Source: Aurantibacillus circumpalustris (GTDB lineage: Bacteria; Bacteroidota; Bacteroidia; B-17B0; Aurantibacillaceae). From it: a DNA stretch of 64,000 bases. The position numbers and the translations under genes were made by a program. Every line of letters begins with the position of its first letter. Position 1 is the stretch's first letter. The DNA is taken from contig NZ_CP121197.1 in the NCBI RefSeq assembly GCF_029625215.1, positions 3,286,001 to 3,350,000 on the forward strand, read 5' to 3'. Under the pieces are notes generated by a model. That model saw only the letters and a program-made list of their open reading frames with translations. It was not told the DNA's origin and made no database searches. Of the stretch, positions 1-64,000 are shown piece after piece.

Positions 1-1088
1 CTTTAACTACAGGTGATTTTACGGTAAGCGGCACAAATGTTGCTGGTTGTACAAACACAAATAGTGCGGTAGCGTCAGTAACAGTCAACGCTTTACCATC
101 TCTCACAATCAGCAGCACTAAATCAGTAATTTGTATTGGCGATCAAACAACTTTGAATGCAAGTGGAGCAGTAACTTATACGTGGACCAACGGTATAATT
201 AACGGAAGTGCATTTTCACCTTCCGTTACAACAACATACACATTAACCGGTACCGATTTAAATACTTGTGAAAACATGGCTTTAACAACCATAACGGTTA
301 ACAACTTACCGGTCATTTCATTTACAAGCTCTGCTATTGAAAGTTGCGAAGCACAATCTGTCACATTAACTGTTTTAGGTGCTTCTTCCTATACTTGGAA
401 TACAACTGAAATGCTCAGTAGTATTGTTGTATCACCAACAACAAGTACTATTTATACCGTTAACGCTATAGATGTTAACACCTGCACCAACACAGCGTCT
501 TACACACAATCTGTTATTTCATGTCCAGGAACATTTACAGCTTCTACCAGCAAAACCGATGTAACATGTAATGGTAAAGATGATGGTAGTATCAACGTTA
601 GTTCAGCTAACTCTTATACAGGTTCGACATTGAGTTATTATTGGAACCCATCAATTTTATGTCCAAACAATAATTGCGATAGTCTTAAAAATCTGAAAGC
701 TGGCACTTACAATTTAACATTAAAACTGACGTACACCTTAAACGGCACTTTAGTTAAAGTTGAATCGATAGTTTTAAATCCAATAACAATACTTGACCTT
801 AATGGCCAATGTGTTGTGAAAGTATATAATGGCGTTACAGCAAATAATGATGGAGTAAATGACATCTTAACAATTGAAAACATTGAAGAATTTCCGAATA
901 ATACTGTGAATATTTTTAACCGTTGGGGACAACAAGTATATCAGGTAAAAGGATATGATAACGTAAATAAAGCTTGGCCAAGTAATGGAGATGAAAACAA
1001 TTTATCATCTGGCACTTACTTTTATGTGATTGACCTAGGCATTGGCGGAAAACCAATTAAAGGTTGGGTTGAGTTGATTAAGAACTAA
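1..1088 (+). CDS. T9SS type B sorted surface protein, 3' part (5' end outside window)
   Basis: The frame is open from base 3, so the gene begins upstream of the window and only about 360 C-terminal residues are seen. The visible part has Ig/PKD-like beta modules rich in Thr, Ser and Asn with repeated Tyr-Thr-Trp strands and paired Cys. The last ~85 residues carry the type B (gliding-motility-associated, CHU_C) sorting domain: an N-x-D-G-x-N-D motif, then FNRWGQQVY, then a YFYVIDL strand. Proteins of this class cross the outer membrane by T9SS and are exposed or released. The function of the passenger part is unknown. A TTG inside the frame at 153 is not a credible start because the same fold continues upstream of it. 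Confidence 0.85.
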   Translation, partial: LTTGDFTVSGTNVAGCTNTNSAVASVTVNALPSLTISSTKSVICIGDQTTLNASGAVTYTWTNGIINGSAFSPSVTTTYTLTGTDLNTCENMALTTITVNNLPVISFTSSAIESCEAQSVTLTVLGASSYTWNTTEMLSSIVVSPTTSTIYTVNAIDVNTCTNTASYTQSVISCPGTFTASTSKTDVTCNGKDDGSINVSSANSYTGSTLSYYWNPSILCPNNNCDSLKNLKAGTYNLTLKLTYTLNGTLVKVESIVLNPITILDLNGQCVVKVYNGVTANNDGVNDILTIENIEEFPNNTVNIFNRWGQQVYQVKGYDNVNKAWPSNGDENNLSSGTYFYVIDLGIGGKPIKGWVELIKN

Positions 1089-1093
1089 TTTTG

Positions 1094-1177
1094 AATGGAA
1101 AATGTAAAATGTTTGATGGAAAAGGAAAAAACTCCAACCATCCCCATCTTGCATTTTACATCTTCAATTTTCCATCT
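1094..1177. repeat. imperfect inverted repeat after T9SS gene
   Basis: A left arm containing ATGTAAAATGTTTGATGG (about 1102-1119) is matched in inverse orientation by CCATCTTGCATTTTACAT (about 1144-1161). The arms are built from GATGGAAAATG-like words. The structure follows the stop at 1088 and could terminate transcription, but it has no clean T-tract. It looks like a dispersed intergenic repeat. Confidence 0.55.
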
Positions 1178-1234
1178 TAAATAAAACCTCAGTGTTAGTC
1201 ATATTTTAAAACCTAATTATCGTAATCTATTCAG

Positions 1235-1242
1235 TAAATTTA
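1235..1242 (+). promoter_or_regulatory. -7 box TAAATTTA of the baiN-like gene
   Basis: TAAATTTA fits the Bacteroidota -7 consensus TAnnTTTG except for the last base. It ends exactly 4 nt before an in-frame ATC at 1247, the same geometry as at ruvB, the 15976 gene and the 17211 gene. The -33 element is weak. An in-frame stop (TAA 1235-1237) lies inside the box, so translation cannot start further upstream. Confidence 0.5.
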
Positions 1243-1246
1243 CGGC

Positions 1247-2464
1247 ATCGTAAAAAGTTGTATAGTTATAGGAGGTGGAGCTGCAGGTTTTTTTGCTGCT
1301 ATTAACTTAGCAAAAAAAAATCCAAATTATAAAATCACCATTCTTGAAAAAACAAACAAACTACTTTCTAAAGTAAAAGTCTCTGGTGGCGGCCGTTGCA
1401 ATGTAACACACCATTGTTTTGAAAATTCGGAGCTAGTAAAAAATTATCCCAGAGGGAATAAAGAGCTACAACAAGTTTTTTCAAAATTTAGTGTTCAAAA
1501 TACCATAGATTGGTTTAAACAACACGGTGTTATTTTAAAAACAGAAGAAGACGGCCGTATGTTCCCTTACTCCAACGACAGTCAAACCATTATTGATTGT
1601 TTTTTAGAACTTGCCAAAAAGCTAAACATAAAAATCGTAGCGCAGTGCGAGGTCTTTTCAATCCAAAAAAATACTGAACACTTTATTCTTAAAACCAATA
1701 AAGACATTCTATCAGCAGATGTGATAATTTGTGCTTTAGGTGGTCACAATAAAACAGGCGCTTATGATATTTTGAAAAACATTGGGCACACCATTGATAA
1801 ACCAATTCCAAGCCTTTTTACATTAAACCTTCCAAACGAATCCATAAAAAAAGATCTTCAAGGAATTAGTGTAAAAAATGCTCAAGTGCTAATTGAAGGC
1901 ACGAAATTAAATTACAATGGTCCTATTTTAATTACCCATTGGGGTTTAAGTGGGCCAGCTGTTTTGAAATTATCGGCCTTTGCAGCGAAAGAATTTTTCG
2001 ACATCAATTATCTCGCTCAAATACGGGTGAATTGGGTATACCCTGAAAAAATAAATAACATTTTGGAACAGATAAAGCAGATTCAAAAAGAAAAACACAA
2101 GGCACTTCCCCACTCTAACTCAGCTTTTGATTTACCAAAACGTTTATGGGAGTTTTTATGCGAACAATCTCAAATCCCAACTAACAAACCTTGGGCAGAG
2201 GTTTCGAATAAACACTTAAATAAATTAGCAGTGAAGCTCGTAAACAGCAGTTTTAAGATGGAAGGAAAAACAACCTTTAAAGAAGAGTTTGTTACTTGCG
2301 GCGGTGTGAATTTAAAGGAGGTCGATTTTAAAACCATGCAAAGTAAATTGGTACCAAATTTGTTTTTTTGTGGTGAGGTTTTGAATATTGATGGGATAAC
2401 GGGTGGTTTTAATTTTCAAAGTGCCTGGAGTACGGCATGGGTTTGCGCTCAGAGTATTGAATAA
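1247..2464 (+). CDS. NAD(P)/FAD-dependent oxidoreductase, BaiN/HI0933 (YhiN) family
   Basis: About 405 residues, the usual family length. An N-terminal Rossmann motif GGGAAG (residues ~9-14) binds FAD. It is followed by the family signature SGGGRCNVTH (~46-55) and a C-terminal GGFNFQSAW motif. Members are flavoproteins of unclear physiological substrate; BaiN itself was linked to bile-acid reduction, which should not be transferred here. No ATG, GTG or TTG precedes the FAD motif in frame. The frame opens after TAA at 1235-1237, and the first canonical start (ATG 1559) would delete the whole FAD-binding motif. ATC at 1247 sits 4 nt after a -7 box and is my chosen start. The alternatives are ATT 1238 or an ATG lost by mutation or sequencing error. 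Confidence 0.8.
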   Translation: MVKSCIVIGGGAAGFFAAINLAKKNPNYKITILEKTNKLLSKVKVSGGGRCNVTHHCFENSELVKNYPRGNKELQQVFSKFSVQNTIDWFKQHGVILKTEEDGRMFPYSNDSQTIIDCFLELAKKLNIKIVAQCEVFSIQKNTEHFILKTNKDILSADVIICALGGHNKTGAYDILKNIGHTIDKPIPSLFTLNLPNESIKKDLQGISVKNAQVLIEGTKLNYNGPILITHWGLSGPAVLKLSAFAAKEFFDINYLAQIRVNWVYPEKINNILEQIKQIQKEKHKALPHSNSAFDLPKRLWEFLCEQSQIPTNKPWAEVSNKHLNKLAVKLVNSSFKMEGKTTFKEEFVTCGGVNLKEVDFKTMQSKLVPNLFFCGEVLNIDGITGGFNFQSAWSTAWVCAQSIE

Positions 2465-2478
2465 CGCTTAAAAGTATT

Positions 2479-2511
2479 TTTGCTAAAATTCCACACAATC
2501 AACTATCTTTA
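2479..2511 (+). promoter_or_regulatory. promoter of the fructose-6-phosphate aldolase gene
   Basis: A -33 TTTG at 2479-2482 and a -7 TATCTTTA at 2504-2511 are separated by 21 nt, matching the Bacteroidota sigma-A promoter. The leader to the ATG at 2534 is about 18 nt and has no clear Shine-Dalgarno. Confidence 0.6.
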
Positions 2512-2533
2512 AGCCTTCAAAAAACTTAACAAC

Positions 2534-3181
2534 ATGAAATTTTTTATTGATACAGCCAATCTGGCTCAAATTAAAGAGGCGCAGGATATGGGCGTTTTAG
2601 ACGGTGTAACAACTAACCCATCATTAATGGCAAAAGAAGGCATTAAAGGGCAAAATAACATTTTGAAACACTATGTGGATATTTGTAATATTGTTACTGG
2701 TGATGTAAGTGCTGAAGTAATTTCAACAGATTTTGACGGTATGGTGAAAGAAGGCGAAGCGCTTGCAGAATTGCACGAACGCATTGTTGTAAAAATCCCT
2801 ATGATAAAAGATGGTGTAAAAGCCATTAAATATTTTACCGAAAAAGGAATAAAAACAAATTGCACACTAGTATTTTCTGCTGGACAAGCTTTATTAGCTG
2901 CTAAAGCAGGTGCTACTTACATGTCACCATTTATTGGCCGCTTAGACGATGTTAGCACAGACGGTTTAAGACTTATTGAAGACATTCGTTTGATATACGA
3001 CAACTACGGTTTTGAAACACAAATTTTAGCGGCAAGTGTTCGTCACCCAATGCACATTATTGAGTGTGCAAGAATAGGTGCAGATGTTATTACAGCTCCA
3101 TTAAGTGCAATCAGCGCCTTATTAAAACACCCTTTAACGGATAGTGGTTTAGCTCAGTTTTTGGCTGACGCAAAAAAATAA
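2534..3181 (+). CDS. fsa: fructose-6-phosphate aldolase / small transaldolase
   Basis: 215 residues, the length of the FSA/TalC class I aldolase family. The protein begins MKFFIDTAN, followed by [13 protein letters not shown], the family's N-terminal signature. Lys87 in VVKIPM is the expected Schiff-base lysine. The C-terminal part carries the conserved ADVITAPL segment. It acts in the cytoplasm on fructose 6-phosphate or sedoheptulose 7-phosphate (non-oxidative pentose phosphate chemistry). Sequence alone does not separate aldolase from transaldolase activity. It is monocistronic, with its own promoter and an intrinsic terminator. Confidence 0.92.
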
Positions 3182-3201
3182 ATTAAAATGATGATAAATT
3201 G

Positions 3202-3229
3202 AAATCCGGCCCACAAGCCGGATTTTTTT
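3202..3229 (+). terminator. intrinsic terminator after fsa
   Basis: Stem AAATCCGGC / GCCGGATTT with a 6-nt loop, followed by a run of T. The same stem sequence is reused at 61072-61096 on the other strand. Confidence 0.9.
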
Positions 3230-3275
3230 GTGAATACACGGCATACTTTTTGTAAAAGAAACGAAAACGCAGGTA

Positions 3276-4631
3276 ATGATAAGACTCATCATGATTTTTG
3301 GAATCTTTTTGTATTCAACCAATAAGGCACAACCTATCAATTTTACTATTACGAATAATTCTGGCACTAATACTATAACCTGCATAACGGCGTCTATAAA
3401 TATTTCTTTAAGTAGTTCTTGGCTTGCAACAGTTAGTTATTCTTGTTTTAATGCCACTACTATTCAAACTGGAAGCAATGTTACTATCACAAGTCCTGGA
3501 AATTATACAATTATTGCAAGTTCGGGCACAATAAGTTCAACGCAAACAATAGCTATTACAATAAATACTACCACTCCAAGTTCAACTTTAAGTCCAATTT
3601 CACAGTCGATCAATTGTGTCCCTCACTCATTAAGTGAAGTAACAGTAACATCTGCACCTTCGTTAAACATAACGCATTACTTCACTACGCCAGTAGGCGG
3701 CACGTTAACAACAACTGTTAACCCAACGTATTACACACCATCAACAACAGGAACATACACACATGTAATAATTGATAATATAACGGGGTGCTCTTCAAGC
3801 AATACCTTTATAATAAACTCCCCGTTTAGTAATTTTCCCTGGACAACTCTGACGAGTCCACAAAATTTTTCGGTTGGTTGTTCTGGCACAGCCGCTGTCA
3901 TATTTAGTCCATCTACCCCAACTTCCGTAATTAGTCTATTTACATATAGCCTCATAAATCAAAATAGTTTATTTCCTGTCCCAACAGGACCTCTAAGTAG
4001 TTCACCAATACAAATTGCAAACGCAAGCGGTACATGGACATATGTTGTTAGAGACACGAACATGTGTACTCTTTACGTGCCCTTAAGTATTGGAATGAAT
4101 ACAACGGCGCCTCTAATTGAATCAGCTAGTTTTACTAATTGTCAGGGCACAAATACTACAATTTATCCAAATATGGTCTCCGGCATTTCATCATCCTTAA
4201 CAATAAATTACACCTATCAGTGGTTTACTCCTGCTAGTGTGCAGCTAACGTCGAGTTCATTGCAATATAGTGTATCAACACAATCACCCGGTAATTATAC
4301 AGTCTTTGTTACGGACACAGCCAACGGTTGTTTTCAAAAAGCAGTTGTTTCCGTTGAATTTTGTGCTGGAGTAAAAGAGTATTTATTCGTAAAAAATAAT
4401 TTTTTATTATTTCCTAATCCCAGTAACGGCATTGTTAACATTAGTGGATTAAACTTAACAGAAAGTATATGTGTTAAAGTATATAATTCAATAGGTGTTT
4501 TGGTTCACGAATCTGTAATTTTTGAAAATAATTATAGTATAAACATAACGGATTTACCAAGTGATACCTATTTCATACGACTTCTAATTGGAAAACAACC
4601 ATTTTTGCTGACCTCAATTTTAAAACATTAA
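3276..4631 (+). CDS. T9SS type A sorted protein, array member 1
   Basis: 451 residues. A signal peptide (MIRLIMIFGIFLYSTNKAQ) is followed by beta-sandwich modules of Thr/Ser/Asn-rich sequence. The order of blocks (an SxQSINC block, a GTYTH block, an SPQNFSVGC block, a C-terminal NGC block) is shared with the next three genes and with the gene at the right edge, so these are paralogs. The last ~80 residues form a type A T9SS sorting domain: LFPNPSNG, then VKVYNSIGVLV, then a final ILKH strand. The mature protein is expected at the cell surface or outside the cell. Ligand and role are unknown. It is the shortest array member and has lost the later QILDCN and DLNNGC blocks. Confidence 0.85.
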   Translation: MIRLIMIFGIFLYSTNKAQPINFTITNNSGTNTITCITASINISLSSSWLATVSYSCFNATTIQTGSNVTITSPGNYTIIASSGTISSTQTIAITINTTTPSSTLSPISQSINCVPHSLSEVTVTSAPSLNITHYFTTPVGGTLTTTVNPTYYTPSTTGTYTHVIIDNITGCSSSNTFIINSPFSNFPWTTLTSPQNFSVGCSGTAAVIFSPSTPTSVISLFTYSLINQNSLFPVPTGPLSSSPIQIANASGTWTYVVRDTNMCTLYVPLSIGMNTTAPLIESASFTNCQGTNTTIYPNMVSGISSSLTINYTYQWFTPASVQLTSSSLQYSVSTQSPGNYTVFVTDTANGCFQKAVVSVEFCAGVKEYLFVKNNFLLFPNPSNGIVNISGLNLTESICVKVYNSIGVLVHESVIFENNYSINITDLPSDTYFIRLLIGKQPFLLTSILKH

Positions 4632-4709
4632 ACAATTCGAAATTTTAACAATTAAGTAAGTATTGTTAATAAAATTATCGATAAAAGAAGGAATGTCAAA
4701 CTCTTTTGT

Positions 4710-4717
4710 TACCTTTA
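4710..4717 (+). promoter_or_regulatory. -7 box TACCTTTA of array member 2
   Basis: TACCTTTA ends 3 nt before the ATG at 4721. This fixes the start at 4721 rather than the in-frame TTG at 4706, and implies a leaderless or nearly leaderless transcript. Confidence 0.5.
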
Positions 4718-4720
4718 ATT

Positions 4721-6643
4721 ATGGGTAAAATTGTCTATACAATTTATATCGTACTCATTTCAATCAAAATTATCGGGCAAGCCCCCCTCGATTTTACAAT
4801 TCATACAACCTCTGCGTCAAATAATATAACTTGTACAAATCCGACCGTTGATTATTTTTTAAAGTCGAATAATGCCGAATCAATAACATATACCTGGATG
4901 GGTCCGATTCCAACTGTTACGGGGTATTCGATAAGCATTAATGTACCAGGAACCTATTCTATTTTTGCAACAACCCCAAGCGGTCAGTCGCAGTTTAAAA
5001 GCGTTATAGTTGGTCTTGATTTTGTTTATCCAATATCTAATTTAAATCCTATTATTCAATCAATTAGTTGCAATAACTTTTCCTTAGCTCAAGTAACAGC
5101 TTCATCTACTGGCTCTGGTGTAAATTTTAGTCATCGTTTTTTGTCACCTTACGGAGGTTCTTACGTCACAAACACACCCACAACTTCATATGTACCATCT
5201 GTTCCTGGAACTTATACGCATGTGTTAGTTAACATTGATAACGGGTGTGAAACTACTAAAACATTTGTGGTAAACGCTTCTTCAGGTTTTCCAACCTTTA
5301 ATGTATCAAGTATATCTAATTTTACATTAGGATGCGGAACATTCAGTACAACTAACATTTCAATCACAGGTGCAGCAACATCACCCACGCCTGGGGGTGC
5401 TGTATCCTACACTATAATAAGCCCACAAACATCCACGAACATCGTCATGGGTAATCTTAGCTCAATAACTAATTATTCTATAATAGTTCCAGGAAACTAC
5501 ACCTTAGTTACAAGAGACAATACAAGTCTCTGCGAAACCCGAGTTCCAGTTTCGGTTATTCAAAACACAACATCGCCAGACCTAGGCGTTCTTGTTCCAA
5601 CACATATCTTAGATTGTTATAAAAGCCAAGTTAAATTAGAAGCCTTTAGTTTTACAAATGGCGTTTCAATTCATTGGCAATGGACTGGTAGTTCTAGTGG
5701 AACTTTACTTGGCGATTACATGTCAGTTAACACGAATACCCAAGCTTTAAATACGGTGATAAATGTTTACACTATAGTTGCTTTAAACACTCAAAATCAA
5801 TGTAAGACTGCTACAGTTATTCCGATGTACCAAAACCTATTTAAACCTAATGCACTTATTAACTCACCTACTAACAAACTAACCTGCGCTAGCCCAACTA
5901 TTGTTTTGACAAATCAAAGTTCTAGTTCAATTCCACCGTCAAGTATTTTCTCAAACACCCTTCCAGTTGTATCCTATTGGAAAAGCCCATTAGCTCAAAA
6001 TTTCTCACTGTCGTCTACCTTTATTGCTGATAACTCAGGATATTATACATTGGAAGCGATAGATCAAAATAATGGTTGTAAATCTTCTACCACTATACCC
6101 ATTTTTAATGAAAAGGTTTATCCAATGGTTAATAATCCAGTCGTGCCACCTCCTTTTTGCATCAATACAATTAGCACCTCGGTATTTGTTTATCCAATAA
6201 TCACTCAAAATTCACAAAACTTTTCTTATAGTTGGACAGGGCCGCCGGGTGCTATTTTAAATTCAGTAAATAACGCTTCATGTTCGGCTAATGCCTTAGG
6301 CATATACTCTGTTATAGTTACTAATACAGTTAACGGATGCGCAACTATGGCTCAAGTTATTGTAGCCAATTGTTATACTGGTATTAATGAAAACAATTTT
6401 ACCTCGACTAGTATTTCTGTTTACCCTAATCCATCAACCGATATATTTACTTTAGATTATAATACTTTAGAAAAAAATACTTCTATTAAAATCTACAATT
6501 CACTTGGCATGCTTGTAACTGATCAAACCCTTAATTCTAGTTATAACACACTTGATCTTACTGGACAAGCAAATGGTATTTATACCCTGCTAATCATTCA
6601 AGAAAACAAGAACATTACTTCAGTTAAGTTAGTAAAACGCTAA
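4721..6643 (+). CDS. T9SS type A sorted protein, array member 2
   Basis: About 640 residues. The N-terminal hydrophobic segment (IVYTIYIVLISIKIIGQ) is a signal peptide. The ectodomain repeats the array blocks: QSISC, SPYGGS, GTYTH, FTLGCGT, a RDN block with Cys, ILDCYKSQ and YQNLF. It adds an IFSNTLPV block. The C-terminus is a type A T9SS domain beginning VYPNPSTD and continuing IKIYNSLGMLV and a final VKLVKR strand. It is a co-oriented neighbour of paralogs on both sides, with its own -7 box. Conserved cysteines recur at block boundaries, which suggests disulfide-stabilised Ig-like domains. Function unknown. Confidence 0.85.
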   Translation: MGKIVYTIYIVLISIKIIGQAPLDFTIHTTSASNNITCTNPTVDYFLKSNNAESITYTWMGPIPTVTGYSISINVPGTYSIFATTPSGQSQFKSVIVGLDFVYPISNLNPIIQSISCNNFSLAQVTASSTGSGVNFSHRFLSPYGGSYVTNTPTTSYVPSVPGTYTHVLVNIDNGCETTKTFVVNASSGFPTFNVSSISNFTLGCGTFSTTNISITGAATSPTPGGAVSYTIISPQTSTNIVMGNLSSITNYSIIVPGNYTLVTRDNTSLCETRVPVSVIQNTTSPDLGVLVPTHILDCYKSQVKLEAFSFTNGVSIHWQWTGSSSGTLLGDYMSVNTNTQALNTVINVYTIVALNTQNQCKTATVIPMYQNLFKPNALINSPTNKLTCASPTIVLTNQSSSSIPPSSIFSNTLPVVSYWKSPLAQNFSLSSTFIADNSGYYTLEAIDQNNGCKSSTTIPIFNEKVYPMVNNPVVPPPFCINTISTSVFVYPIITQNSQNFSYSWTGPPGAILNSVNNASCSANALGIYSVIVTNTVNGCATMAQVIVANCYTGINENNFTSTSISVYPNPSTDIFTLDYNTLEKNTSIKIYNSLGMLVTDQTLNSSYNTLDLTGQANGIYTLLIIQENKNITSVKLVKR

Positions 6644-6742
6644 TTATTGAGTTCGGTACCCCAACCTTTTTCATTCCTAATTTGTATATATAAAGAGAGA
6701 ATTAAATCTCAAGATATTTGAATCCACACTAAACAAACCCCA

Positions 6743-8401
6743 ATGAAAAGACTATTTAAATTTGTTGCGATAATTTTTCTATACGGAAACATCGATGCGC
6801 AAGTGCCAAACTTTACTATTACTAATAATTCTGGTACCAGTATATTAACTTGTATACAAACTTCCATAGTGCTCACAGCTTCCACGGCTGTTACTCCGCC
6901 AAATTCTTTTCATTGGACAGGGCCTTCATTTAACATTACTGCACCAAGCGTTACTCTAACACAAGCGGGCACATACACGGTGAATGCTTTAGATTCTATG
7001 AATAACATTTTTGGAACCCAACAAATTACAATCAGTTCAAATACTCTTGCTCAATCATCAGCTGTCTTGCCATCCATCCAAACAATAACTTGCAACACAA
7101 CCGTTGGCGCAACGATAACTTCAAACGCTTCAGGTAATGTAACTCATACATTTGTGAGTCCTTTTGGCACTTCAGTGATTTTTTATTCTTCTGTAGCAAG
7201 TTATACAGCGCTTGGTCCTGGAACATACTCGCATATTCTTCTTGATAATACTAATGGTTGCACTAGCATATCAACATTTACCTTAGTAGGTAGTGGCCAA
7301 AGCTTTCCAACATTCAGTGTTACTAGCCCACAAAATTATACTTTAGGCTGCGGTACAAAAAGTATTGCAATTATCAATATTATTAACGCTGCAACAAGTC
7401 CTACACCAGGCGGACCTGTTTCTTATACCCTTATGCCACTTTTAGGCTCAAATCCTGTTCCACCTGGCACTTCAGGCTATACAGTAGCAGTCCCAGGTAT
7501 TTATTATGCAATAGTAAAAGATAATACAACCAATTGCGCTGCACAAATCCCATTAAGTATTATTTCAAATACAGCAACTCCTAATATCAGCGCCTCGGTG
7601 CCTAAGCAAATTTTAGATTGTAATACTTCACAAGTGATATTACAAGGTAATAGTTCTACAAATAATGTATCTATGCAGTGGTCTTTTATTGGAACACCAG
7701 GCATCGTTGCTTCAAGTACTATTCAAGTATATACAAACTCTATAACTTCAACACAAACTCTTGTCAATACATTCACTTTATTAGTAATTGATAACAACAG
7801 TACATGCAATAGTACGTCCATAATTCCTATTTATCAAAACCTATTTACTCCAAATGCGATAATTTCAAGTGGAGGAAGTACAGTCATTACCTGCATCACG
7901 CCAACCATTATGCTTACCAATGCGAGTGCAACTGGCATTCCGAACACTTCCATATTTCCGTCTAACCTACCGGTTATTGGTTTTTTATGGGTAGGACCAA
8001 ATCCGCAAACTCCGCTTTCGATATCAACGTTATACACCGCAGCTATTGCCGGAATATATACACTGACGGCTAAAGACCTAAATAATGGCTGTACATCGAT
8101 TGCAACAAAAGAGATAAGTGGAGGTTGCGACCTTGTTGGGATTCAAAAAAACAATTCATCTACTATTGCAATAAAAACATTTCCAAATCCCGGAACAGGT
8201 TTCTTTACACTAGTTATAGATAACTTCATTAAGAATGTCAACATAGAAATTTTTAACTCAATTGGCGTTCTTGTAAAAAAACAAGTGCTTTATACAAATG
8301 AAGCAATTCTCAACATTAATGAACAAGCGAACGGTATTTACATTATTCGCTTGGTTCAAAATAATTCGGTGATACATACTTCTAAATTTGTGAAAGAGTA
8401 A
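6743..8401 (+). CDS. T9SS type A sorted protein, array member 3
   Basis: 552 residues. Signal peptide MKRLFKFVAIIFLYGNIDAQ, then an N-terminal FTITNNSGT strand nearly identical to member 1. The array blocks follow in order: a QTITC block, GTYSH, FTLGCGTKS, PGIY with KDN, QILDCN, YQNLF, then a LPV block and AKDLNNGCTS. A type A sorting domain ends the protein (TFPNPGTGFF, IEIFNSIGVLV, SKFVKE). An intrinsic terminator follows. The very similar C-terminal block in member 4 and in the right-edge gene points to recent duplication or gene conversion. Function unknown. Confidence 0.87.
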   Translation: MKRLFKFVAIIFLYGNIDAQVPNFTITNNSGTSILTCIQTSIVLTASTAVTPPNSFHWTGPSFNITAPSVTLTQAGTYTVNALDSMNNIFGTQQITISSNTLAQSSAVLPSIQTITCNTTVGATITSNASGNVTHTFVSPFGTSVIFYSSVASYTALGPGTYSHILLDNTNGCTSISTFTLVGSGQSFPTFSVTSPQNYTLGCGTKSIAIINIINAATSPTPGGPVSYTLMPLLGSNPVPPGTSGYTVAVPGIYYAIVKDNTTNCAAQIPLSIISNTATPNISASVPKQILDCNTSQVILQGNSSTNNVSMQWSFIGTPGIVASSTIQVYTNSITSTQTLVNTFTLLVIDNNSTCNSTSIIPIYQNLFTPNAIISSGGSTVITCITPTIMLTNASATGIPNTSIFPSNLPVIGFLWVGPNPQTPLSISTLYTAAIAGIYTLTAKDLNNGCTSIATKEISGGCDLVGIQKNNSSTIAIKTFPNPGTGFFTLVIDNFIKNVNIEIFNSIGVLVKKQVLYTNEAILNINEQANGIYIIRLVQNNSVIHTSKFVKE

Positions 8402-8424
8402 TAGACTTTTTTACACATACAGAG

Positions 8425-8455
8425 AAAGGCTGCCAGTTTTGGTAGCCTTTTTTTA
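8425..8455 (+). terminator. intrinsic terminator after array member 3
   Basis: Stem AAAGGCTGCC / GGTAGCCTTT with a 6-nt loop (one G-T pair), followed by a T-tract. Confidence 0.85.
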
Positions 8456-8483
8456 TTATATTTAACGACTTAATCCCAAACTC

Positions 8484-10845
8484 ATGAAAAAACTTCAGGT
8501 AATATTATTTTTTTTAGTCGCAGGTTTATCAATTAAATCACAAACTTACACCACTATTTGTGCTGGCCCCTAACCCACAAAATCTTTCGAATCCAACGTA
8601 TTCGTTAAACCCAGGTGGCTTTAGCAATTCGAATGGAGCCTTTGCGGTAACTCCAAATTCAACATTAAGCTATAGTTTATATACAAGCGGCCAAAATACC
8701 GCAAGTGTGATGGAAACAACCTCGGTTGTAATAACGGTATCTGTATTGTCGCAACCACAAGCGGTACCAAGTGTTACGCAATCTAATTGCACGAGTACGC
8801 TATCTATTGTGAAACTAAATTTAAGTTTTACTCCTGCTAGCCCACTACCTGCGTATACAATATCTTGGACCCCAATACCTGCAAATGTATCTTTTCCGCA
8901 ACAAACGTCGGTGACCGCTGTAAGTCCTGGACCTTATAACGCAATCATAACAGCTGCAGGAGGGTGCTCAGCTTCTGTTAATTTCACAATAACTCCTCAG
9001 CCGGAACCGGCCTTTTTTACCATAAATGCACCAAGCTTGGGTATTGTTTTAAATTGTTTCAATCCAACATTACCGATAACTGCTGCGCCTTCAACGAATT
9101 CTTATACATGGACCAGCTCTACAAGCGCTCCATTAACAGGCTCTATCATAAATGTATCTTCTCAAAATATTGGTATATGGACTGTCAATATGGGTAACGC
9201 ATCTGGATGTACAGCTTCACAAACATTTGCTATTTCTCAAAATACTAGCACGCCTACTTCCACATTATCCACTAATTTAATGAATATTACCTGCAGCCAA
9301 ACCATAACTCCGACACTTTCAGTAGTAGTGACACCATCTTTAAACGTGTCTCATTATTTTTATGCGCCGACTACCGGAATCTTCATTGCAAATTCTTATA
9401 CAGCTATTTATGCACCAGGCGGAACCGGCACTTTTACACATTGTGCAATCGACAATTCAAGTGGTTGCAGTACGTGCAAAACATTTACTGTGGCATCTAC
9501 ATCTAGTTTGCCAACTTATTCTTTAAGTAGCCCGCAAAGCTTCACTCTAGGCTGTGGTACAAAAAGCGTCGCAATGATTAATATTATTAACGGAGCAACG
9601 AATCCTGTAGGAGGTCAAATTTCATACACATTGTTGGCACCAGGTTCATCAACCGTAATCGCACCTGGCAATTTAAGTGGTGTTAACACCTATACTGCAG
9701 TGTTTCCAGGAACTTGGACGGCGATTGTAAAAGACAATACATCAGGTTGCATCACCAAAACAAACATTTCAATTATTTCCAATACCAACCCTCCAGATAT
9801 TAGTGTTGTTGTGCCTTCTCAGATTCTTAATTGCAATACCACGTCAGTTACCTTGAAAGCGACAAGTGACTCGCCAAATGCGACTTACAGTTGGGTACCA
9901 GGTTTTGTTGCAAGCAACTCGATTAACATTAACGCATATCCTTCATCGATAACACAATCATTAATTAATAACTATACCGTCACTGTTACTGATATTTATA
10001 ACAACTGCAAAAGTTATTCTGTAATACCTATGTATCAAAATATCTACCCGCCAAAAGCCAAAATAAATACAAATGGAACTCTGGCGATAAACTGTGTTAG
10101 CCCAACCGTTGTTTTGTATAACAATAGCTCAACTGGAATCCCGCTGAACACACCATTTACAACAAACAGCTTAATTGTTGGTTACCTTTGGGAAGGTCCT
10201 TCACCTCAAATACCTTTGCAGGTCAGTTCAACCTACACCGCTGGAACACCTGGCGTTTACACATTAACAGCTAAAGATCTGAATAACGGCTGTACGTCAC
10301 AAACTGTTACAACCATCACCGATAATCGCTTTTATCCGGATGTTAGTTCTACCCCAGGCGCCTTTCTTCTGCCATGCCCAGGTATTGTTACAATATTTCC
10401 AACCGTGAATGGCCCGTTAACTGGGGTTACCTATAGTTGGACCTCTCCTGCAAATGCAACTACTTCCGCATCAAACGGTCCTAACCTAACAACAAATACC
10501 CCGGGAATCTATACGATAGCTGTAACAAATGTTACGTCTGGTTGTGTATCAACCGTTACTATTGCTGTATACGCTTGCGTAGGTATAGATAAGAACAATG
10601 AAAAAAATAAAAACATTCGCATCTTCCCCAATCCTAACAATGGTGAATTTACAATCATAACCGAGGATGTACAAAATAATTCCTTTATTGAAATATATAA
10701 TTCTATCGGTACTCTTGTTCACAAACAAGCAATCCATGCAAATAAAACCCTTTTAAATCGAAGAGAATTATCAAGTGGTATCTACGTAATTTGTGTTGTG
10801 GAAAACAATACCGTGATATATACTTCCAAATATGTGAAGGAGTAA
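8484..10845 (+). CDS. T9SS type A sorted protein, array member 4, frameshifted after the signal peptide
   Basis: ATG at 8484 starts a typical signal peptide (MKKLQVILFFLVAGLSIKSQ) and about nine mature residues, then the frame hits TAA at 8571. The body of the protein continues without a gap in the +1 frame, from about 8560, as APNPQNLSNP. The site is GGC CCC TAA CCC; removing one C of the C4 run restores one frame of about 786 codons. The body has an extra N-terminal region, then the array blocks QxITC, GTFTH, FTLGCGTKS, QILNCN, YQNIY, LWEGPSPQ and AKDLNNGCTS, and a type A sorting domain (IFPNPNNGEF, IEIYNSIGTLV, SKYVKE). It may be a sequencing indel, a true lesion or a +1 frameshift. As read, the body has no export signal. 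Confidence 0.8.
8562..8576 (+). other. frameshift site GGC-CCC-TAA-CCC
   Basis: Codons in the signal-peptide frame are GCT GGC CCC TAA; the downstream coding frame reads GCC CCT AAC CCA. A CCC codon followed by a stop whose +1 reading is a sense codon resembles a +1 slippage site. A four-C run is also a simple indel position. Confidence 0.65.
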
Positions 10846-10865
10846 TTTACCCACCACGGCAAAAG

Positions 10866-10897
10866 AAAAAAAGCTACCTCGATGGGTAGCTTTTTTT
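10866..10897 (+). terminator. intrinsic terminator after array member 4
   Basis: Stem GCTACC / GGTAGC with flanking A and T runs on both sides, so it could act in both directions. It lies 21 bp after the stop at 10845. Confidence 0.88.
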
Positions 10898-11020
10898 GTA
10901 GTGCAAGATTTGAAGTACGATCAAAGATTAACCCTTTTAACATGAAAAATACGCGCAAATTGAATAGTGTTGCATTGATGATCTGTCGACGCAACGCGCT
11001 AGTACTAAAACCAAAAACCC

Positions 11021-11046
11021 GCCTTTATAGGGCGGGCTTCGGCTCT
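11021..11046 (-). terminator. probable rpsA terminator (minus strand)
   Basis: Read on the minus strand, CCCGCC / GGCGGG with a 7-nt loop is followed by TTTTTGG. It lies about 105 bp after the rpsA stop, with repeat-like hairpins in between. Confidence 0.6.
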
Positions 11047-11050
11047 CAAA

Positions 11051-11145
11051 AACTAAAAACCCGGCAAGGTTTTTAGTTGCCCTACAAAACGACACGTCGT
11101 TATAGGGATTTACTAAAGCCACTCTTCGGCAAGCTCAGAGTGACA
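11051..11145. repeat. cluster of hairpin-forming intergenic repeats in the 10846-11151 gap
   Basis: This 306-bp gap holds no gene. Besides two terminators it contains an 11-bp inverted repeat (AACTAAAAACC at 11051-11061 and its inverse at 11068-11078), the palindrome AACGACACGTCGTT (about 11088-11101), and the word CTTCGGCAAGCTCAGAGTGAC near 11124-11144. From general knowledge, the last word resembles short dispersed intergenic repeats of Bacteroidota and other environmental bacteria. Confidence 0.5.
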
Positions 11146-11151
11146 GACGGA

Positions 11152-12945
11152 TTATTTTTTACCGTCTAATTTATCCTTAAGATCCGATAAGGCAGAGATA
11201 TCACCTAAAGTGGTTTTCTCTTGACTATCTTTCACTTTTTTCACAGCTTTTTTGCTATCCTCAAAATCAGCTTTTTTAGAAGCTTTTTCTGTTTTGCGAG
11301 CTTCTTCTTTCACTTCTTCATGAAGACGTGCATGAGAAACAACAATACGCTTAGCATCCTTGCTGAATTCAATTACTTTGAAATCTGCAGTCTCTTCCGC
11401 TTTTAAAGAAGTGTTATCAACTTTGTTTAAGTGACGTGCAGGACAGAATCCTTCAACACCATAAGTTAAGCCTATTAAAGCACCTTTATCATTTACAGAT
11501 GTAACAGTTCCTTTGTGAATTGAATCTACAGTAAATACAGTTTCAAAAACATCCCAAGGATTTTCTTCCATTTGTTTGTGACCTAAGCTTAAACGACGAT
11601 TTTCACCATCAATCTCAAGAACCACAACTTCCATTTTCTCACCTACCTTGCAGAATTCACTTGGATGCTTGATTTTTTTACTCCATGAAAGATCAGAAAT
11701 GTGAACTAAACCATCAACACCTTCTTCTAATTCAACAAACACACCGAAGTTAGTGAAGTTACGCACTGTACCGCTGTGTTTAGAACCTTTAGAGTATTTC
11801 TCCATGATCATATTCCAAGGATCAGGAGTTAATTGTTTCATACCTAAGCTCATTTTACGCTCTTCGCGATCTAATGTTAAGATGATAGCTTCGATTTCGT
11901 CGCCAATCTTCACAAATTCTTGCGCGCTACGTAAATGCTGACTCCAGCTCATTTCACTTACGTGAACTAAACCTTCAACACCTGGAGCGATTTCGATGAA
12001 AGCACCGTAATCATTGATTACAACAACTTTACCTTTAATCTTATCACCAACTTTTACTTCAGCATTCAATGCTTCCCAAGGGTGAGGCGTTAATTGTTTT
12101 AAACCTAAAGCAATACGTTTTTTATCATCATCAAATTCAAGAATTACTACTTGAATTTTCTCATCTAATTTCACGATTTCTTCAGGGTGGTTAATACGAC
12201 CCCAAGATAAATCTGTAATGTGAATTAAACCATCAACACCACCTAAATCAATAAACACACCATAAGAAGTGATATTCTTCACAGTTCCTTCTAATACTTG
12301 TCCTTTTTCTAATTTAGAAATGATATCACGTTTTTGACTTTCTAACTCTGCCTCAATTAAAGCTTTGTGAGAAACTACTACGTTTTTAAATTCATTGTTG
12401 ATTTTTACAACTTTAAATTCCATTGTTTTACCAACGTACACATCGTAATCACGAATAGGTTTTACATCAATTTGTGAACCTGGTAAGAAAGCTTCAATAC
12501 CAAATACATCAACGATTAAACCACCTTTAGTACGACATTTAACGAATCCTTTAATGATCTCATCATTTGTAAGAGCTTCGTTAACACGATCCCAGCTTTT
12601 GCCAGCACGTGCTTTTTTGTGTGAAAGAACTAATTGACCTTGTAAGTCTTCTGCCTGATCGATAAATACTTCGATTTTGTCACCAACTTTTAAATCTGGA
12701 TTATAGCGAAACTCTGAAAGAGCAACAACACCATCTGATTTATAACCAATGTTTACAACAACTTCACGGTTGTTTTTTGCTACAACTACACCTTCAATAA
12801 TTTGAAGATCAGTAATAGTACTTAATTTTTGAGAGTACAATTCATCCAACTTTTCTTTTTCTTCAGCCGTGTAATTGTCTTGTTTTTTTCCGATTGAGTT
12901 CCAATCGAAATCTGCATTTCCTGTAACCAGGTTTTTATCTGCCAT
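11152..12945 (-). CDS. rpsA: 30S ribosomal protein S1
   Basis: 597 residues from the ATG at 12945 (MADKNLVTGNADFDW). An in-frame extension to 13038 is rejected because it reads through the promoter and leader. Six S1 (OB-fold) domains follow in order, each about 70-85 residues, with typical GVFIDLGGVDGLIHITDLSW-type cores in domains 3-5. Domains 1-2 are the divergent ribosome-binding pair. The C-terminus is a Lys/Glu-rich tail. S1 brings mRNA to the 30S subunit; in Bacteroidota, where Shine-Dalgarno motifs are rare, it is likely to matter for most mRNAs. It is monocistronic with its own promoter. Confidence 0.97.
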   Translation of the reverse strand: MADKNLVTGNADFDWNSIGKKQDNYTAEEKEKLDELYSQKLSTITDLQIIEGVVVAKNNREVVVNIGYKSDGVVALSEFRYNPDLKVGDKIEVFIDQAEDLQGQLVLSHKKARAGKSWDRVNEALTNDEIIKGFVKCRTKGGLIVDVFGIEAFLPGSQIDVKPIRDYDVYVGKTMEFKVVKINNEFKNVVVSHKALIEAELESQKRDIISKLEKGQVLEGTVKNITSYGVFIDLGGVDGLIHITDLSWGRINHPEEIVKLDEKIQVVILEFDDDKKRIALGLKQLTPHPWEALNAEVKVGDKIKGKVVVINDYGAFIEIAPGVEGLVHVSEMSWSQHLRSAQEFVKIGDEIEAIILTLDREERKMSLGMKQLTPDPWNMIMEKYSKGSKHSGTVRNFTNFGVFVELEEGVDGLVHISDLSWSKKIKHPSEFCKVGEKMEVVVLEIDGENRRLSLGHKQMEENPWDVFETVFTVDSIHKGTVTSVNDKGALIGLTYGVEGFCPARHLNKVDNTSLKAEETADFKVIEFSKDAKRIVVSHARLHEEVKEEARKTEKASKKADFEDSKKAVKKVKDSQEKTTLGDISALSDLKDKLDGKK

Positions 12946-12961
12946 TCTTTTTTTAATTGTA

Positions 12962-12984
12962 TCAAACCTCTTAGGCCGGTTTGA
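12962..12984 (-). promoter_or_regulatory. hairpin in the rpsA leader
   Basis: The inverted repeat TCAAACC / GGTTTGA with a 9-nt loop lies about 17 nt before the rpsA start inside an ~85-nt leader. Its position suits autogenous control by S1, but I cannot match it to a named RNA family. Confidence 0.4.
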
Positions 12985-13035
12985 GAGATTAAACATTTTA
13001 TTTTTATACGCCTTAAGCCTAGTTAAAACGGGGTA

Positions 13036-13043
13036 CAAATATA
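13036..13043 (-). promoter_or_regulatory. -7 box TATATTTG of rpsA
   Basis: A perfect TAnnTTTG match on the minus strand, about 90 nt upstream of the rpsA ATG. It predicts a transcript starting near 13031. Confidence 0.65.
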
Positions 13044-13295
13044 GTCAGAAAAAAGTGAATTTTGGACGAATTGGGATATTTTAAAGTATTGATAGATAAG
13101 GGTTTGAAAATTTTAACAGTCTTAAGTAATTTGCTTAAAAATCGATCGATTTCTAGATAATAAATGTAAGATCTACTCTTTCAATAATTTAAACCAAGAA
13201 TCTAAACTTTCTGGAATTTTTAATCATTGAAACCTGTTAGTTTTGTTAAATTTGGTTATCAAAAACGCCATACAACTGAAAATCAAGCGTATAGA

Positions 13296-13508
13296 TTATT
13301 TTAACGCGCAATTATTCTCAGACCATGGAATTGAGTTAGCCTCTGCATTGTATTGCGCACAAATAGCTTCTGCCTCAGTCTTTGATTCCTTTAACGTATA
13401 AGAAGCATACACGCCTCCAGGATTTGTGCATTCGCAGGTATAGGTTTTTTGACAGCTTGTTAAAAAACAAATTATCAAGAGTGCTAGTGCAATTTTTATT
13501 GGATACAT
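13296..13508 (-). CDS. small lipoprotein, unknown function
   Basis: 70 residues. A signal peptide of type II ends in the lipobox LTSC at Cys19. The mature part, about 50 residues, contains a YTCECTNPGG segment and a C-terminal NNC, so three further cysteines may pair. An acidic/Ala-rich helix (KTEAEAICAQYNAEA) lies in between. Short lipoproteins of this layout are widespread in Bacteroidota and have no assigned role. The gene is separated by 60 bp from the barrel gene upstream on the same strand. Confidence 0.75.
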   Translation of the reverse strand: MYPIKIALALLIICFLTSCQKTYTCECTNPGGVYASYTLKESKTEAEAICAQYNAEANSIPWSENNCALK

Positions 13509-13568
13509 ATTATAAATGTAAGGTTTTTAATTACAATTCATTTATGCAGACTTACTGTCTAATTTCAG

Positions 13569-14204
13569 TTAAAAAATTTCAATACCCATTCTTAATAAAA
13601 TTGAATATTGCCTAATGTCGTATTTATCAGTCTGCCATTCATTTAAAAAATTGGTATAATTATAATTATAACGTATTTGTTTGATACTGTAGCTCAAATC
13701 AAATGAATAAAACACCTCTTTGCCTAAGCGGGCTTTAAAACCAAGACCAAGCGCCGTGTAGTAGCCCGGTAATTTTTTGTAACTGTATCGAAACGAACCA
13801 TCCATATTTTCGATTATAAAATTTGCGCCTCCGTTTGCAACAACAAAAAAATTCTTTTTCTTGTTTATATAATACCGTAAGTCTAAATAAGCCGCTGTGG
13901 TATTATTTGTATTGTTTTCGTAATAATAATTTGTTGATCGATTTAACTGCGCATCGAATCCAATTCCAGTAAAAAATCTAGAAAAGCGGATTCCATTGAC
14001 AAAATTAAAACAGGTGCTGCTTCTTCGATCACCGAAGATGAGTCCCACCTGCTGAATCCCACCATATTTAATTTTTAGCGCTTTTAAAGTATCGCTTCCG
14101 TTTGAATTTAAGAACCTAGAAATACTTGGATGGCTCAATGCTCGACCATGTGCAAAGCAGGCGCAGAAACAACAAAGGAAAATTAGTGATTTAATAATTT
14201 TCAT
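13569..14204 (-). CDS. outer-membrane beta-barrel-like protein
   Basis: 211 residues. A cleavable signal (MKIIKSLIFLCCFCACFAHG) is followed by alternating hydrophobic/polar strands rich in Tyr, Phe and Asn, and the chain ends in the aromatic residue Phe (GIEIF), as is usual for outer-membrane barrels. There are about eight predicted strands. No catalytic motif is seen. It starts 1 bp after the stop of the LVIVD lipoprotein gene, so it is translationally coupled to it. It may be an outer-membrane partner of the surface lipoproteins encoded upstream. Confidence 0.7.
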   Translation of the reverse strand: MKIIKSLIFLCCFCACFAHGRALSHPSISRFLNSNGSDTLKALKIKYGGIQQVGLIFGDRRSSTCFNFVNGIRFSRFFTGIGFDAQLNRSTNYYYENNTNNTTAAYLDLRYYINKKKNFFVVANGGANFIIENMDGSFRYSYKKLPGYYTALGLGFKARLGKEVFYSFDLSYSIKQIRYNYNYTNFLNEWQTDKYDIRQYSILLRMGIEIF

Positions 14205-14205
14205 C

Positions 14206-15456
14206 TTAATTTTTATTAATGCTGCTTAATAAATTCAAATTAAATTGTTGATCGTACGCGTAAATTTTGATGGCATTGTCAAGCATTACAATCGCTTTTT
14301 GATTGAAGGCAATCACATCTATTGCATTTCCAATAGGTAAACTTTGCTTGGTTTGAAGATTATTAATGTCACTTGCATTCACCATCTTTAGCCCTGCAGC
14401 TCCGTCGCAAACAAAAAGCACATTTCCATCTTTACTCAACCCGTGCGGATTAGAAAAAGGAACCGATTTAATGAGTGTTGGCGTTTCAATATTTTCAATA
14501 TTTAATACATCGAGTTGATTTGTAAAGCCGCCGCATTGACTGCCACTTCTGAGTGTAACAAACGCAAACTTGTCATCAGCGATAACTGGATCGCACACCC
14601 TTACATGCTCAAAGCGACTAATATAATTTGGACTAGCCGGGTTGGCCAAACCATAAATAAACATTCCGGTATTGGATCCAATAAATAATTTATCTTTAAA
14701 TGGAAACAAAGTTTCCACATTCCACGAAACTTGCTGGCTATTCGCCGCAACGGGATTTAACGCGTTTTGAAGAGAAAAAGTATTCAGATTGTAATTATCA
14801 ACAGTATATAAATAATCGTTTACGATTGCAAATATAGCCATACTGCTACCTATGGAGTTTCCTCCGGTAGGCATAGGATTATTATTCGTTGAATTAGCAT
14901 TGTTAGAGGTTGTATAAAGATAGGAATCACAATTATTGCAATTCTTCATGTAGTTGTTATAATCTGCCACACTTACTGTTGTATCCTTCTTAATCCATGT
15001 TAGATTTACATAGTCTGAGTCGTAACTTTGCGAACCCATGCGAGAAGGGAACACATTTTTAATTGCATTATCCATGTGCAACGTTTGATTTGTTTCAATA
15101 GTAAAAACAAACAAGTCACTGAAACAATCTGCGTATAAAACATTATTCTTAAGCGCTAAACCTTTATTGCCAGGAATAGGGATAAAACCTTTATTTATTG
15201 GGCTAGTAGGAATAGTGTAGTCAATAATATGTATCCCCCTATTCTTTTCATTGATATACATGGTGTTGTTGTATAAAACAAAACTTCCTAAATCTTTTAA
15301 TGGTTCAGCTTGTTTTAACGTGACATTATCTTTCACTGATTGTTTCACAGAATACTCCGGGCGGTAAATGGTGTACGTTTTGAAGTTCTTGTCTTTCATA
15401 CAGGAACTAAAAACAAGAGATGTGATAATTGAAATAAAAAGCAATTTTGTTTTCAT
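14206..15456 (-). CDS. LVIVD-repeat (beta-propeller) lipoprotein
   Basis: 416 residues from the ATG at 15456; an upstream TTG at 15504 would precede the signal peptide. Type II signal with lipobox VFSSC at about Cys18. The mature chain has repeated blocks of the form G-x-ALKNNVLYADCFSDLFVF, HGLSKDGNVLFVCDGAAGL and GNAIDVIAFNQKAIVM, characteristic of LVIVD repeats, which form a propeller. Three Cys pairs are visible, including NCNNCD and CGGF. Likely outer-membrane anchored. It is the middle gene of a three-gene operon (15781 to 13569). Confidence 0.75.
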   Translation of the reverse strand: MKTKLLFISIITSLVFSSCMKDKNFKTYTIYRPEYSVKQSVKDNVTLKQAEPLKDLGSFVLYNNTMYINEKNRGIHIIDYTIPTSPINKGFIPIPGNKGLALKNNVLYADCFSDLFVFTIETNQTLHMDNAIKNVFPSRMGSQSYDSDYVNLTWIKKDTTVSVADYNNYMKNCNNCDSYLYTTSNNANSTNNNPMPTGGNSIGSSMAIFAIVNDYLYTVDNYNLNTFSLQNALNPVAANSQQVSWNVETLFPFKDKLFIGSNTGMFIYGLANPASPNYISRFEHVRVCDPVIADDKFAFVTLRSGSQCGGFTNQLDVLNIENIETPTLIKSVPFSNPHGLSKDGNVLFVCDGAAGLKMVNASDINNLQTKQSLPIGNAIDVIAFNQKAIVMLDNAIKIYAYDQQFNLNLLSSINKN

Positions 15457-15496
15457 TGGTATATTATTTATGAGATTAATTTTTGGAAATGACTTA

Positions 15497-15781
15497 TTAT
15501 TCAATTTTTAAAACTTCAATCCAGCCTTCGTTGGCATGAAGCATAAGACAAACAATTTGATCAGCAGCCGTACCTTTACATTCTGTTATTTTTTTATAGG
15601 AAACCGTTATTTTAGCACCGTTATTAAAGGCGCTCACTTTTTCAAGATTACATACTTGGTAATCTTTACCGTCAATACGAATGTATGTTCCGGTACAATC
15701 TTTGACTAGTTCTGCTTTAATACAATCATTTTTTTTGCAAGAAAATAATAATAGCACTAGTATAAAAAGTACTTTTTTCAT
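15497..15781 (-). CDS. small lipoprotein, unknown function
   Basis: 94 residues from the ATG at 15781 (an in-frame TTG lies 9 nt upstream). Lipobox LLFSC is followed by KKNDC. The mature domain has four more Cys (KDCTGTYI, YQVCNLEK, ITECKG, QIVCLML) and mixed strands. It is the first gene of the lipoprotein/propeller/barrel operon, 40 bp before the next start. I do not recognise the family. Confidence 0.7.
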   Translation of the reverse strand: MKKVLFILVLLLFSCKKNDCIKAELVKDCTGTYIRIDGKDYQVCNLEKVSAFNNGAKITVSYKKITECKGTAADQIVCLMLHANEGWIEVLKIE

Positions 15782-15915
15782 ATTAAACAAGTTTAATGTT
15801 CTACCAATAAGACTCAGAAAAATAAAAAACGCTGCATGGTTTATGTTTTTCTATTTCTAAAAAACTAATCTGCAGCTAATACTTATTTTTAGTTAATGAT
15901 TTATGTGAAACAAGA

Positions 15916-15958
15916 TAACCTTGAAATATTCAAATTAAATTTGAATATTTCAAGGTTA
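15916..15958. promoter_or_regulatory. perfect 43-bp palindrome upstream of the ATPase gene (operator-like)
   Basis: Two 21-bp arms around a single central A at 15937 form a perfect palindrome with the core TTGAAATATTCAAATT. The right arm contains the TTTG (15940-15943) that serves as the -33 element. A closely related palindrome stands before the sigma-factor gene at 17151-17195. Either a dimeric regulator binding site or a strong hairpin is possible; there is no T-tract, so a simple terminator is unlikely. Confidence 0.8.
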
Positions 15959-15971
15959 CTGATTACTTTTA
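15940..15971 (+). promoter_or_regulatory. promoter of the ATPase gene, overlapping the palindrome
   Basis: A -33 TTTG at 15940-15943, a 20-nt spacer, and a -7 TACTTTTA at 15964-15971. The ATG follows after 4 nt (CAAT), so the mRNA is probably leaderless. Confidence 0.65.
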
Positions 15972-15975
15972 CAAT

Positions 15976-17145
15976 ATGATAACGCGTAGCATTACTCCTT
16001 TAATTGAGAAGTATTCAAAGGAATTTCCTGTAATTGTGATACTTGGTCCGAGACAAGTAGGTAAAACAACGTTGGTAAAAATTATTGCCAAATCGTTAAA
16101 GAAAAAAACACATTATTTAGATTTGGAAAGGAATAGTGATTTTTCGACGCTTAACCGCGATGCAGAGGAGTATCTCTCTGCCTATACGAATGAGTGTGTT
16201 TTGATTGATGAAGTTCAACGTATGCCGACTTTATTTCCATTACTAAGAGCCTTAGTTGATGAAAACAGGAAACCAGCGCGTTTCATTATTACAGGATCAG
16301 CTTCTCCAGAACTTTTAAAAGGAGCGTCCGAAAGTTTAGCAGGAAGAGTTTATTATTTCTATCTTAATCCCATTGGTTTGCATGAATTACCAGGCACAAT
16401 CAGCATAAAAAAACATTGGTTCAGGGGTGGTTTTCCAAAAGCATTGACTCTTAAGAACAACGAATTATCATCGGGTTGGTTAGATGCTTTCATTACAACA
16501 TACATTGAGCGTGACTTGGCCATATTGTTTGATATTAAATTTTCACCCATTGTTATGCGAAAACTTTGGGGAATGCTTGCCCATTTACAAGGTGGTATTT
16601 TAAATGCAGAAAAATTAGGAAGTTCTTTAGATGTGAGCGGTACCACTATAAAGCGTTATATCGATTATCTGGAAGGTGCTTTTTTAATAAGAAGATTGCC
16701 ACCATATTTTGTAAATGTTGGTAAACGTTTGGTTAAGTCGCCAAAAGTGTACATTAACGATAGCGGTATTTTACATCATTTACTCCGCATTGGTAGTGAA
16801 AAAGAGCTTCTGAATAATCCCAGTGTTGGAGGTTCTTGGGAAGGATACGTGATTACGCAAATTATTAATGCTGCACCAAAACGCATTGACACTTATTATT
16901 ATCGAACGCAAGTTGGGGCGGAGTGCGATTTGGTACTGGTGCATGGTAATAACGTTAAAGCTTGCATAGAAATAAAATTAAGTAAAGCTCCTGTACCTTC
17001 TAAGGGATTTTATATTTCGGTGAGTGATCTTAATTGCAAACAAAATTTTATTATTTCATCTGCCGACCAAGATTACAAAAACAAACAAGGCACCGTTATA
17101 GTTGGATTGGATACGTTTATAAAAAAGTATCTACCAAAACTCTAA
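15976..17145 (+). CDS. AAA-family ATPase with C-terminal DUF4143
   Basis: 389 residues, normal length for the AAA_14-DUF4143 family. Walker A GPRQVGKTT is near residues 24-32, Walker B CVLIDEVQ near 75-82 and sensor-like IITGSAS near 105. The C-terminal half has the YIERDLA motif, a winged-helix-like segment (SGTTIKRYIDYLEGAFLIRRLPPY) and a nuclease-like end with ECDLVLVHGN and CIEIKLS (E-x-K). The family is abundant and scattered in Bacteroidota and archaea and has no firmly established role. The E-C-D ... E-I-K pattern recalls a PD-(D/E)xK nuclease core. The gene sits alone between two related palindromic promoter modules. Confidence 0.9.
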   Translation: MITRSITPLIEKYSKEFPVIVILGPRQVGKTTLVKIIAKSLKKKTHYLDLERNSDFSTLNRDAEEYLSAYTNECVLIDEVQRMPTLFPLLRALVDENRKPARFIITGSASPELLKGASESLAGRVYYFYLNPIGLHELPGTISIKKHWFRGGFPKALTLKNNELSSGWLDAFITTYIERDLAILFDIKFSPIVMRKLWGMLAHLQGGILNAEKLGSSLDVSGTTIKRYIDYLEGAFLIRRLPPYFVNVGKRLVKSPKVYINDSGILHHLLRIGSEKELLNNPSVGGSWEGYVITQIINAAPKRIDTYYYRTQVGAECDLVLVHGNNVKACIEIKLSKAPVPSKGFYISVSDLNCKQNFIISSADQDYKNKQGTVIVGLDTFIKKYLPKL

Positions 17146-17150
17146 AATTT

Positions 17151-17195
17151 ACAACATTGAAAAATTCAAATTGTATTTGAATTTTTCAATGTTGT
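17151..17195. promoter_or_regulatory. 45-bp palindrome between the ATPase and sigma genes
   Basis: Perfect 21-bp arms separated by TGT, sharing the words TTGAAAAATTCAAAT and ATTTGAATTTTTCAA with the palindrome at 15916-15958. It begins 5 bp after the ATPase stop, so it could also end the ATPase transcript, but its right arm supplies the -33 TTTG of the next gene. Confidence 0.8.
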
Positions 17196-17206
17196 TTATA
17201 TTTTTC
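17176..17206 (+). promoter_or_regulatory. promoter of the ECF sigma operon, overlapping the palindrome
   Basis: A -33 TTTG at 17176-17179, a 19-nt spacer, and a -7 TATTTTTC at 17199-17206. The TTG start follows after 4 nt (ACAA), the same spacing as at the ATPase gene. Confidence 0.6.
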
Positions 17207-17210
17207 ACAA

Positions 17211-17735
17211 TTGACAATAAAAGAAATATACGACAAACACAGTAAACAAGTATTCAACCTTGCGCTTCATTATGCTCAAAACACTGAGGATGCAGAAGAA
17301 ATAACGCAAGATGTTTTTGTGGCCATTCATCAATCACTACATGTTTTTCAAGAAAAATCACAGCTTGGCACCTGGATTTACCGCATCACCGTTAACAAAT
17401 CACTCGATTTTATTAAAGCCAGAAATCGAAAAAAACGTTTTGCTTTTATTACTTCTCTTTTTACAACTGATTCAGAGAAAGAACTTCATAACAGACCAAA
17501 TTTTGATCACCCAGGCATGCTTTTAGAGCAGAAGGAATCGCTTAAGATTTTATTCAATCATATAAACGATTTACCGGTAAATCAAAAAACGGCTCTAATC
17601 TTGAGTAAAATAGAACAGCAAAGTCAAAAAGAAATTGCTCAAATTATGAATATCAGTCCAAAGGCTGCTGAATCTCTTATTCAGAGGGCAAAAAAAAATT
17701 TATCAAAAAAAATAAATCGCCGCGAGGGAAATTAA
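17211..17735 (+). CDS. ECF RNA polymerase sigma factor
   Basis: 174 residues, starting at TTG 17211; no ATG lies nearby in frame and the promoter geometry supports this start. Region 2 (IYDKHSKQVFNLALHYAQNT, then EDAEEITQDVFVAIHQSL and GTWIYRITVNKSLDF) and region 4 (LPVNQKTALILSKIEQQS, then EIAQIMNISPKAAESLIQRA) are both complete. It redirects RNA polymerase to a stress regulon. It heads an operon with a small membrane protein, a CnrX/Spy-like protein, MbnP and an MbnH-like cytochrome, so a metal or envelope signal is the natural guess. Confidence 0.93.
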   Translation: MTIKEIYDKHSKQVFNLALHYAQNTEDAEEITQDVFVAIHQSLHVFQEKSQLGTWIYRITVNKSLDFIKARNRKKRFAFITSLFTTDSEKELHNRPNFDHPGMLLEQKESLKILFNHINDLPVNQKTALILSKIEQQSQKEIAQIMNISPKAAESLIQRAKKNLSKKINRREGN

Positions 17736-17761
17736 AAATAATATCGTCTAATAAAATAAAC

Positions 17762-18040
17762 ATGACGGGAACTGATTTAAATAACGAACTACAGCGACTT
17801 GAAACTATACAATCTGTCGATGTGCCGGCTTTTTTGTTTACGCGTGTTCAGCAACGAATACAAAACGAAAGCTTTGGTAAGGTTACACCAAAAATAAAGT
17901 GGGCGCTTGCGTTTTCAATTATTGTTTTGTTTGTAATCAACCTACTTGCTATCTCAAGCTATCACTCAACTCAGGATTACAGAAACAATCTCGCAAAAGC
18001 CATGCAACTTTTACCGAATAATAATTTTTACAATGACTAA
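17762..18040 (+). CDS. small single-pass membrane protein, possible anti-sigma factor
   Basis: 92 residues. The soluble N-terminal ~45 residues (LNNELQRLETIQSVDVPAFLFTRVQQRIQN) resemble the N-terminal helices of short anti-sigma proteins. One transmembrane helix (WALAFSIIVLFVINLLAI) is followed by a short periplasmic tail. It starts 26 bp after the sigma stop and overlaps the next gene by 8 bp. There is no zinc-binding HxxxCxxC. Anti-sigma function is inferred from position and topology only. Confidence 0.7.
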   Translation: MTGTDLNNELQRLETIQSVDVPAFLFTRVQQRIQNESFGKVTPKIKWALAFSIIVLFVINLLAISSYHSTQDYRNNLAKAMQLLPNNNFYND

Positions 18041-18485
18041 ACTAAAATTAATCTCCTCCATCGCCATTGGTTTATTAATTGGTAATCTTTTATTAATTGC
18101 ATTTTTGTTTTTAAATAAACCAAAACCACCCAGACATGAAGGCCCAAAAGCCATCATCATTGAACGTTTGCATTTTGACGCTAAACAAATAGAAGCGTAT
18201 GAAGCGCTTATTAAAGTTCACAGAAAACAAATTAGCGAAAAAGAAATTGAAATATTAAATCTGAAAACCAGTTTGTATAGCTCTATTGTTGAGCCTTACA
18301 AAATTGCTCAGAAAGATTATCTTGAAAAAAAATTAGCCGAATTACAAATTGAAATTGAAGAAATTCATTACAAGCATTTTCTAGACATAAAAAAACTCTG
18401 TCACGATGATCAACTCAACAATTTTAATGAGCTCATAAAGGACATAGCTGGGCTGTTCTCAAAGCCTAAACCATCAGCAAGATGA
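18033..18485 (+). CDS. periplasmic heavy-metal sensor / CnrX-Spy-like protein
   Basis: 150 residues from the ATG at 18033; an earlier TTG in frame lies inside the upstream gene. One N-terminal membrane anchor (SSIAIGLLIGNLLLIAFLFL) precedes a helical hairpin domain with LHFDAKQIEAYEALIKVHRK and a second long helix ending HYKHFLDIKKLCHDD. This is the layout of the Metal_resist/LTXXQ superfamily, which includes CnrX and Spy. His and Cys residues in KLCHDD and HYKH could bind metal. The overlaps with both neighbours (8 and 4 bp) indicate one operon. Expected role: periplasmic sensing that controls the sigma factor. Confidence 0.8.
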   Translation: MTKLKLISSIAIGLLIGNLLLIAFLFLNKPKPPRHEGPKAIIIERLHFDAKQIEAYEALIKVHRKQISEKEIEILNLKTSLYSSIVEPYKIAQKDYLEKKLAELQIEIEEIHYKHFLDIKKLCHDDQLNNFNELIKDIAGLFSKPKPSAR

Positions 18486-19171
18486 AAAAACTAATTTCTT
18501 TTCTTCTTCTATTATCATTTGCAAGCAAGGGACAAAACACTTCTCCCATCACGCTTTCATTTAAGCAAAGTATAAAGAGTAACAAGTCTATTTTACTCGA
18601 TTCACTTTACACAATTTCTGATGGTACATCCCTAAAAATAGAAACCCTAAAATTTTACATTTCAAAAATTCAACTTTTAGATAAAAACAGAATCGTCTTT
18701 ACAGAAGAAAACAGCTTTTATTTAATTGACATTTCTGATATTAACTCATTAAAAATAGCCTTCAACATTCCAACAAACATCAAATACACACAACTCAAAT
18801 TTAATTTGGGAATTGATAGTCTAACCAATGTTTCTGGAGTTTACGGAGGAGATCTTGATCCCACAAAAGGTATGTACTGGACATGGCAAAGCGGCTATAT
18901 TAATTTTAAATTGGAAGGAACTTGTTCTGTTTGTCCTGGTGCAAAAAAAGAATTTCAATTTCATGTGGGCGGATATCAAGCTCCTTTTAATACTTTGAGG
19001 GAACTAACTTTAGAAACAAACCAAAAAAATAATATTGAAATTTTATTGGATCTAAAACAATTTCTTGAAAAGATAAGTTTGTCAAAACAGAATCACATTA
19101 TGTCACCAAACCGACAAGCTGTTGATTTATCAATCATTATAGCGAACGCCTTTCGAATAAATAAACCATGA
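18482..19171 (+). CDS. MbnP-family copper-associated periplasmic protein
   Basis: 229 residues with a cleavable signal (MKKLISFLLLLSFASKGQ). It shows the MbnP pattern: an ETLKFYISKIQL strand, GDLDPTKGMYWTWQSGY, and EGTCSVCPGAKKEFQFHVGGY. In methanotrophs MbnP is modified by the dihaem enzyme MbnH, which oxidises a tryptophan to kynurenine in a copper site; the Trp-rich YWTWQSGY segment here is a candidate target region. The next gene encodes an MbnH-like dihaem protein and overlaps it by 4 bp. This strongly supports the family call; copper binding itself is inferred. Confidence 0.87.
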   Translation: MKKLISFLLLLSFASKGQNTSPITLSFKQSIKSNKSILLDSLYTISDGTSLKIETLKFYISKIQLLDKNRIVFTEENSFYLIDISDINSLKIAFNIPTNIKYTQLKFNLGIDSLTNVSGVYGGDLDPTKGMYWTWQSGYINFKLEGTCSVCPGAKKEFQFHVGGYQAPFNTLRELTLETNQKNNIEILLDLKQFLEKISLSKQNHIMSPNRQAVDLSIIIANAFRINKP

Positions 19172-20190
19172 AACGTTTCGTGCACATAGCTTGTTTTCTA
19201 CCCTTTTGTGCATTTATTTCGCCTGAACCATTATTTGAATGTCCAAAAAACTGGCCAAAACCACACTACAATTTCTCAAAAAACCAACTTACGGAAAATA
19301 AAATCTTATTAGGAAGGGCTTTATTTTACGATCCTTTACTCTCTCGCAATAACATCATTTCTTGCGCTAGCTGTCATTCTCCGTTTTCTGCATTTACGCA
19401 TATTGATCACGCCTTAAGCCACGGAATTAACGATAGCATCGGCACTCGTAACTCTCCGGCCTTAATGAATTTGGCTTGGCAAACTTTATTTATGTGGGAT
19501 GGCGCCGTAAATAATTTAGACCTGCAAGCGCTTGCTCCTATTTCACATCCAGCTGAAATGGGAAGTTCTATTCAGGTTGTGATAAAGAAACTGAATGCTA
19601 GTAAATTATACCGACAACTATTTTTCAAAGCTTATGGTGATAGTAACATTACAGGTGAAAACACATTAAAATCGATTTCACAATTCATGCTCACCCTGGT
19701 AAGTGCGAATTCTAAATACGATCGTGTTAACGCACAAAAAGAAACCTTTACTGCGCAGGAATCAAATGGATATGAATTGTTTAAAAAGAACTGCACTTCC
19801 TGCCATCAAGAGCCTTTGTTTGCAAGCAATGATTTTGAAAATAACGGATTACCCATAGATACAACTCTTAATGATTATGGAAGAATGAAAGTCACTTTAA
19901 ACCCCAAAGATTCTCTCAAATTTAAAGTTCCTACTTTACGAAACATTGAATACACCTATCCTTACATGCACGATGGACGTTTTAAAAAATTATCAGAGGT
20001 GCTTAATCATTACACAAATAGCATTCACCTATCAAATACACTCGCGCCACAATTACAAAATGGTATGCTCCTTGCATCGAACGAAAAAGTAGATATAATA
20101 AGCTTTTTACTCACCTTATCGGACAAAGAATTTGTGTTTAATCCGAAACACCAGTACCCAAAAGATTTTTTTAACCAAGCGAGGGATTAA
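19168..20190 (+). CDS. dihaem cytochrome c peroxidase family protein, MbnH/MauG-like
   Basis: 340 residues with a secretion signal. There are two c-type haem motifs, CASCH near residue 66 and CTSCH near residue 210. Conserved family segments include ILLGRALFYDPLLS, TRNSPALMNLAWQ, MWDGAVNNLDLQA, PAEMG and YMHDGRF. It acts in the periplasm. Bacterial cytochrome c peroxidases and MauG/MbnH share this fold, and the adjacent MbnP gene argues for the MbnH-like protein-modifying role. It overlaps mbnP by 4 bp and is followed after 47 bp by a YHYH gene. Confidence 0.9.
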   Translation: MKRFVHIACFLPFCAFISPEPLFECPKNWPKPHYNFSKNQLTENKILLGRALFYDPLLSRNNIISCASCHSPFSAFTHIDHALSHGINDSIGTRNSPALMNLAWQTLFMWDGAVNNLDLQALAPISHPAEMGSSIQVVIKKLNASKLYRQLFFKAYGDSNITGENTLKSISQFMLTLVSANSKYDRVNAQKETFTAQESNGYELFKKNCTSCHQEPLFASNDFENNGLPIDTTLNDYGRMKVTLNPKDSLKFKVPTLRNIEYTYPYMHDGRFKKLSEVLNHYTNSIHLSNTLAPQLQNGMLLASNEKVDIISFLLTLSDKEFVFNPKHQYPKDFFNQARD

Positions 20191-20237
20191 TTAAATAACA
20201 TCGTCTAAACTTAATATAACCACCAACAAACAGATAA

Positions 20238-21623
20238 ATGAAAAACATAACACTAAGCATCACGGCTTCACTTCTTTCAATTTTTGGGGTAGCTCAAACC
20301 AGTCCAGCTATCACGTCCTGGCTACAAAATACAACTTTAACAGCAAGGCATTACGTTTCGGGTAATTCAACACCTATTAACGATGCCGATCTTGTAAACG
20401 TTCAGTCTGTAAAATATTCAACCAATTTTGTTTATGCCACAACAACTGGTTTGCCAAGCTATGTCACAGGACCATTTTTAGATGGGAATCCTTCACTGGC
20501 GACCAATCAAAACTCTATTTTTAAGTTTCCATTAAATCCTGTTCAAAACACGGGAACCCCTGTTAGCACAACCGGTGGAAACATAGGTGTTTTTATAAAT
20601 GGCGTGGCTTTGTTTGATTATAGAGATGGTGTTGCTTGGAACGCTACAACAAATACACTTTGCGGTGGACCAGGTAATCCGCCGTGTCCAGGTGGACCCA
20701 CCGCTACTTTTCCTTGGAACCGCGATGCCATTCCAGCAGAAAAAGGTGGATTTGATTGCTCTAAAGCACATCCAGCAATGGGTAACTATCATCACCACCA
20801 AAACCCAAGTGCTTTTAATTTAGATTTGAATGTCATTTCAACCGTTTGTAATTTATACAACGCAGATGGTTTGTATGCGATCGATAACACCAAACACTCT
20901 CCTCTTATTGGTTTTGCTTACGATGGGTTTCCAATATACGGCGCATATGGATACAAAAACGCTGATGGTACTGGTGGAATTACAAGAATTAAATCAAGTT
21001 ATGCCTTAAGAAATATAACAACAAGAACTACCGCGCCAGGTGGCGCTGCTGTTAGTTCTGGACCAGTTGTTAGCACAACTTACCCTTTGGGTTATTTTAG
21101 AGAAGATTATGAATACATTGCAACTTCTGCTACGACTCCTGATTATCTAGATGAACACAATGGTAGATTTTGTATAACACCAGAATATCCAAACGGTACT
21201 TATTGCTATTTCGCTACTGTGGATCAAAATTGGAATTCTGCCTATCCTTACGTTGTTGGGCCGACTTTTTACGGAACGATAACAGCTTCCAAGGTGACTT
21301 CAATTACAGAACCTGTTACAACCTACACCGCTGGCGCTACTCCTACAGGCATAGCTGCGAAAAACATAGAATCAAGTACAATCAATGTGTTTCCAAATCC
21401 CGCAAGTGATCTTGTTGCTATACAATTAATCAGTCTTACAAATGAGAATATCAAAATTGAATTATTTGATATCACCGGAAAACTGATTGATAAAACAACA
21501 TTATATCAAGGAAGCACCATCGCCTATTTTCACACAGAGACCTTGTATAACGGACAATATTTAATGAAGATATATTCTGGAGATACATACATTACTAAGA
21601 AATTCATTGTGAATAAAAATTAA
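20238..21623 (+). CDS. YHYH-domain secreted protein with T9SS type A sorting domain
   Basis: 461 residues. A signal peptide (MKNITLSITASLLSIFGVAQ) is followed by the YHYH domain: FINGVALFDYRDG, GNYHHHQNP, a GFAYDGFPIYGAYG block, and a DYEYIATSATTPDYLDEHNG segment. From about residue 380 the type A sorting domain follows (VFPNPASDLV, IELFDITGKLI, KKFIVNK). YHYH proteins often sit near copper or haem-protein genes, and the clustered His residues suggest metal binding. Its sorting signal would place it on the surface, unlike its presumed periplasmic operon partners. An intrinsic terminator follows, closing the operon. Confidence 0.88.
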   Translation: MKNITLSITASLLSIFGVAQTSPAITSWLQNTTLTARHYVSGNSTPINDADLVNVQSVKYSTNFVYATTTGLPSYVTGPFLDGNPSLATNQNSIFKFPLNPVQNTGTPVSTTGGNIGVFINGVALFDYRDGVAWNATTNTLCGGPGNPPCPGGPTATFPWNRDAIPAEKGGFDCSKAHPAMGNYHHHQNPSAFNLDLNVISTVCNLYNADGLYAIDNTKHSPLIGFAYDGFPIYGAYGYKNADGTGGITRIKSSYALRNITTRTTAPGGAAVSSGPVVSTTYPLGYFREDYEYIATSATTPDYLDEHNGRFCITPEYPNGTYCYFATVDQNWNSAYPYVVGPTFYGTITASKVTSITEPVTTYTAGATPTGIAAKNIESSTINVFPNPASDLVAIQLISLTNENIKIELFDITGKLIDKTTLYQGSTIAYFHTETLYNGQYLMKIYSGDTYITKKFIVNKN

Positions 21624-21647
21624 GTAAAACCTTTTCTATTTAATTAG

Positions 21648-21680
21648 CCGCAAAGAATATTAAATTCTTTGCGGTTTTTT
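21648..21680 (+). terminator. intrinsic terminator after the YHYH gene
   Basis: A 10-bp stem CCGCAAAGAA / TTCTTTGCGG with a 7-nt loop, followed by six T. Confidence 0.93.
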
Positions 21681-21810
21681 ACTGAAGGATGCATAGCCAA
21701 AATTAATGGGAATAGCCTTTAGTGGATCAATTCGAAAATCTTTGGGAGTGGATTTTTGACTATTAAAAGATCTCTATTTAAAATAAGAATTCATTGCGGT
21801 CCTGTTCTCC

Positions 21811-22053
21811 GGCCTCATGAAATTTTTTGTTATAAATCTTATTGTCTTCAAAGGCCAGGCTGAAAATTTTTGAAGGCTTGGGCTGTTAGTTTTTTGAACG
21901 TAAAATTTTCTGACAGTTTGTGCGCGGGCGCTACGCCTGCCTGCCGTCGCGCGGCCTTGTGCAACGGTAGGTAGGCTTTTTCGGCCCTTCGCCGAAAAAT
22001 GATCGTAGCGTCAGCTTGAAGACGATAAGATTTTAGAAAAATTTCATGCAGCC
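21811..22053. repeat. 243-bp element with ~40-bp imperfect terminal inverted repeats
   Basis: The left arm (21811-21852) contains CATGAAATTTTTTG, AATCTTAT and GTCTTCAA. The right arm (22015-22053) contains their inverse: TTGAAGAC, ATAAGATT and AAATTTCATG. Inside, CGCTACG (21929) pairs with CGTAGCG (22004), and TTTTTCGGC / GCCGAAAAA (21977-21999) forms a closed hairpin. The core is much richer in GC than the surroundings. No coding sequence is present. The layout is that of a MITE-like or structured dispersed repeat. Confidence 0.7.
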
Positions 22054-22218
22054 TTGAATTTTTGTTTCTTTTTTTTTAAGAAAAAAGAAAGGCGGATAAT
22101 TAAAGCGACATTTTACATAAGCGCAGAAATTCCAAAATACTAAAAAGTTCCCAACTTTTCCGACTGATCCCCTCTGGTAAAACTATAAATCGTAGCAAGC
22201 ACACTTCAAAGAAAGCCA

Positions 22219-22226
22219 TATCTTTA
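22219..22226 (+). promoter_or_regulatory. -7 box TATCTTTA of ruvB
   Basis: TATCTTTA ends 4 nt (GACT) before the ruvB ATG at 22231, implying a leaderless transcript. No clear -33 TTTG is seen. Confidence 0.5.
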
Positions 22227-22230
22227 GACT

Positions 22231-23256
22231 ATGAATGAAAACCTCGATGCTGGTGAAGAGAATTTAACCCCTACGGATAAGGAGATTGAACGCGCACTCA
22301 GACCTATTGCCTTCGATGATTTTAGCGGGCAAGAAAGTGTCGTTGACAATTTACGCGTATTCGTGGCTGCCGCTAAACAGCGTGGTGAAGCTTTAGACCA
22401 TGTATTATTACACGGCCCTCCGGGTTTAGGAAAAACAACGCTTGCACATATTATTACAAATGATCTTGGCGTAAATTTAAAAGTGACCAGTGGTCCAGTA
22501 TTAGATAAACCGGGCGATTTAGCAGGACTACTTACAAACCTTGAACCTTACGATGTTTTATTTATTGATGAGATTCATCGTTTAAGTCCCATTGTGGAAG
22601 AGTATTTATACTCAGCCATGGAGGATTACAAAATCGACATCATGATTGATAGCGGACCAAATGCCCGCAGTGTGCAGATTAAGTTAAATCCTTTTACTTT
22701 GGTAGGAGCGACTACCAGAAGTGGTTTGTTAACCTCGCCCCTACGCGCCCGTTTTGGAATTACAAGCCGATTAAATTATTACGACAGCAAAGTTTTGACA
22801 GGCATTGTAAACCGCAGTTCTGATATTTTAAATGTAGAAATTAAAGAAGAAGCTGCTTATGAGATAGCACGTAGAAGCCGTGGCACTCCGCGTATTGCAA
22901 ATGCCTTATTACGCCGCGTAAGAGATTTTGCACAGATAAAAGGAAACGGCACAATTGACATGGACATGGCATCAAGTTCTTTAAAGGCTTTAAACGTGGA
23001 CAAGAATGGTTTGGATGAAATGGATTTGCGAATTTTAGCGTGCATCATTGATAAATTTAAAGGAGGTCCTGTAGGCATAAGCACCATCAGCTCTGCTGTG
23101 GGCGAAGAAGCTGGCACCATTGAAGAAGTTTACGAACCTTTTTTAGTGCAAGAAGGTTATTTGATGCGCACACCCCGAGGCCGTGAGGCAACAGAATTAG
23201 CCTATAAGCATTTGGGCAGAAATATTTACAAGAAACCAGGGAGTTTGTTTGATTAA
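22231..23256 (+). CDS. ruvB: Holliday junction branch migration DNA helicase RuvB
   Basis: 341 residues, full length. It has an N-terminal [11 protein letters not shown], Walker [10 protein letters not shown] (~residues 65-73), Walker B LFIDEIHR (~111-118), sensor 1 [10 protein letters not shown], the arginine finger region PLRARFGI, and a C-terminal winged helix ending [17 protein letters not shown]. RuvB hexamers drive branch migration together with RuvA; ruvA and ruvC are not in this window. The start is supported by the -7 box 4 nt upstream. Confidence 0.98.
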
Positions 23257-23306
23257 TTGTTTTTTAGACAACTTGCACATGGGTTTAAAGCATGCGAATG
23301 CCTGTT

Positions 23307-23957
23307 CTAATTCCCCTTCGTTTTATAGATCACAAGCCAGAAATAGGTTAAGTTGATGAATTCGTAACTAGCAACAATGTTCTTCAACTTTGTCTCTAAA
23401 AAATTCTCAGTCGGAAAGTTTTTTAAAACCACGTGCGTACTTTCATCTTTTAGTTTTCTAGTTTGAAAGGTGTTACCGAATTCATCAGTGTTTTTAATAG
23501 GAGTGCTAGATCCTTCCACAAAATTATTGTCCATAAAAACTACCGTAGCACCTGGAACAACAGAACTATTAACGGTCTTCAAAAAAACATCCAATTCTTC
23601 TAATTTAATATGACTCCAAATAAAGCCGCCGAATAGATTGTCGTATCTCTGACTATTTGTAATGTTATAGAGATTTTCAATTTTAAATGACACGTTGTTA
23701 TATGGATAGTGTTTTTGTTCTGCGATTTCTAGAACTGCCTTATTAATATCTATTGCTATCATGGCCTTTGCTGTTTTTGCAATACTTTCCGTCCAATAGC
23801 CCGTTCCGCAAGCAATTTCAATAAGCGTTTTATTAGCAAAAATATTCTGCAAAAGTTTAGTTACAGTCTTGAGGTCGTTTTGTCGCTCAGGTTTTAAGTA
23901 AATACTCTCATATTCTTTTGCCCTTTCTTTATAATATTCTATGAGATCATTTTTCAT
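23307..23957 (-). CDS. class I SAM-dependent methyltransferase
   Basis: 216 residues. SAM-binding motif I is LIEIACGTGYWTESIA (residues ~45-60), followed by the acidic motif II MIAIDIN and a later GGFIWSHIKLEEL segment. The N-terminal EYYKERAKEYESIYL helix is typical of small methyltransferases of the Methyltransf_25 type. The substrate cannot be told from sequence. The gene is convergent with ruvB and unlinked by operon to its neighbours. Confidence 0.85.
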   Translation of the reverse strand: MKNDLIEYYKERAKEYESIYLKPERQNDLKTVTKLLQNIFANKTLIEIACGTGYWTESIAKTAKAMIAIDINKAVLEIAEQKHYPYNNVSFKIENLYNITNSQRYDNLFGGFIWSHIKLEELDVFLKTVNSSVVPGATVVFMDNNFVEGSSTPIKNTDEFGNTFQTRKLKDESTHVVLKNFPTENFLETKLKNIVASYEFINLTYFWLVIYKTKGN

Positions 23958-24019
23958 TTTATGAAGCGTTTAGAACCCTTTTTGCCTTTTAAATATAGAG
24001 AATTTTTAATAAACTAAAC

Positions 24020-24049
24020 TCATACCCCAATCACAGCAATATCATCCAT
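24020..24049 (-). pseudogene. remnant of a second SpoIIE C-terminus
   Basis: Read on the minus strand this piece encodes MDDIAVIGV followed by TGA. The intact phosphatase upstream ends in VDDIALIGVRV and a stop at 24096. The piece lies 47 bp beyond that stop, in another frame, and is joined to it by a palindrome-rich segment. It looks like the tail of a paralogous SpoIIE gene left by recombination. The match is short, so chance is not excluded. Confidence 0.4.
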
Positions 24050-24068
24050 CCCGAGACGAGCTCGGGAT
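24048..24068. repeat. short inverted repeat downstream of the phosphatase gene
   Basis: Arms ATCCCGAG / CTCGGGAT with a 5-nt loop, followed by the smaller palindrome AGACTTGAAGTCT. There is no T-tract. It is probably a dispersed intergenic repeat. Confidence 0.55.
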
Positions 24069-24095
24069 CGAGACTTGAAGTCTTTTTGCCGAGCG

Positions 24096-27000
24096 TTAAA
24101 CGCGGACTCCTATAAGCGCAATGTCATCGACCTGTTCGTTCTCTCCCATCCACTCACTTAAAGTTTTTGATAGAATTTCTTTTTGTTGATGCATTGGTTG
24201 TTGAGAAATAGAAATCAAAAGTACTTTCAATTGTTTGTACATAAACTTCTTTCCTCTTGGTCCACCAAATTGGTCAGGGTAGCCATCAGTTAAAGTGTAA
24301 ATAACATCTCCTTTCTTTATTTCAATGGTATGTTGTGTAAATGAAACTGAATCGTGATCATGTTTACCTACGGGCATTTTGTCTGGAGCAAATTCTAATA
24401 ATTTCTTTTCTCTAACAATCCAAATTGGATTATTAGCTGCTGCGTAAGTAATTTTATTGGCCTTAAAATCAAAACTTACTAAACTACAATCCATTCCATC
24501 TTTGCCACCTTCCGCGCTGCCATCTTTTTTTAAACGATCAATAATAGTTTTACGAGTGTCATTTAAAATATCAGCGGGTTCTGTTAAACCATCTTTAATG
24601 GCCAATTCTAAACCGGTGATGTTTAATAAACTCATAATAGCGCCAGGTACTCCATGTCCAGTGCTATCTGCGGTTACTAGGGCAAACTTGCCATTATTTA
24701 ATTTGGAAGCCCAATAAAAATCGCCACTCACAACATCTTTTGGTTGAAAGAAAACGAAGTAACTGTCGTCAGTTCGAGCAGGCTCGCTGCCTCTTTTCGA
24801 ACCATATCGAGAACTGTCTTCTATACCACTTTCTCTCCCAATAGTTATCGGAAACGCTTCGCTACTTGAAGTGACCCAATTCAAATTCTCATCCAACAAT
24901 TCTTTAGTTGCCATAAAACTACGCTGGATACGTTCTGCGTAATTAATGCTATCGGTAATTTCTTTGTGTTTTTCTTCTACTAAATGTTTTTGTCGTTCAA
25001 CAACAATGTTTTTTTGAACCAATTCTTCTGTTCTTTCTTCAACTGTTTTTTCCAAAATTTCTTTTTCTGCTTTTAATTTACGCTCACGCCATATGATGTA
25101 ATACCAAATAGAACCAACTACAAATAAAATAACCAAAGTCTTAAACCACCAGGTGAGCCACCAGGGTGGGCGAACAACAAAATTAAATTCAAAAGGCTCA
25201 CTCCAAACACCGCTTTGATTCATGGCCTTTATTTTAAAAACATAATCGCCGCTTGGTAAATTGCCATAAGGCGCTTCCGTTCTATCAGTAATTGAATTCC
25301 AATCGGGATCCATGCCTTCTAATTTATATTGGTATTTAATGTGATTGCGGCTTTGCATATGAACGCCAATAAAATTAAAAGTAAGGTTGTTGTTATTGTA
25401 CGGCAAACTTAAATGCTCAGGTAAATTAAACCATTTTGTAAGGCCATCAAACTTTATATCTTTCAATAAAATGCCGTTGGAAAGTAAAGTGTCAGTTGTT
25501 TTGCCATCGATTATATCTCTGCCTGTGCTATCGTTGCTAAATGCATTTAAATTTGCCCAGGCGATTTCCTCTCCAAATAATTTTACGCTTGTGAGGTTAA
25601 CAATTGGTGCGGTTGTATCAATAATACTTCCTTTAGGATCGTAACAGGTTAGTACATCAGTGCCCCACCAAATTCTTCCTTTGCAATCCTGCAAAACAGA
25701 ATTACGCCGACAGTTTAAACCGAGCAAACCATCGTTGTAACCGTAATTATAAAAAAGAGCCTCCTTTATGGGGTTGAATCCTTTTTCTCCCTTTCCTTCC
25801 GAGAAGGCAAGGCTGTGGCTTAACTTGGCCAACTTATTAGCTGTTATTTTACTTAATCCCTTTCGAGTACCAAACCAAATATTTCCTTCAGTATCTTGAA
25901 TCATATTTGCCACCGCATTATTTGACAGGCCTTCTTTCTCTGTAAAATTGATAAAGGATTTCCCATCGTAGCGACAGACCCCGCCATCAGTGCCGAACCA
26001 AAGGTTTCCGGTTTTATCTTCTACAATACTCGAAACAACATTATTGCTCAGGCCTTCTTTCTCCGTAAAATTGGTAAAGGACGGCAAAAGTCCGGTGGGC
26101 TTTTGAGCGAGATTGAGCGCTTGCAAATATTTTGAATCTAATCGACACACGCCCCCGCCACGAGTGCCGAACCAAAGGTTTCCGGTTTTATCTTCTACAA
26201 TACTCAAAACAAAATTATTGCTAAGGCCTTCTTTCTCCGTAAAATTGGTAAAGGATTTCCCATCGTAGCGACAGACCCCATCATAAGTGCCGAACCAAAG
26301 GTTTCCGGTTTTATCTTCTACAATACTATAAACTGCATTATAACTTAGGCCTTCTTTCTCCGTAAAATTGATAAAGGATTTGCCATCGTAGCGACAGACC
26401 CCCCCATAAGTGCCCAACCAAAGGTTTCCGGTTTTATCTTCTACAATACTCAAAACAACATTATTGCTCAGGCCTTCTTTCTCCGTAAAATTGGTAAAGG
26501 ATTTGCCATCATAACAGCATACACCCCCGCCTTCAGTGCCGAACCAAAGGTTTCCGGTTTTATCTTCTACAATACTCAAAACAAAATTATTGCTAAGGCC
26601 TTCTTTCTCCGTAAAATTGATAAAGGATTTGCCATCATAACGGCATACGCCCCCGCCATTAGTGCCGACCCAAAGGTTTCCGGTTTTATCTGCTACAATA
26701 CTATAAACAGAATTATTGCTTAGGCCTTCTTTCTCCGTAAAATTGGTAAAGGATTTAACAAATCTTCCATTTATTTTTTTAAGGTCTTGTTGTGTTCGTT
26801 GAGCAATTTTATCTCCTTTTTCAATAGCCTCAACTCGATTCCCATCATAACGACAGACCCCGCCATTAGTGGCGAACCAAAGGTTTCCGGTTTTATCTTC
26901 TACAATACTATAAACAGAATTATTACTCAAGCCTTCTTTCTCCGTAAAAGTGGTAAAGGATTTGCCATCATAACGGCACACGCCTCCGTCATCAGTGGCG

Positions 27001-27983
27001 AACCAAAGGTTTCCGGTTTTATCTTCTACAATACTATAAACAATATTATCGCTCAGGCCTTCTTTCTCCGTAAAATTGGTAAAGGATTTGCCATCATAAC
27101 GGCACACGCCCCCGCCATCAGTAGCGAACCAAAGGTTTCCGGTTTTATCTTCTACAATACTATAAACAGAATTATTGCTCAGGCCTTCTTTCTCTGTAAA
27201 ATAGGTAAAGGATTTGCCATCATAACGGCACGCGCCCCCGCCACGAGTGCTGAACCAAAGGTTCCCGGTCTTATCTTCTACAATACTATAAACAACATTG
27301 TTGCTCAGGCCTTCTTTCTCCGTAAAATTGACAAAGGATTTGCCATCATAACGGCACACGCCCCCGCCATTAGTGCCGAACCAAAGGTTTCCGGTTTTAT
27401 CTTCTACAATACTCAAAACAACATTATTGCTCAGGCCTTCTTTCTCTGTAAAATAGGTAAAGGATTTGCCATCATAACGGCACACGCCCCCGCCAGTAGT
27501 ACCGAACCAAAGGTTTCCGGTTTTATCTTGCAACATACACCTAACTGCATTGTGCTTTAAACCTTGTAGTGTTTTATAAAACGAAAAATTAGCAGGGTTT
27601 ACATCTTTGGCAGCGGCATCTTTAGCAATTACAACTTTGGGTATGCCTGCGGGTTTTGTTTTGCCAGTGGTTGCAACAGTTTTTGGTAATAAAAAAGTAT
27701 CGGTGCCGGGAGTATTTACTTTGGGTAATCCGGCAATAATAACATTGCCTTCACCAGCTATGTAAACGTTTAAATTTGTTGGGTTTACTTTTGGTGTTCC
27801 TGCTTTTACGGTTATTGGTATTCCGGCCGGAATAGTTTTTGGTTCACTTACGCTGTCTTTTGGTAACACATAGCCGTGGGCTTCCACCACTTTTATGGTA
27901 TGGGTATTACTGTGTTGCTTGTTTTTTTGGTTGCAGGCAAATGCAAATAAAAGAAGTAGCAAGAGGGTTTGGGTTTTCTTCAT
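24096..27983 (-). CDS. two-component-type propeller sensor with SpoIIE/PP2C phosphatase output
   Basis: 1295 residues. N-terminal type II signal with lipobox-like AFAC (Cys17), then a Pro/Lys/Thr-rich linker (residues ~30-130). Residues ~131-785 hold fourteen propeller blades of about 42 residues, the first thirteen nearly identical (FTEKEGLSNN, SIVEDKTGNLWFGT, GGGVCRYDG). Fourteen blades fit two seven-bladed propellers. A Y_Y_Y domain follows (~850-935; YKLEGMDPDWNS and NLPSGDYVF), then one transmembrane helix (~943-965), a coiled coil (~965-1030) and a SpoIIE/PP2C domain (DVVSGDFYW, ALVTADSTGHGVPGA, GMDCSL, LTDGYPDQFGG). It probably senses an extracytoplasmic ligand and dephosphorylates an anti-sigma antagonist in the cytoplasm. 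A lipobox plus an internal membrane helix is unusual. Confidence 0.92.
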   Translation of the reverse strand: MKKTQTLLLLLLFAFACNQKNKQHSNTHTIKVVEAHGYVLPKDSVSEPKTIPAGIPITVKAGTPKVNPTNLNVYIAGEGNVIIAGLPKVNTPGTDTFLLPKTVATTGKTKPAGIPKVVIAKDAAAKDVNPANFSFYKTLQGLKHNAVRCMLQDKTGNLWFGTTGGGVCRYDGKSFTYFTEKEGLSNNVVLSIVEDKTGNLWFGTNGGGVCRYDGKSFVNFTEKEGLSNNVVYSIVEDKTGNLWFSTRGGGACRYDGKSFTYFTEKEGLSNNSVYSIVEDKTGNLWFATDGGGVCRYDGKSFTNFTEKEGLSDNIVYSIVEDKTGNLWFATDDGGVCRYDGKSFTTFTEKEGLSNNSVYSIVEDKTGNLWFATNGGVCRYDGNRVEAIEKGDKIAQRTQQDLKKINGRFVKSFTNFTEKEGLSNNSVYSIVADKTGNLWVGTNGGGVCRYDGKSFINFTEKEGLSNNFVLSIVEDKTGNLWFGTEGGGVCCYDGKSFTNFTEKEGLSNNVVLSIVEDKTGNLWLGTYGGVCRYDGKSFINFTEKEGLSYNAVYSIVEDKTGNLWFGTYDGVCRYDGKSFTNFTEKEGLSNNFVLSIVEDKTGNLWFGTRGGGVCRLDSKYLQALNLAQKPTGLLPSFTNFTEKEGLSNNVVSSIVEDKTGNLWFGTDGGVCRYDGKSFINFTEKEGLSNNAVANMIQDTEGNIWFGTRKGLSKITANKLAKLSHSLAFSEGKGEKGFNPIKEALFYNYGYNDGLLGLNCRRNSVLQDCKGRIWWGTDVLTCYDPKGSIIDTTAPIVNLTSVKLFGEEIAWANLNAFSNDSTGRDIIDGKTTDTLLSNGILLKDIKFDGLTKWFNLPEHLSLPYNNNNLTFNFIGVHMQSRNHIKYQYKLEGMDPDWNSITDRTEAPYGNLPSGDYVFKIKAMNQSGVWSEPFEFNFVVRPPWWLTWWFKTLVILFVVGSIWYYIIWRERKLKAEKEILEKTVEERTEELVQKNIVVERQKHLVEEKHKEITDSINYAERIQRSFMATKELLDENLNWVTSSSEAFPITIGRESGIEDSSRYGSKRGSEPARTDDSYFVFFQPKDVVSGDFYWASKLNNGKFALVTADSTGHGVPGAIMSLLNITGLELAIKDGLTEPADILNDTRKTIIDRLKKDGSAEGGKDGMDCSLVSFDFKANKITYAAANNPIWIVREKKLLEFAPDKMPVGKHDHDSVSFTQHTIEIKKGDVIYTLTDGYPDQFGGPRGKKFMYKQLKVLLISISQQPMHQQKEILSKTLSEWMGENEQVDDIALIGVRV
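25877..27595 (-). repeat. 13 near-identical ~126-bp tandem repeats coding propeller blades
   Basis: Each unit encodes one 42-residue blade, and long stretches are identical at DNA level (for example the segment encoding VEDKTGNLW). Two units carry insertions, of about 27 and 17 residues, encoding unrelated linkers. Such an array can gain or lose blades by recombination and can be misassembled. Confidence 0.9.
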
Positions 27984-28065
27984 ACTTTAAAAATAGAAAA
28001 ATAATAATGTAAAAGAGAATTAATTGTATTCTTTAAAAAACACTTAAATTAGCTTTCAAAATATT

Positions 28066-28827
28066 ATGTTCCATTTGCTCCTCAGAACAATACCCCGCCC
28101 AATTTTAATTTGGTTTAGCCTTGGTTTCAGCAAGGTGGCTCCCCTTCTTTATTATGGCACCCGTTATGAAGACCCTATCAGTGGCAAAACTTACCGTAAA
28201 TTTTTACCCTACGGTTATGGCGGAAGAGCAAAACGAGATAATGTGTTATGTCCAGGAAGCTTGTCATTAGAGCGCCACCGCTTATTGTGGTTATATCTTA
28301 AAGAAAAAACAGACTTCTTTACCAAACCTCATAAAATGCTACACATTGCGCCCGAACAGTGTTTTTACAAATTATTTAAAGCACAAAAAAATCTTGATTA
28401 CACTACCGGAGATTATAACAGTCCGATTGCAGACATACACTTTGATTTGCATGCCGCTCCTTTTGAAGACAATAGTTTTGAGGTGATATTTTGTAATCAT
28501 GTGTTAGAACATGTTGAAGATGCGAATCAATGTATGCGTGAGTTATACCGTATTATGAAACCAGGCGGTTGGGGTGTTTTTCAAGTACCTTTAGACACAC
28601 AGCGTGCAGAGACTTTAGAAGATCCAAGCATTAAATCAGAAGCTGATAGAGAACTCCATTACTGGCAAAAAGATCATGTGCGTTTATTTGGATTGGATTA
28701 CAAGGACAAATTAGCTGCTGCTGGATTTCAAGTTACAGTAGATGGTTTTGTAAACACCTTAGGTGCTGACTTGGTTGACCGATATCGCTTGCCAGCCGGC
28801 GAGATGATTTATTTGTGTAGGAAATAA
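28066..28827 (+). CDS. class I SAM-dependent methyltransferase
   Basis: 253 residues. The N-terminal region (PLLYYGTRYEDPISGKTYRKFLPYGYG) is followed by LHIAPEQCFYKLF in place of the usual glycine-rich motif I, then NHVLEHVEDANQCMRELYRIMKPGGWGVFQVPLD, which is the Methyltransf_11 core with the post-motif EHVED. A C-terminal HVRLFGLDYKDKLAAAGF segment follows. This variant is common next to Bacteroidota cell-envelope genes, and the substrate is unknown. A -7 like TAGCTTTC at 28050 precedes the ATG by 8 nt. Confidence 0.87.
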   Translation: MFHLLLRTIPRPILIWFSLGFSKVAPLLYYGTRYEDPISGKTYRKFLPYGYGGRAKRDNVLCPGSLSLERHRLLWLYLKEKTDFFTKPHKMLHIAPEQCFYKLFKAQKNLDYTTGDYNSPIADIHFDLHAAPFEDNSFEVIFCNHVLEHVEDANQCMRELYRIMKPGGWGVFQVPLDTQRAETLEDPSIKSEADRELHYWQKDHVRLFGLDYKDKLAAAGFQVTVDGFVNTLGADLVDRYRLPAGEMIYLCRK

Positions 28828-28853
28828 TTTTAGATTTTATCCATCCAATGAGA

Positions 28854-29819
28854 TTATTTAACCTTCCTCGCCGCCACCATCATCTCTTCACCAATATTTA
28901 ATTTAGAAAGCGTGTTATAAATAATATTGTGAACAAACACAAACAGCTTTAACTGCCACATGGGTCTGCTTGTAAACTTATTAAAGTACTGCTGACGTTC
29001 CGCCGCATTTATAGTTGTATTTGTTTCCCTTAAATTTTGTTTTTTATTTGTTTTAAATTTTTTAATAAGTGGAAGTAAGGTGTACATAATGAACAACTTT
29101 ATTTCAAACGACGATTTTATCTTAACAAGCTCGTAACCATTATTAGCAAGAATTTGTTTAATGGTATCTTTCCCAAAATAATTCACATGATCTAAACCCA
29201 TCATTTTCCAATTATCTTTATGTCTTTTTGCAAAATAACTGTCAATCTGTGGTACCTGCAGAAACAGATAACCTCCTGGCTTAGTCAATTTCGAACATTT
29301 AGCTAAAAAATCATTGGCTTTATCAATATGTTCCAAAACATCCCACATAGTAATAAGGTCAAATTTCTTCGCCTCGTCCATTTCAAAAAAATCAATATGA
29401 TCAACAGGTAATTTTAAATCATTCACACAGTATAAATAAGGTTGTTCAGAAATCTCAACACCGTAAACATCGTAACCCAATTCTTTTCCTGCCAACATAA
29501 AATGACCCCAGCCAGCGCCAAGATCAAAGAGTTTACCAGACTTAATAAATTTTTGAATGAATTTAAAACGAAGCTTATGCCTTTGAATTTTAATCCAATT
29601 ATTGCCAGCACGCACTGCAGTGGTCACGTCAGAATTTTTATACTGAGTGTATTCAATTTTTTTTCTGTAATAAGGTGGAATAAAATGAAAAGAACAAGAA
29701 TTGCAAGTAACTACAGCAAAATTTTCCTTTTCATACTTTAAAGAAAACTGCTTAGCATCTTTATTTCCACAAACGCTACAACAAATTTCTTCGGCCATAA
29801 AGGCAGGCAAGGCAGACAT
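28854..29819 (-). CDS. zinc-ribbon class I methyltransferase
   Basis: 321 residues. The N-terminal zinc-ribbon has CSVCGNK and CNSCSFHF (residues ~13-43). The SAM domain follows: LFDLGAGWGHFMLAGKELG motif I, VYGVEISEQ motif II, ITMWDVLEHIDKAN and LTKPGGYLFLQVPQ. The C-terminal ~80 residues are basic and helical. This layout is shared with methyltransferases that act on sugars in surface polysaccharide synthesis; the actual substrate is not known. It starts 8 bp after the stop of the giant coiled-coil gene, on the same strand, so the two are probably cotranscribed. MAEEICC at 29798 is an alternative start. Confidence 0.85.
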   Translation of the reverse strand: MSALPAFMAEEICCSVCGNKDAKQFSLKYEKENFAVVTCNSCSFHFIPPYYRKKIEYTQYKNSDVTTAVRAGNNWIKIQRHKLRFKFIQKFIKSGKLFDLGAGWGHFMLAGKELGYDVYGVEISEQPYLYCVNDLKLPVDHIDFFEMDEAKKFDLITMWDVLEHIDKANDFLAKCSKLTKPGGYLFLQVPQIDSYFAKRHKDNWKMMGLDHVNYFGKDTIKQILANNGYELVKIKSSFEIKLFIMYTLLPLIKKFKTNKKQNLRETNTTINAAERQQYFNKFTSRPMWQLKLFVFVHNIIYNTLSKLNIGEEMMVAARKVK

Positions 29820-29827
29820 AAATTTTA

Positions 29828-32800
29828 CTATTTTTTAGTTTCTTGTTCAAACACAATTTCGGTAATCGATGCGCCGTCTCTAAAACAAGCAATACCACCC
29901 CAGTTGAAAATTTTCTTTTCGTAAACATAGGCTACTTGACCTTTTACAAGAACACGTTTAATAATAACAACGCCATCACCAGGTAGCATTTCTTCGGTTA
30001 TGCCCGGAGGATATTTTGCCAACAATAATCTCTGTCTTTCATTAACTTTCTGACTATCATCCGCATTAATATATTTCTCACACTCTATCAATTGCGCCTT
30101 TGCGTAAGCATCGCCACCTTTAAGGAGAAGTGCCTCTTCATAGGCACTTTTGGCATCCAAATACCGTTTCCCGATATAAAACCCGTCTGCTTTTTGAATA
30201 GCATCTTTATATTTTTGCTCAGCCGCACTAATCGTCATGGCTGCCTTGGCTTTAGCAGCTGCTTCTTCGGCAGCTTTCTTTTTCGCTAAAGCATCTGCAT
30301 CTGCTTTTGCTTTCACTTCAGCTTCTATTTTAGCTTTGGCTGCTGCTTCGTCTGCGGCTTTTTTAGCTGCTGCTTCGTCGGCTTGTTTCTTAGCCAATGC
30401 ATCAGCGTCGGCTTTCGCTTTAGCTGCTGTTTCTGCAGCTGCTTTTTCTTTTGCTAATCGTTCTGCTTCTAATTTTGCTTTTGCATCAGCTTCTGCCTTT
30501 GCCTTCGCTGCTGCATCTTCAGCTGCCTTCTTCGCTGCTGCTTCCTCTGCTTGTTTTTTGGCGAGCGCTTCCGCATCTGCTTTCGCTTTTGCCGCTGCGT
30601 CTGCTGCTGCTTTTTCTTTTGCTAGTCTTTCTGCTTCTAATTTTGCTTTTGCATCAGCTTCTGCTTTTGCTTTCGCTGATGCTTCTTCCGCCGCTTTCTT
30701 CGCTGCTGCTTCTTCTGCTTGTTTTTTAGCCAATGCGTCAGCGTCGGCTTTTGCCTTGGCCGCTGCTTCTGCTGCCGCTTTTTCTTTTGCCAGTCTTTCT
30801 GCTTCTAACCTTGCTTTTGCATCAGCCTCTGCTTTTGCTTTCGCTGCTGCATCTTCCGCCGCCTTTTTAGCCGCCGCTTCTTCAGCTTGTTTTTTCGCAA
30901 GGGCGTCTGCATCTGCTTTTGCTTTAGCAGCGGCTTCCGCTGCTGCCCTTTCTTTAGCAAGTCTCTCGGCTTCTAATTTTGCCTTTGCATCGGCTTCTAC
31001 CTTAGCTTTTAGCGCAGCTTCTTCTGCAGCCTTCTTCGCAGCTGCTTCCGCTGCCGCCTTCTGAGCTGCTGCTGCCAATAAAGCAGATTGTTTCGCCGCT
31101 GCTTCTTCTGCTTGTTTTTTGGCGAGCGCTTCCGCATCTGCTTTTGCCTTAGCAGCGGCTTCTGCTGCTGCTTTTTCTTTTGCTAATCGTTCTGCTTCTA
31201 ATCTTGCTTTTGCGTCAGCTTCTGCTTTCGCTTTCGCCGCTGCATCTTCAGCTGCCTTCTTGGCTGCCGCTTCTTCTGCTTGTTTCTTTGCAAGTGCATC
31301 TGCATCTGCTTTTGCCTTAGCTGCCGCTTCTGCTGCTGCCTTTTCTTTTGCTAATCGTTCTGCTTCTAATCTTGCTTTTGCATCAGCCTCTGCCTTCGCT
31401 TTCGCTGCTGCATCTTCTGCCGCCTTCTTCGCTGCTGCTTGCTCGGCTTGTTTCTTAGCTAAAGCTTCTGCGTCGGCTTTCGCCTTGGCCGCTGCCTCTG
31501 CTGCTGCTTTTTCTTTTGCTAATCGTTCTGCTTCTAATCTTGCTTTTGCATCAGCCTCTGCTTTTGCTTTCGCTGCTGCATCCTCCGCCGCCTTCTTCGC
31601 TGCGGCTTCTTCTGCTTGTTTCTTAGCCAATGCTTCTGCCTCTGCTCTGGCTTTTGCCATTGCTTCTGCCTTAGCTCTGGCCGCTGCATCTTCCGCCGCT
31701 TTCTTAGCCGCTGCTTCCTCTGCCTGTTTTTGTGCTAATGCTAGCGCTTCTGCTTTTGCCTTTGCTGCTGCTTCCTCAGCTAATTTCTTTGCTGCTGCTT
31801 CTTCGGCCTGTTTCTTGGCTAATGCCTCTGCTTCCGCTTTTGCTTTTAATGCGGTCTCTTCCGCAGCCTTCTTTGCCGCTGCTTCCGCTTCAGCTCTTGC
31901 TTTGGCTAATGCTTCTGCTTTGGCTTTAGCTGCTGCTTCTTCGGCCTGTTTTTGCGCAATTGCTAATGCTTCTGCCTTCGCTTTAGCATCTGCTTCTGCT
32001 TTTGCCTTCGCTTCCGCTTCCGCTTTTTCTTTTGCTAATCTATCGGCTAATTCTTTTTCTGCTTTCGCTTTCGCAGCTGCTTCATCCGCTGCTTTCTTTG
32101 CTGCTGCTTCCTCAGCTTGCTTTTTGGCTAAGGCCTCTGCATCTGCTTTTGCTTTGGCAGCCGCGTCCGCCGCTGCTTTCTTCGCCGCTGCTTCTTCTGC
32201 TTGTTTTTTAGCTAGCGCTTCCGCCTCCGCCTTCGCTTTTGCTGCTGCTTCCTCAGCTGCTTTTTTTGCTGCTACTTCTGCTTCTGCTCGCGCTTTTGCC
32301 AACGCTTCTGCCTTGGCTTTTGCTGCTGCTTCTTCGGCCTGTTTCTGTGCTAAAGCCGCTGCTTCTGCTTTCGCTTTAGCCTCTGCTTCCGCTTTTGCTT
32401 TGGCTTCCGCTTCCGCTTTTTCTTTTGCTAATCTATCTGCTAATTCTTTTTCTGCTTTCGCCTTCGCAGCTGCTTCATCCGCTGCTTTCTTTGCCGCTGC
32501 TTCCTCAGCTTGTTTTTGTGCTAAGGCTAATGCTTCAGCTTTCGCTTTTGCTGCCGCTTCTTCTGCAGCCTTTTTTGCTGCTAATTCTTCTGCCTGTTTC
32601 TTAGCGAGTGCTTCTGCCTCCGCCTTTGCCTTGGCTGCTGCTTCCTCAGCCGCTTTCTTAGCTGCTGCTTCAGCTTCTGCTCTTGCTTTTGCCAATGCTT
32701 CTGCTTTGGCTTTCGCCGCCGCTTCTTCAGCCTGTTTTTGTGCTAACGCCGCTGCTTCTGCCTTCGCTTTTGCTTCCGCCTCCGCCTTTGCCTTGGCGTC

Positions 32801-33829
32801 CGCTTCTGCTTTTTCTTTTGCTAATCGTTCTGCTAATTCTTTTTCTGCTTTCGCCTTCGCAGCTGCTTCATCCGCTGCTTTCTTTGCTGCTGCTTCCTCA
32901 GCTTGCTTTTTGGCTAAGGCCTCTGCATCTGCTTTTGCTTTGGCAGCCGCGTCCGCCGCTGCTTTCTTCGCCGCTGCTTCTTCTGCTTGTTTCTTCGCTA
33001 ATGCTTCCGCCTCTGCCTTGGCTTTTGCTGCTGCATCTGCCGCTGCTTTTTCTTTTGCTATTCTATCCGCTTCAGCCTTAGCTTTAGCATCAGCGTCTGC
33101 TTTGGCCTTAGCTTCAGCGTTCGCTTTTGCTTTTTCGGCTGCTGCAGCATCAGCAATAGCTTTATTAATTGCTGCAATTTGTGATTTTGGATAAACTTCG
33201 CTTGGTTTTAGTTTTGAAGCTTCTTGATATTTAACAGTTGCATTAGACCAATCTTTAGTACTGTATAATTTATCTGCATCTTTAATTAAGGAAGTATAAT
33301 TATTTTCATTCTCCTTTTCCTTATCCTTAATTACCTTCTCAGCTTGCTTTACTGTTTCCAATGCATCAAGCATTTTATTTAGATAACCTTTATCGTATTC
33401 GAAATTTTCTTTGGTTGGATTATAAACATATTTAATTAATGGCTGATTTAATAAGGAATAATCGACCCCATCTAATTTTTTAAACAAACTAATTTTAGCA
33501 CCAATGGGAGTAAATTTTAATAGTGCTCTTTCTGGTGTAACTCCATTAGTGTTAATAGTAAATCTCTTTGAAACATAGCCAGATTTTGACACTACTACTA
33601 AAAAATCTCCTCCTAGAGGAACTGCAAAACTATATTTCCCGTAGGGGTCAGTCATTACGCTATTAACCACCTTACTCCCCTCGGTAACATGCAAGGATAC
33701 GCCGCTAAGGTTATCATCATCATCTGAAACATCACCTTGTACTTCAACTAGTACATCTTGTCCAAAAAAAGAAAAACTACTAAAAACTAGAAATAGGAAG
33801 AAAAATACTCGCTTGGAATTAAAAAACAT
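29828..33829 (-). CDS. giant Ala/Lys/Glu coiled-coil envelope protein with carboxypeptidase-regulatory-like N-terminus
   Basis: 1333 residues. A signal peptide (to about FFGQ24) is followed by a CarboxypepD_reg-like beta-sandwich (residues ~25-115, with GVSLHVTEGS, DPYGKYSFAVPLG and KSGYVSKRFTI), then a TPR-like helical pair (~175-215; KLYSTKDWSNATVKYQEAS). From ~218 to ~1198 the chain is almost only Ala, Lys, Glu, Asp, Leu and Gln, in repeats of about 56 residues such as AKKQAEEAAAKKAAEDAAAK and LEAERLAKEKAAAE. A second TPR-like pair (YLDAKSAYEEALLLKGG) and a ~75-residue globular end (GDGVVIIKRVLVKGQVAYVY) close it. Automatic labels such as TolA would rest only on composition. Role unknown; structural or scaffold function in the envelope is likely. 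Confidence 0.85.
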   Translation of the reverse strand: MFFNSKRVFFFLFLVFSSFSFFGQDVLVEVQGDVSDDDDNLSGVSLHVTEGSKVVNSVMTDPYGKYSFAVPLGGDFLVVVSKSGYVSKRFTINTNGVTPERALLKFTPIGAKISLFKKLDGVDYSLLNQPLIKYVYNPTKENFEYDKGYLNKMLDALETVKQAEKVIKDKEKENENNYTSLIKDADKLYSTKDWSNATVKYQEASKLKPSEVYPKSQIAAINKAIADAAAAEKAKANAEAKAKADADAKAKAEADRIAKEKAAADAAAKAKAEAEALAKKQAEEAAAKKAAADAAAKAKADAEALAKKQAEEAAAKKAADEAAAKAKAEKELAERLAKEKAEADAKAKAEAEAKAKAEAAALAQKQAEEAAAKAKAEALAKARAEAEAAAKKAAEEAAAKAKAEAEALAKKQAEELAAKKAAEEAAAKAKAEALALAQKQAEEAAAKKAADEAAAKAKAEKELADRLAKEKAEAEAKAKAEAEAKAKAEAAALAQKQAEEAAAKAKAEALAKARAEAEVAAKKAAEEAAAKAKAEAEALAKKQAEEAAAKKAAADAAAKAKADAEALAKKQAEEAAAKKAADEAAAKAKAEKELADRLAKEKAEAEAKAKAEADAKAKAEALAIAQKQAEEAAAKAKAEALAKARAEAEAAAKKAAEETALKAKAEAEALAKKQAEEAAAKKLAEEAAAKAKAEALALAQKQAEEAAAKKAAEDAAARAKAEAMAKARAEAEALAKKQAEEAAAKKAAEDAAAKAKAEADAKARLEAERLAKEKAAAEAAAKAKADAEALAKKQAEQAAAKKAAEDAAAKAKAEADAKARLEAERLAKEKAAAEAAAKAKADADALAKKQAEEAAAKKAAEDAAAKAKAEADAKARLEAERLAKEKAAAEAAAKAKADAEALAKKQAEEAAAKQSALLAAAAQKAAAEAAAKKAAEEAALKAKVEADAKAKLEAERLAKERAAAEAAAKAKADADALAKKQAEEAAAKKAAEDAAAKAKAEADAKARLEAERLAKEKAAAEAAAKAKADADALAKKQAEEAAAKKAAEEASAKAKAEADAKAKLEAERLAKEKAAADAAAKAKADAEALAKKQAEEAAAKKAAEDAAAKAKAEADAKAKLEAERLAKEKAAAETAAKAKADADALAKKQADEAAAKKAADEAAAKAKIEAEVKAKADADALAKKKAAEEAAAKAKAAMTISAAEQKYKDAIQKADGFYIGKRYLDAKSAYEEALLLKGGDAYAKAQLIECEKYINADDSQKVNERQRLLLAKYPPGITEEMLPGDGVVIIKRVLVKGQVAYVYEKKIFNWGGIACFRDGASITEIVFEQETKK
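30235..33180 (-). repeat. ~2.9-kb GC-richer tandem repeat coding the Ala/Lys/Glu rod
   Basis: The DNA is built from GCT/GCA/GCC-Ala, AAA/AAG-Lys and GAA-Glu codon words, with units of roughly 165-170 bp recurring many times with variation. It produces long artificial open frames on the opposite strand. Confidence 0.9.
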
Positions 33830-33900
33830 GCTTAAATTATTGTAATACGTAAATTAGGTAATAAATTTACAAAAAAAATCCAACCAAGAACTAGCTTTTT

Positions 33901-35034
33901 ATGTATTCTTTTACAGATTTTAACTACAGTTATTGGGAAACAAAACAGTATTTTCAAACTTTTGATCTTATTGTCGTTGGCAGCGGAATTGTTGGATTAA
34001 GCACAGCAATTTCATTCAAAGAACTAAATCCAAAAGCAAAAATTCTTGTATTAGAAAAAGGACTTTTACCAAATGGCGCAAGCACCAAAAATGCCGGCTT
34101 CGCCTGTTTTGGCAGTGTAGGTGAATTGTTAGATGATTTAAATTCGACAACAAATGAAGTAGTTTGGGATACCGTATTAATGAGATGGAAAGGACTCAAT
34201 CTTTTAAGAAATAGATTGAAAGATAAAAACATTAACTACCAAGCTCTTGGTGGTTTTGAACTATTTCATTCAAGTAAAGAGTTTAATTATTGCAAAGAAA
34301 ATATACAGCTATTAAATAACCAAATAAAAAATAATTTAGGTTTAAAAAACTGCTACAAAGACATTAGTAGCGAGAATCCCTATTTCAAATCAACAAAAGG
34401 CATAATACTCAATTCACATGAGGGTCAACTAGATACTATGTTGATGATGAAAAATCTACTTTTACTGGCTGCAAAAAGAGGAATTGAGATTTTAAATAAT
34501 ATAGAAATTTTAGAAATTATTGAAGCTAACAATAAAGTGGAACTAAAAAGTGAACTAGGTGTTTTTAAAGCATTTAAAGTAGTGGTTGCTACTAACGGAT
34601 TTGCTAAATATCTTCTAAAAATTAAAGACGTAAAACCTGCAAGGGCTCAGGTTTTAGTTACAAAACCAATCAATAACTTGAAAATCAAAGGCGCTTTTCA
34701 CTTTTTAAAAGGCTACTATTATTTTAGAAATATAGATAATCGCATTTTGTTTGGGGGCGGTAGAAACCTGGATTTTAAACTTGAAACCACTGCTGAACAA
34801 GGACTCAATCATAAAATTCACAAAAAACTTGACGAATTTCTTCAAGAACTAATCCTTCCAGGCGTTCCTTTTGAAATTGAACAAAGATGGAGTGGAATAA
34901 TGGGTGTTGGTAAAGAAAAACTACCTATTATTAAGAATGTAGGTAAAAATGTACTTGCAGCAGTACGAATGGGTGGTATGGGCATCGCTATTGGCAGCGC
35001 TGTTGGAGAAAAATCCGCCAAAATAATATCCTAA
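33901..35034 (+). CDS. FAD-dependent oxidoreductase, DAO family
   Basis: 377 residues. The dinucleotide-binding motif VVGSGIVGLSTAISFKE (residues ~26-42) starts the FAD domain, followed by the acidic end LVLEKG. The family marker STKNAGFACFGS (~57-68) and the C-terminal RWSGIMGVG and GMGIAIGSAVGEK segments mark the glycine/D-amino-acid oxidase (DAO) fold. The substrate is probably an amine or amino acid but cannot be specified. It is transcribed divergently from the coiled-coil gene. A -7 like TAAATTTA at 33862 lies about 31 nt upstream. Confidence 0.88.
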   Translation: MYSFTDFNYSYWETKQYFQTFDLIVVGSGIVGLSTAISFKELNPKAKILVLEKGLLPNGASTKNAGFACFGSVGELLDDLNSTTNEVVWDTVLMRWKGLNLLRNRLKDKNINYQALGGFELFHSSKEFNYCKENIQLLNNQIKNNLGLKNCYKDISSENPYFKSTKGIILNSHEGQLDTMLMMKNLLLLAAKRGIEILNNIEILEIIEANNKVELKSELGVFKAFKVVVATNGFAKYLLKIKDVKPARAQVLVTKPINNLKIKGAFHFLKGYYYFRNIDNRILFGGGRNLDFKLETTAEQGLNHKIHKKLDEFLQELILPGVPFEIEQRWSGIMGVGKEKLPIIKNVGKNVLAAVRMGGMGIAIGSAVGEKSAKIIS

Positions 35035-35432
35035 TCTCTTAATTTAAAATCACGAACTTTCTCGTTCAACCCCGAATAGTTGATATTTTTCAATTTTATC
35101 GAGGGTTTTCCGGTTTTAAAAAAATTAGAGGTTCAAAAAACCTAATTCGTCTAAATTGGATAACTTGTTAAAAACCTTTTTAATGTTCTTGCGTAAACAC
35201 ACTAGAACTCTTCAATAAAATATAAATTTTCATGAAGATGAAATAATATTGATATTAACTTGGTTACTAAATTTTATTATCTTTAAGCACTCAAAAAAGC
35301 AAACGTGAACATAAAAAAACAAACGCTAGTTTGAGTTCTAAAAAAAATGGTAAAAAATTAATTTACAAGTATATATGAAGCCTACATTAAATAAAAAAAA
35401 GAACACAAATTCGTTATACAATGTACTTTAAA
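35035..35432. other. intergenic region upstream of the PKD adhesin
   Basis: 398 bp without a gene. A small inverted repeat AGGTT / AACCT lies near 35129-35143. A -7 like TATCTTTA stands at 35278-35285, which would give the adhesin mRNA a leader of about 140 nt. I see no terminator with a T-tract after the oxidoreductase. Confidence 0.5.
35278..35285 (+). promoter_or_regulatory. candidate -7 box of the PKD adhesin gene
   Basis: TATCTTTA fits TAnnTTTG except for the last base. No -33 TTTG is found at the usual distance, so another sigma factor or an activator may be involved. Confidence 0.35.
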
Positions 35433-38400
35433 ATGAAAGTAAAAATCTACTTATTTTTTTTATTAAATATTTGTGTGTTTGGAGTAACATTCTCCCAAAA
35501 CACAAAACCTACGCAAGTCGATAGCGGTTTTTTTAACTATGCTTATTGGAATGGTCTCGCCGACAAACTGCATTTTAGTGGAAAAGATAGAATTGAATTT
35601 ATTGAAGGGCAAAAGAGAGAATTCGCTTTAGAAATGGAGCACTTGGCTGAGGGGCATTCTCATGAAAAAATAAATCGTTCAGATATTGTTTGGGTACCAG
35701 CACCATTTGTTCCTACAAAAGGTTACGGACAAAATACAACAAATGGTACTCTTTGTAATAATGTTGATTTCGAAAATGGAAACATGAATGGTTGGAGACG
35801 TAGTACAGGATTCCATCCTTCTTGGTCGACGGGCTGCTGTCTAACTCCTAACGGTAATCAAGCAATCATGACAGGTGGCACGGATGTGTATGGCGGCTTT
35901 CCTAAAGTTTTTCCTGGTGGTAGTTTCTCAGTGCGCCTTGGTGATAGCCTCGTAGGAAAAATAGCAGATCGTATAGAACAAACCTTTATAGTTACACCAG
36001 CCAACGCTAATTTTACTTACAGATACGCAGTTGTTTTAAATGATAATAATCATGCTCAAGCTGATCAACCTGCATTTGCAATTGAAATGATTGACTCACT
36101 TACAAATGCACTCATTCCGTGTACGGTATATACTGTAGCTGCCGCGTCTGGTGTTCCAGACTTTACAACCTCAACATTATCTGCATATAGTGCACCAGTT
36201 CGTTGCAAACAATGGACAAACGTAGCACTTGACCTTACTCCTGTTATTGGTTCAACTGTAACCATACGTTTTACTGTTTATGATTGCTTAGCGGGAGGTC
36301 ACTTTGGATATGCTTACATTGATGGACTTTGTACAAGTTTTGCTACCTCAAGCAAAGACACAACTTGTCCTAATATACCGTTTACGATGTGTGCTCCTGT
36401 TGGATTTGCGACAACTACTTGGTTTGGTCCCGGATTGGCAGTTGCAGGTGTATCCACGTTATGTATAAACCCGTCATTCGGTGGAACCTACAGTTGCGTA
36501 ACGGTTTTGGTTCCTGGATGCCCAGGTCCAACTTTTGTTCACACGTTAACAACACTGCCCCCGCCAATTTTATCATTTACGCCATCCACATCAGGAGTTT
36601 GTGCAACACAATATTCGTTCACTAGTTCAATGAGCATAACCCCCGGCTCATCAATAATTTCACATATATGGAAATTTGGAGATGGAAGTACCTCTACAGC
36701 AACAAACCCAGTACACAATTATACCACCCCTGGAACTTATCAAATAAAATTATTTGCCACTTCCAACCGTGGATGTGTGGACTCTGTATCTGATTTTATT
36801 ACAATTTTTCCTCCTCCTAACTTGGTGTTCAGTCCCCCGTCTAATTGCGTTAATACAGTTGTTCAATTTACCAATACCTCAAACATTGGTGTTGGAACAA
36901 TTACTGGGTACACATGGACTCTTGGAAACGGACCCACCTCAAACTTAATCAATCCTACAAACACTTATTTAACAAATGGCACTTACACAATAACGCTTAC
37001 TGGTATAAGTAATCAAGGTTGTATGTCTAACCTAACTCAAACACTTGGAATATTTCCACCACCGGTCGTTAGTTTTTCGGCTGCACCCTTATGTGATATT
37101 AACGGCACATCGTTTACGCCAGCTACATCAACTGCAATTGCTTCTGGAACTCTAGCAACCTATTTATGGAATTTTGGTGACGGAGGAACGTCCACTCTGC
37201 CCAATCCAACACATGTATATTTGGCGCCGGGAATATACACCGTCAACTTATTTGCACTAAGCGATCATAACTGTCCAGCGACATTAAGTAACACCTTTTT
37301 AATTTCTCCTTCGCCAACCGTTGCCTTTGCCACTACTTCTGTTCACGCGTGTAGTCAGAACTTCACATTCACTAATAATTCCGCTATTTCTTCAGGTCCA
37401 ATTACTTTTACCTGGAGTTTTCAAGGTGCTGCAAATACAGTAACCACAACTGCCTTGAGCCCGCCCTATATTTTTCCTTCGGTTGGAGATTACACTGTTA
37501 AGCTTATAGGAACTTCGAGTTTAGGATGTACTGATACTGCCTTCCAATACATTTCGGTATATCCCTACCCAAATATTTTTTTCGATGTGCCTGCCTCCTG
37601 TGAAAGTGCCATTTTTACAGTAACAACCACGGCCACAAGTGGTAGTGTAACAAGTTATATATGGGATTTTGGAGATCCAGCCTCTGGTGCCGCCAATACA
37701 TCAACGTTGCAAAACCCAACACACTTTTACTCTTCTACTAATACGTATACAATTAGTTTAAATTTAGTAAGTAATTTAAACTGCCCCTCCGTAACAAACA
37801 CTATTATTACTGTTTACCCAAATCCGGTAGCGGCTTTTAGCTATTCTACAATAAATAGTTGCGCTCTTCCAATTACTTTTACCAATAGTTCAAGTACTCC
37901 AACTATTGGTGGCAGTGTAATATCCAGCTATAGTTGGAGTTTTAGCCCTGGAGTATACAGTTCATTACAAAACCCAGGTACCATTAACTTTCCTTCAAAT
38001 GGTACTTATTCCGTAAGTCTAATTGCCACAACAAACCATAATTGTACCGATACCATGATTGCTAATATACTTGTGCATCCTTTTCCAAATATAGCCTTCA
38101 CGGTAACTCCTGAGTGCGTTAACTTACCAGTAAATATTATAAGTACTTCTTCCATTTCTCCAATTCCATCAGTTGCTGGTAGCATAACTTCATATACATT
38201 GGACTTTGGTGACAGTTCGTTTTCAAGTGTACCCACGCTCTCGTCGGTTCCGGTTACGCACACATACAGTCAATCTGGAACTCATACGCTTAATTTTTCA
38301 GCTACAAGTAATATGGGTTGTACTTCTAATGTCACCCACACAGTACAAATTTATCCTGTTGGGGTAGGAGATTTTTCAATATCGGCTAACACTTGTCTGG

Positions 38401-41400
38401 GTGTCCCCGTTATCTTTACAAGTACAAGCGGCATTTCTTCAGGAACTATTTACACAACGAAATTTAACTTCGGAGATGGCACAATAAGTTATTTTCCTAC
38501 AACAGCACACACTTACTCTACAAGTGGCACCTTTCCTGTGAATTTTTCTCTCACTACAAATAATGAATGTGGGTCTTCTTTTACAAAAACTATTACTGTT
38601 CATCCATTACCAGTCGTCTCATTCACTGCAAATGGAGGCTGTTTGGGTACTCCGAGTGTTTTTGACCCCACTGTAACAATACCTATAGGAACCATTAATA
38701 CTTATACATGGAATTTTGGGGATGCGAATACATCAAACAACCAAATACCATCAAACACCTACATTCTCTCTGGAATGTATACACCAACGCTTAGCGCAAT
38801 GTCTAATCAAGGTTGTATAGGCAAGGGAACAAATACCGTTGTTATAAATCCATTACCTAATATTGCATTTAGCCCTAATGGTGCTTGTGTAAATACTTCT
38901 ATACAATTCACAAATACCTCTAACATCATATCGGGAACCGTTAATTCATATACCTGGAACTTTGGCGGTGGTAATACATCCAATTTAACAAGTCCTACTA
39001 ACAGCTACAATACATATGGTGTATATACTGTTACTTTAGGTGCTACATCAAATTTGGGCTGTGCTAAAACAACTACTAACAGCCTGACAATTCACCCCTA
39101 TCCGCAATTAACCGTTTCACCAGTTTACAATTCATGTATAAATGACTCTGCACAAATAAATACGAATATTAATATTCCCGTTGGGGCAATTCAATCTTAT
39201 AGTATTTTCTATGGAGATGGTGCTATAAAACCCCTTAGTAGTATTTCAGCTAGTTACATCGATCGACATAAATACATTGCTTACGGTACGTTTTCATTAT
39301 CCTTGTACGCGATTTCTAACAATGGTTGTGCGCTTAGTAAGGACACAACTATAAAAGTGTACCCAAAACCTTTTACAAGTTTTGGCGCTACAAAATTTTG
39401 CTACGGTTCACCTACAGCCTTCACCAATTCTAGCAACATCCCTGCTGGTTATACAATCGATGAACATCTTTGGAATTTTGGTGATGGAACACCTACATCT
39501 ACAGTCTCTAATCCAGCACACACCTTTATTGGAACGTCGAATACATTCACCACATATCCAGTTTCGCTCACTGAAATAAGTTATCCTGAAGGCATTAACG
39601 GACCAATAAGCTGTAGCTTTGCACAAGTTAAAACTGTAACCATTTACCCACACCCAGTTGCTGATTTTTCAACTACTAGCGTTTGTTTAGGCAAACCCAC
39701 CTTATTTACAAACCTTACACCAACTCTTAATACGTTTTCTTCATGGTTTCAGTATAATAATGGTGCACTAAGCAGTATCGCTCTAAATCCGATTTTTACA
39801 TATTCAGCTGCGGGTACATTTACTGCCTCGTTAATAGCAAACACGAGTTTCGGGTGTACGGATACAATGACTCATCCAGTTATCATTTACGAAAACCCAA
39901 AGAGTGGTTATACAACTAATAATCATTGTTTGGGGCTCCCAAGTATTTTCACCCAAACTACAACCTTTACGGATGGAGCAGAATCCCAATATATTTGGAC
40001 ATTAGGGACTACGACCATTGGTTTACAATCGGCTCCAGCTCCAGGTCTCCCTTATACCTTCACTCTTCCAGGCACTTATAGTGTTAGTTTAACTTCCATA
40101 TCAGATCTTGGTTGTTCTAACAAATATACTTCCACTATAACGGTTTACCCATTGCCAACGCCTGCATTTTTTGCGCCAGAATCGTGTTTGAATAAAGCAA
40201 CGCAGTTTACTAACCTAAGTCTTGGGTCTAACAATACGTATACTTGGACATTCGGAGACCTTGGTTCTGGAGGTGCCAATTCTTCTAACGCAAATAACCC
40301 TAGCCATATGTACACAAATAGTGGTAGTTATACGACAAATTTGCAAGTTACAAATGATAAAAATTGTACAGCTACTACTGCATCAAATGTTATTATTCAT
40401 GGCAAGCCGACCGCCATGTTTTCAAATACAGCTATTTGCGCTGGAGATAAAGTTGCCTTTAACAATTTGTCCACTTCACCGGATGGCACTTTAACAAGCA
40501 ATTTATGGGATTTTAACGGTGATAATGTTTTTGATAAAAACGAACCTAATCCGAGTTATACTTATTCATTAAGCGGTAATTATCAGCTGACATTACTTGT
40601 AGGTTCACAATTTGGTTGTACAGACACACTATCACGACAACTATTCATAAATCCAAAAGCCGTTGGTGTAATTGCAGCGAGTAAACGAAACGGTTGCCCA
40701 GGTTTGTGTATTGAATTTACAAATACCTCTTCTATCACAACCGGAAGTTTTACTTCCTCATGGGATTTTGGCGATGATGAGCCAACTACGACAGCATTAA
40801 ACCCAACGAGATGCTTTGGTAAATCAGGAACTTATGATATTACTTTAACCCTTATAAGTGATATTGGTTGTGTTACAAATTTCGTTAACCCTGATTATAT
40901 CTCAGCATTCCCTGCACCTCAAGCTGCATTTCTTGTTAATCCAGAACAAATTGATGAAGACGATCCTGTTATAACAGTAACTAACAAAGCTTCTGAAGAC
41001 GCAAATTTCATTAGATACTATGTTAATGATGGTTCTAGTTTCGGAACACGGAATTTTACTCACTACATTAAAAATTTAAAACAAACTAAACCCATGGTGG
41101 TTCAAGTAGTTAAGAACCAATATGGTTGCTCTGACACTACTTTTCAGGTACTTGATATTAAACCAGCTTACGTAGTTTACTTTCCAAATGTATTTACACC
41201 AAATGGAGATGGTACTAATGACGATTTTAGACCGAAAGGCGTTGGTATTGTTAAATTTACCATGAATATTTATGACCGTTGGGGGCATCAAGTCTTTCAT
41301 ACAGATGACATGTCCCAAACCTGGGATGGAAGTCCTGATAATAGCGGTGACGGTGCCATAAAAGAAGATATCTATACTTGGAAAGCTCAGGTGACAGATA

Positions 41401-41450
41401 TCTTCAACAAAAACCACTTTCTGGTGGGTCATGTAAGTGTTATTCGGTAA
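35433..41450 (+). CDS. large PKD-repeat surface protein with T9SS type B sorting domain
   Basis: 2005 residues from the ATG at 35433 (MKVKIYLFFLLNICVFG signal); ATG 35421 in frame is the alternative. Residues ~100-320 form a jellyroll-like N-domain with CNNVDFENGNMNGW and AGGHFGYAYIDGLC. About seventeen PKD-like domains of ~88 residues follow, most with a WNFGDG-type strand and a Cys near the end (SNQGC, SNLGC). The C-terminus is type B (FPNVFTPNGDGTNDDF, IYDRWGHQVF). PKD arrays of this size act as gliding or attachment adhesins (SprB is the model) or as enzyme scaffolds; which applies here is unknown. The N-domain recurs in the gene at the right edge. An ECF sigma pair lies just downstream. 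Confidence 0.92.
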   Translation: MKVKIYLFFLLNICVFGVTFSQNTKPTQVDSGFFNYAYWNGLADKLHFSGKDRIEFIEGQKREFALEMEHLAEGHSHEKINRSDIVWVPAPFVPTKGYGQNTTNGTLCNNVDFENGNMNGWRRSTGFHPSWSTGCCLTPNGNQAIMTGGTDVYGGFPKVFPGGSFSVRLGDSLVGKIADRIEQTFIVTPANANFTYRYAVVLNDNNHAQADQPAFAIEMIDSLTNALIPCTVYTVAAASGVPDFTTSTLSAYSAPVRCKQWTNVALDLTPVIGSTVTIRFTVYDCLAGGHFGYAYIDGLCTSFATSSKDTTCPNIPFTMCAPVGFATTTWFGPGLAVAGVSTLCINPSFGGTYSCVTVLVPGCPGPTFVHTLTTLPPPILSFTPSTSGVCATQYSFTSSMSITPGSSIISHIWKFGDGSTSTATNPVHNYTTPGTYQIKLFATSNRGCVDSVSDFITIFPPPNLVFSPPSNCVNTVVQFTNTSNIGVGTITGYTWTLGNGPTSNLINPTNTYLTNGTYTITLTGISNQGCMSNLTQTLGIFPPPVVSFSAAPLCDINGTSFTPATSTAIASGTLATYLWNFGDGGTSTLPNPTHVYLAPGIYTVNLFALSDHNCPATLSNTFLISPSPTVAFATTSVHACSQNFTFTNNSAISSGPITFTWSFQGAANTVTTTALSPPYIFPSVGDYTVKLIGTSSLGCTDTAFQYISVYPYPNIFFDVPASCESAIFTVTTTATSGSVTSYIWDFGDPASGAANTSTLQNPTHFYSSTNTYTISLNLVSNLNCPSVTNTIITVYPNPVAAFSYSTINSCALPITFTNSSSTPTIGGSVISSYSWSFSPGVYSSLQNPGTINFPSNGTYSVSLIATTNHNCTDTMIANILVHPFPNIAFTVTPECVNLPVNIISTSSISPIPSVAGSITSYTLDFGDSSFSSVPTLSSVPVTHTYSQSGTHTLNFSATSNMGCTSNVTHTVQIYPVGVGDFSISANTCLGVPVIFTSTSGISSGTIYTTKFNFGDGTISYFPTTAHTYSTSGTFPVNFSLTTNNECGSSFTKTITVHPLPVVSFTANGGCLGTPSVFDPTVTIPIGTINTYTWNFGDANTSNNQIPSNTYILSGMYTPTLSAMSNQGCIGKGTNTVVINPLPNIAFSPNGACVNTSIQFTNTSNIISGTVNSYTWNFGGGNTSNLTSPTNSYNTYGVYTVTLGATSNLGCAKTTTNSLTIHPYPQLTVSPVYNSCINDSAQINTNINIPVGAIQSYSIFYGDGAIKPLSSISASYIDRHKYIAYGTFSLSLYAISNNGCALSKDTTIKVYPKPFTSFGATKFCYGSPTAFTNSSNIPAGYTIDEHLWNFGDGTPTSTVSNPAHTFIGTSNTFTTYPVSLTEISYPEGINGPISCSFAQVKTVTIYPHPVADFSTTSVCLGKPTLFTNLTPTLNTFSSWFQYNNGALSSIALNPIFTYSAAGTFTASLIANTSFGCTDTMTHPVIIYENPKSGYTTNNHCLGLPSIFTQTTTFTDGAESQYIWTLGTTTIGLQSAPAPGLPYTFTLPGTYSVSLTSISDLGCSNKYTSTITVYPLPTPAFFAPESCLNKATQFTNLSLGSNNTYTWTFGDLGSGGANSSNANNPSHMYTNSGSYTTNLQVTNDKNCTATTASNVIIHGKPTAMFSNTAICAGDKVAFNNLSTSPDGTLTSNLWDFNGDNVFDKNEPNPSYTYSLSGNYQLTLLVGSQFGCTDTLSRQLFINPKAVGVIAASKRNGCPGLCIEFTNTSSITTGSFTSSWDFGDDEPTTTALNPTRCFGKSGTYDITLTLISDIGCVTNFVNPDYISAFPAPQAAFLVNPEQIDEDDPVITVTNKASEDANFIRYYVNDGSSFGTRNFTHYIKNLKQTKPMVVQVVKNQYGCSDTTFQVLDIKPAYVVYFPNVFTPNGDGTNDDFRPKGVGIVKFTMNIYDRWGHQVFHTDDMSQTWDGSPDNSGDGAIKEDIYTWKAQVTDIFNKNHFLVGHVSVIR

Positions 41451-41465
41451 TTAAAGCATTTTATA

Positions 41466-41514
41466 CCATTGTATTTGTTAAGTAGTCCAAAGGACACACG
41501 TAACAAATTACAAT
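41466..41514. repeat. 49-bp inverted repeat after the PKD adhesin
   Basis: The arms CCATTGTATTTGTTA and TAACAAATTACAATGG pair with one bulge, and inner TAGTCC / GGAC adds to the stem. There is no T-tract. Confidence 0.6.
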
Positions 41515-41590
41515 GGTTATGCCGATATAATAAAATAGTTGCACAGTTAATTGGACTATCTATTTTATATAATCAGTATTAATAGAAAAT

Positions 41591-41623
41591 GGGAGTAGTT
41601 CAAAAGACTATTCCCGTTTTTTT
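41591..41623 (+). terminator. intrinsic terminator after the PKD adhesin
   Basis: Stem GGGAGTAGT / ACTATTCCC (one G-T pair) with a 7-nt loop, followed by seven T after a G. Confidence 0.82.
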
Positions 41624-41831
41624 GTCATAATTTAAGCGAACTAAAAATTCATTCACTCATTCAAAATAACGTTTCACCCAAAAAAATAGCGACTTCACTC
41701 ATTGTATACAAAATAATTGTAACTGATTATCAAGTACTTAATTATAAAGGTAAAGTTATTTGAAATTTTGGCGTAACCCTATGGGCTTATTTTACTTATA
41801 ATACCAAAAGCAGTATTATTAACACTTCATT

Positions 41832-42407
41832 ATGGCAATTAACCCGCATTTCCATCATACCAACCAGCAGCTTTCTGAAGAGTTAGTTATAATTGAGGCT
41901 GCAAAGCTAAATCCTGAAAAATTTGCTCCCTTATACGATAAGTATTACAAGCAAATTTTTAATTATGTATATCAACGGATGGACTCAAAAGATACTGCAT
42001 TTGATATCACCGGACAGGTGTTCTTAAAAGCACTTACGAATCTTCAAAAATATCAGTTCAAAGGTGTCCCTTTTGCAAGCTGGCTTTACCGTATTGCTCA
42101 TAATGAAGTAATGCAGTTATTTAGAACCCAAAAAGATAAACGTTCAATAAATGCAGATATTGGTGACCTGCGTTTTATTTGCGAAGAAAATGAAGAGCCT
42201 TTTTTTGAGGAATATATTCCAGTAATAAAAAAGCTTATTCAAGAGTTGAATAGTGATGACCTTCAAATGGTCGAACTACGATTTTTTGAGAAAAGACCAT
42301 TTAAAGAAATCGCCGAAATATTAGAAATTACAGAGGTTAATGCCAAAGTACGTATGTACAGAATTATAGAGAAGCTGAAAAAATCGTTGAGTAAACTAAA
42401 AATGTAG
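41832..42407 (+). CDS. ECF-type RNA polymerase sigma factor
   Basis: 191 residues. Region 2: FAPLYDKYYKQIFNYVYQRM, then DSKDTAFDITGQVFLKALTNL and FASWLYRIAHNEVMQ. Region 4: LNSDDLQMVELRFFEKRPFK followed by EIAEILEITEVNAKVRMYRI. It is complete and cytoplasmic. The next gene starts 1 bp after its stop and encodes a membrane protein, so the pair looks like sigma/anti-sigma. The regulon is not visible here, but the adjacent large T9SS adhesin is a candidate target. Confidence 0.9.
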   Translation: MAINPHFHHTNQQLSEELVIIEAAKLNPEKFAPLYDKYYKQIFNYVYQRMDSKDTAFDITGQVFLKALTNLQKYQFKGVPFASWLYRIAHNEVMQLFRTQKDKRSINADIGDLRFICEENEEPFFEEYIPVIKKLIQELNSDDLQMVELRFFEKRPFKEIAEILEITEVNAKVRMYRIIEKLKKSLSKLKM

Positions 42408-42408
42408 T

Positions 42409-44196
42409 ATGAATCCGAAATTTAATATAGATCGCCCGAAAGTCCGTGATGAAGAAATTAAGCAAAACCAGAATTTCGAACAACTTGTAGAACGTTTTAA
42501 ACAGCAAAGTTTAAAAAAAGCAAAGGGCGATGAAAGTTGGTGGCGCGATAAGAAGATACGCTATACTACTGTAATTACAGGTATAACGGTGGTTTGTACC
42601 ATCACTTATTTATCCTTATTCAATAATCAAGCAACTAAAACCAAAACGAATGAAACATTAACTACTCAGAACACTCTTCCTAAAAAAAACAAAGTTGTTA
42701 AGTCGGTATTTATTAATGCGCCTACGCAAAAATTAAAAACACCCTACTCTACTTATAAAGTAAATAACGCGAAGGGTGGAAATATTGCGCACACGACTTC
42801 GTCTAAAATAAAAGTACCAAAAAATAGTTTTGTAGATAAAAACGGTAAAGACATTATAGGCGATGTAACTATTGAATACAAAGAATTTCATGATATGGGC
42901 GATGTTATTGCCAACGGAATTCCAATGGCATATGATAGCGCTGGTACTAAATACAATCTTGAAACCGCAGGAATGTTTGATATTAAAGGGTTTCAGAATG
43001 GAGAACCTGTTTTTATTAAGTCAGATAAAAATCTGGAGGTCGAATTAGCTTCGTCAACTAGCGAGCAACGTTTTAATCAATATTATCTCGACACGCTTAA
43101 AAGAAACTGGCAATACATTCAAAAGGATCATGCTTCAAATACTATAAATAAAGCGACTTTACCAAAGCGCTCTGAAAGTGTTTTAGAAAATAGCCCTAAA
43201 CTTGTTTCTCTAAAAAATGAAATCGAAAAAGTAATTCCAAAAAAGATTGATAGCGTAAAAGTAATTTATACAGCAAAGGTAAATAGACTTCCAAAAGCTA
43301 AGGAACCAAATAAACCAGTAAAATCAAGTCCTGGAAGACCAACTTTTAATCTTGATGGCAATCAGGATGATTTTCCAGAACTAGCGGTTTTTAATAATGT
43401 ACTTTTTGAAGTAGGTTCTGAAAATAAAAACTATAGCAAAGAGTTACACGACATTACTTGGAGCGATGTAAAGGTGAGTCAGGGGCCCGTAAAAGGAAAA
43501 AATTATATCTTAACACTTAGCTACCGCAATAGAACTGAAAAACTTGTTGTTTATCCGGTTTTATCAGGCACTGATTTCGAAAAAGCAGAAAAACAGTACG
43601 AACAAAAATTAGAAAACTATCAAGCTCTCTTAGAAAAAAGATCGGCTGAAGAAAAACGCTTGATGCAGGAAATGGCTACTAAACAAGCTGCATATTTAGC
43701 CGAACAAAAAAAGAAACAAGAAGAGTATGATAAAGAAAAAGCTGCACTTAGAGAAAAATATAACCTTACGCAGCAAAACGAATTGGCGTCCAATTTTAAT
43801 GCGATGAGTTTAAATGTAAAAGCCACGCGCCTTTTCCGCATCTCACAATTTGGAATATTTAATTCTGATTGTCCGCATGCTGTACCCAACGGAAACTCTA
43901 TTGTTCCTATATTTGCCATAAATGAAAAAGAAAAATTTCTGACCCCAGATTTTATTTATTTAATTGATCACAGCAATAAAACAGTTTTTGCGCTTGATCA
44001 ATCGAGTGGATTTAAACTCAATTATGATCCTGAAAAAACTTATTCAATTTGTATTTTCAGTAAAAATAAATTGTTTTTATGCAATAAAGAAGCCTTTAAA
44101 CATAGTCTTAGGGAAGGATCTAACAGGTTTCTTGTAAATGAATTGTCAGAAAAAGCCGATAATTTAGCTGATTTTAAAAAGGCTATTGAGATCTGA
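42409..44196 (+). CDS. single-pass membrane protein, probable anti-sigma partner
   Basis: 595 residues. The cytoplasmic N-terminal ~48 residues (LVERFKQQSLKKAKGDESWW) are followed by one transmembrane helix (TTVITGITVVCTITYLSLF, ~50-68). Periplasmic residues ~110-215 resemble a ZU5/peptidase-associated beta domain (KIKVPKNSFVDKNGKDIIGD and EFHDMGDVIANGIPM). A Lys/Glu-rich coiled coil lies at ~385-450 (KRSAEEKRLMQEMATKQAAY), and a C-terminal beta domain follows. Proteins of this layout often follow ECF sigma genes in Bacteroidota. I infer a transmembrane anti-sigma or signal-transfer role from topology and the 1-bp spacing. Confidence 0.75.
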   Translation: MNPKFNIDRPKVRDEEIKQNQNFEQLVERFKQQSLKKAKGDESWWRDKKIRYTTVITGITVVCTITYLSLFNNQATKTKTNETLTTQNTLPKKNKVVKSVFINAPTQKLKTPYSTYKVNNAKGGNIAHTTSSKIKVPKNSFVDKNGKDIIGDVTIEYKEFHDMGDVIANGIPMAYDSAGTKYNLETAGMFDIKGFQNGEPVFIKSDKNLEVELASSTSEQRFNQYYLDTLKRNWQYIQKDHASNTINKATLPKRSESVLENSPKLVSLKNEIEKVIPKKIDSVKVIYTAKVNRLPKAKEPNKPVKSSPGRPTFNLDGNQDDFPELAVFNNVLFEVGSENKNYSKELHDITWSDVKVSQGPVKGKNYILTLSYRNRTEKLVVYPVLSGTDFEKAEKQYEQKLENYQALLEKRSAEEKRLMQEMATKQAAYLAEQKKKQEEYDKEKAALREKYNLTQQNELASNFNAMSLNVKATRLFRISQFGIFNSDCPHAVPNGNSIVPIFAINEKEKFLTPDFIYLIDHSNKTVFALDQSSGFKLNYDPEKTYSICIFSKNKLFLCNKEAFKHSLREGSNRFLVNELSEKADNLADFKKAIEI

Positions 44197-44267
44197 TTAA
44201 TTTGGATTTAATCTTTTTTTTGACGCTTCTGCACCTCAAATCGATCCAATTTTTAACGATTTAACCC

Positions 44268-44275
44268 TATATTTG
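44268..44275 (+). promoter_or_regulatory. -7 box TATATTTG of the gpmA operon
   Basis: A perfect TAnnTTTG match 14 nt before the ATG at 44290. An in-frame GTG at 44275 overlaps the box and is rejected as a start for that reason. Confidence 0.6.
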
Positions 44276-44289
44276 TGCCTCTTAAAATT

Positions 44290-44895
44290 ATGGCACAACT
44301 AATCATTTTCCGTCACGGACAAAGTACTTGGAATTTAGAAAACAAATTTACGGGTTGGGTAGACGTTGAATTAAGTCCTAAAGGCATTGAAGAAGCAAAA
44401 AACGCTGGTATGAAATTAAAGGGCTATCACTTTGATTACGCTTACGCATCTGATTTAAAAAGAGCTCAAAACACACTGACCTTAGCGCTTGAAACGGCAG
44501 GACACCCTCCTATCACACCGATTTACGACAAAGCCTTAAACGAACGCATGTACGGCGATCTTCAAGGATTAGATAAACAAGAAACCGCAAAAAAATACGG
44601 TGATGAACAAGTTAAAATATGGCGCAGAAGTTATGATGTACCGCCACCAAACGGTGAAAGCTTAAAAGATACTGCCGCAAGAGTTATTCCTTATTTTGAA
44701 AATGAAATAATCCCTAAGTTAAAGGCTGGGAAGAACGTTGTTATTGCTGCACATGGAAACAGTTTGCGCGCACTTATCATGTATTTAGAAAAAATGACAC
44801 CAGCACAAATTCTTGAATTCGAAATCGGAACCGCACAACCACGCTTATATGAACTAACAGCCGATATGAAAGTGTTATCTGCTAAAAACCTGTAA
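44290..44895 (+). CDS. gpmA: 2,3-bisphosphoglycerate-dependent phosphoglycerate mutase
   Basis: 201 residues from the ATG at 44290. The phosphohistidine motif is FRHGQSTWNLENKFTGW (His ~9). The NERMYGDLQGLDK segment and the second catalytic His in AAHGNSLRALIMYLE are present. It interconverts 3- and 2-phosphoglycerate in glycolysis. It is slightly shorter than the E. coli enzyme (about 250) but keeps all motifs. It heads a tightly packed run: a HAD-like hydrolase starts 3 bp after its stop, then map and an EEP protein. Confidence 0.95.
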   Translation: MAQLIIFRHGQSTWNLENKFTGWVDVELSPKGIEEAKNAGMKLKGYHFDYAYASDLKRAQNTLTLALETAGHPPITPIYDKALNERMYGDLQGLDKQETAKKYGDEQVKIWRRSYDVPPPNGESLKDTAARVIPYFENEIIPKLKAGKNVVIAAHGNSLRALIMYLEKMTPAQILEFEIGTAQPRLYELTADMKVLSAKNL

Positions 44896-44898
44896 ACA

Positions 44899-45360
44899 AT
44901 GAAACCTTTTTTAAGTGAAAATAGCAAAGTAATAGGCATTGATTTTGACGGAACAATTGTAGAACACAAATATCCCCAAATTGGAAAAGAAATGTTGTTT
45001 GCTTTTGCGACACTTAAAGCGTTGCAGGATAAGGGACATAAACTTATTCTTTGGACCATTCGTACTGGAGAACTTTTGCAAGAAGCAGTAGACTATTGCA
45101 AAGAAAACGGCATAGAATTTTACGCTGTAAATAAAAATTACCCCGAAGAAAAATTGGATGAAAAAACATCGCGTAAATTAAACGCAGATATTTTTATTGA
45201 TGACAGAATGATTGGAGGTTTTATTGGCTGGAGCGAAGTGTGGCAAGCCTTACATCCAGAAGGTGGAGATTTTTACCATCAACTAAAAAACGAAGAAGCA
45301 CATCACAATTTTAAAAAAAGTGAAGGTTCTATTTTTAAAAAACTATTTGGAACAAAATGA
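44899..45360 (+). CDS. HAD-like hydrolase (BT0820-type)
   Basis: 153 residues. Motif I IGIDFDGTIVEH holds the nucleophile and acid Asp pair (residues ~14-16). Motif II LILWTIRTGE and motif IV-like ADIFIDDRMIGG are present. The small size means little or no cap domain. It starts 3 bp after gpmA and overlaps map by 4 bp (ATGA), so it is expressed with them. The substrate is unknown; many such proteins are cytoplasmic phosphatases. Confidence 0.85.
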   Translation: MKPFLSENSKVIGIDFDGTIVEHKYPQIGKEMLFAFATLKALQDKGHKLILWTIRTGELLQEAVDYCKENGIEFYAVNKNYPEEKLDEKTSRKLNADIFIDDRMIGGFIGWSEVWQALHPEGGDFYHQLKNEEAHHNFKKSEGSIFKKLFGTK

Positions 45361-46154
45361 TCTACCTTAAAAACAGAGAAGAAATCGAAATTATGCGCGA
45401 GTCGGCGTTGATGGTTTCGCGTACGTTAGGAATAATTGCCCGTGAAATTAAACCGGGAGTAATGCCATTTGACTTAGATAAATTAGCCGAAGAATACATT
45501 CGCGACAATGGCGGAATTCCCGCATTTAAAGGATTTAAGGGTGGTCGTGGCGCACCTGATTTTCCAGCTACCTTATGTATTTCAATTAACGAAGCTGTTG
45601 TACATGGCATTCCTACTAAACAACCTTTAAAAGAGGGAGATATTATTTCGGTAGATTGCGGTGTAAAGAAAAATGGTTACTACGGTGATCATGCCTACAC
45701 CTTTGCTGTAGGAGAAATTAAACCTGAGCTTAAAAAATTAATAGAAATCACCAAAGAGAGTCTCTATATTGGCATTGAACAAATGGTAAGTGGTAATCGC
45801 ATTGGAGATATTAGCTTTGCTATTCAACAACATGCTGAAAAAAATGGCTATGGTGTTGTGAGAGAATTGGTTGGACATGGTTTGGGGAAAACAATGCACG
45901 AAGAGCCAGAAGTTCCTAACTACGGCAAACGTGGCGACGGACCAAAAATTAAAGAAGGTTTAGTTTTAGCCATTGAACCCATGATTAATTTAGGAACAAA
46001 AAACATAAAACAATTAAATGATGGCTGGACAATTATTACAGCCGATGGCAAACCAAGTGCACATTTTGAACACGACGTTGCTGTAATAGATGGAAAACCT
46101 GAAATTTTAAGTTCTTATGCATTTATAGAGGAAGCTTTAGCCTTAGTTAAGTAA
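45357..46154 (+). CDS. map: methionine aminopeptidase type I
   Basis: 265 residues. The five metal ligands are visible in order: Asp in ISVDCGV, Asp in YGDHAYTF, His in VGHGLGKTMHEEP, Glu in AIEPMI and Glu in FEHDVAV. It removes the initiator Met from nascent proteins in the cytoplasm. It overlaps the preceding gene by 4 bp. Its stop (TAA 46152-46154) touches the presumed beginning of the EEP gene. Confidence 0.97.
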   Translation: MIYLKNREEIEIMRESALMVSRTLGIIAREIKPGVMPFDLDKLAEEYIRDNGGIPAFKGFKGGRGAPDFPATLCISINEAVVHGIPTKQPLKEGDIISVDCGVKKNGYYGDHAYTFAVGEIKPELKKLIEITKESLYIGIEQMVSGNRIGDISFAIQQHAEKNGYGVVRELVGHGLGKTMHEEPEVPNYGKRGDGPKIKEGLVLAIEPMINLGTKNIKQLNDGWTIITADGKPSAHFEHDVAVIDGKPEILSSYAFIEEALALVK

Positions 46155-47329
46155 TTTCAATTTCAGTATTTAAAAAAATATCTATAAAGGAATTACGCTA
46201 CCAAGTAATTTCGAGGGAACAGCGAAAACTATCTGTTTTTAATAAAATAATACTGTGGCTACATTACTTCATTATTATTAGTCTTCTCGTTTCTACTTTT
46301 GCAAAATACATCTCTCCGGTTCTTTTTTGGCTACCTGCTTTTTTCGGACTCGCGTTTCCTTTTTTATTCTTAGTTAATTTTTTACTCATCCTGTATTGGA
46401 TCATGCAATTTAAGCCAGCGTTTATTTTCGGACTTATTGTATTTCTTATTGCAACTCCTACTGCGTTTAGGTATTTACAATTTACAATTACAAGTGGGGA
46501 AAACGAAACCAAACAATTAAAAATAACTTCTTACAACTGCATGTTATTTGATCTTTATAATTGGAGGAAAAATCATGAGACTAGACCAAAAATTATGAAT
46601 GGTCTATTTGATATTAACACAGATATCATCTGTCTACAAGAGTTTTATACTTCGGAAGAAAAAGGCGATTTTAATAATGCAGACAGTATAAAATTACTTT
46701 TAAAAACTCCTTATTATCACAAAGAATACACTACAACCTTACGTAAATATGATCATTGGGGAATTGCAACTTTTAGTAAATATCCAATTATTAAAAAGGG
46801 TAAAATTGTGTTTAATACCACCGCAAATAACATTTGCATCTATTCTGATATAGTTGTTGGAAAAGATACCTTACGCGTTTACAATGTGCATTTACAATCG
46901 GTGAGTTTTAGCAAAAAAGACAATCAATTTCTGGATGATGTTATTTCTCAGAATACAAATGCAGCCGACGAAATGTCTAATAGTAAAAATATTTTACGAC
47001 GCTTAAAAAATGCTTTCTTAAAACGGACTATGCAGGTTGATATGATTGTATTGCACATGAAACTTTGTCCTTACAAAATTGTATTGTGTGGCGATTTTAA
47101 TGAAACTGCTGCCTCTTATTCATATCAACAACTTTCAAAAAAATTAAATGATGCTTTTGTTGAAAAAGGCTTAGGGTTTGGAAGGACTTATGCGGGCAAA
47201 TGGCCGAAATTTAGAATCGACTACATTTTACATGATAAACGTTTAAACGTAAGTAAATTCAAAAGAAGCGACGAAACTTATACAGACCACTACCCTATCA
47301 CTGCATACTTCAGTAATATTAATTGGTAG
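46154..47329 (+). CDS. endonuclease/exonuclease/phosphatase family membrane protein, non-canonical start
   Basis: About 391 residues if read from ATT 46154; the true start is uncertain. Three N-terminal transmembrane helices (LWLHYFIIISLLVSTF; FWLPAFFGLAFPFLFLV; FKPAFIFGLIVFLIATP) precede a complete EEP domain: CLQEFY (metal Glu), HWGIATFSKYPI, VYNVHLQS, LCGDFNET, FRIDYILHD and TDHYPI. The family cleaves phosphodiesters or phosphomonoesters; here the active site would face outward from the inner membrane. The frame is open from 46151, but no ATG, GTG or TTG occurs before ATG 46403, which would remove two of the three helices. Candidates are ATT 46154, ATT 46208 or CTG 46253. Confidence 0.8.
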   Translation: MSISVFKKISIKELRYQVISREQRKLSVFNKIILWLHYFIIISLLVSTFAKYISPVLFWLPAFFGLAFPFLFLVNFLLILYWIMQFKPAFIFGLIVFLIATPTAFRYLQFTITSGENETKQLKITSYNCMLFDLYNWRKNHETRPKIMNGLFDINTDIICLQEFYTSEEKGDFNNADSIKLLLKTPYYHKEYTTTLRKYDHWGIATFSKYPIIKKGKIVFNTTANNICIYSDIVVGKDTLRVYNVHLQSVSFSKKDNQFLDDVISQNTNAADEMSNSKNILRRLKNAFLKRTMQVDMIVLHMKLCPYKIVLCGDFNETAASYSYQQLSKKLNDAFVEKGLGFGRTYAGKWPKFRIDYILHDKRLNVSKFKRSDETYTDHYPITAYFSNINW

Positions 47330-47417
47330 AAATAAATAAACGTTAAATCCAGGTTCAAATCAACATTAAACTTTTAATAATTGATTCTTTTTAACAATTA
47401 ACCCGCAAATTATACTC

Positions 47418-47425
47418 TATATTTG
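47418..47425 (+). promoter_or_regulatory. -7 box TATATTTG of the small secreted protein gene
   Basis: A perfect TAnnTTTG match 57 nt before the ATG at 47483. Confidence 0.6.
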
Positions 47426-47482
47426 AGAATAAGAAAATCAGGTAAAGCAGAAAAAAATCTCTTAACCATAAAAACAAAAAAA

Positions 47483-47716
47483 ATGAAAAAAATATTTTTA
47501 ATGGCTGCTTTCGCAGGTTTGTTAGGAAGTTCAGCAATCGCTAATACATTTGGCGATGACAAAGGAAAAAAAGGAAAAAAAGAATGTACGAAAAGTGAAA
47601 AATCTTGTGCAGGCGAAAAGAAAGAAGGCTGTGCTAAAGGTGAAAAATCATGTTGCAAATCTAAAACTGCAAGTGTTGAAAAAGCTGCAGACGACAAAAC
47701 AACTGAAAAGAAATAA
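47483..47716 (+). CDS. small secreted Lys/Cys-rich protein
   Basis: 77 residues from the ATG at 47483. The signal peptide (MKKIFLMAAFAGLLGSSAIA) is clear. The mature ~57 residues are very hydrophilic, with Lys runs and five Cys in three short repeats: KKECTKSEKSC, KKEGCAKGEKSCC. It is bounded by a strong -7 box and a strong terminator, so it is a real monocistronic gene. Possible roles are metal binding or envelope stress; neither is shown. I know no family name for it. Confidence 0.8.
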   Translation: MKKIFLMAAFAGLLGSSAIANTFGDDKGKKGKKECTKSEKSCAGEKKEGCAKGEKSCCKSKTASVEKAADDKTTEKK

Positions 47717-47729
47717 TCAACAATATTTT

Positions 47730-47762
47730 AAAAAGCCTTCTAGAAATCTAGAAGGCTTTTTT
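47730..47762 (+). terminator. intrinsic terminator after the small secreted protein gene
   Basis: Stem AAGCCTTCTAGA / TCTAGAAGGCTT with a T-tract. The preceding A-tract makes it potentially active for the convergent GDPD gene too. Confidence 0.92.
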
Positions 47763-47776
47763 ATTTACACCAAGTT

Positions 47777-48607
47777 CTATTTTAAAGCATTAACAAGGTA
47801 ATCAACCTTATCTGTTTGAATGTAATCAGGATTTTTTAAAACAGCATCAATATTTTCACGCTCAGTTTGAGTATTAAAAAGAGCTACTCTCAAATTGTTA
47901 TTGTGCGCCATTTCGATATCTTGATCAGTAACATTTTTAGTATCAAGTGTGAGTCCAAATAAATGAATCGTTCTTGAAATATCAATTCCTGTTTCAACAT
48001 CTTGTGTATTCACAAACAAATGCAAATCTTTATTCTTGGATTGAAGAATTTCTAAAAAGGAGGTATTAAAGCTTTCAATAAAACAATTTGAGTCCAAATT
48101 ATATTTGTCAATTAGCTTCAAAAGCGATTCTGCAAAGAGATTAAGATATTCTAATTTGTCATCAAGTACTATTTTACAATCAAACACAAATAGTAAATTA
48201 TTTTTATTTTCTACAGCATCAAAAAAAGCCGAAGCTTCAATAATATTTACCTTCTTTGAAAAAATCGGATAACCATAGTTGCAGTTTTTGATTTCTGACC
48301 AATTCATTTCTTTTATAAGACCTTTGCACTTGGTATTATCTTCAAGGTTTTGACTATGACACAAAACCATAATGCTATCTTTCGTAACACAAACATCCAT
48401 TTCAGTACCTGAAGTTCCGAGGTTTAAGCATTCAATTAAAGATTCCATTGAATTCATTGGGTAGCGATAACTAATGCCCATACCACCATGACCGAGAACG
48501 CTTATTTGATTGTTGTTAAGGTTCGTTATATCAAATAAAGAAGGATCTTTTTTACATGTAGTGAAAAGAAAAACAAACACAACTAGAAAAAATTTCTTTA
48601 ATATCAT
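47777..48607 (-). CDS. glycerophosphodiester phosphodiesterase family lipoprotein
   Basis: 276 residues. Type II signal with lipobox FTTC (Cys18), then a GDPD TIM barrel: LGHGGMG (catalytic His), NSMES, GTEMDVCVTKD (metal-binding Glu and Asp) and VLCHSQNLED (second His). The C-terminal strands ALFNTQTERENIDAVLKNPDYIQTD match the GDPD end. It would hydrolyse glycerophosphodiesters in the envelope. The gene is convergent with the small secreted protein gene and divergent from the Kelch gene. Confidence 0.88.
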   Translation of the reverse strand: MILKKFFLVVFVFLFTTCKKDPSLFDITNLNNNQISVLGHGGMGISYRYPMNSMESLIECLNLGTSGTEMDVCVTKDSIMVLCHSQNLEDNTKCKGLIKEMNWSEIKNCNYGYPIFSKKVNIIEASAFFDAVENKNNLLFVFDCKIVLDDKLEYLNLFAESLLKLIDKYNLDSNCFIESFNTSFLEILQSKNKDLHLFVNTQDVETGIDISRTIHLFGLTLDTKNVTDQDIEMAHNNNLRVALFNTQTERENIDAVLKNPDYIQTDKVDYLVNALK

Positions 48608-48761
48608 GAGAAAATTAAAAGTACCAAAAATAAATTTCTTATTTACTTACTATGCGCTAAATAAACCCAATGTCAACTTTACTCATCCATGCATGACTTT
48701 CACGAATTTTTCAATGAAACTATTAATTAAGTTTAATACATTTAAAAAAAATAAAAAACCC

Positions 48762-50882
48762 ATGAAAAAATTAATCTTATGTCTTCTAACGTTAACCGCG
48801 TCAGTTTTTAGTCAGAATTTTACTTGGATAAATGGGACAAATTCTATTAGCGCTGTTAGTAATTACGGTACGCAAGGGATTTCTGCTCCTTCTAACAGTC
48901 CCGGTGAAAGGCACGGAAGTGCAAAGTGGGTAGATAACAGCGGTAACTTATGGTTTTTTGGTGGTGAGGCGCCACTAACTAGTTGGTGGAACGATTTATG
49001 GAAATATAACATCAGTACGAACGAATGGACATGGATTCGAGGGGCAAATACACCAAACGCTTTGGCTAACTATGGAACATTAGGGGTCTCTTCTCCTACA
49101 AATAATCCAGGAGCTCGAGAGTTCCCAGCTTATTGGACAGATAATTCCGGTAATTTTTGGCTGTTCGGCGGTTATGGTTACGATGGGGTAGTAGGGACAG
49201 GTAATCTCTCAGATTTATGGAAATACAGCCCAATTACGAATGAATGGACTTGGGTAAAAGGTCAAAATGTGATTAGTCAACCGGGCATTTATGGAACACA
49301 AGGAGTTTCGGCTCCTGCAAATATGCCAGGTGGCCGCCAACAAAGTGGTCATTGGATGGATTTAACAGGCAATCTATGGCTCTTTGGTGGCGTTGGACAA
49401 ACAAGTACAACTGCACAAGGTCGCTTAAATGATTTATGGAAATACGATATTGTAAGCAATAATTGGACTTGGATGAATGGAAGTAATGGTCCTAATCCTT
49501 ATGGCGTTTATGGAACGCTTTCAACTCCCTCTCCTACAAATCATCCTGGAGGAAGGTTTTCTCCAAGCTGCTGGCAAATTGGTGCGGATATGTATTTGTT
49601 TGGAGGTTTTGGAAGAGATTCTTCTTCACAAGTATTCTCATTTGGCCATTTAAATGATCTTTGGAAATACAATTCTAGCGCAAACGCTTGGGTGTGGCTT
49701 GGCGGGTCACCTTTCGCTAACCCCTCTGCAAATTATGGCATTCAGGGCATTTCCAATCCGGCAAATGTACCAGGCCCTCGCCAGGCCTCTGCAAGTTGGG
49801 TAGACGCAAATAATAACGTTTGGTTGTTTGGAGGTCTGAAAACGGCTTTACCAGCGGATATTTTTTTTAATGATTTGTTTCGTTATAATTCAATACTCAA
49901 TGAATGGACCTGGATGAAAGGGTCAAATTTACCAGACCAAAATGGAACGTATGGAACTTTAGGTATTTCCGCACCAACAAATATGCCTGGTGCGAGAGCG
50001 TACAGCACTTTTTGGACAGATTTAACTGGTAAATTTTGGCTCTTTGGCGGAGAAGGTTTTGATGCTGCCAGTACTGGCGATGGGCATTTAAACGATCTCT
50101 GGTCATTCACGACACCTTGTAATCCAGATAGTATTACCATTGCACCAGGAAAAATTCTATGCAGCGGAACCAATGCCACTCTAACCGCAATAAATGGCGG
50201 TAATAGTACAATTTGGTATCCTACAGCTACGTCAACCAGTTCTATTTCCGGTGGAAATACCCTGGCACTTTCGTCTCTGACAGCAACGGGCTCGCAAACG
50301 GTATTTTCGTATTACGCGGAAGCAAACTCTTGTACGACGACGCCTAGACCTTCTATAAGCATAACGGTTAACCCTTTGCCGATTATAAATACGGTGAGTA
50401 GTGTAACTATTATGTGCTATTATTCTCCAGTAACATTCACGGCTTCTGGTGCTAATAGTTATACTTGGAATACAAATCCCCCAACCACAAATTCTGTTCT
50501 CACAGTCGCTCCAACGAGTGGCGCTATAAATAATATCTTAACGTATACTGTAACTGGAACTGATGTGAATAATTGTACAGCTGTTGCTACAGCCACTGTT
50601 AAGGCTTTCGGGTGCGCTGGAATTAAGGAGGGTGATAACAGTTCTATTTTTAAATATTCACTTTACCCAAACCCAAGTAAAGGAGAGTTCACAATTAAAA
50701 CAGATGTATTTTTAGAGGGGGCTAAACTGAGAATTATCAATGCACTTGGAGAAAAAGTGTATTCACAAACAATGAATTCTTATGAGACAAAAGTTATGAC
50801 AGATCTTATTAAAGGGATTTATTTTTACGTGATTTCTAATGGTGAGAAAACTATTTCGACTGGTAAACTTATTATTGAATAA
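48762..50882 (+). CDS. Kelch-repeat secreted protein with T9SS type A sorting domain
   Basis: 706 residues from the ATG at 48762 (MKKLILCLLTLTASVFSQ). The in-frame extension to 48510 overlaps the divergent GDPD gene and is rejected. Residues ~20-440 contain six Kelch blades, each with a WTWxxG strand, a YGTxGxxxPxNxPGxR loop, a WLFGG strand and a NDLWKY strand, giving a six-bladed propeller. Two Ig-like modules follow, then a type A domain (LYPNPSKGEF, LRIINALGEKVY, GKLIIE). It is likely to be exposed or secreted. The ligand is unknown; Kelch propellers usually bind protein or glycan. Confidence 0.9.
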   Translation: MKKLILCLLTLTASVFSQNFTWINGTNSISAVSNYGTQGISAPSNSPGERHGSAKWVDNSGNLWFFGGEAPLTSWWNDLWKYNISTNEWTWIRGANTPNALANYGTLGVSSPTNNPGAREFPAYWTDNSGNFWLFGGYGYDGVVGTGNLSDLWKYSPITNEWTWVKGQNVISQPGIYGTQGVSAPANMPGGRQQSGHWMDLTGNLWLFGGVGQTSTTAQGRLNDLWKYDIVSNNWTWMNGSNGPNPYGVYGTLSTPSPTNHPGGRFSPSCWQIGADMYLFGGFGRDSSSQVFSFGHLNDLWKYNSSANAWVWLGGSPFANPSANYGIQGISNPANVPGPRQASASWVDANNNVWLFGGLKTALPADIFFNDLFRYNSILNEWTWMKGSNLPDQNGTYGTLGISAPTNMPGARAYSTFWTDLTGKFWLFGGEGFDAASTGDGHLNDLWSFTTPCNPDSITIAPGKILCSGTNATLTAINGGNSTIWYPTATSTSSISGGNTLALSSLTATGSQTVFSYYAEANSCTTTPRPSISITVNPLPIINTVSSVTIMCYYSPVTFTASGANSYTWNTNPPTTNSVLTVAPTSGAINNILTYTVTGTDVNNCTAVATATVKAFGCAGIKEGDNSSIFKYSLYPNPSKGEFTIKTDVFLEGAKLRIINALGEKVYSQTMNSYETKVMTDLIKGIYFYVISNGEKTISTGKLIIE

Positions 50883-50884
50883 GA

Positions 50885-52327
50885 TTAATTACCACTTTGG
50901 TAATATCTTAAATAATTGAGTCGCCAAGCTTTATTAGCTTCTGCGTTATACTTTTCCAGCAAAGGAAATTTGTCAGAATTTATCAGATTAGTTTCTTGAA
51001 TTTGTTCATGCAATTCAAATGGTAAAGTACTTAACTTACTAAGTGAAGCAACAAATAAAACATTTCTATAATTCTCGTCGTTTGAGTACGAGCACAGTTT
51101 TACATTAAAGCCCGATTTGATTAAAGTATTGTAGAGAATAGCAGTCCCTGTTCCATTCTTACCACTGATATAACCGTGCCAATTAATAAGTATTAGGCCT
51201 GAGTCAGAAAGGTTGGTTTTTATTTTCTCAAGGCTTTCTTTAGTAAGAACATGAGAAGGCTGCTCTTCCCCTTTAAAAACATCTACCATAACTACTGAGT
51301 AGTTTTCTTCACACTTATTTAAAAAGTAACGCGCGTCTTCGTAAAAGGTATTTACGTTCTCATTAAGAAAAAAAAACTTTTTTGCTGCTTCAATAATACG
51401 TTCATCTAACTCTACCCCATCGGTTCTGTAATTTTTACTTTCTAATAAATTAGCAATTAATCCTCCGCCAAGTCCTAGCAATAAAGCCTTTTTAGGTCCG
51501 ATAGAATTTGGCACTAATGTATCTACCAAACTTACATATTTAGATAAAGAGCTTTTAGTTTCAATATCCATTTCGGTTTGAACAATATCATTTACGGTTA
51601 AAATTCGGTAAGACTTATTATTAAATCCCTTAATATCCTTCACTTCAACCCGTCCAAGTATGCTATCAGACCCCATAAGATAGTCACCTTTTTTTTGAAT
51701 AAATTGAAAATTCAAATAGGCAAAACTTATAACTAAAAAAAAATGCGCTGGGTTAAAAAATTTAAAAACAATGAAATTTACAATAAATAATACACCGCCA
51801 AAAAACAAAAGACAGGCATTTAAACCAATCGTTGGTATTAAATAAAATCCACATAGAAAGGTGGCAAATATACCACCAACCGTAGAAACAGCGTACACAG
51901 TTCCACTCACCTTTCCTGCTTCTAAACTTTGCTTAGTCTGTAATAAAATAAATAAAGGAGATGTGGCTCCCAAAAAAAACACAGGCAGAAATAATACTAG
52001 AAAAGTACTGAAAATGACTCCCGGTAAAAATGGTAAATACGAAATTCTAGGTACAACGTAATAACTTAAGAGAGGCATGCTCAATAAAAATAACGATGCG
52101 ATGGCCAGTATTCTATATAAATTTAAAGAATACTGATTTGATTTTTCGGAAATCCAACCGCCAAAAAAATAACCACCTGCCAGTGCTGCTAGAGTGATTC
52201 CCATAACCGACGCCCAAACATATAAACTACTTCCAAAAACAGGAGCTAGTAACTTTGCGCCACAAAGCTCTGCTGCCATTACCGCTGCTCCTTCAACAAA
52301 ACTAAGTAACAGTAATTTTTTTTGCAT
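50885..52327 (-). CDS. membrane-fused spermidine synthase-like protein
   Basis: 480 residues. The N-terminal ~205 residues form about six to seven transmembrane helices (EGAAVMAAELCGAKLLAPVFG, then TSPLFILLQ, then VSGTVYAVSTVGG), the integral-membrane part typical of fused MFS/spermidine synthase proteins. The C-terminal Rossmann domain has ALLLGLGGGLIANLLE, VDGVELDERIIEAA-like residues and VVMVDVFKGEE in place of the canonical catalytic D-x-x-D. Polyamine synthesis is therefore not assured. The stop lies 2 bp from the convergent Kelch gene stop, and the start 4 bp from the kinase gene stop, so it is operonic with the kinase. Confidence 0.85.
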   Translation of the reverse strand: MQKKLLLLSFVEGAAVMAAELCGAKLLAPVFGSSLYVWASVMGITLAALAGGYFFGGWISEKSNQYSLNLYRILAIASLFLLSMPLLSYYVVPRISYLPFLPGVIFSTFLVLFLPVFFLGATSPLFILLQTKQSLEAGKVSGTVYAVSTVGGIFATFLCGFYLIPTIGLNACLLFFGGVLFIVNFIVFKFFNPAHFFLVISFAYLNFQFIQKKGDYLMGSDSILGRVEVKDIKGFNNKSYRILTVNDIVQTEMDIETKSSLSKYVSLVDTLVPNSIGPKKALLLGLGGGLIANLLESKNYRTDGVELDERIIEAAKKFFFLNENVNTFYEDARYFLNKCEENYSVVMVDVFKGEEQPSHVLTKESLEKIKTNLSDSGLILINWHGYISGKNGTGTAILYNTLIKSGFNVKLCSYSNDENYRNVLFVASLSKLSTLPFELHEQIQETNLINSDKFPLLEKYNAEANKAWRLNYLRYYQSGN

Positions 52328-52331
52328 AATA

Positions 52332-53180
52332 TTAAACTTGAGTATGATATTGAATCAGCCCTTCTATAGGAGATTTGATTACGTTGCCTATTTCGTAACC
52401 ATGTTTGTGCGCCACTTTTGCAATTAGATCTTTGTAATAAAAACCGATTGAACCCAAAGTATGCACCTTGTATTTTTTTGAATCAGTGTATTTACTAATC
52501 TGTTGAACAAAAAATGAGTCAAAGCACTCAACAAGCACCTTATTCACAAAAGGATGCTCACGATGCTGGCTCATAAATTGACTTACAGAAGCTAAGTATT
52601 TACCTGGTACACTTTTTTTATAGACATTGTTTAGTATTACATCTCGATTAAAACCTTCTTTTTCAAAAGCACTCGATAAATCTTTAGGTAGTTTTTCTTC
52701 AAAATAATCTCTAATAAAGAGCTTACCTATTTGAGAACCTCCACCATAATCACTCCATAAATATCCGGTAGAAGGAACATTTTCAAGAATCTCTTTTCCA
52801 TTGTATAAGCAACTATTACTTCCTGTACCTAAAATCGAAGCAATACCCCACTCTCTCTTGCACAAGGCTCTTGCCGCGGCCAGCAAATCGTGCGACACGT
52901 TCACTTTTTGTACATCAAGTGTTAGCGTTAAACACTCTTCCACCAATTTACAATTCTCTAAAGTAGAGCATCCTGTTCCGTAATAATGAATTTCAGAAAC
53001 TTGATGCAAATAATCATGAATCTGTGGTTTTAAATGATTTAGAATTTCAAGATTTATCTGATCCTTGGTTTGGAAATAGGGATTGAAGCCAATTGTTTTT
53101 ACCTGAGTAATAATCTGCTCCCCTTTTAAAAGTATCCAATCTGTTTTTGTAGATCCACTATCAGCAATTATCACATACAT
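52332..53180 (-). CDS. BadF/BadG-type ATPase, N-acetylglucosamine kinase-like
   Basis: 282 residues from the ATG at 53180; a GTG 6 nt upstream is the alternative. Actin-like ATPase motifs: phosphate-1 ADSGSTKTDW at the N-terminus, phosphate-2 ILGTGSNSCLYNG, and DYGGGSQIGK between them and the C-terminal SIGFYYKD segment. GlcNAc kinases of Bacteroidota share this size and these motifs; the family also includes benzoyl-CoA reductase activators, but there is no Cys cluster for Fe-S here. It probably phosphorylates an amino sugar from cell-wall recycling. Confidence 0.85.
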   Translation of the reverse strand: MYVIIADSGSTKTDWILLKGEQIITQVKTIGFNPYFQTKDQINLEILNHLKPQIHDYLHQVSEIHYYGTGCSTLENCKLVEECLTLTLDVQKVNVSHDLLAAARALCKREWGIASILGTGSNSCLYNGKEILENVPSTGYLWSDYGGGSQIGKLFIRDYFEEKLPKDLSSAFEKEGFNRDVILNNVYKKSVPGKYLASVSQFMSQHREHPFVNKVLVECFDSFFVQQISKYTDSKKYKVHTLGSIGFYYKDLIAKVAHKHGYEIGNVIKSPIEGLIQYHTQV

Positions 53181-53192
53181 GGTCACAAAATA

Positions 53193-53226
53193 ATAAAAAA
53201 AACCGTCTCTGGTTAGAGACGGTTTA
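53193..53226 (-). terminator. intrinsic terminator after rpsP
   Basis: Read on the minus strand, the stem AAACCGTCTC / GAGACGGTTT with a 6-nt loop is followed by a long T-run. Confidence 0.92.
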
Positions 53227-53246
53227 AATATTTGAATTAATTGATA

Positions 53247-53801
53247 TTATCCGTTTGACTCTTCTGTTGCAGGAGCGTCTGCAGCGGGAGCATCAGGAGT
53301 AGCTGTAGCTTCTGCTTCAACTTGTTTAATAACTGCTTCTCTTGCTGCTTGTTTTTCAGCTAGTTTTGCTGCTTTAGCTTCTTTTGAAGCTGATTCTGCT
53401 TTGTGACGATCTTTAGCTTTTTTAGAAGTTTCATCTTTTAAACGGTCGTGTTTACCAAGAATTTTTCCTGATTTCTCATCTAACCATTTTGCAAATCTTT
53501 CTTCTACTTGAGCTTCAGTTAAAGCACCTTTTTTTACACCTTCTAATAAGTGTTTTTTCATCATAACACCTTTGTACGATAATATCGCACGACAAGTATC
53601 AGTGGGCTGAGCGCCTTTCATTAACCAACTCAATGTTGAATCGAAGTTAATGTCGATAGTTGCAGGATTTGAAGTTGGATTGTAAACTCCTAACTTCTCA
53701 ATGAATTTTCCATCACGTGGTGCACGACCATCCGCAACTACTAAATGAAAGAAAGCTGAATCTTTCTTACCATGTCTTTGTAGTCTAATCTTTACTGCCA
53801 T
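53247..53801 (-). CDS. rpsP: 30S ribosomal protein S16 with C-terminal extension
   Basis: 184 residues, about twice the usual bacterial S16. The first ~80 residues are canonical ([49 protein letters not shown]). The remainder is a helical Lys/Ala/Glu tail ending in a Pro/Ala-rich segment. Extended S16 is a known Bacteroidota trait. The usual companions rimM and trmD are absent, so the gene stands alone with its own terminator. Confidence 0.97.
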
Positions 53802-53899
53802 TTTTTATTTGTTTTAAAATTTAAGGGTGCAAATATCGAAATTTAATCTGATTTGACCAAAAAAACTAAATATTATTGTCCTATAACCGATAAAAACCC

Positions 53900-53907
53900 T
53901 AATTTTG
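53900..53907 (+). promoter_or_regulatory. -7 box TAATTTTG of the USP gene
   Basis: Fits TAnnTTTG exactly, 19 nt before the ATG at 53927. Confidence 0.5.
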
Positions 53908-53926
53908 TAAACGCGAAATCTATCCT

Positions 53927-54754
53927 ATGCAAATTAAAGAAAGAGGAATTATTCTCATTCCCATCGACTTTACCAAACAATCTTTAGCTGCTATAAGACA
54001 ATCTTATAATTTAGCCAAATATACCCATTCAAAAATGGTGTTATTGCACGTTTACGAGCAAACTGGTGATGAAAGCTACGAAGCGCTAACAAAACTTGCT
54101 AAACAAACCGAGCAAGAGAGTTCCGTTCCCACTGATTTCATGAGTGTTAAAGGAGATGTTTATGATCAAACGGACAGAGTTGCCGAAGAAATAAATGCAA
54201 CCTTAATTATTGCTGGTTTAGAAAGTCACATGCGATTTAGGAACATTATAGGCTCTAGCGCGAGTAAATTAATTAGAAAAGCTCCATGTCCGGTAATAAC
54301 TATAAGAGGCGATGATCATCGTGATGGTTGTGAAAACATATTATTACCACTTGATCTTACTCCGGAAACACGCGAAAAAACTGATATTGCTATTCAATTT
54401 GCCAAATATTTTGGAGCTAGTATTCGGATTATTGGTGTTTTTGACGCGAAAAATTTAGACTACGAAAATAAATTATTAGCCTACACTTTTCAAGTAAAAC
54501 AGTTTATCAAAAGCAAAGGCATTTCTTGTACAAACAAATCTGTCCCTACAAAAGATATCGCAGCGAGCATTGTTGAATACGGCAATAAAATCGAAGCTGA
54601 CCTCATTATGATCATGAATAGAGCAGACTTAGGTATAAAAGGCTTCTTTACTGGGACCGATTCTCAGAGAATTGTTGATATTAGCAACATACCGGTAATG
54701 ACGATACAACCTATGAAAAGGGAAAGTATGATGAGTTTTGGCACAGGCTTTTAA
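53927..54754 (+). CDS. tandem universal stress protein
   Basis: 275 residues made of two USP domains (~1-135 and ~140-275). The first has ILIPIDFTKQSLAAIRQSYN, GLESHMRFRNIIGSSASKLI and PCPVITIRG. The second starts ILLPLDLTPETREKTDIAIQ and ends RADLGIKGFFTGTDSQRIVD with IPVMTIQP. The G-2x-G-9x-G(S/T) ATP-binding loop is recognisable in domain 1 only in part. It is cytoplasmic and probably stress-induced. It is transcribed divergently from rpsP. Confidence 0.9.
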   Translation: MQIKERGIILIPIDFTKQSLAAIRQSYNLAKYTHSKMVLLHVYEQTGDESYEALTKLAKQTEQESSVPTDFMSVKGDVYDQTDRVAEEINATLIIAGLESHMRFRNIIGSSASKLIRKAPCPVITIRGDDHRDGCENILLPLDLTPETREKTDIAIQFAKYFGASIRIIGVFDAKNLDYENKLLAYTFQVKQFIKSKGISCTNKSVPTKDIAASIVEYGNKIEADLIMIMNRADLGIKGFFTGTDSQRIVDISNIPVMTIQPMKRESMMSFGTGF

Positions 54755-54880
54755 CTCTCATTAATTTAAAACATAGATTTTTTACTTTTTTCTTTAGTTT
54801 AACTTTTTGTTTTTCAATAAAAGCTTTATACTTCTATGCTTTTTAGGCTCAAATTAATGAGAATCCTAAAAGTTAATTTT

Positions 54881-54911
54881 TTTGAGGGTTTGACTAAATA
54901 ATTTAAATTTA
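54881..54911 (+). promoter_or_regulatory. promoter of the 54935 T9SS gene
   Basis: A -33 TTTG at 54881-54884, a 19-nt spacer and a -7 TAAATTTA at 54904-54911. The leader is about 20 nt. Confidence 0.6.
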
Positions 54912-54934
54912 CAATAACCCTTTAAAAACTAACT

Positions 54935-57754
54935 ATGAAAAAAATTACCTTTTTTATTATTGCTCTTTGCTGCTCCGTTAATTTTGCTTTTAGCCAAGCT
55001 ACTCTTATTATTGAGGCGCCTCTTGATAACACCACGACCCAAGTTCGCGCTCCAAATGGCACTTCAACTCATGCTTATTTAAGAGCTTGCGCTTTGGTTA
55101 TGCAATCTGAACTAACAAACATACCTAATGCCACCTCTATTTCTTTATTTGGATTCACCCTATCCACTACAGGGTCGGTGAATATTCCTGTAACTGGAAA
55201 CTTTACTGTTTACTTACAAAACACTACAGATGTAACTTATTTAAAAGGTACCAACTGGGCTACCATACCTACGGGAATGACTACTGTATATGCCAACATT
55301 ATGACGGTTCCACTTTCAACTACAACAAGTTCAATAATTCTTACTTTGTCAACTCCGTTCGTTTATACAGGTGGTGGCATTTACGTTGCTTATGATTGGT
55401 ATTCAACAGGACCTTACGCCTCTGGTACGACGACAAATATTGGAACCTACTGCGCAGATGGCGGTGCCAATTTAAATCCCGGCTGTGCATCTGGAAATTC
55501 GGCATCTTCAGCCCCAACAACTTTAGGAACGACTGCCTTCAGGCCATCATTTTTATTTGGCTTTACAAACCCTTACACAAATGATATACAAGTTATTGGT
55601 TTAGAAGTGCCTGGTAAAGTAAATGTATCGTTTAATACGCCACACAGTATAAAAGCAATAATAAGAAACTCCGGATCAGCCACTCAAAATAACATTTCTG
55701 TGAACTTAAATGTAACTGGTGCAAATACTTTTGTAAATCCCCAAACGATTCCATCTCTTGCTGCTGGAACGTCCAGTACAGTTACGTTTTCAGCATTTAA
55801 TCCTCAATTGATAGGTGCTAATACTATTTCAGTATCGATTCCTTCAGATCAAAATAACACTAACAATTCGTCAACTTATTCTCAAAGTGTAACATGTAAT
55901 CAATGGGCGCAAAATCCTGCCACTGGCAACTATACTTCCAATGCCGTAGGTTTTGGAACCGGATCTGGAATAATTGCAACACCTTATTTAAATCCAGTCG
56001 CATCTAATTTGATAGGAATACGAGGCAACGTGAGTAATAACGCTACCAACGCAGGTAATATGGTTTACGCTGCTTTATTGAGTTCTTCAGGTGTTATCAT
56101 TGCAACAACAAATACTGTTATACTTACTTCGGCTACTGGGTTCCAGACATTTACCTTTACCACGCCACAGGCCTTGACTGCTAACACCACCTATTATTTA
56201 GGATTTGCACAAATGGTGCCTGGCAATGCGATTGCCTATTATCCCGCAGGAACAGAGGCTTCTCCCTATTTACCGGCTAATCTCTATTATTCAACAGCAC
56301 TCACAGGAGGCGTACTCAACGCAATTACCCAAAATTTTGGCTATTTCGGCATGGAGGCTGTTTTTATAAACAACAGCAATATTAGTGCAACCGCAAGCTC
56401 CACAGCCATTTGTACCGGTGGCAGTGCCACTTTGTCTACCGCCGGTGTATCAACGTACACCTGGAATGTGCCTGGACCCACTTCACAAAGTATCGTAGTA
56501 TCTCCTGCTACAAATACTGTTTACACCGTGGTTGGCACAAATACCTTGGGCTGCCCAGTTTCTACACTTATTAGTATTCAGGTAACTCCATTACCAGTAA
56601 CCGCAATCAGCAATACCAGTAGCGTTTGTTTGGGAACTCCGGTTACATTTACAGCAGGCGGCGCCATCTCTTACACTTGGGCAACCGGTGGATCGCCTGT
56701 AAACACAGCTGTTTTCACTGATACTCCTGCTCTCACTACCACTTACGTTGTAACAGGATCCAATAACGCCGGCTGCACAAATACAGCAAATGTTATAGTG
56801 AGTGTAAATACATTTACATCGATGAATGTTCCCACTTCCGCCAGTGTTTGCCTGGGTGGAACTCTTTATTTAACAGCCAACGGAGCGGTTTCTTACACTT
56901 GGGACACCGGAACAACCACGGTGAATACATTCAGTCTTTTAAGCACACCGCTTGCAACAGGCGTATACACCGCGCTTGGCGCGAATGCGCTTGGCTGTAT
57001 AGATATTAAGTTAGTAAATGTTACCGTAAACTCATTCACGCCGGGTATTACCTCACCCACTGCAATTTGCGTTGGAGAGCAAGTTACTATAGCGGCTACT
57101 GGAGGCGCAGGGACCTCATATACTTGGAGCACTGGCTTTTCAGGTTTTTCAAGTTTATCAAACATTACCCCTTCAGTAACAACTAATTATTCAGTTACAG
57201 TGATTGGTCTAAACGGCTGTACTGGTAAAAATTCTACAACTATTACTGTTAACCCTAATCCAACGGTAACGGCTGTGGCTCAACGGTCGTTAATGTGCAA
57301 AGGAGAAACTAATACACTCACTGCTTCCGGAGCTGCCACCTACTCGTGGAGTAATGGCTCAAATTCAACAAACACGGTAGTTGTAATTACTCCATCAAAT
57401 ACCATTACCTATAATTATAGTGTTACTGGAACGTCCGCAGATGGATGCGTGGCAGGTACTCAGATAAATGTTAAGGTTGCCACTTGCAATGGGTTGGCTG
57501 AAAACACCAATCTGTTTGCTGGTATTCGTGTTTTTCCTAATCCAAGCAACGGCATTTTCATTATTCATACAAATTCTACTGACTCTAATGCTATTATAGA
57601 AGTGTTTAGTGCTATTGGATCTTCAATCATAAAACAAGCGGTTACTGGATCAGAAACAATATTGGATCTTCAAAACCAAGCAAATGGCGTTTATTTTATT
57701 AAAATTCAAGAAAGTGCTAAAATAGTGTATAATTCAAGAATTATTAAAAACTAA
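54935..57754 (+). CDS. multidomain Ig-like secreted protein with T9SS type A sorting domain
   Basis: 939 residues. Signal peptide MKKITFFIIALCCSVNFAFS. Residues ~20-215 form a beta-sandwich domain with TSISLFGFTLSTTG and YVAYDWYSTG. A CARDB-like domain follows (~220-320; VIGLEVPGKVNVSF, HSIKAIIRNSGSATQN), then another jellyroll (~330-485). Five short Ig-like modules come next, each with a YTW strand and paired Cys (SVCLGTPVTFTAGGAISYTW and relatives). The type A sorting domain ends it (VFPNPSNGIF, IEVFSAIGSSI, SRIIKN). Surface or released; ligand unknown. It is not a member of the 3-11 kb paralog family. Confidence 0.88.
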   Translation: MKKITFFIIALCCSVNFAFSQATLIIEAPLDNTTTQVRAPNGTSTHAYLRACALVMQSELTNIPNATSISLFGFTLSTTGSVNIPVTGNFTVYLQNTTDVTYLKGTNWATIPTGMTTVYANIMTVPLSTTTSSIILTLSTPFVYTGGGIYVAYDWYSTGPYASGTTTNIGTYCADGGANLNPGCASGNSASSAPTTLGTTAFRPSFLFGFTNPYTNDIQVIGLEVPGKVNVSFNTPHSIKAIIRNSGSATQNNISVNLNVTGANTFVNPQTIPSLAAGTSSTVTFSAFNPQLIGANTISVSIPSDQNNTNNSSTYSQSVTCNQWAQNPATGNYTSNAVGFGTGSGIIATPYLNPVASNLIGIRGNVSNNATNAGNMVYAALLSSSGVIIATTNTVILTSATGFQTFTFTTPQALTANTTYYLGFAQMVPGNAIAYYPAGTEASPYLPANLYYSTALTGGVLNAITQNFGYFGMEAVFINNSNISATASSTAICTGGSATLSTAGVSTYTWNVPGPTSQSIVVSPATNTVYTVVGTNTLGCPVSTLISIQVTPLPVTAISNTSSVCLGTPVTFTAGGAISYTWATGGSPVNTAVFTDTPALTTTYVVTGSNNAGCTNTANVIVSVNTFTSMNVPTSASVCLGGTLYLTANGAVSYTWDTGTTTVNTFSLLSTPLATGVYTALGANALGCIDIKLVNVTVNSFTPGITSPTAICVGEQVTIAATGGAGTSYTWSTGFSGFSSLSNITPSVTTNYSVTVIGLNGCTGKNSTTITVNPNPTVTAVAQRSLMCKGETNTLTASGAATYSWSNGSNSTNTVVVITPSNTITYNYSVTGTSADGCVAGTQINVKVATCNGLAENTNLFAGIRVFPNPSNGIFIIHTNSTDSNAIIEVFSAIGSSIIKQAVTGSETILDLQNQANGVYFIKIQESAKIVYNSRIIKN

Positions 57755-57765
57755 TTTAACTACTA

Positions 57766-57800
57766 AAACCCTTGTTTTTGAATAGAAAACAGGGGGGTTT
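57766..57800 (+). terminator. weak terminator-like hairpin before rpsO
   Basis: Left arm AAACCCTTGTTTT pairs imperfectly with AAAACAGGGGGGTTT. The T-tract after it is broken. Confidence 0.4.
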
Positions 57801-57893
57801 ACATTATTTTTAAACCAATTTATTGTAACAATCTCTTCTCTAAAAATTTATGCTCAATTAACCGTAAAAAAATGAGTTATCGTGTGTGTTTTT

Positions 57894-57924
57894 TTTGCTG
57901 TTTATTTAATATTTGTTATATTTG
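57894..57924 (+). promoter_or_regulatory. promoter of rpsO
   Basis: A -33 TTTG at 57894-57897, a 19-nt spacer and a perfect -7 TATATTTG at 57917-57924, followed by a leader of about 20 nt. This is the best promoter in the window. Confidence 0.78.
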
Positions 57925-57947
57925 TCGCCTCATAAAAAAAGAAAAGA

Positions 57948-58217
57948 ATGTATTTATCATCACAAGTAAAGAAAGAGATTTTTAAGAAACACGGCGGAAC
58001 TGAGAAAAACACAGGGAGCTCTGAGTCACAAATAGCATTATTTACACTTCGTATCGACCATTTAACAGGTCATTTAAAAGGTAATAAAAAAGATTTTGGC
58101 ACACAACGTGCCTTATTAAATTTAGTTGGAAAACGTCGTTCGTTATTAGATTATTTGAAAAAAACTGATCTAATGCGTTACCGTGCGATCATTAAAACTT
58201 TAGATATCCGTAAATAA
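57948..58217 (+). CDS. rpsO: 30S ribosomal protein S15
   Basis: 89 residues, the standard length. The conserved segment NTGSSESQIALFTLRIDHLT (helix 1-2 junction) and the C-terminal GKRRSLLDYLKKTDLMRYRA are typical. S15 binds 16S rRNA early in 30S assembly. It is followed by a terminator and then by pnp, the common rpsO-pnp order, although here with an intergenic repeat in between. Confidence 0.98.
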   Translation: MYLSSQVKKEIFKKHGGTEKNTGSSESQIALFTLRIDHLTGHLKGNKKDFGTQRALLNLVGKRRSLLDYLKKTDLMRYRAIIKTLDIRK

Positions 58218-58235
58218 TCGGGTATTGATTTATTT

Positions 58236-58275
58236 AAAAGGGGCATTTCGAAAAACTAATCGAAGTGCCTTTTTT
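58236..58275 (+). terminator. intrinsic terminator after rpsO
   Basis: Stem GGCATTTCG / CGAAGTGCC (one G-T pair) with a 10-nt loop and a T-tract. Confidence 0.88.
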
Positions 58276-58297
58276 GTTTAAATCTTACGGTTTTTCG

Positions 58298-58423
58298 ACG
58301 CAGAGTTACAGAGACGCTGAGGCACAGAGAAAATAAAATCGAATCCTCAATCCATCAGAACTTCACGTTGAATTGTACACATAGAAAACTCAGTGCCTTT
58401 GTGCCTCAGTCTCTCAGCGTTAA
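58298..58423. repeat. inverted-repeat element between rpsO and pnp
   Basis: The left arm contains ACGCAGAG, GCTGAGGCACAGAG; the right arm has the inverse words CTTTGTGCCTCAG and CTCAGCGT. The two ~37-bp arms enclose about 50 bp of AT-rich sequence. Words of the type CTCTGTGCCTCTGCGT are known as dispersed intergenic repeats in many bacteria. It may lie in the pnp leader. Confidence 0.65.
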
Positions 58424-58498
58424 AGAAGAAGAAGAAAAAATAAAACAATATAAATCAGTTCCGAAAACGTCGGAACACTAAAACAAAAAAACAAAAAC

Positions 58499-60640
58499 AT
58501 GTCACAGACAGGAATTACACACAGCTTTGATATTGGCGATGGCCGTTTGATTAGCTTAGAAACAGGAAAACTAGCAAAACAAGCAGACGGCTCTGTTGTT
58601 GTTAGAATTGGCGATACCATGATACTTGCAACCATTGTAAGTAACAAAGACGCTAAAGAAGGGGTAGATTTTTTACCACTCACCGTTGATTATCAAGAGA
58701 AATATGCTTCTGCCGGAAGATTTCCAGGTGGATTTTTTAAACGTGAAGCTAAATTATCAGATTATGAAGTACTGATTAGCCGTATTGTTGACCGTGCTTT
58801 ACGTCCACAATTCCCTGAAGATTATCATGCAGATACACAGTTAATGTTATCTCTCATTTCTTCTGATAAAGAAAATATGCCCGACGCACTTGTAGGATTA
58901 GCAGCTTCTGCAGCTATTGCCGTGAGTGATATTCCTTTTAACGGACCAATCAGTGAAGTACGTGTTGCTAAAATTGATGGTAAATTAGTTATTAATCCTA
59001 CAAAATCTCAATTAGTAGGAAATACAATGGAAATGATCGTTGCCGCTTCGGCGACAGACATCGCCATGGTAGAGGGTGAAATGAGTGAGGTTAGCGAAGA
59101 CGAAATGTTGGAGGCTATTAAATTTGCTCATGAAGCTATAAAAATTCAAATTAAAGCGATCAACGAATTTGCTGCAAAAGCTGGTTTAAAAACAAAACGT
59201 GAGTACAACCACGAAACCAACGATGTTGAGTTGAAAGCTAAAGTGATGAAAGAAACTTACGATGCAGTTTATGCGGCTGCCAAGAAATTAGATCCGAATA
59301 AAACAAACCGTAAAGCGAATTTCAAAGCGCCTTTAGAAGAATTTAAAAAACAATATTCTGCTGAAGAATTAAAAGAAAAAGAAGGTCTTATCAATAAATA
59401 TTACCACGAAGTTGAATACGTTGCGGTTCGTCGTTTAGCGATTGATGAAAAAGTTCGTTTAGATGGTCGTAAAACAGATCAAATCCGTCCTATTTGGGCT
59501 GAAGTTGGTTATTTACCTTCGCCTCACGGAAGTGCAGTGTTTACACGTGGTGAGACTCAATCTTTAACTACAGTTACTCTTGGTACTCCAATGGATAAAC
59601 TAAGAATTGATGGTGCGTTTAATCAAGGTGAAGAAACGTTCATTTTACATTATAACTTCCCAGGCTTCAGTACTGGTGAAGCTAAACCTAACCGTGGCGT
59701 TGGTCGTCGCGAAGTTGGTCATGGTAATTTAGCATTACGTGCTTTGAAAAAAGTTGTTCCAACTGATTCAGGTTATACCATTCGTGTAGTAAGTGATATT
59801 TTAGAAAGTAACGGTTCATCAAGTATGGCAACTGTGTGTGCAGGTGCTTTAGCTTTAATGGATGCCGGTGTTCAAATTAAAAAACCAGTAGCAGGTATTG
59901 CCATGGGTTTAATTACCGACGAAAAAGGTAACTACGCTATTTTATCTGATATTTTAGGTGATGAAGATCACTTAGGAGATATGGATTTTAAAGTGTGTGG
60001 AACTAAAGATGGTATTACTGCGGTTCAAATGGACTTAAAAGTAAACGGTCTTCCTTATGAAGTAATGGCAAAAGCTATGGCTCAAGCTAAAGAAGGTAGA
60101 TTACACATTATGAACGAAATGCTGAAAGCAATTGAGAAACCACGTGAAGATTACAAACCTCACGCTCCTCGTTTTGAGAAGATTGTTATTGCAGGTGAAT
60201 TCATTGGTGCGATTATCGGACCTGGAGGAAAAGTTATTCAGGAAATGCAAAAAACTACCAATACTACTATCGTGATTACTGAAGATGGTAAAAATGGGAT
60301 TGTTGAAATTTTTGGCACAAACTTAGCGGACGTAACTGCTGCTAAAAACCGTATCAAAGGCATTGTAGCTGTTCCTGAGTTAGGAGATATCTACCAAGCT
60401 AAAGTTAAAACAATTATGCCTTACGGTGCTTTTGTTGAGATTATGCCGGGTAAAGATGGTTTATTGCATATTAGCGAATACGATTGGAAACGCATTGATA
60501 CTTTAGAAGGATTACTTAAAGAAGGTGATACTATTGAAGTAAAATATGTAGGCGATGATCCTAAGACTAAAAAAATTAAATTAAGTCGTAAAGTTCTTCT
60601 TCCAAAACCTGAAGGTATGGTTGAGAAAAAAGAAGCTTAG
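58499..60640 (+). CDS. pnp: polyribonucleotide nucleotidyltransferase (PNPase)
   Basis: 713 residues, full length. Two RNase PH domains (~1-220 with [20 protein letters not shown]; ~330-550 with RTDQI-like residues, FTRGETQSL and [20 protein letters not shown]), a linking helical domain, a KH domain ([15 protein letters not shown], ~570-625) and an S1 domain ([20 protein letters not shown], ~635-705). It degrades RNA phosphorolytically from the 3' end. It follows rpsO. Confidence 0.98.
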
Positions 60641-60654
60641 TTTTAAAACAAATT

Positions 60655-60692
60655 AAAAGTCCTACGTTACAAATAGCGTAGGACTTTTTTTT
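60655..60692 (+). terminator. intrinsic terminator after pnp
   Basis: Stem AAAGTCCTACG / CGTAGGACTTT with a 10-nt loop and a long T-tract. Confidence 0.92.
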
Positions 60693-61065
60693 GAACTGAA
60701 ATTTATCACTGGCTTATTCAAAATTATTCAATACCAATTTCATAATACCTAGTAACTGTATCACAAATTAATACTGTTGCAATACTTTATAAATGCAACT
60801 TTCCTTGCACAATTGAACCTCGCTTCAATAATTATAGCTCAATAAATTAATTATTGAATAAACAAACAGCTTTTAAACCCTAAAAACGAACAATTCAAAA
60901 AAACTTTCTTCAATTAAGTGTTTGTTGGGATTTCAGACCATTTTTTTATTAAGGAATCCTTACAAACATTATAAAGTTAAGCATGGGCTTGCCGAATGAG
61001 GATTACCTTCACTAAGCCAAATAGTTCGTCTTTTTCAAAGACTTCTAACGTCTAAATGCAGTTAA
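60693..61065. other. intergenic region between pnp and the right-edge T9SS gene
   Basis: About 370 bp, AT-rich, no gene seen. It holds an 11-bp inverted repeat, TTCAATAATTA (60824) and its inverse (60848). The two flanking genes converge here. Confidence 0.6.
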
Positions 61066-61096
61066 ACAAAAAAATCCGGCTATTTTAGCCGGATTT
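61066..61096 (-). terminator. intrinsic terminator of the right-edge T9SS gene
   Basis: Minus-strand stem AAATCCGGC / GCCGGATTT with a 7-nt loop, followed by a T-run. The stem is identical to the fsa terminator at 3202-3229. Confidence 0.9.
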
Positions 61097-61120
61097 AATT
61101 TTATACTAGAATTAGTATTA

Positions 61121-64000
61121 CTAACGGTATAGATTAATGGTTCCCTTTTTATCGTAAGCCTTGTCGTCTTTACCAGTTGCTTTTATGGTATAGAAATAAA
61201 CTCCTTCAGCAGAATCTTTACCCTCCATGTTTTTTCCATCCCACTCAATGTTACCTGTTGCGGATTCTAACTCGTAAACTACATGACCCCAACGATCAAA
61301 GATAACAGCACTTATTTTTGAAAGGTTAGCCGCCTTAACAAAGAATAAATCGTTAGCACCATCGCCATTTGGTGTAAACACATTCGGTATTGTTAACACT
61401 GATGGAATATCAATCTTAACAACTTTTTGAGTTGAGGCAATACATTGTCCTTTGGTAGCATATAAAGTAACCGTGTAGGTACCAGGACTTGTATACAAAT
61501 TAGAAGAAGTTATTGTAGTCAGTGAAGTTGTCTTTGTTGTACCGTTACCAAAATTCCAAGTTGATACAACATTTACACTGTCTAACGAAGACCTAGATTT
61601 GTTTTTGAAGCTTATGGTCGCTGGTGCATAATTAGTAAATGTTTCAGCTGCAAACTCTGCCGTTAAAGAACCACTAATAACGGTAAATTCAGCAGATTTG
61701 GAACATCCGTTCGAATAAGTTACAACCACTCCGTATGAGCCAGGTTGCGTCACAGGCAACTTATCTTTTGTAGGATCACCAATAATTCCAGGTGCTGACC
61801 AATTTTGTTTTGGTCCCATTCCTGTGCTATTAGTAAGTACGTAACTTAATTCAACACTTTGTGCTCCACAATCTAAAAAGACCGTGTCTTTAATTAAAAA
61901 ATCTGGATAAGTTCTATTGTCAATAATGGTAGCTGTTGTAAAAGAGGTACAACCATTATTAAGATCCTTTACTGTTAAAGTATAAATACCAACAGTTGCG
62001 CCAGTGTATGTAGTTGCATTTGACAAAGGTTCTTGAGGTGAAGGTCCTGTCCATAAAAATCCAATAACAGGTAGATTACGAGTAAAGATACTTGTTGGAG
62101 GTATTCCAGTAGAACTTCCATTCGTTAACACAACAGTATTTGTTAAACAAGTAAGAGAAGATGTTATTGGAGTCACGGCTGGTTTTGGTGCAAATACATT
62201 CTGATAGATTGGAATAACCGATTGACTTTTACAAGTACTACTCAAGTTATTAACAATTAATGTGTAGGTATTAAGCACAGTTTGTGTTGCAATAGCGGTC
62301 GGTGAAATTATAGCAGTGATTGTATCACCTTGTAATGTATTTATAGGTCCGACGAATTTCCAAGAATATTCAACACCAGATGTTATACTTTTCCCTTTAA
62401 GCACAACTTTAGGATTATTACAATCTAAAATTTGCCTTTCAACTACTGCACTAATATCCGGAGCGAAAGTGTTTGATAGCACGGATATAGGAACCCTAGT
62501 TTCACATAGAGAGACATTATCTTTGGTAATTACGGTATACGTACCTGGTACATTTACTGTATAAGTTTGAATGCCGCTAAGAGGTCCGTTTGGGGTAACG
62601 GAGCTCTGACCAGGGCTTAATATTGTATAAGAAACTGCTCCACCCTGAGGTGTAGTATTCCCATTAACTATATTAACTCCTGCTATACTCTTTGTACCAC
62701 AACCCAAAGTGAAGCTCTCAGGACTTAGGATACTAAAAGATGGAAATCCTTGGTTTGAAGTAACTGTAAACTCTTTACAGGTAACACATCCATTAACATC
62801 GTTTTTTAAACAATAAGTAAAGTTACCAACCCCACCCGGAGTGTATTGGGTAGAATAAGAACTTGCCGAAAATGTACCACCATAAGGAGATAAAATTTGA
62901 TGGGTAACATTTACGCTCGGGCTTGCGGTTACAATTACATTTGTTGCATTAGCACCAGCAAGGGTTCCGCAAGTTATACTTTGGAACGAAGGACTGATGG
63001 TAGATAAAGGAGCAACAATATTAACACCAATGGAAACTGTACGAGTTACCTGACAATTTGTAACAGGATCGACCGCGTTAACAGTGAAGTTTCCTGGATT
63101 TGAAATGCTGATGCTGCTTGTTGAAAAAGTCAAACTGGCACTGGCCCAAAAATAATTTAAACTGCCTCCGTTGTAAGAGTAGCTTGTCACTGCATCTAAA
63201 TTAACAACAGGGTATTCGCAGGTAATACTATTTGAATTAGTTGTGTTAACAATTGTAAATGATGGAATTGGAGGGGCCGAATTAATATTAACCGTAGTTG
63301 TAACTTTACAACCTAAAGGATCGCTAGCGGTTATTGATACAATATTAGGTGCTGGCCCTACCGGAAGGGTATAAGTTCCTTGAGTTGTTTGTTGATTCAA
63401 AGACAATGGAGTTGGAAACCAAAGTAATGAAGACGGATTAGCAGCAGATCCAGAAGGTGTTAATGAAACAACAGCTAATGTTCCTCCGCATTGCGCTTGA
63501 GCAACAGAAGCCCCCAAAAGAGGTGCTGGAGTAATGGTACTGTTTACCACGCGTTGTATTGGCGCACAAGAACCCTCTGGTGACATATAAAGTGTGTATT
63601 GAGCCGAAATATTTGTGATAATACACTGATTGGTCATTGAAGGAATAGAATAAGATTGGGGAAGATTTGGTCCTGCCCATGAATAAGGCCCTAATCCATC
63701 GGCCGCACAAATGGTAGCACCAGAAGCTCCGCATGTTGGCACGGTGACGTTTGAACCAGCATCGTAAGGGTTACCGTTACCATAAACTGTCATTGGCCCA
63801 CACTGTGCATCAAAATAAACTTTTCCATAGTGCCCTCCCGCGTTGCAATCTGAAGAAAGGATGTCAATTGTAATATTCTGACCAATATAAGCTGTTAAAT
63901 CCAATGAGTTTATCTTCCAAGGGTTATAAATAGTGTTTGCAGAGGTCGTACTAGTATACACAGCTCCAGTAAGTGCAACATTATAAACAATTGGAACGGT
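61121..64000 (-). CDS. T9SS type B sorted protein related to the 3-11 kb array, 5' end outside window
   Basis: The frame is open to the window edge, giving about 959 residues; the GTG at 63961 is not a true start. The first ~50 residues match the end of the N-domain of the PKD adhesin (DCNAGGHYGKVYFDAQC here, DCLAGGHFGYAYIDGLC there). Then come the array blocks QSITC, SPYGGTF, FTLGCGTKS, KDNVSLCETRVP, QILDCN, YQNVF, LWTGPSPQEP and KDLNNGCTS. A PKD-like domain (STWNFGNGTTK) and a type B sorting domain (IPNVFTPNGDGANDLF, IFDRWGHVVY, GVYFYTIKA) end the protein. It thus joins an array-type body to the sorting signal used by the adhesin. Confidence 0.9.
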   Translation of the reverse strand, partial: TVPIVYNVALTGAVYTSTTSANTIYNPWKINSLDLTAYIGQNITIDILSSDCNAGGHYGKVYFDAQCGPMTVYGNGNPYDAGSNVTVPTCGASGATICAADGLGPYSWAGPNLPQSYSIPSMTNQCIITNISAQYTLYMSPEGSCAPIQRVVNSTITPAPLLGASVAQAQCGGTLAVVSLTPSGSAANPSSLLWFPTPLSLNQQTTQGTYTLPVGPAPNIVSITASDPLGCKVTTTVNINSAPPIPSFTIVNTTNSNSITCEYPVVNLDAVTSYSYNGGSLNYFWASASLTFSTSSISISNPGNFTVNAVDPVTNCQVTRTVSIGVNIVAPLSTISPSFQSITCGTLAGANATNVIVTASPSVNVTHQILSPYGGTFSASSYSTQYTPGGVGNFTYCLKNDVNGCVTCKEFTVTSNQGFPSFSILSPESFTLGCGTKSIAGVNIVNGNTTPQGGAVSYTILSPGQSSVTPNGPLSGIQTYTVNVPGTYTVITKDNVSLCETRVPISVLSNTFAPDISAVVERQILDCNNPKVVLKGKSITSGVEYSWKFVGPINTLQGDTITAIISPTAIATQTVLNTYTLIVNNLSSTCKSQSVIPIYQNVFAPKPAVTPITSSLTCLTNTVVLTNGSSTGIPPTSIFTRNLPVIGFLWTGPSPQEPLSNATTYTGATVGIYTLTVKDLNNGCTSFTTATIIDNRTYPDFLIKDTVFLDCGAQSVELSYVLTNSTGMGPKQNWSAPGIIGDPTKDKLPVTQPGSYGVVVTYSNGCSKSAEFTVISGSLTAEFAAETFTNYAPATISFKNKSRSSLDSVNVVSTWNFGNGTTKTTSLTTITSSNLYTSPGTYTVTLYATKGQCIASTQKVVKIDIPSVLTIPNVFTPNGDGANDLFFVKAANLSKISAVIFDRWGHVVYELESATGNIEWDGKNMEGKDSAEGVYFYTIKATGKDDKAYDKKGTINLYR

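What the first reader, a model, noticed from the sequence alone, without database searches (positions are those of the whole stretch)
15916..17210. Two related palindromic promoter modules bracket a DUF4143 ATPase and drive an ECF sigma operon
The ATPase gene (15976) and the sigma gene (17211) are each preceded by a perfect palindrome with 21-bp arms, sharing the words TTGAAA-A/T-ATTCAAAT and inverse. In both cases the right arm contains the -33 TTTG, a -7 box follows at 19-20 nt, and the start codon comes 4 nt after that box. The ~60-bp modules are therefore homologous in layout, not just similar hairpins. Either one regulator controls both genes, which would tie this orphan ATPase family to the metal/envelope response, or the ATPase gene was inserted with a duplication of the module. 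Shared control would give DUF4143 ATPases a rare functional context.
Basis: partly seen in the sequence, partly recalled or inferred. Interest (0 to 1): 0.82.

Follow-up and report, generated by a model that had tools for sequence, protein, structure and literature searches.

The report
Palindrome-bracketed, removable ATPase-nuclease gene
The two mirror-image DNA sequences found here are most likely not a shared switch for two genes but the matching end sites of one ATPase-nuclease gene from a very common, uncharacterised bacterial family; in related bacteria the same kind of gene is present or cleanly missing at the same spot with exactly one mirror-image site left behind.

Summary
The palindromes are real: perfect 21-bp arms at 15916-15958 and 17151-17195, in 59-nt stretches 78% identical. 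They belong to the ATPase gene, not to the sigma operon. AAA_14-DUF4143 ATPases (PADLOC PDC-S01, a candidate anti-phage gene) carry a 37-bp palindromic site at or just before the start codon: 59 of 76 Bacteroidia homologs, and members from many phyla. The arms covary strongly without excess G-U, so the symmetry acts on DNA. In a clade that includes the window gene, a second copy of the gene's own site follows the stop codon, mostly facing a convergent gene (10 of 15). Of 20 sigma orthologs none has the ATPase nearby; of 19 read in register none has a palindrome. In three genome pairs (two loci, two genera) the same locus holds either palindrome-ATPase-palindrome (about 1.25 kb) or one palindrome and no ATPase. 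Best reading: an autoregulated AAA+/PD-(D/E)XK gene unit bracketed by its own recognition sites, gained and lost as a block. Autoregulation and active mobility are inferred, not shown.

The parts
15916..15958 (.). 5' palindrome (21-bp perfect arms, 1-nt loop); 37-bp family core 15919-15955, covering the -33 TTTG of the ATPase promoter
   Evidence: family-wide site
15964..15975 (+). -7-like box TACTTTTA (15964-15971) and 4-nt gap to the ATG; probably a leaderless start
   Evidence: read; in homologs TAnnTTTG lies in -25..-1 in 31 of 76 (other ORFs 10 of 105), 4-5 nt before the start codon in 25 of those 31
15976..17145 (+). AAA_14-DUF4143 ATPase, 389 aa: AAA+ domain, winged-helix-like region, PD-(D/E)XK-like C-terminal domain; PADLOC PDC-S01
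17151..17195 (.). 3' palindrome (21-bp perfect arms, 3-nt loop), second copy of the gene's own site, 5 nt after the stop codon; core 17155-17191
   Evidence: 3' copies in homologs
15916..17195 (+). whole palindrome-ATPase-palindrome unit; in relatives such units are present or reduced to one palindrome
   Evidence: by homology: (no filled/solo pair was found for the window locus itself)
17197..17206 (+). TA-rich -7-like stretch just outside the 3' palindrome, probably of the sigma operon (neighbour, not part of the unit)
   Evidence: read; inference
17211..17735 (+). ECF sigma gene, first gene of a conserved operon (neighbour, not part of the unit)

Best explanation
Both palindromes are copies of one recognition site that belongs to the ATPase gene between them. 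The 37-bp core site overlaps the gene's own promoter, and the most likely function is binding of the encoded AAA+/winged-helix/PD-(D/E)XK protein as a symmetric assembly to repress its own leaderless transcript. In this clade a second copy follows the stop codon. The two direct copies make palindrome-ATPase-palindrome a discrete unit that can be lost by recombination between the copies, leaving one solo palindrome, and that is gained as a block. In this genome the unit lies directly upstream of an unrelated sigma-MbnP-MauG operon. SHOWN: the site goes with the gene family, is dyad-symmetric at the DNA level and resembles its own 3' copy; filled and solo loci exist in relatives; sigma orthologs lack it. 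INFERRED: that the protein binds the site, that it autoregulates, that solo sites arise by loss rather than precede insertion, and that any effect on sigma is incidental.
For: Site goes with the gene: best 36-38-bp dyad with at least 12 of 15 outer pairs in 56 of 113 ATPase genes vs 12 of 534 other ORFs of the same loci; 59 of 76 Bacteroidia homologs, a set that overlaps the 113; the scan over spans 30-47 peaks at 37. A gene-blind pattern in 296 genomes gave 25 sites (9 for the reversed control); in 7 of the 20 loci fetched, one of them the window's own and one with a broken gene, the ATPase frame starts next to the site. DNA-level symmetry: 154 cells changed on both sides vs 65.9 +- 6.5 shuffled, covariation 0.428 vs 0.152, slid versions 0.09-0.14; G-U makes up 28 of 188 non-Watson-Crick cells, shuffled 15.2%. 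Variable positions 6 and 12-16 follow protein distance (r = 0.34, 0 of 2000 permutations, 37 loci). 3' copy: 15 of 76 Bacteroidia genes, 12 of them in one clade of 18; 14 of 15 further loci of family f11; in 22 hand-picked of 30 two-ended loci the 5' copy is (jointly) closest to its own 3' copy in 20; none of 651 cross-locus pairs reaches score 13. Unit: G538/G694, G695/G696, G494/G678 filled vs solo, and a search with a unit's DNA found no match in G694, G696 or G678. Sigma. Protein.
Against: Nothing here tests binding or regulation. 17 of 76 Bacteroidia homologs show no 5' dyad at the threshold, and 61 of 76 have no 3' copy, so two sites are not required for the gene. In the gene-blind search 12 of the 20 fetched loci showed no ATPase by the profile, so sites (or chance matches) also occur alone. 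Of the 14 3' copies whose downstream sequence could be assessed, 7 are followed by T-rich sequence (at least 6 T of 10), and both window palindromes match a terminator pattern. The protein-site correlation is not specific to the winged-helix region (full length 0.34, wHTH 0.28, AAA 0.30). No naive pre-insertion site was resolved to the base. Differences between own 5' and 3' copies are mostly not compensated (10 compensated, 44 not).
Confidence: 0.75

Rival explanations
1. Active mobility or homing: the encoded AAA+ nuclease recognises the palindromes at both ends and itself drives excision and insertion, so the unit is a small autonomous mobile element without a known transposase.
For: Unit bounded at both ends by its own site; three precise filled/solo pairs; PD-(D/E)XK residues invariant or nearly so and C-terminal model matched mostly by nucleases of that fold (fold names recalled); patchy distribution and homologs in 388 plasmid records; in L219/L223 and in G538/G697 the upstream flanks diverge at the left edge of the 5' palindrome.
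Against: Loss by ordinary recombination between direct repeats of about 40-50 bp explains solo loci equally well. In the tree of 76 genes no two genes of one genome are near-identical (at most four candidates per genome were scored). 61 of 76 genes have no 3' copy. In Agrobacterium the gene lies behind an integrase gene and no clean empty site was found.
Confidence: 0.25
2. Insertion into a pre-existing palindrome: the host locus already held the palindrome (for example a terminator) and the ATPase gene inserted next to it with duplication of the target.
For: Solo palindromes exist at G694, G696 and G678, and a site without the gene occurs elsewhere (L174).
Against: The variable core follows the protein across loci, and sites of the same design accompany the gene in many phyla, so the site travels with the gene. 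In G437, at the locus of the nearest homolog L007, the neighbouring genes lie adjacent with no ATPase and no palindrome. Sigma orthologs lack a palindrome. Filled relatives G538, G695 and G697 around G694 favour loss.
Confidence: 0.12
3. Shared regulation: one regulator binds both palindromes and couples the ATPase to the sigma-MbnP-MauG operon.
For: The sigma start codon lies 15 nt after the 3' palindrome with a -7-like stretch between, so in this genome a protein on the 3' copy would sit on the presumed sigma promoter.
Against: None of the 19 sigma orthologs read in register has the palindrome and none of 20 has the ATPase nearby. 3' copies in other genomes mostly face convergent genes.
Confidence: 0.1
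4. RNA hairpins: the palindromes are transcription terminators or RNA structures, the 5' one insulating the gene and the 3' one ending its transcript.
For: Both window palindromes match the terminator pattern, 5 hits vs 0.9 +- 0.8 in shuffles; 7 of 14 assessable 3' copies have at least 6 T in the next 10 nt.
Against: No excess of G-U among non-Watson-Crick cells (28 of 188 vs 15.2% shuffled); preferred 37-bp span; where the 5' site overlaps the promoter it would not be transcribed (inference); 7 of 14 3' copies lack a T-rich tail; a terminator need not share the sequence of the upstream site.
Confidence: 0.1

Closest known systems
PDC-S01 (PADLOC phage defence candidate; Pfam AAA_14 + DUF4143; COG1373, the last recalled)
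   Same: The window protein matches PDC-S01 models (best E 5.1e-90; PDLC04789 covers residues 1-338) and Pfam AAA_14 and DUF4143 above their cut-offs. PMC12988326 (passages read) describes PDC-S01 as an ATPase domain fused to a PD-(D/E)XK member, the fourth most common defence across prokaryotes, with multiple transfers across domains.
   Different: The word 'palindrom' does not occur in the main text of that paper. Anti-phage activity is not shown for this gene.
Archaeal AAA+ ATPases SSO1545 (2fna) and PABY2304 (2qen)
   Same: Best structural matches, over residues 1-271 (Z 16.4 and 16.6); 2fna also by sequence profile (E 2.6e-9, the best row with a stretch that passes on its own).
   Different: Sequence identity 15-19%; no palindromic site is known to me there (recalled).
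Integron gene cassettes with attC sites (recalled)
   Same: Layout: a single gene followed by a palindromic site, direct copies on both sides, one site left after loss.
   Different: The unit encodes an ATPase-nuclease; the site overlaps the gene's own promoter; integron integrases and attC consensus were not looked for.
Insertion sequences with palindromic ends (IS200/IS605, REP/RAYT; recalled)
   Same: One gene between palindromic ends, about 1.25 kb, present/absent between relatives.
   Different: No transposase family among the Pfam matches; most of the 76 Bacteroidia homologs have no 3' site.
Autorepressor operators (recalled)
   Same: Dyad-symmetric site overlapping the gene's own promoter.
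   Different: 37-bp, often perfect palindrome whose core changes between loci while staying symmetric, and in one clade a second copy after the stop codon.

Membership tests
AAA_14-DUF4143 / PDC-S01 | AAA_14 and DUF4143 domains above curated cut-off | tested here: met
   DUF4143 139 bits (cut-off 28.1), AAA_14 101.1 bits (cut-off 27)
AAA_14-DUF4143 / PDC-S01 | match to PADLOC PDC-S01 models | tested here: met
   best E 5.1e-90 (PDLC04790); PDLC04789 E 8.3e-56 covers residues 1-338
AAA_14-DUF4143 / PDC-S01 | anti-phage activity | not testable with these tools
   no experiment; [quoted passage not shown]
PD-(D/E)XK nuclease superfamily | conserved acidic and lysine residues of the motif (E...ExD...ExK here) | tested here: met
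   (103 sequences): E289 and E316 invariant; D318, E332, K334 at 90% or more
PD-(D/E)XK nuclease superfamily | fold of the C-terminal domain | tested here: inconclusive
   top Foldseek matches mostly of this fold (McrC, Card1, VRR_NUC, Hjc; fold membership recalled), none at E <= 0.001
PD-(D/E)XK nuclease superfamily | DNA cleavage | not testable with these tools
   no experiment
Autoregulatory operator | symmetric site overlapping the gene's own promoter | tested here: met
   site; TAnnTTTG 31 of 76 vs 10 of 105; in 29 sites abutting the start codon a TATAAT-like hexamer at columns 25 and 26 in 34% and 31%. Promoter activity itself untested
Autoregulatory operator | binding by the gene's product | not testable with these tools
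   only a correlation of the variable core with protein distance
Insertion sequence / transposon | encodes a recognised transposase | tested here: not met
   no transposase family among the Pfam matches; none in NCBIfam for the ATPase
Insertion sequence / transposon | empty and filled sites with defined ends | tested here: inconclusive
   filled and solo states are precise, but solo may be a loss product
Insertion sequence / transposon | near-identical copies at different places of one genome | tested here: inconclusive
   none in the tree of 76 genes, but at most four candidates per genome were scored
Integron cassette | attC consensus and integron integrase | not tested
   no search made

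The most novel reading that the evidence does not exclude
PDC-S01-type ATPase-nucleases are a new kind of minimal selfish or mobile unit: the encoded AAA+/PD-(D/E)XK protein recognises its own 37-bp palindrome at one or both ends of its gene, uses it to shut down its own leaderless promoter and to excise or home, and diversifies the palindrome core between paralogs so that units in one genome do not cross-react. One of the most widespread uncharacterised gene families of prokaryotes would then be a mobile element family with a built-in recognition site.
Probability: 0.25. Interest if true: 0.95.

Novelty: new variant of a known kind. Interest (0 to 1): 0.78.

Why it matters
This ATPase family is very common (PDC-S01: 29,494 in Bacteria and 9,986 in Archaea in PMC12988326, passages read), and that paper says experimental validation is still pending for most such candidates. 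A widespread, sequence-diversified 37-bp site at the promoter gives an immediate DNA ligand to try with each protein, an assay for autoregulation and specificity, and a way to find remnants of lost units. If the bracketed unit moves itself, it is a new kind of mobile element; if it is only lost by recombination, it still helps to explain the patchy distribution of a candidate defence gene.

Tried and rejected
Shared regulon with sigma: rejected as the main reading. RNA hairpin: disfavoured by G-U counts. Host transcription factor: not excluded in principle, but the variable core follows the protein and the site occurs with the gene in many phyla. Plain terminator: 7 of 14 assessable 3' copies lack a T-rich tail (L176 was cut and not assessed).

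Empty sites in Agrobacterium and Thermus plasmids: no clean filled/empty pair; no 3' repeat at L068 or L069. L219/L223: upstream flanks diverge at the palindrome edge, but a 61-bp repeat and a short contig leave the history unclear. L007 locus in G437: neighbours adjacent without ATPase or palindrome, too diverged to place the ends.

Errors and corrections: the script stopped on an error; read loci of minus-strand matches unflipped (found), corrected. In one search locus L053 was out of register because its flank is cut, so 19 of 20 sigma loci were read correctly. In one search, direct repeats of L239 (coding) and L227 (14 nt) were judged false, L178 was counted for its 3' palindrome although its repeat score is low, and L225's 3' palindrome is the 5' site of a second ATPase gene; hence 15. 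In one search, L013 and L096 were dropped for like reasons (6 of 8 kept). Of the 78 matches, two at contig ends (G488, G620) were not fetched. Of the 20 matches, 15 were given: three were already counted, two partial ones were left out. One search used 22 of 30 two-ended loci, picked by hand. Structural families not listed are not excluded by it.

Print: searches held only the PMC open subset. One search (DUF4143 + palindrom) gave 0 papers, (DUF4143) 1, (two of five family names) 0, nothing to the point. Listed but not opened: the 6 papers, PMC4599002, the one, the one, PMC12733099. Passages read: PMC12988326, PMC13356809, PMC5760070; PMC4406477: passage and section 7.
Full report
1. What is there. 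The two palindromes are as reported: 21-bp perfect arms at 15916-15958 (1-nt loop) and at 17151-17195 (3-nt loop); the 59-nt stretches that contain them are 78% identical. They are the two longest of the 11 inverted repeats listed for the 64-kb window, and only these two places match in the 4.60-Mb genome. The first ends 17 nt before the ATG of a 389-aa AAA_14-DUF4143 ATPase. The second begins 5 nt after its stop codon and ends 15 nt before the TTG of an ECF sigma gene. The two 37-bp cores differ at two base pairs where both sides changed together and at one central pair. Beyond the palindrome the resemblance is weak (11 of 18 by eye), and both -7 boxes lack the final G of the recalled consensus.

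2. The palindrome goes with the ATPase gene. I collected 26 ATPase genes from relatives including the window's own genome, seven plasmid homologs and 80 loci from many phyla. Counting complementary pairs in the best 36-38-bp dyad within 80 nt of the start codon, 56 of 113 ATPase genes reach 12 of 15 outer pairs, against 12 of 534 other ORFs in the same loci. With a stricter score in [-75,+3], 43 of 113 reach 10, against 6 of 565 shuffled and 7 of 535 other ORFs. Scanning spans 30-47, the number of genes peaks at 37 (49 genes; 10 control ORFs). The commonest outer motif, CCnTG...CAnGG, places 42 of the 113. A second sample, the matches at E <= 1e-80 in 395 genomes of the class (54 genomes, 78 matches, at most four candidates scored per genome; 76 in hand), overlaps the first; 59 of 76 have the 37-bp dyad within 90 nt. 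A gene-blind pattern for the commonest form, run over 296 genomes of the phylum, found 25 sites in 20 genomes (9 for the reversed control). In 7 of the 20 loci fetched (one the window's own, one with a broken gene) the ATPase frame begins next to the site; 12 of 20 show no ATPase by the profile, and in one the gene lies on the other side. One of the 12 carries what looks like a remnant of the gene start (L162, by eye).

3. The symmetry acts on DNA. In 43 aligned sites (42 placed by their outer motif only, plus window copy 2 added by hand), 79.3% of cells pair (shuffled 61.9 +- 1.1), 154 cells changed on both sides (65.9 +- 6.5; 0 of 500) and the covariation score is 0.428 (0.152; slid versions 0.09-0.14). 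The number of pairs with any double change is not unusual (14 vs 12.7; 87 of 500). Positions 6 and 12-16 vary between loci while staying complementary within a locus (inner pairs 8.98 of 13 within a locus vs 5.52 across loci, 42 sites). G-U makes up 28 of 188 non-Watson-Crick cells, against 15.2% in shuffles, so there is no sign of selection for an RNA stem. The variable positions follow protein distance (r = 0.34, 0 of 2000 permutations, 37 loci), the outer ones do not (r = -0.11); the correlation is not confined to the winged helix.

4. Promoter layout. In the 76 Bacteroidia genes TAnnTTTG lies within 25 nt of the start in 31 (other ORFs 10 of 105), and in 25 of these 31 it ends 4-5 nt before the start codon, which suggests leaderless transcripts. 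In the 29 motif-placed sites that abut the start codon, TTGnAA sits at columns 3-8 in 21, and a TATAAT-like hexamer (at least 4 of 6) is commonest at columns 25 and 26 (34% and 31%). The site therefore overlaps the gene's presumed promoter. Autorepression by the product is the simplest reading and is inferred.

5. The second copy. Fifteen of the 76 genes have a palindrome after the stop codon that I attribute to the gene: 14 by a direct repeat of score 13 or more, plus L178 by its palindrome. Two further repeat hits (L239, L227) were judged false, and L225's palindrome is the 5' site of a second, adjacent ATPase gene with a different core. Twelve of the 15 fall in one clade of 18 that includes the window gene (support 97/97; 8 changes vs 13.9 shuffled, 0 of 500). 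Of 15 further loci from the family of G538, 14 have a 3' dyad of 12 or more pairs and 10 a 5' one. In 22 of 30 two-ended loci, picked by hand, own 5' and 3' cores are 0.89 identical on average, cross pairs 0.61, and the own copy is (jointly) closest in 20; of the differing pairs 10 are compensated and 44 are not. In 10 of the 15 the next ORF is convergent, in three it is codirectional (the sigma gene here at +65, others at +231 and +283), one is far and one unclear (mechanical ORFs). The 3' copy is therefore not a promoter module for the following gene in general.

6. A unit that is present or cleanly absent. G538 carries palindrome-ATPase-palindrome (1,243 nt between left edges). G694, with flanks 95.9% and 93.9% identical, carries one palindrome and no ATPase there: the left flank is 60 of 60 identical to the left of the 5' copy (22 of 60 to the left of the 3' copy), the site 37 of 37 to the 3' copy (36 to the 5'), the right flank 26 of 30 to the right of the 3' copy (15 of 30 to the 5'). 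G695 and G696 show the same contrast at that locus (alignment). In another genus G494 (1,251 nt) and G678 show it again, with flanks 97.1% and 92.7% identical: the solo site has the left flank of the 5' copy (57 of 60) and the right flank of the 3' copy (44 of 60 vs 19 of 60). A search with the G538 unit's DNA at E <= 1e-20 (six candidates scored per genome) found nothing in G694, G696 or G678 while it found G494, which speaks against assemblies that merely skipped the gene. G700 lacks the unit and the palindrome, and G440 keeps only about ten bases of the right arm. Filled relatives around G694 (G538, G695, G697) favour loss by recombination between the copies, but insertion with site duplication is not excluded. 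In G538 vs G697 and in L219 vs L223 the upstream flanks diverge at the left edge of the 5' palindrome.

7. The sigma operon is a neighbour. In the genus, 24 of 40 genomes have a sigma match at the cut-off. In the 20 best loci besides the window's own, following genes are conserved (the 18.0-18.5 kb gene in 18, MbnP in 10), and none has the ATPase within the fetched flank. No palindrome of score 9 or more lies within 200 nt upstream in the 19 read in register (L053 was out of register).

8. The protein. Walker-type residues and E289, E316xD318, E332xK334 are invariant or at 90% or more in 103 sequences. The AlphaFold2 model is confident (pLDDT 96.2). Residues 1-271 resemble archaeal ATPases 2qen and 2fna (Z 16.6 and 16.4). 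A winged-helix match by sequence is weak (2fbh, residues 205-256, E 0.008). The C-terminal domain modelled alone (pLDDT 88.9) is matched mostly by PD-(D/E)XK nucleases (fold names recalled), McrC first (E 3.1e-3; none at 0.001). PADLOC calls the family PDC-S01. [quoted passage not shown] In Thermus HB27 the AAA_14-DUF4143 gene TT_P0211 rose 6.6-fold with a plasmid present in the Ago-bearing strain (PMC4406477, section 7 read).

9. Verdict. The palindromes are the end sites of the ATPase unit. My odds are about 0.95 that they belong to the ATPase gene, 0.85 that the bracketed unit is a discrete gain/loss unit in this clade, 0.6 that the 5' site is an autoregulatory operator, and 0.25 that the protein moves the unit. 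In the open PMC subset no paper holds both DUF4143 and 'palindrom', and the one PDC-S01 paper checked for it does not use the word in its main text; several listed papers were not opened (see Tried and rejected), so novelty is stated only within these searches.

Noticed in passing
L158 (G327), about 1501-1650; L020-L024 upstream of start: Some ATPase genes have several tandem copies of the site upstream (three in L158, by eye) or arrays of TGTCAA...TTGAC-like repeats, like multi-operator promoters.
   Followed up: no
L225, +64 after the stop: Two adjacent ATPase genes each have their own 37-bp palindrome with a different core, which suggests orthogonal specificity of paralogs.
   Followed up: partly
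L174, 1501-1538: A 38-bp site without any ATPase lies 27 nt before an ORF that looks like an LLM-class oxidoreductase (name recalled from its sequence, not searched).
   Followed up: no
L069, L153, L154 (Agrobacterium/Rhizobium plasmids): The ATPase with its 5' site follows a RHE_PE00001-family gene and an integrase gene; a relative (L151) has an internally deleted copy with the site intact.
   Followed up: partly
window 17762-21623: The sigma operon continues with a 92-aa protein without a Pfam match, a protein of about 150-180 aa not searched in Pfam, MbnP, a di-haem cytochrome c peroxidase (MauG type) and a YHYH protein with a Por secretion tail.
   Followed up: no
L223, 545-604 and 1973-2033 (oriented with the gene): A 61-bp repeat (92% identical) flanks the ATPase gene in one genome and is single in its relative L219.
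   Followed up: partly
window 24096-27983: A 1295-aa minus-strand protein with many near-identical repeats (by eye).
   Followed up: no
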